Shown here: piece after piece, positions 1 to 9,354 of the stretch
How the letters are laid out: every line of letters begins with the position of its first letter
Numbering within the stretch: the first letter of the stretch is position 1
Assembly (NCBI GenBank): GCA_019307645.1
Contig: JAFDJF010000041.1
Location: 1-9,354 of the forward strand
Source: Deltaproteobacteria bacterium
Lineage (GTDB): Bacteria > Desulfobacterota > DSM-4660 > Desulfatiglandales > Desulfatiglandaceae
Direction: 5' to 3'
Length of the DNA: 9,354 nt
Made by a program: the position numbers and the translations under genes
Notes under the pieces: model-generated
What the model saw: only the letters and a program-made list of their open reading frames with translations
What the model was told of the DNA's origin: nothing
Databases searched by the model: none

Positions 1-38
1 ATTGAGAATAACTAATTATCACAAGAGGAGTGCGTAAA

Positions 39-497
39 ATGAAAAAAGTAAAAATTTCATTTCTGTTTGGTACGATTCTATTGGCTGTAACGATGATGAT
101 GTTTATTGCAGGCCCTGCAATTGCCCAGACCTTCACAAGCGCTGCACTTGTGAAGATTGAACCTGACAACGAGGGTGGTAAACTTGCGGGTTTTCTTATT
201 GATCCCGCCACCCGATATGTCAAAAAAAATACCATTGTTGTATGGTTGAGCGGGGTTCCGGAAATTGAGGTTCAAATCGTATTTGAAGAAGGTAAGACAT
301 GTAGAGATGTTACTGCAAACCCCAACATGAAAATACCTGGCTTTTTCTTGGATTCCAGAAATTGCTATGTGACCAGCTTTCTACCTTATGCAGGCACCAC
401 GACGCTACAATTCGTTGAGGTGGGCACCTATGAATATGAGGTAGTTATTGCAGATGGTAAAATGAAAACAAAAGGAAAGATTGTAGTGTCTGATTAG
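39..497 (+). CDS. Exported cupredoxin-like protein
   Basis: A 152-residue protein with a clear Sec signal peptide: MKKVK, a hydrophobic stretch to about residue 26, and an AIA|Q cleavage site after residue 29. The remainder looks like a small beta-sandwich of the cupredoxin type, with a segment around KKNTIVVWLSG followed by a C-terminal FVEVGTYEYEVV strand pair, where copper proteins carry their ligands. Here the His/Cys/His/Met ligand set is not visible. The mature part has two Cys (C88, C109), which may form a disulfide. I chose ATG 39 because AGAGGAG at 24-30 gives an ideal 8-nt spacing; the in-frame GTG at 30 lies inside that ribosome binding site. Function is unknown; a periplasmic structural or binding role is inference. 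A possible terminator follows the gene, so it is probably separate from the DUF547 gene downstream. Confidence 0.85.
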   Translation: MKKVKISFLFGTILLAVTMMMFIAGPAIAQTFTSAALVKIEPDNEGGKLAGFLIDPATRYVKKNTIVVWLSGVPEIEVQIVFEEGKTCRDVTANPNMKIPGFFLDSRNCYVTSFLPYAGTTTLQFVEVGTYEYEVVIADGKMKTKGKIVVSD

Positions 498-506
498 GGT
501 CCGGAT

Positions 507-538
507 GCCGGCATTTCATGCGAAAACCGGCCGTTTTT
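507..538 (+). terminator. Possible rho-independent terminator after the cupredoxin-like gene
   Basis: GCCGG (507-511) pairs with CCGGC (527-531) across a 15-nt loop, and CG then TTTTT (534-538) follow. It begins 9 nt after the TAG of the upstream gene, the expected place. The stem is short and the loop long, so it is a moderate candidate only. The self-palindrome ATGCCGGCAT (505-514) overlaps it and could compete as a fold. Confidence 0.4.
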
Positions 539-551
539 AAATACTTCAAAA

Positions 552-581
552 GCCCTGAAGATTTATTCTACGCTTCAGGGC
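552..581. other. Intergenic 9-bp perfect hairpin
   Basis: GCCCTGAAG (552-560) and CTTCAGGGC (573-581) form a perfect 9-bp stem with a 12-nt loop. No T run follows on the + strand. On the - strand the stem is followed by TTTT, so it would read as a terminator there, although no - strand gene is seen to its right. It may instead be a second transcript-end or mRNA-stability structure between the cupredoxin-like and DUF547 genes. The rest of the gap, 582-731, shows no gene or recognisable RNA family. Confidence 0.4.
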
Positions 582-731
582 CTAATACCGCTACAGCTTC
601 CCGGACAATCAACCTTTCTACTCTATAACAGCCAGTGCCCTTTTCACAGGTTACGGCGAAAGAAACCTGATATCTTCTTCCTTCAACAACCCACTGAATC
701 CGAGAACACTCCGGAATGAAAGGAGTCTCTC

Positions 732-1496
732 ATGAAAACCAGAAAAACAGTATCGTTGTTTATCCTATTTGCAGCTCTGTTTTTGAGTTCTTCCGGTCAG
801 GGGACCCATACCTGTTCGGGTGAGGAAGTTGACCCTGGTCTTTACGCTGAACTCCTTGAGAAATATGTGGAAAATGGTGTGGTGAATTATCAGGGATTCA
901 AAAATGAGGAGACCAGGCTGGACCAATATCTCAAGGTCCTTGAGAATACCGACACAAAAGCGCTTTCCCGAAATGAGCAGTTTGCCTTTTATGTTAACGC
1001 CTATAATGCCTGGACAATCAAATTGATCCTGACCGGTTATCCCGGGGTGAAGTCCATTAAGGACCTGGGAGGTTGGATTACCAATCCGTGGAAGAAGAAG
1101 CTTTGCCATATTGATGGTGATATCCTCACTCTGGATGATATTGAGCACAATATTCTAAGAGAGCGCTTTAAAGATCCCCGTGTACATTTTGCCATAAATT
1201 GCGCTTCAAAGGATTGTCCGCCACTCAGGTCGGAACCATATCTGGGTATATCACTGAACAGACAATTGGAGGAAGCTGCTGAAGGGTTTATCAATAATCC
1301 ATCTTTCAACTATCTAAAAGGAAATACGCTTTATGTGAGCAAGATATTTGAATGGTTTTCAGGGGATTTTAACAAAGATATCGTAGGGTTTTTCCTTAAA
1401 TATGCCAGGGGCGATCTAAGAAGCCATCTGGAAGCCAACCGGGACAAAATCAGGGTGAAATACCTTGATTACGACTGGTCCCTGAATGGAAAGTAA
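732..1496 (+). CDS. Exported DUF547 protein
   Basis: A 254-residue protein with a hydrophobic N-terminal segment (about residues 5-22) that looks like a Sec signal peptide; no lipobox Cys sits at its end. The rest is a complete DUF547 domain. It shows the YVNAYNAWTIKLIL helix, the family signature HFAINCASKDCPPL (C157 and C162), the LSKIFEWFSGDF-like segment, and the usual YDW close to the C terminus. DUF547 has no settled biochemical function that I know of; the conserved His and paired Cys could be catalytic or metal-binding, which is inference. AAAGGAG at 719-725 lies 6 nt before ATG 732, a strong ribosome binding site. The gene lies 70 nt before the DUF3179 selenoprotein candidate and is a distant paralogue of the DUF547 domain fused to the glycosidase at 3217-5394. 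Confidence 0.9.
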   Translation: MKTRKTVSLFILFAALFLSSSGQGTHTCSGEEVDPGLYAELLEKYVENGVVNYQGFKNEETRLDQYLKVLENTDTKALSRNEQFAFYVNAYNAWTIKLILTGYPGVKSIKDLGGWITNPWKKKLCHIDGDILTLDDIEHNILRERFKDPRVHFAINCASKDCPPLRSEPYLGISLNRQLEEAAEGFINNPSFNYLKGNTLYVSKIFEWFSGDFNKDIVGFFLKYARGDLRSHLEANRDKIRVKYLDYDWSLNGK

Positions 1497-1566
1497 ACAA
1501 CATTCGATGGGAGATGAGGATTACAGAACCGGTTTCGTGGAGGTAAAAACCTGAAGGAGTAAGGTG

Positions 1567-2232
1567 ATGGATTCCAATGATAAAAGGGTAGGTGTAATCA
1601 GACACATATTTATGACTCTCATCATGAGCTTGACTGCGACCTGCTTTTTTATAGTCGGATTCGCTGACTCTTTTGTTATCGGGGAAAGGGACAAAACATA
1701 TATAGTAGATAGAACAGGGGAACGCTGGGACGTTACCCAGGCTAAATCCATCGGTTTTAGGCCGGAACAGTTTCAATACGGAATAGGAAGAAACACCATT
1801 ATTCCGCTCGACGATTCATACCTGAGTCGTGATACCGGTAATATTCCCCAAAATCTCCGTGTTATTGGTGTCACAGAAAATTCAACGGAACAAGCCTATT
1901 CTGTTCTTAAACTTTCCAGACACGAGATCGCCAACACGAGTATAGGCGAAAGAAAAATTGCAGTAGGCTACTGACCGCTCGTGGATTTAGCGGCTGTGTA
2001 CAGCCGCCGGATCGATGGACAGATTTTGACACTTGCTCCTTCCGGCTGGACCTACGAAAACACTTTCGTGCTGTATGACAAAGAAACGGGAAGCCTGTGG
2101 TATCCGTTCGAGAAGGGGCTCATGTCCATCCAGGGGAAATTTTTCAAGAGGCGGCTTCCAAAGATTCCGTTTGAAGACACAATATGGAGAGACTGGATTA
2201 AAAAACACCCTGAATCAAGCATACTTGAATAA
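1567..2232 (+). CDS. Putative selenoprotein: DUF3179 family with in-frame TGA read as selenocysteine (Sec136)
   Basis: Read through the TGA at 1972-1974 this is a 221-residue DUF3179 protein. Residues 11-33 form a signal or membrane anchor. The domain follows: VIGVTENSTEQAYSVLKLSR, HE (H119-E120), KIAVGY-[TGA]-PLVDLAAVYSRRIDGQ, then YDKETGSLW (about 170-178), WRDWIKKHP and a C-terminal SSILE. In typical DUF3179 proteins the segment reads roughly VTYCPLCGTAVAFDR, so the TGA falls on the first Cys. Both halves share one frame with no indel. The GTG at 1981 has no ribosome binding site, so a separate second gene is unlikely. A bSECIS-like hairpin follows the TGA. The second family Cys is Val here, and C26 in the anchor is the only Cys. 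ATG 1567 is preceded by GAAGGAG at 1553-1559; the GTG at 1564 is less well placed. Function of the family is unknown. The alternative is a nonsense-mutated pseudogene. Confidence 0.8.
1984..2013 (+). promoter_or_regulatory. Candidate bacterial SECIS element
   Basis: GCGGCTG (1990-1996) and CAGCCGC (2001-2007) form a perfect 7-bp GC-rich stem closing a UGUA loop (1997-2000). Below it, 1984-1988 can pair with 2009-2013 (three Watson-Crick pairs and two G-U pairs) around one A-C mismatch. Known bSECIS features are a stem within the coding region just after UGA, an apical loop with a G among its first two bases, and about 16-37 nt from UGA to the loop. Here the loop has G at position 2 and 22 nt separate the UGA from the loop. 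The hairpin would recruit SelB with Sec-tRNA. The match is by eye; no folding was run. Confidence 0.72.
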
Positions 2233-2277
2233 ACCCTAACGGCAGGGTAAACGTAACAGTTTCAGCGAGGTGAAGAC

Positions 2278-3189
2278 ATGCAAATAGCCATGGTCGGTTT
2301 GGGACGGATGGGCATGAATATGGCAAAGCGCCTCTTGAAGGGCGGGCATGACGTCGTTGCCTACAACCGCACCCGGAAAAAGACGGACGATCTGGTGAAA
2401 GAAGGCGCCGTCGGTGCATATTCTTTGAAAACGGTAGTGGAAGAACTATTACCGCCTCGTGTTATTTGGCTAATGCTGCCCGCAGGCGCTACCGTGGATG
2501 ACCATATTGATCAATTTAAAGGCCTGTTATCACCCGACGACATCATTGTGGACGGGGGAAATACCAACTATAAAGACGATATTCGGCGGGCAGACCTGCT
2601 TGCTGACGAACAGATCCATTTTGTCGATGCGGGTGTGAGTGGGGGGATATGGGGCCTTGAGAAGGGATATTGCCTTATGATCGGAGGAGAAAAAGAAATC
2701 TATAAACATCTTGAACCTGTTTTTCAAACCCTTGCCCCTGAAGATGGCTGTCTCTATTGTGGACCCATTGGTGCAGGTCATTTTGTTAAGATGGTCCACA
2801 ATGGCATCGAATACGGCATGATGCAGGCCTACGGTGAAGGGTTTCAGATCATGGAGGCTTCCCAGTATTCTGAGTTTCTTGATTTTTCTGCAATCGCTCA
2901 TCTCTGGAACCAGGGAAGTGTTGTCCGTTCATGGCTGCTCGAACTTGCAGAAGCGGCTTTTAAGAATGATGACAGGCTTTCAGATATCCGGGGACACGTG
3001 GATGACTCCGGGGAAGGACGTTGGACAGTTCAGCAAGCGATAGACACCGGGGTTTCCGCTCCAGTGATCGCGTTGTCATTGATGCAAAGGTTCAGATCTA
3101 AAGAAAAAGACTCATTTTCCGACAAAGTGGTCGCAGCCCTTCGTCGTGAGTTTGGCGGTCATGCAGTTGTGACTTCGGACAAAAAATAG
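2278..3189 (+). CDS. gnd: 6-phosphogluconate dehydrogenase, decarboxylating (short GndA/YqeC type)
   Basis: A 303-residue enzyme that oxidatively decarboxylates 6-phosphogluconate to ribulose 5-phosphate in the cytosolic oxidative pentose-phosphate pathway. The N terminus is a Rossmann fold with MVGLGRMG and, after strand 2, YNRT; the Arg suggests tolerance of the NADP 2'-phosphate, though short-type enzymes are often NAD-linked. The substrate signature GVSGG is at 119-123, and the catalytic Lys is K171 in KMVHNGIEYG, with H174 and N175. The length fits the ~300-residue class, not the ~470-residue enzyme of E. coli. GAGGTGAAG before ATG 2278 serves as ribosome binding site. The gene begins 45 nt after the DUF3179 gene and ends 27 nt before the glycosidase gene, so it probably shares an operon with the glycosidase and zwf. 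Confidence 0.95.
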   Translation: MQIAMVGLGRMGMNMAKRLLKGGHDVVAYNRTRKKTDDLVKEGAVGAYSLKTVVEELLPPRVIWLMLPAGATVDDHIDQFKGLLSPDDIIVDGGNTNYKDDIRRADLLADEQIHFVDAGVSGGIWGLEKGYCLMIGGEKEIYKHLEPVFQTLAPEDGCLYCGPIGAGHFVKMVHNGIEYGMMQAYGEGFQIMEASQYSEFLDFSAIAHLWNQGSVVRSWLLELAEAAFKNDDRLSDIRGHVDDSGEGRWTVQQAIDTGVSAPVIALSLMQRFRSKEKDSFSDKVVAALRREFGGHAVVTSDKK

Positions 3190-3216
3190 GACCTGTGGAA
3201 AGGGAGAAAGCAGTCA

Positions 3217-5394
3217 TTGCTCGGGAATTATTCAACCAGGGGCTTCAAAGAATATGTCAAAATTGCCAGGCAGATCCTGGACCGGAACTGGACCGGATCC
3301 TATACAAAGCCCTCCCCGAGTTTATATCCTCATCAATGGAACTGGGATTCTGGTTTTATTGCGATCGGGTACGCTCATTACAATCAGGTCAGGGCGCAAC
3401 AGGAGATTCTCTCACTTTTCGAACATCAGTGGCCCAATGGTATGATCCCCCAGATCGTTTTCAATCCGCAGGCCCTTGGCGATTATTTCCCTGAACCCGA
3501 TTTCTGGCAGACTCCCGGCAACAGACTTACCAGCGGTATAACCATGCCGCCAGTCCATGCCACAGCATGCCTGCATATTTACAGAAAAGCAAAAGACCGG
3601 GGTATGGCCAGAGAATTTTTAAAGACAATGTTTCCCAAGCTTTTGGCATGCCATCGATATTTCTACAGGGAAAGGGATCCCGACCACTCCGGCCTTGTTT
3701 ATCTCAGACACCCGTGGGAATCCGGGCTTGACAACTCACCGGCATGGGATGTGCCTCTGAGTAGAATAAAATTTGGTAAAAAGGATCTACCCGTTTATGA
3801 ACGCAAGGATCTCAAACACGGGATTCCTGCTGAGCAGCGTCCCAGCGACGATGAATATGACCGTTACGTGTATCTTGTGGACCTTTTCAGACGTCTCAAA
3901 TATAATGAAAAGGAAATTTACAATCAGTGCCCGTTTCTAATACAGGACGTATTGTTTAACTCCATATTTTGCAAGGCAAACCGTGATCTCAAGGAGATCG
4001 CAAAAGCGCTGAATGAAGACGCTACTGAAATCGATGAATGGGTAGCGCTTTCGACCAGCGCAATTTCTGAAGGCCTTTGGTGTGCGGATTGCAGAAAATT
4101 TGAATCTTTTGATCTTACAGCCGGAGAGCGTATTCATGCCGCCACGGCAGCCAGTTTCATGCCGCTTTTTGCAGGGGCTGCATCAAAGACTCAGGCTGAA
4201 ATCTTATATGACACGATTAATTCCCTCTCTTTCTGTGCGCTCCACCAGGGAAATTGCTTTACTATCCCCAACTATGACATGACAAAAAAGGATTTTGATC
4301 CTAATAACTACTGGAGGGGGCCTGTATGGATAAATATCAACTGGATGATTTCTCAAGGTCTCAAGAACTATGGGTATCAGGAAAAAGCCGATGACATGAA
4401 GCAGGACATTATTCAACTGCCCATTCGCTTTGGTTTTCACGAGTATTTTGATTCCCATACCGGAAAAGGGTATGGCTCTTCGGGCTTCTCCTGGACAGCA
4501 GCCCTTTTCATCGATCTCGTATATGAATATTACGCCAAAGACACGCATGCCGCTTCCCGGCTAATACCGGGTGGCGCCCAACGGCTCAAGAAAAGGAAAG
4601 TTCTCAATGAATTGTCCAAGACCTTGGAGATACCATCTGAAAATGTTGCTTCCAGACTTATGACCTCCATCGGGGATTTAAAAGACAAATTCTACGACTT
4701 GAATCGAGGCCGTATTAATTATGAGGCCATGAAGGCTTCACCCGAATATGGCAGTTACCAGGAAACCGCCTCCCAGCTTCAAGCTTTCGACCCTTCATTA
4801 CTTTATGCTCCATCGCAGAAAAAGGCTTTTTGGATCAATCTATATAATGCTATTGTTGTCCATGGGATTGTGGAACTGGGCATAACTTCTTCGGTCCGGG
4901 AGATCCCTGATTTTTTTGCCAACATTTCCTACCGGGTTGCCAATTTTTCGTTCACAGCCGATGAAATTGAACACGGAATTTTACGGGGTAATTCACGGCC
5001 TCCTTACAGGCCGTTTCGTTTGTTTAAGAAAAACGATCCACGCGGGGATTTAAGTCTTGAAGACATTGACCCGAGAATCCATTTTGCTCTTGTTTGCGGA
5101 TCACGCTCATGTCCTCCGATTCAATTCTATGATGCCGATCACATTGACAAGCAGTTGGACATGGCGGCAAAAAACTTTATTAACAGTTCTGAAGTTCTTA
5201 TTCTCCCTGAAAAGAATAAGATATTTCTTTCTCAGATATTCAACTGGTATAAAAAGGACTTTGGTGGGAAAGAAAAAATATTTCAATATTTGCTCAGGTA
5301 TCTGAATGCGGATGAAGAGGCCGCCTATTTAAAACAAAACATAAACCGCATAAAGATTGAATATCTGTTTTATGACTGGAATTTGAATCATTAA
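3217..5394 (+). CDS. MGH1-like (GH63-type) glycoside hydrolase fused to a C-terminal DUF547 domain
   Basis: A 725-residue, apparently cytosolic fusion. Residues 1-445 form an (alpha/alpha)6-barrel glycosidase like mannosylglycerate/glucosylglycerate hydrolases. Visible motifs are LYPHQWNWDSGF, PNGMIPQIVF, GITMPPVHA, HPWESGLDNSP with probable catalytic acid D172, and HEYFD...GFSWTAAL with probable base E409. Residues about 446-480 are a charged linker. Residues about 485-725 are a full DUF547 domain with KAFWINLYNAIV (W539), HFALVCGSRSCPP (H622, C627, C632), IFNWYKKDF and a terminal YDW. The true substrate is unknown; a glucosyl or mannosyl solute or another alpha-glycoside is likely. The start is TTG 3217, 10 nt after GGGAG (3202-3206); no in-frame ATG or GTG lies between the upstream stop and the conserved domain. 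Its place between gnd and zwf suggests it feeds hexose into the pentose-phosphate pathway. Confidence 0.87.
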   Translation: MLGNYSTRGFKEYVKIARQILDRNWTGSYTKPSPSLYPHQWNWDSGFIAIGYAHYNQVRAQQEILSLFEHQWPNGMIPQIVFNPQALGDYFPEPDFWQTPGNRLTSGITMPPVHATACLHIYRKAKDRGMAREFLKTMFPKLLACHRYFYRERDPDHSGLVYLRHPWESGLDNSPAWDVPLSRIKFGKKDLPVYERKDLKHGIPAEQRPSDDEYDRYVYLVDLFRRLKYNEKEIYNQCPFLIQDVLFNSIFCKANRDLKEIAKALNEDATEIDEWVALSTSAISEGLWCADCRKFESFDLTAGERIHAATAASFMPLFAGAASKTQAEILYDTINSLSFCALHQGNCFTIPNYDMTKKDFDPNNYWRGPVWININWMISQGLKNYGYQEKADDMKQDIIQLPIRFGFHEYFDSHTGKGYGSSGFSWTAALFIDLVYEYYAKDTHAASRLIPGGAQRLKKRKVLNELSKTLEIPSENVASRLMTSIGDLKDKFYDLNRGRINYEAMKASPEYGSYQETASQLQAFDPSLLYAPSQKKAFWINLYNAIVVHGIVELGITSSVREIPDFFANISYRVANFSFTADEIEHGILRGNSRPPYRPFRLFKKNDPRGDLSLEDIDPRIHFALVCGSRSCPPIQFYDADHIDKQLDMAAKNFINSSEVLILPEKNKIFLSQIFNWYKKDFGGKEKIFQYLLRYLNADEEAAYLKQNINRIKIEYLFYDWNLNH

Positions 5395-5434
5395 GGGTTC
5401 GCGCAAAAATGTGAAGTTATTTTTGCGCGAGCCC
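5395..5434. repeat. 16-bp near-perfect palindrome between glycosidase and zwf
   Basis: The left arm 5395-5410 and right arm 5419-5434 pair over 16 bp, with only one G-U wobble, around the 8-nt loop GTGAAGTT. The inner core is GCGCAAAAAT/ATTTTTGCGC. It starts directly after the TAA of the fusion gene. No T tract follows the right arm, so it is not a standard terminator. It could be a dispersed palindromic element, an mRNA-processing or stability hairpin, or a partial attenuator ahead of zwf, whose weak ribosome binding site (TAAGGG, 5435-5440) begins at its edge. Confidence 0.7.
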
Positions 5435-5449
5435 TAAGGGTTTCGATCA

Positions 5450-7027
5450 ATGGAAAAACAGCATGACAACAGCAACATCAGCGCCCCTCTAATGGCGACA
5501 ATGACCATACAGGATCATGAAATTAATGTGGAGCCATGCGAGGAACAGAAGAGACCGGATCCTTGTACAATCGTAATTGTGGGAGCGTCGGGGGATTTAA
5601 CTGCCAGAAAGATCGTTCCTTCACTTTTCAGTTTGTTCATTAAGGGTGATTTGCCGGAACCCTGTGTCATTTTAGGCTGTGGTCGCACAAACCTGAATGA
5701 TCATGAATTCAGGGGCAGGATGAAAGAGGTCTGTTTGAGCTTAAACGAAGTGAATGGTTCTGAATGGGAGCTATTTTCTGAATTTTTGTATTATCGTTCA
5801 ATCGAGTATAAAGATGTTAAATCTTATGAAAATCTGGCAGGGTCGATCCGGGAACTGGAGGGAAAATATGGAACCGGGGGTAACAGGGTCTTCTACCTTG
5901 CTATTCCGCCGTCACTTTACGAGTCCAACGCAGAAATGCTGGGCAAGGCAGGTCTTTCGAAAGAAGGAGTCGGCGGCGCCGGCTGGTCAAGAATCGTGGT
6001 GGAAAAACCTTTTGGCCGGGATCTCACATCAGCCATGAAACTTGATCATACGATTCATGAATACTTCCAAGAGCATCAAATATTCAGGATAGATCATTAC
6101 CTGGCAAAAGAGACCGTGCAAAATATCCTGACATTGCGTTTTGCAAATGCCATTTTTGAACCGCTCTGGAATAGAAACTTTATTGACCACGTCCATATTA
6201 TCGCTACCGAAACTCTGGGTGTAGAACACCGGGCAGGTTATTATGAGCAGGCAGGCGTCCTCAGGGACATGTTTCAGAACCACATGATGCAACTCCTGGC
6301 CTTAACAGCTATGGAGCCTCCCTCAAGATTTGAGGCAGCCCGGGTAAGGGATGAAAAAGTTAAGGTATATCGATCCCTCAGACCCTTTCGCGTTGAGAGT
6401 ATCCAGGATTATCTTGTGGTTGGGCAATATGGTGCCGGCACGGTTGATGGAAAGAGGGTCCCTGCCTACCGCGATGAACCGGGTATCAGCTCTGAGTCGT
6501 TGACCCCCACTTACGCAATGATGAAAGTATTTCTAGATAATTGGCGATGGAAGGGTGTCCCGTTTTTCTTAACATCGGGAAAAAGGTTGAAAAAAAAACT
6601 GACTGAAATCCATATCCAGTTCAGAGAGGTCCCTCACTCCATGTTTCCCCAGACATTACGTGAAAGCATTATTGCCAACAGACTGGTGCTTGGAATCTAC
6701 CCGGACGAAAAGATATCGCTAACCTTTCAAACAAAAAAACCCGGCGCCCGGATGTGTCTGAGATCAGTCAACATGGATTTCAATTATCTTCAGGATAATT
6801 CCGGGTTTTTCGTTGATGCATATGAGAAAGCGCTTCTCGACTGTATGCTTGGGGATCATATGCTTTTCTGGAGGCAGGACGGAGTAGAGCTCTGCTGGTC
6901 TTTTTTGACACCCATACTTGAGGAATGTGAAATATGTGGAGATCGGACTGAAACCCTTCTGCCTTACAATGCAGGGACATGGGGTCCGAAAGCGTTTAAA
7001 GATCTGAGACATGAAGCAAAGGTCTAA
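5450..7027 (+). CDS. zwf: Glucose-6-phosphate 1-dehydrogenase
   Basis: A 525-residue enzyme that oxidises glucose 6-phosphate to 6-phosphogluconolactone, the first step of the oxidative pentose-phosphate pathway. The nucleotide-binding motif is GASGDL at 45-50. The substrate signature is DHYLAKE at 215-221 (usually DHYLGKE, so Ala replaces Gly). QNHMMQ carries the probable catalytic His, H278. The C-terminal beta-sheet domain is intact, ending in YNAGTWGP. About 38 residues precede the Rossmann fold, with Cys at 30 and 39; whether this extension is regulatory is unknown, and a later start is possible. ATG 5450 follows TAAGGG by 9 nt. It lies 55 nt after the glycosidase fusion and should act with gnd upstream; no lactonase gene is present in the window. 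Confidence 0.96.
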   Translation: MEKQHDNSNISAPLMATMTIQDHEINVEPCEEQKRPDPCTIVIVGASGDLTARKIVPSLFSLFIKGDLPEPCVILGCGRTNLNDHEFRGRMKEVCLSLNEVNGSEWELFSEFLYYRSIEYKDVKSYENLAGSIRELEGKYGTGGNRVFYLAIPPSLYESNAEMLGKAGLSKEGVGGAGWSRIVVEKPFGRDLTSAMKLDHTIHEYFQEHQIFRIDHYLAKETVQNILTLRFANAIFEPLWNRNFIDHVHIIATETLGVEHRAGYYEQAGVLRDMFQNHMMQLLALTAMEPPSRFEAARVRDEKVKVYRSLRPFRVESIQDYLVVGQYGAGTVDGKRVPAYRDEPGISSESLTPTYAMMKVFLDNWRWKGVPFFLTSGKRLKKKLTEIHIQFREVPHSMFPQTLRESIIANRLVLGIYPDEKISLTFQTKKPGARMCLRSVNMDFNYLQDNSGFFVDAYEKALLDCMLGDHMLFWRQDGVELCWSFLTPILEECEICGDRTETLLPYNAGTWGPKAFKDLRHEAKV

Positions 7028-7078
7028 AAGTCGAAAGTCGAAAAGTTAACGGATCACTGGCACTGATTACTGATCACT
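7026..7078. repeat. Short direct repeats between zwf and the AhpD-like gene
   Basis: A tandem 7-mer AAAGTCG occurs at 7027-7033 and 7034-7040. GATCACT occurs at 7052-7058 and again at 7072-7078, with the related TGATTAC between. The stretch contrasts with the coding sequence on both sides and looks like simple-repeat intergenic DNA. No function is evident. Confidence 0.5.
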
Positions 7079-7098
7079 AAAACAAGGGGGATTTCCAG

Positions 7099-7431
7099 AT
7101 GGAGACCTATTACAAACCGGAAGATTTACCTAAGTTCGAAGAGATTGGAAAAGAATCAAAAGAATTGGCGGACAAATTCTTTGATTATTATGGTGCTGTG
7201 TTTGCTGAAGGAGAGCTCACAGAGAGGGAAAAAGCGCTTATCGCTCTGGCAGTAGCCCACGCCATCCAGTGCCCGTACTGTATAGATGCCTATACCCAGG
7301 CATGCCTGGAAAAAGGGTCTAATCTGTCTGAAATGACTGAGGCGGTTCATGTGGTAACGGCAATAAGAGGGGGCGCTTCCCTGGTCCACGGAATTCAGAT
7401 GCGTAATATCGCAGAAAAGCTGTCCATGTGA
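7099..7431 (+). CDS. AhpD/carboxymuconolactone decarboxylase-like protein (CPYC type)
   Basis: A 110-residue all-helical protein of the AhpD/CMD superfamily. The redox motif CPYC is at 58-61 within AHAIQCPYCIDAYT, followed by MTEAVHVVTAIRGGASLVHG. The YYKPEDLPKF...KFFDYYGAVFAEGELTEREKALIALA pattern matches the subgroup often annotated as arsenosugar-biosynthesis-associated peroxidase-like. I see no ars genes here, so that label says little about its role. AhpD proteins have the CxxCxxxH form; the His position is Tyr65 here, as I recall for this subgroup. Likely role is thiol-disulfide or peroxide chemistry, by inference. AAGGGGG (7084-7090) precedes ATG 7099 by 8 nt. The next gene starts 8 nt after its TGA, so the two are probably co-translated. 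Confidence 0.9.
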   Translation: METYYKPEDLPKFEEIGKESKELADKFFDYYGAVFAEGELTEREKALIALAVAHAIQCPYCIDAYTQACLEKGSNLSEMTEAVHVVTAIRGGASLVHGIQMRNIAEKLSM

Positions 7432-7439
7432 GGGATATC

Positions 7440-8261
7440 ATGGCATTATCTGTGGTTGACCTTTACAGAGATATTCTTCCTAAAACCAATTGCGGCGACT
7501 GTGGGTACCGCACCTGTCTCGCATTTGCAAGTATGGTGGTTTCTGAAAAACTGCCGTTGAAAAACTGTCCGCATCTTACGAAAGACCTGATTCAGAAATG
7601 CAATGAAGAGCTGACCGAACAATATGCAGCCGGAAAATGGCTCAAAAGGGATATGGCTCAGGACGCTCTTGAATGGGCAAAAGAACGGGCTTCTTCCATG
7701 GCGATTGAAAATCTGCCGGATAGATTAGGCGGGGAACTCATCAAGACTGGTGATGGCCATGCCCTTGAGCTTCCCTATTTTAACGATTCCATAGTCATAT
7801 CAAAAGACAATATATCAAAGAAAGACGGGGCTGATCTCACAAGATGGGAGCAGGTTTTCATATATAACCACATGGCCCAGGGTGGCAGCAGGCTCCCAAC
7901 CGGGAAATGGAAAGGACTTGTTGAATTTCCCAATACGGTTTCAAAGATAAAATCCATGGTCGATCATGTTGAAAACCCTTTGAAACAGAAATTCAAAGGG
8001 AAGGTTGGAGAACTGCTGGTTGCCGGGAAACTCCTTGGCAGTGTCGATATGACGCATAAGTATAATTCTGCGGATCTGGCGCTTTTATTCAACCCCCTTC
8101 CACGAGTGCCTGTAATGATTGTGTTCTGGGACCAAGAAAAAAACGAGGGGTTTGAGGCTAGAGTAAAGCTTTTATTTGATGAAACAATTGCAGATCATCT
8201 GGATATTGAATCTATCTTGTTTTTGAGTGAAAGGTTGATGGAACTGCTGTGTGAGGATTGA
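7440..8261 (+). CDS. Fe-S motif and DUF3786 protein
   Basis: A 273-residue cytosolic protein. The N terminus carries a Cx2Cx4Cx16C motif (C18, C21, C26, C43, in NCGDCGYRTCLAFA and KNCPH), the 4Fe-4S arrangement also found in corrinoid Fe-S proteins and RnfB-like proteins. Residues from about 90 to the end fit DUF3786: IYNHMAQGG..LPTGKWKGLVEFP, LFNPLPRVPVMIVFW, and EARVKLLFDETIADHLDIES. The family is common in anaerobes and its function is not established; a role in electron transfer or one-carbon/corrinoid metabolism is inference. I chose ATG 7440, preceded by GAGGG (7430-7434) with a 5-nt gap. An in-frame GTG at 7428 overlaps the previous stop but has no ribosome binding site. It follows the AhpD-like gene closely. 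Confidence 0.88.
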   Translation: MALSVVDLYRDILPKTNCGDCGYRTCLAFASMVVSEKLPLKNCPHLTKDLIQKCNEELTEQYAAGKWLKRDMAQDALEWAKERASSMAIENLPDRLGGELIKTGDGHALELPYFNDSIVISKDNISKKDGADLTRWEQVFIYNHMAQGGSRLPTGKWKGLVEFPNTVSKIKSMVDHVENPLKQKFKGKVGELLVAGKLLGSVDMTHKYNSADLALLFNPLPRVPVMIVFWDQEKNEGFEARVKLLFDETIADHLDIESILFLSERLMELLCED

Positions 8262-8334
8262 TTTGTAACTACTCAGGTAGATAGGCTGTAGGTGTAAACA
8301 ACCTGAACAGTAACCATTTGAGAAGAAATTTCAT

Positions 8335-9322
8335 ATGACTATTTCCACTTCTGAAAGGCTGAGAAGGTTTTTTTCAGTGTTTGATCACAGCGACCATGTC
8401 TTGATCATGATTAATGCTGATCCTGATGCCATAGCGAGTGCCATGGCTGTTAAAAGACTTTTGTGGCGTAAAATCGCAGGCGTTACGATAACCCACATAA
8501 ATGTTATCCAGCGCCCTGATAACCTCGCCATGATACGACTTTTAGGGATCGGCCTTGTTTATATAGAAGAAATTAATGTGACCCAGTTCAATCGTTTTGT
8601 TATCGTTGATTCTCAGCCTGACCATCATGAATGTTTTTCCATGGTTAAACCTGATGTGATTATCGATCATCACCCTGAAACCTGTGCCGTCGCTTCATAT
8701 TGTGATATCCGTCCGGATTACGGTGCCACAGCCACGATAATGACAGAATACCTTCGGGCAGCGAAGATAAAACCGTCAGTCAGAATTGCAACAGGGTTGT
8801 TTCATGCGATAAAAACTGACACAGGAAACTTTGAAAGACAAACTATCATTGAAGATATTCGTGCCTTTCAGTTTCTTTATCGCCATGCGAACATTCATCT
8901 GGCTCAACGAATTGAACATGGCGAAATAAAATATGGCTTTTTGAAATATTTCGACCAGGCCCTGCACAACAGAAAAATGCGAAAAGGCCGGATTTTTGTG
9001 CATTAATCCAGATGTATGTGTTTTAATAGCTGATTTTTTCATGCGTGTTGATAAGGCAACCTGGAGCATTGTTTCCGGTAATTACGACAAAAAGCTGGTT
9101 GTCATTTTTAGATACAATGGGCTTCAAAAACATGCAGGTAATATTGCAAAAAAAGCCTTTGGCAGTATTGGATCCGCTGGTGGCCATAGGAGCATGGCAC
9201 GGGCTGAGATCTCTGTTTCAGAAATAAAAGAAATGGTTGAAGTCAAAGACGACAAGGCTGTTCAGCAGTGGGTGATAAATCGGATAGAAAAAGGCGATGA
9301 TAAAAAACGCAAAGTCCAATAG
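8335..9322 (+). pseudogene. DHH/DHHA1-family phosphoesterase (NrnA/RecJ-like), frameshifted near 9000
   Basis: Frame one (8335-9006, 223 residues) carries the DHH catalytic domain: NADPDAIASA (D29, D31), VDSQPDHHE (D92), IDHHPE (D111-H112-H113), YGATATIM and ATGLFHAIKTDTGNF. It ends at TAA 9004-9006 just after GRIFVH. The next frame (from about 8996) supplies the missing C-terminal half: NPDVCVLIADFFMRV, WSIVSG, the DHHA1 motif GSAGGHRSMARAE (GGH at 9179-9187), ending at TAG 9320-9322. Such proteins are Mn-dependent phosphodiesterases acting on nanoRNA, pAp or cyclic dinucleotides. All motifs are preserved on both sides, so this is a recent lesion, a sequencing or assembly error, or less likely a programmed shift. 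A few residues may also be missing at the junction. The start is ATG 8335 with a weak AGAAG ribosome binding site. Confidence 0.8.
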
Positions 9323-9354
9323 GACAATTGTTGTATAATTATTGCCGCCCGGAT

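What the first reader, a model, noticed from the sequence alone, without database searches (positions are those of the whole stretch)
1567..2232. Candidate undescribed selenoprotein: DUF3179 with Sec in place of the conserved CPLC cysteine
Seen: one frame, interrupted only by TGA 1972-1974, encodes both halves of a DUF3179 domain, and the TGA lands on the first Cys of the CPLC-type motif (GY-U-PLVDLAAVYSR). Known: deltaproteobacteria are rich in selenoproteins and Sec typically replaces a catalytic Cys. I do not recall DUF3179 being listed as a selenoprotein family. A random nonsense mutation at precisely this codon is unlikely. If real, it implies redox or nucleophilic chemistry for a family of unknown function.
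Basis: partly seen in the sequence, partly recalled or inferred. Interest (0 to 1): 0.93.

Follow-up and report, generated by a model that had tools for sequence, protein, structure and literature searches.

The report
Short all-selenocysteine DUF3179 protein branch
This bacterial gene carries an in-frame TGA followed by a conserved RNA hairpin and very likely reads it as selenocysteine, the only cysteine-type residue in the predicted mature part of a small, probably exported protein; the wider family was already listed as a selenoprotein, but this short branch, in which every copy examined has the TGA, appears not to have been set apart before.

Summary
In detail: one frame (1567-2232, + strand) is interrupted only by TGA 1972-1974 and, read through, matches DUF3179 (E 1.3e-28). 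The selenocysteine (Sec) reading is strongly supported. All 21 related genome loci found have TGA at this codon; 18 intact ones keep exactly 261 nt from TGA to terminator; the part after the TGA evolves as protein (pN<pS in 153 of 153 pairs); a hairpin after the TGA meets strict SECIS rules in 33 of 34 short genes (background 14%). Of 24 genomes with the gene, 23 carry selA, selB or selD; the window's own genome is not held.

"Undescribed" is wrong: two reviews list DUF3179 (motif UxxC/T), crediting a 2007 study. What looks new: the window belongs to a short, one-domain branch (SH-aLRT 98) with motif U-P-L-V/A, TGA in 36 of 36 copies and no Cys form found inside it. Sec is the only Cys/Sec of the predicted mature protein in 31 of 31. 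A confident model (pLDDT 95) resembles the Rieske fold but lacks the iron-sulfur ligands. Likely function (inferred): an exported single-selenol redox enzyme with a Sec136-His119-Glu120 site.

The parts
1554..1559 (+). AAGGAG, likely ribosome-binding site, 7 nt before ATG 1567 (a GTG at 1564 is an alternative start)
   Evidence: sequence itself
1567..2232 (+). short-type DUF3179 gene, 221 residues if the TGA is read as Sec
   Evidence: PF11376 E 1.3e-28 spanning the TGA; 21 related loci
1567..1671 (+). predicted hydrophobic N-terminal helix (residues 3-31), likely signal peptide or anchor
   Evidence: model helix H3-31; hydrophobic N termini in the short proteins
1879..2187 (+). residues 105-207, domain predicted to have a Rieske-like fold
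1921..1926 (+). His119-Glu120, the candidate partners of Sec136
   Evidence: present in 31 of 31 short rows
1972..1974 (+). TGA, Sec codon (residue 136)
   Evidence: TGA in 36 of 36 short genes
1990..2007 (+). SECIS-type hairpin GCGGCTG-TGTA-CAGCCGC, apical loop 1997-2000, 22 nt after the TGA; an outer stem extends to about 1979-2018
   Evidence: fold -22.5 kcal/mol, z -3.2; rules met; frozen synonymous codons

Best explanation
The gene likely encodes a small exported selenoprotein: UGA 1972-1974 is followed by a conserved SECIS-type hairpin, which would let SelB and tRNA-Sec insert selenocysteine at residue 136 of a short DUF3179 protein, and that residue would act as the single selenol of a redox enzyme. 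Shown: TGA invariance, coding selection after it, the hairpin, Sec genes in most relatives, and no other Cys in the predicted mature part. Predicted: export, and a Rieske-like fold without an iron-sulfur cluster. Inferred: Sec136 is tuned by His119 and Glu120 and, having no resolving Cys in its own chain, is reduced by an outside thiol or partner (one-Cys type); the substrate is unknown. I put the Sec part at about 0.95 and the single-selenol redox role at about 0.55.
For: TGA at the codon in 21 of 21 loci and in every short-type place that spans the codon with a strong score in 395 and 389 genomes (6 and 27 places). TGA-to-terminator distance 261 nt in the window and all 18 intact loci. pN/pS 0.27 after the TGA, 153 of 153 pairs pN<pS, no indels or stops in 18 genes. 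Hairpin z -3.2, 0 of 200 shuffles as good; strict published rules met in 33 of 34 short genes, 15 of 20 long Sec genes, 0 of 6 long Cys genes and 284 of 2000 background TGAs. Codons +7 to +9 nearly frozen: GCT 32, GTG 34, TAC 33 of 34. selA 21, selB 21, selD 21 of 24 genomes over cut-off, 23 of 24 with at least one; 20 of the 21 selD genes have an internal TGA themselves. Sec136 is the only Cys/Sec from residue 36 on in 31 of 31; His119 and Glu120 in 31 of 31 and in 6 of 6 long Cys proteins.
Against: No direct evidence of Sec or of any activity. The window's genome is not held. One MAG with the gene (G004) has none of selA/B/D over cut-off, and tRNA-Sec was not found in 7 of 24, among them two single-contig chromosomes (G005, G014). 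The Cys control for the hairpin is mixed: 0 of 6 Cys genes pass the strict rule, but 32 of 42 cells still pair in the short register and 4 of 6 have at least 6 of 7 pairs. L014 has a further in-frame TAA. Sec-type genes with Ala, Ser or Val after PL lack the usual redox UxxC pair, so a non-redox role (nucleophile, metal ligand) is open. The sister row P0122 has Thr at the column and P0034 lacks His119.
Confidence: 0.68

Rival explanations
1. The TGA is a plain stop: the gene is a pseudogene or makes a 135-residue protein, and the rest is a relic.
For: Gene callers stop there: 14 of the 20 database relatives whose sequence I read end at the residue before this codon. L014 has a second stop, L021 loses similarity soon after the TGA.
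Against: TGA in 36 of 36 short genes while the downstream 86 codons keep length, frame and protein-level selection.
Confidence: 0.02
2. The TGA is read as tryptophan (recoded genetic code or suppression).
For: Five database relatives show Trp at the column.
Against: No TGG in 36 short genes. In 6 of 18 intact loci the gene itself ends in TGA, so TGA is not globally sense there. Long homologues have Cys, not Trp, at the column. P0008 also reads Trp past the usual end, as a table-4 gene call would give. DNA behind these five was not available.
Confidence: 0.02
3. Sec is used, but as a metal ligand or structural/regulatory residue (with His119 and Glu120), not as a redox catalyst.
For: No second Cys; His and Glu invariant next to it in sequence; 22 of 26 long proteins and all short ones lack the CPLC/UPLC pair, counting (5 of 26 have Cys at the fourth position).
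Against: Sec is usually kept for catalysis, and Cys replaces it in long relatives; PMC13188914 regards most uncharacterised selenoproteins as likely redox proteins (passage).
Confidence: 0.25
4. It is a true Rieske iron-sulfur protein with Sec as one cluster ligand.
For: The best structural matches of both models are Rieske-type chains.
Against: No other Cys in the predicted mature short proteins, so the two-Cys, two-His ligand set (recalled) cannot be met; profile comparison with 23 Rieske sequences gave probability 0.4%.
Confidence: 0.03

Closest known systems
DUF3179 (PF11376) selenoproteins listed in PMC9312934 and PMC13188914 (motif UxxC/T)
   Same: Same Pfam family and same Sec/Cys column; long Sec copies with UPLT or UPLC were found here.
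   Different: The window's branch is a one-domain, about 220-residue form with U-P-L-V (30) or U-P-L-A (4 of 34), a separate side of the tree, and no Cys form found inside it. Whether the listed accessions include such a form could not be checked.
Long Cys DUF3179 proteins (CPLC/CPLT)
   Same: Align over the domain with His119, Glu120 and the CPL motif.
   Different: Cys (TGC/TGT) in place of TGA; 4 of 6 have a second Cys in CPLC; longer open frames.
Rieske ferredoxins and NirD-type small subunit (3gce, 8hn2, 1fqt, 3c0d)
   Different: No ligand set for a cluster and no detectable sequence relationship.

Membership tests
DUF3179 (PF11376) | match over the curated cut-off (27 bits) | tested here: met
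   100.7 bits, profile 21-147 of 292; 59 of 59 rows of A4 match
bacterial selenoprotein gene | in-frame TGA aligned with Cys of homologues | tested here: met
   6 long Cys genes and P0034 have Cys at the column
bacterial selenoprotein gene | SECIS element after the UGA (rules of PMC13188914, section read) | tested here: met
   window: 22 nt spacing, 4-nt loop with G second, 7-bp upper stem, -22.5 kcal/mol; strict rule 33 of 34 short genes, background 284 of 2000
bacterial selenoprotein gene | selA, selB, selC, selD in the same genome | tested here: inconclusive
   window's genome not held; relatives: selA, selB, selD 21 of 24 each, tRNA-Sec 17 of 24
bacterial selenoprotein gene | Sec found in the protein | not testable with these tools
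   needs 75Se labelling or mass spectrometry
listed Sec DUF3179 (UxxC/T) | Cys or Thr three residues after Sec | tested here: not met
   V in 30 and A in 4 of 34 short genes
Rieske iron-sulfur proteins | Rieske-type fold | tested here: inconclusive
Rieske iron-sulfur proteins | two Cys and two His cluster ligands | tested here: not met
   Sec136 is the only Cys/Sec of the predicted mature protein in 31 of 31

The most novel reading that the evidence does not exclude
A selenocysteine-only branch of DUF3179 is a new class of exported one-selenol enzyme, built on a Rieske-type fold that carries no iron-sulfur cluster and using a Sec-His-Glu site, in which Sec has never been traded for Cys across the branch.
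Probability: 0.35. Interest if true: 0.68.

Novelty: new variant of a known kind. Interest (0 to 1): 0.5.

Why it matters
A family of unknown function gets a defined active residue, a likely fold and a short list of partner residues to test. A branch with TGA in every copy examined suggests that Cys cannot do the job, which would be unusual, as most selenoproteins have Cys homologues. Database copies that I read are mostly cut at the TGA, so these proteins are likely misannotated as fragments of 125-163 residues.

Tried and rejected
Sec as a Rieske ligand: the spacing H119-x16-U136 first looked like the Rieske CxH-x15-17-CxxH pattern (recalled), but hhalign of 59 DUF3179 domains (57 used) against 23 Rieske sequences gave probability 0.4%, the aligned ranges do not place residue 136 at a ligand loop by simple counting, and the Cys set is missing; rejected. 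Foldseek on both models: no match below E 0.17. Solved structures by sequence: none up to E 1. Pfam over the 59 rows: only DUF3179 passes a cut-off. Rfam over 201 bases around the codon: two chance-like matches only. Conserved operon: none. Viral contigs: no relative. Plasmids: one 68-base piece of gnd only. NCBIfam: no model hits the protein. Hairpin lost in Cys genes: tried as a control, mixed result, so not used as proof. tRNA-Sec near sel genes of G005 and G014: none found. Papers: DUF3179 3 papers; PF11376 1; selenoprotein with 'Rieske fold' 0; selenocysteine with Rieske 40, of which 15 were listed and none bears on this by its listing; bacterial selenoproteome terms 40, 25 listed; arsenosugar terms 1; a last mixed search 4.

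Rows dropped: of 21 loci, L014 (extra TAA) and L018, L020, L021 (fragments) were left out of A2 and of the pN/pS count; L074, L098 and L099 were left out of A4; L020 and L021 out of the 34 genes read by codon.

Full report
What is there. On the + strand, frame 1567-2232 is open but for TGA 1972-1974. Read through, it gives 221 residues that match DUF3179 (PF11376) at E 1.3e-28 over residues 92-220, across the TGA. The match is to positions 21-147 of a 292-position model, so this is a half-length, one-domain form.

Is the TGA conserved? A profile of relatives (A1) found 21 loci among GTDB species genomes; all 21 have TGA at this codon. In the 18 loci with an intact end, and in the window, the distance from TGA to the terminator is exactly 261 nt; in 6 of these 18 the terminator is itself TGA. 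A profile of 18 full-length copies (A2) was run over 395 genomes of the phylum and 389 of the order of G005 (41 and 47 genomes matched at all). Of the places with short-type scores that span the codon, 6 and 27, every one has one TGA inside. Weaker places in those lists are long DUF3179 proteins or fragments that mostly miss the codon. In all, 34 distinct short genes were read codon by codon, TGA in 34 of 34, plus L020 and L021: 36 of 36.

Is the part after the TGA coding? In 18 genes all 153 pairs have pN below pS after the TGA, with pN/pS 0.27 against 0.42 before it, no indel columns and no in-frame stops. Synonymous differences are near saturation, so this is long-term selection. L014 (further in-frame TAA) and three fragments were left out of this count.

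Is there a Sec signal? The RNA from the TGA on folds at -22.5 kcal/mol, z -3.2, no shuffle of 200 as good, with hairpin GCGGCUG-UGUA-CAGCCGC. The rules of PMC13188914 (section read) are an apical loop of 3-9 nt, an upper stem of 4-16 bp, a G in the first two loop positions, 16-37 nt from the UGA and at most -7.5 kcal/mol. With a lenient stem count 34 of 34 short and 18 of 20 long Sec genes pass, but so do 472 of 2000 random TGAs. With an uninterrupted stem of 4-16 bp it is 33 of 34 short, 15 of 20 long Sec, 0 of 6 long Cys, and 284 of 2000 background. L091 passes through another hairpin than the rest. The Cys control is mixed: their pairing is 18 of 42 cells in the long register but 32 of 42 in the short one, and 4 of 6 have at least 6 of 7 pairs in one register, against 31 of 34 short, 18 of 20 long Sec and 240 of 7527 background. 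So the region is prone to pair for coding reasons as well. Independent of that, codons +7, +8 and +9 are nearly frozen (GCT 32, GTG 34, TAC 33 of 34), while Ala, Val and Tyr elsewhere in the gene use several codons. Rfam gave no useful match.

Machinery. The window's genome is not held. In 24 genomes with a short copy, over the curated cut-offs: selA 21, selB 18 of 21 and 3 of 3, selD 21, of which 20 have an internal TGA, tRNA-Sec 17. The controls show that the protein cut-offs are selective (selA 1, selB 2, selD 2 of 14 well-known genomes), the tRNA cut-off less so (5 of 14). ARAGORN named tRNA-Sec in the four loci that I checked. 23 of 24 genomes have at least one of selA/B/D and 19 all three; G004 has none. 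tRNA-Sec was not found in G004, G005, G008, G014, G018, G019 and G374, also not with a relative's tRNA as probe, which gave only a 38-base match in G014 that ARAGORN did not call; the family search scored only part of its candidates. All 21 loci have record titles marked MAG, and completeness is not given.

What kind of branch? On a quick tree of 59 rows with the Sec column left out, the 31 short rows including the window form one side of a branch, SH-aLRT 98, all Sec. Beside it stand P0034 (Cys), P0122 (Thr) and P0011 (Trp in the database). Long DUF3179 genes in my set are mixed: 20 Sec (UPLT 8, UPLA 7, UPLS 4, UPLC 1) and 6 Cys (CPLC 4, CPLT 2). Short genes have U-P-L-V (30) or U-P-L-A (4), unlike the UxxC/T of the reviews.

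Trp forms and annotation. Five database proteins show Trp at the column; one, P0008, also reads a Trp past the usual end, as a table-4 gene call would. I could not see their DNA. Of 20 database relatives read, 14 end just before this codon. P0139, from a contig as long as that of L005, is named a DUF3179 domain-containing protein and has 126 residues, ending at the TGA.

Neighbours. The window has DUF547 (732-1496), a 6-phosphogluconate dehydrogenase (2278-3189), a glycosidase-DUF547 fusion, glucose-6-phosphate dehydrogenase and the arsenosugar-associated TIGR04169 protein. L005 and L008 have ArsS (TIGR04167) and L005 TIGR04169 by model; L004 and L008 have homologues by clustering. A disulfide-reductase-family FAD protein lies in L001, L004, L005, L008 and L015. 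Four of these loci are close relatives on the tree, so this is a weak hint at redox or arsenic chemistry, not a conserved operon.

Literature. DUF3179 occurs in 3 papers of the library: in the selenoprotein tables of PMC9312934 (passage) and PMC13188914 (passages and one section), and in a localisation table of PMC9230427 (passage). The 2007 paper is known to me only from the reference list. I found nothing on a short branch or on the fold in these searches; supplements could not be read.

Verdict. A Sec gene by the comparative tests available, in a family already on the list. New are the short, all-TGA, single-selenol branch and its likely Rieske-type fold.

Noticed in passing
window 8335-9322: A DHH-family phosphoesterase gene is split by a frame change near 8996-9006; the second frame continues the protein. 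Sequencing error or real frameshift not decided.
   Followed up: partly
window 7099-7431: Arsenosugar biosynthesis-associated peroxidase-like protein TIGR04169 (193.6 bits, cut-off 120), without ArsS within this window's annotated frames.
   Followed up: partly
window 3217-5394: MGH1-like glycoside hydrolase domain fused to DUF547, next to a separate DUF547 gene at 732-1496.
   Followed up: no
P0122: A short-type DUF3179 relative has Thr at the Sec/Cys column and a changed motif, perhaps a non-catalytic form.
   Followed up: no
P0004, P0005, P0007, P0008, P0011: Database relatives with Trp at the Sec column, probably TGA translated with table 4.
   Followed up: partly
long DUF3179 loci L055, L057, L063 and others: Long Sec DUF3179 genes often have UPLA or UPLS (11 of 20), outside the UxxC/T motif given in the reviews.
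   Followed up: partly
L066, L053: Long DUF3179 proteins show a second, degenerate copy of the domain without the CPL motif.
   Followed up: no
L014 (6475-6477): This copy, in a record titled Nitrospiraceae, has a further in-frame TAA 34 codons after the TGA.
   Followed up: no
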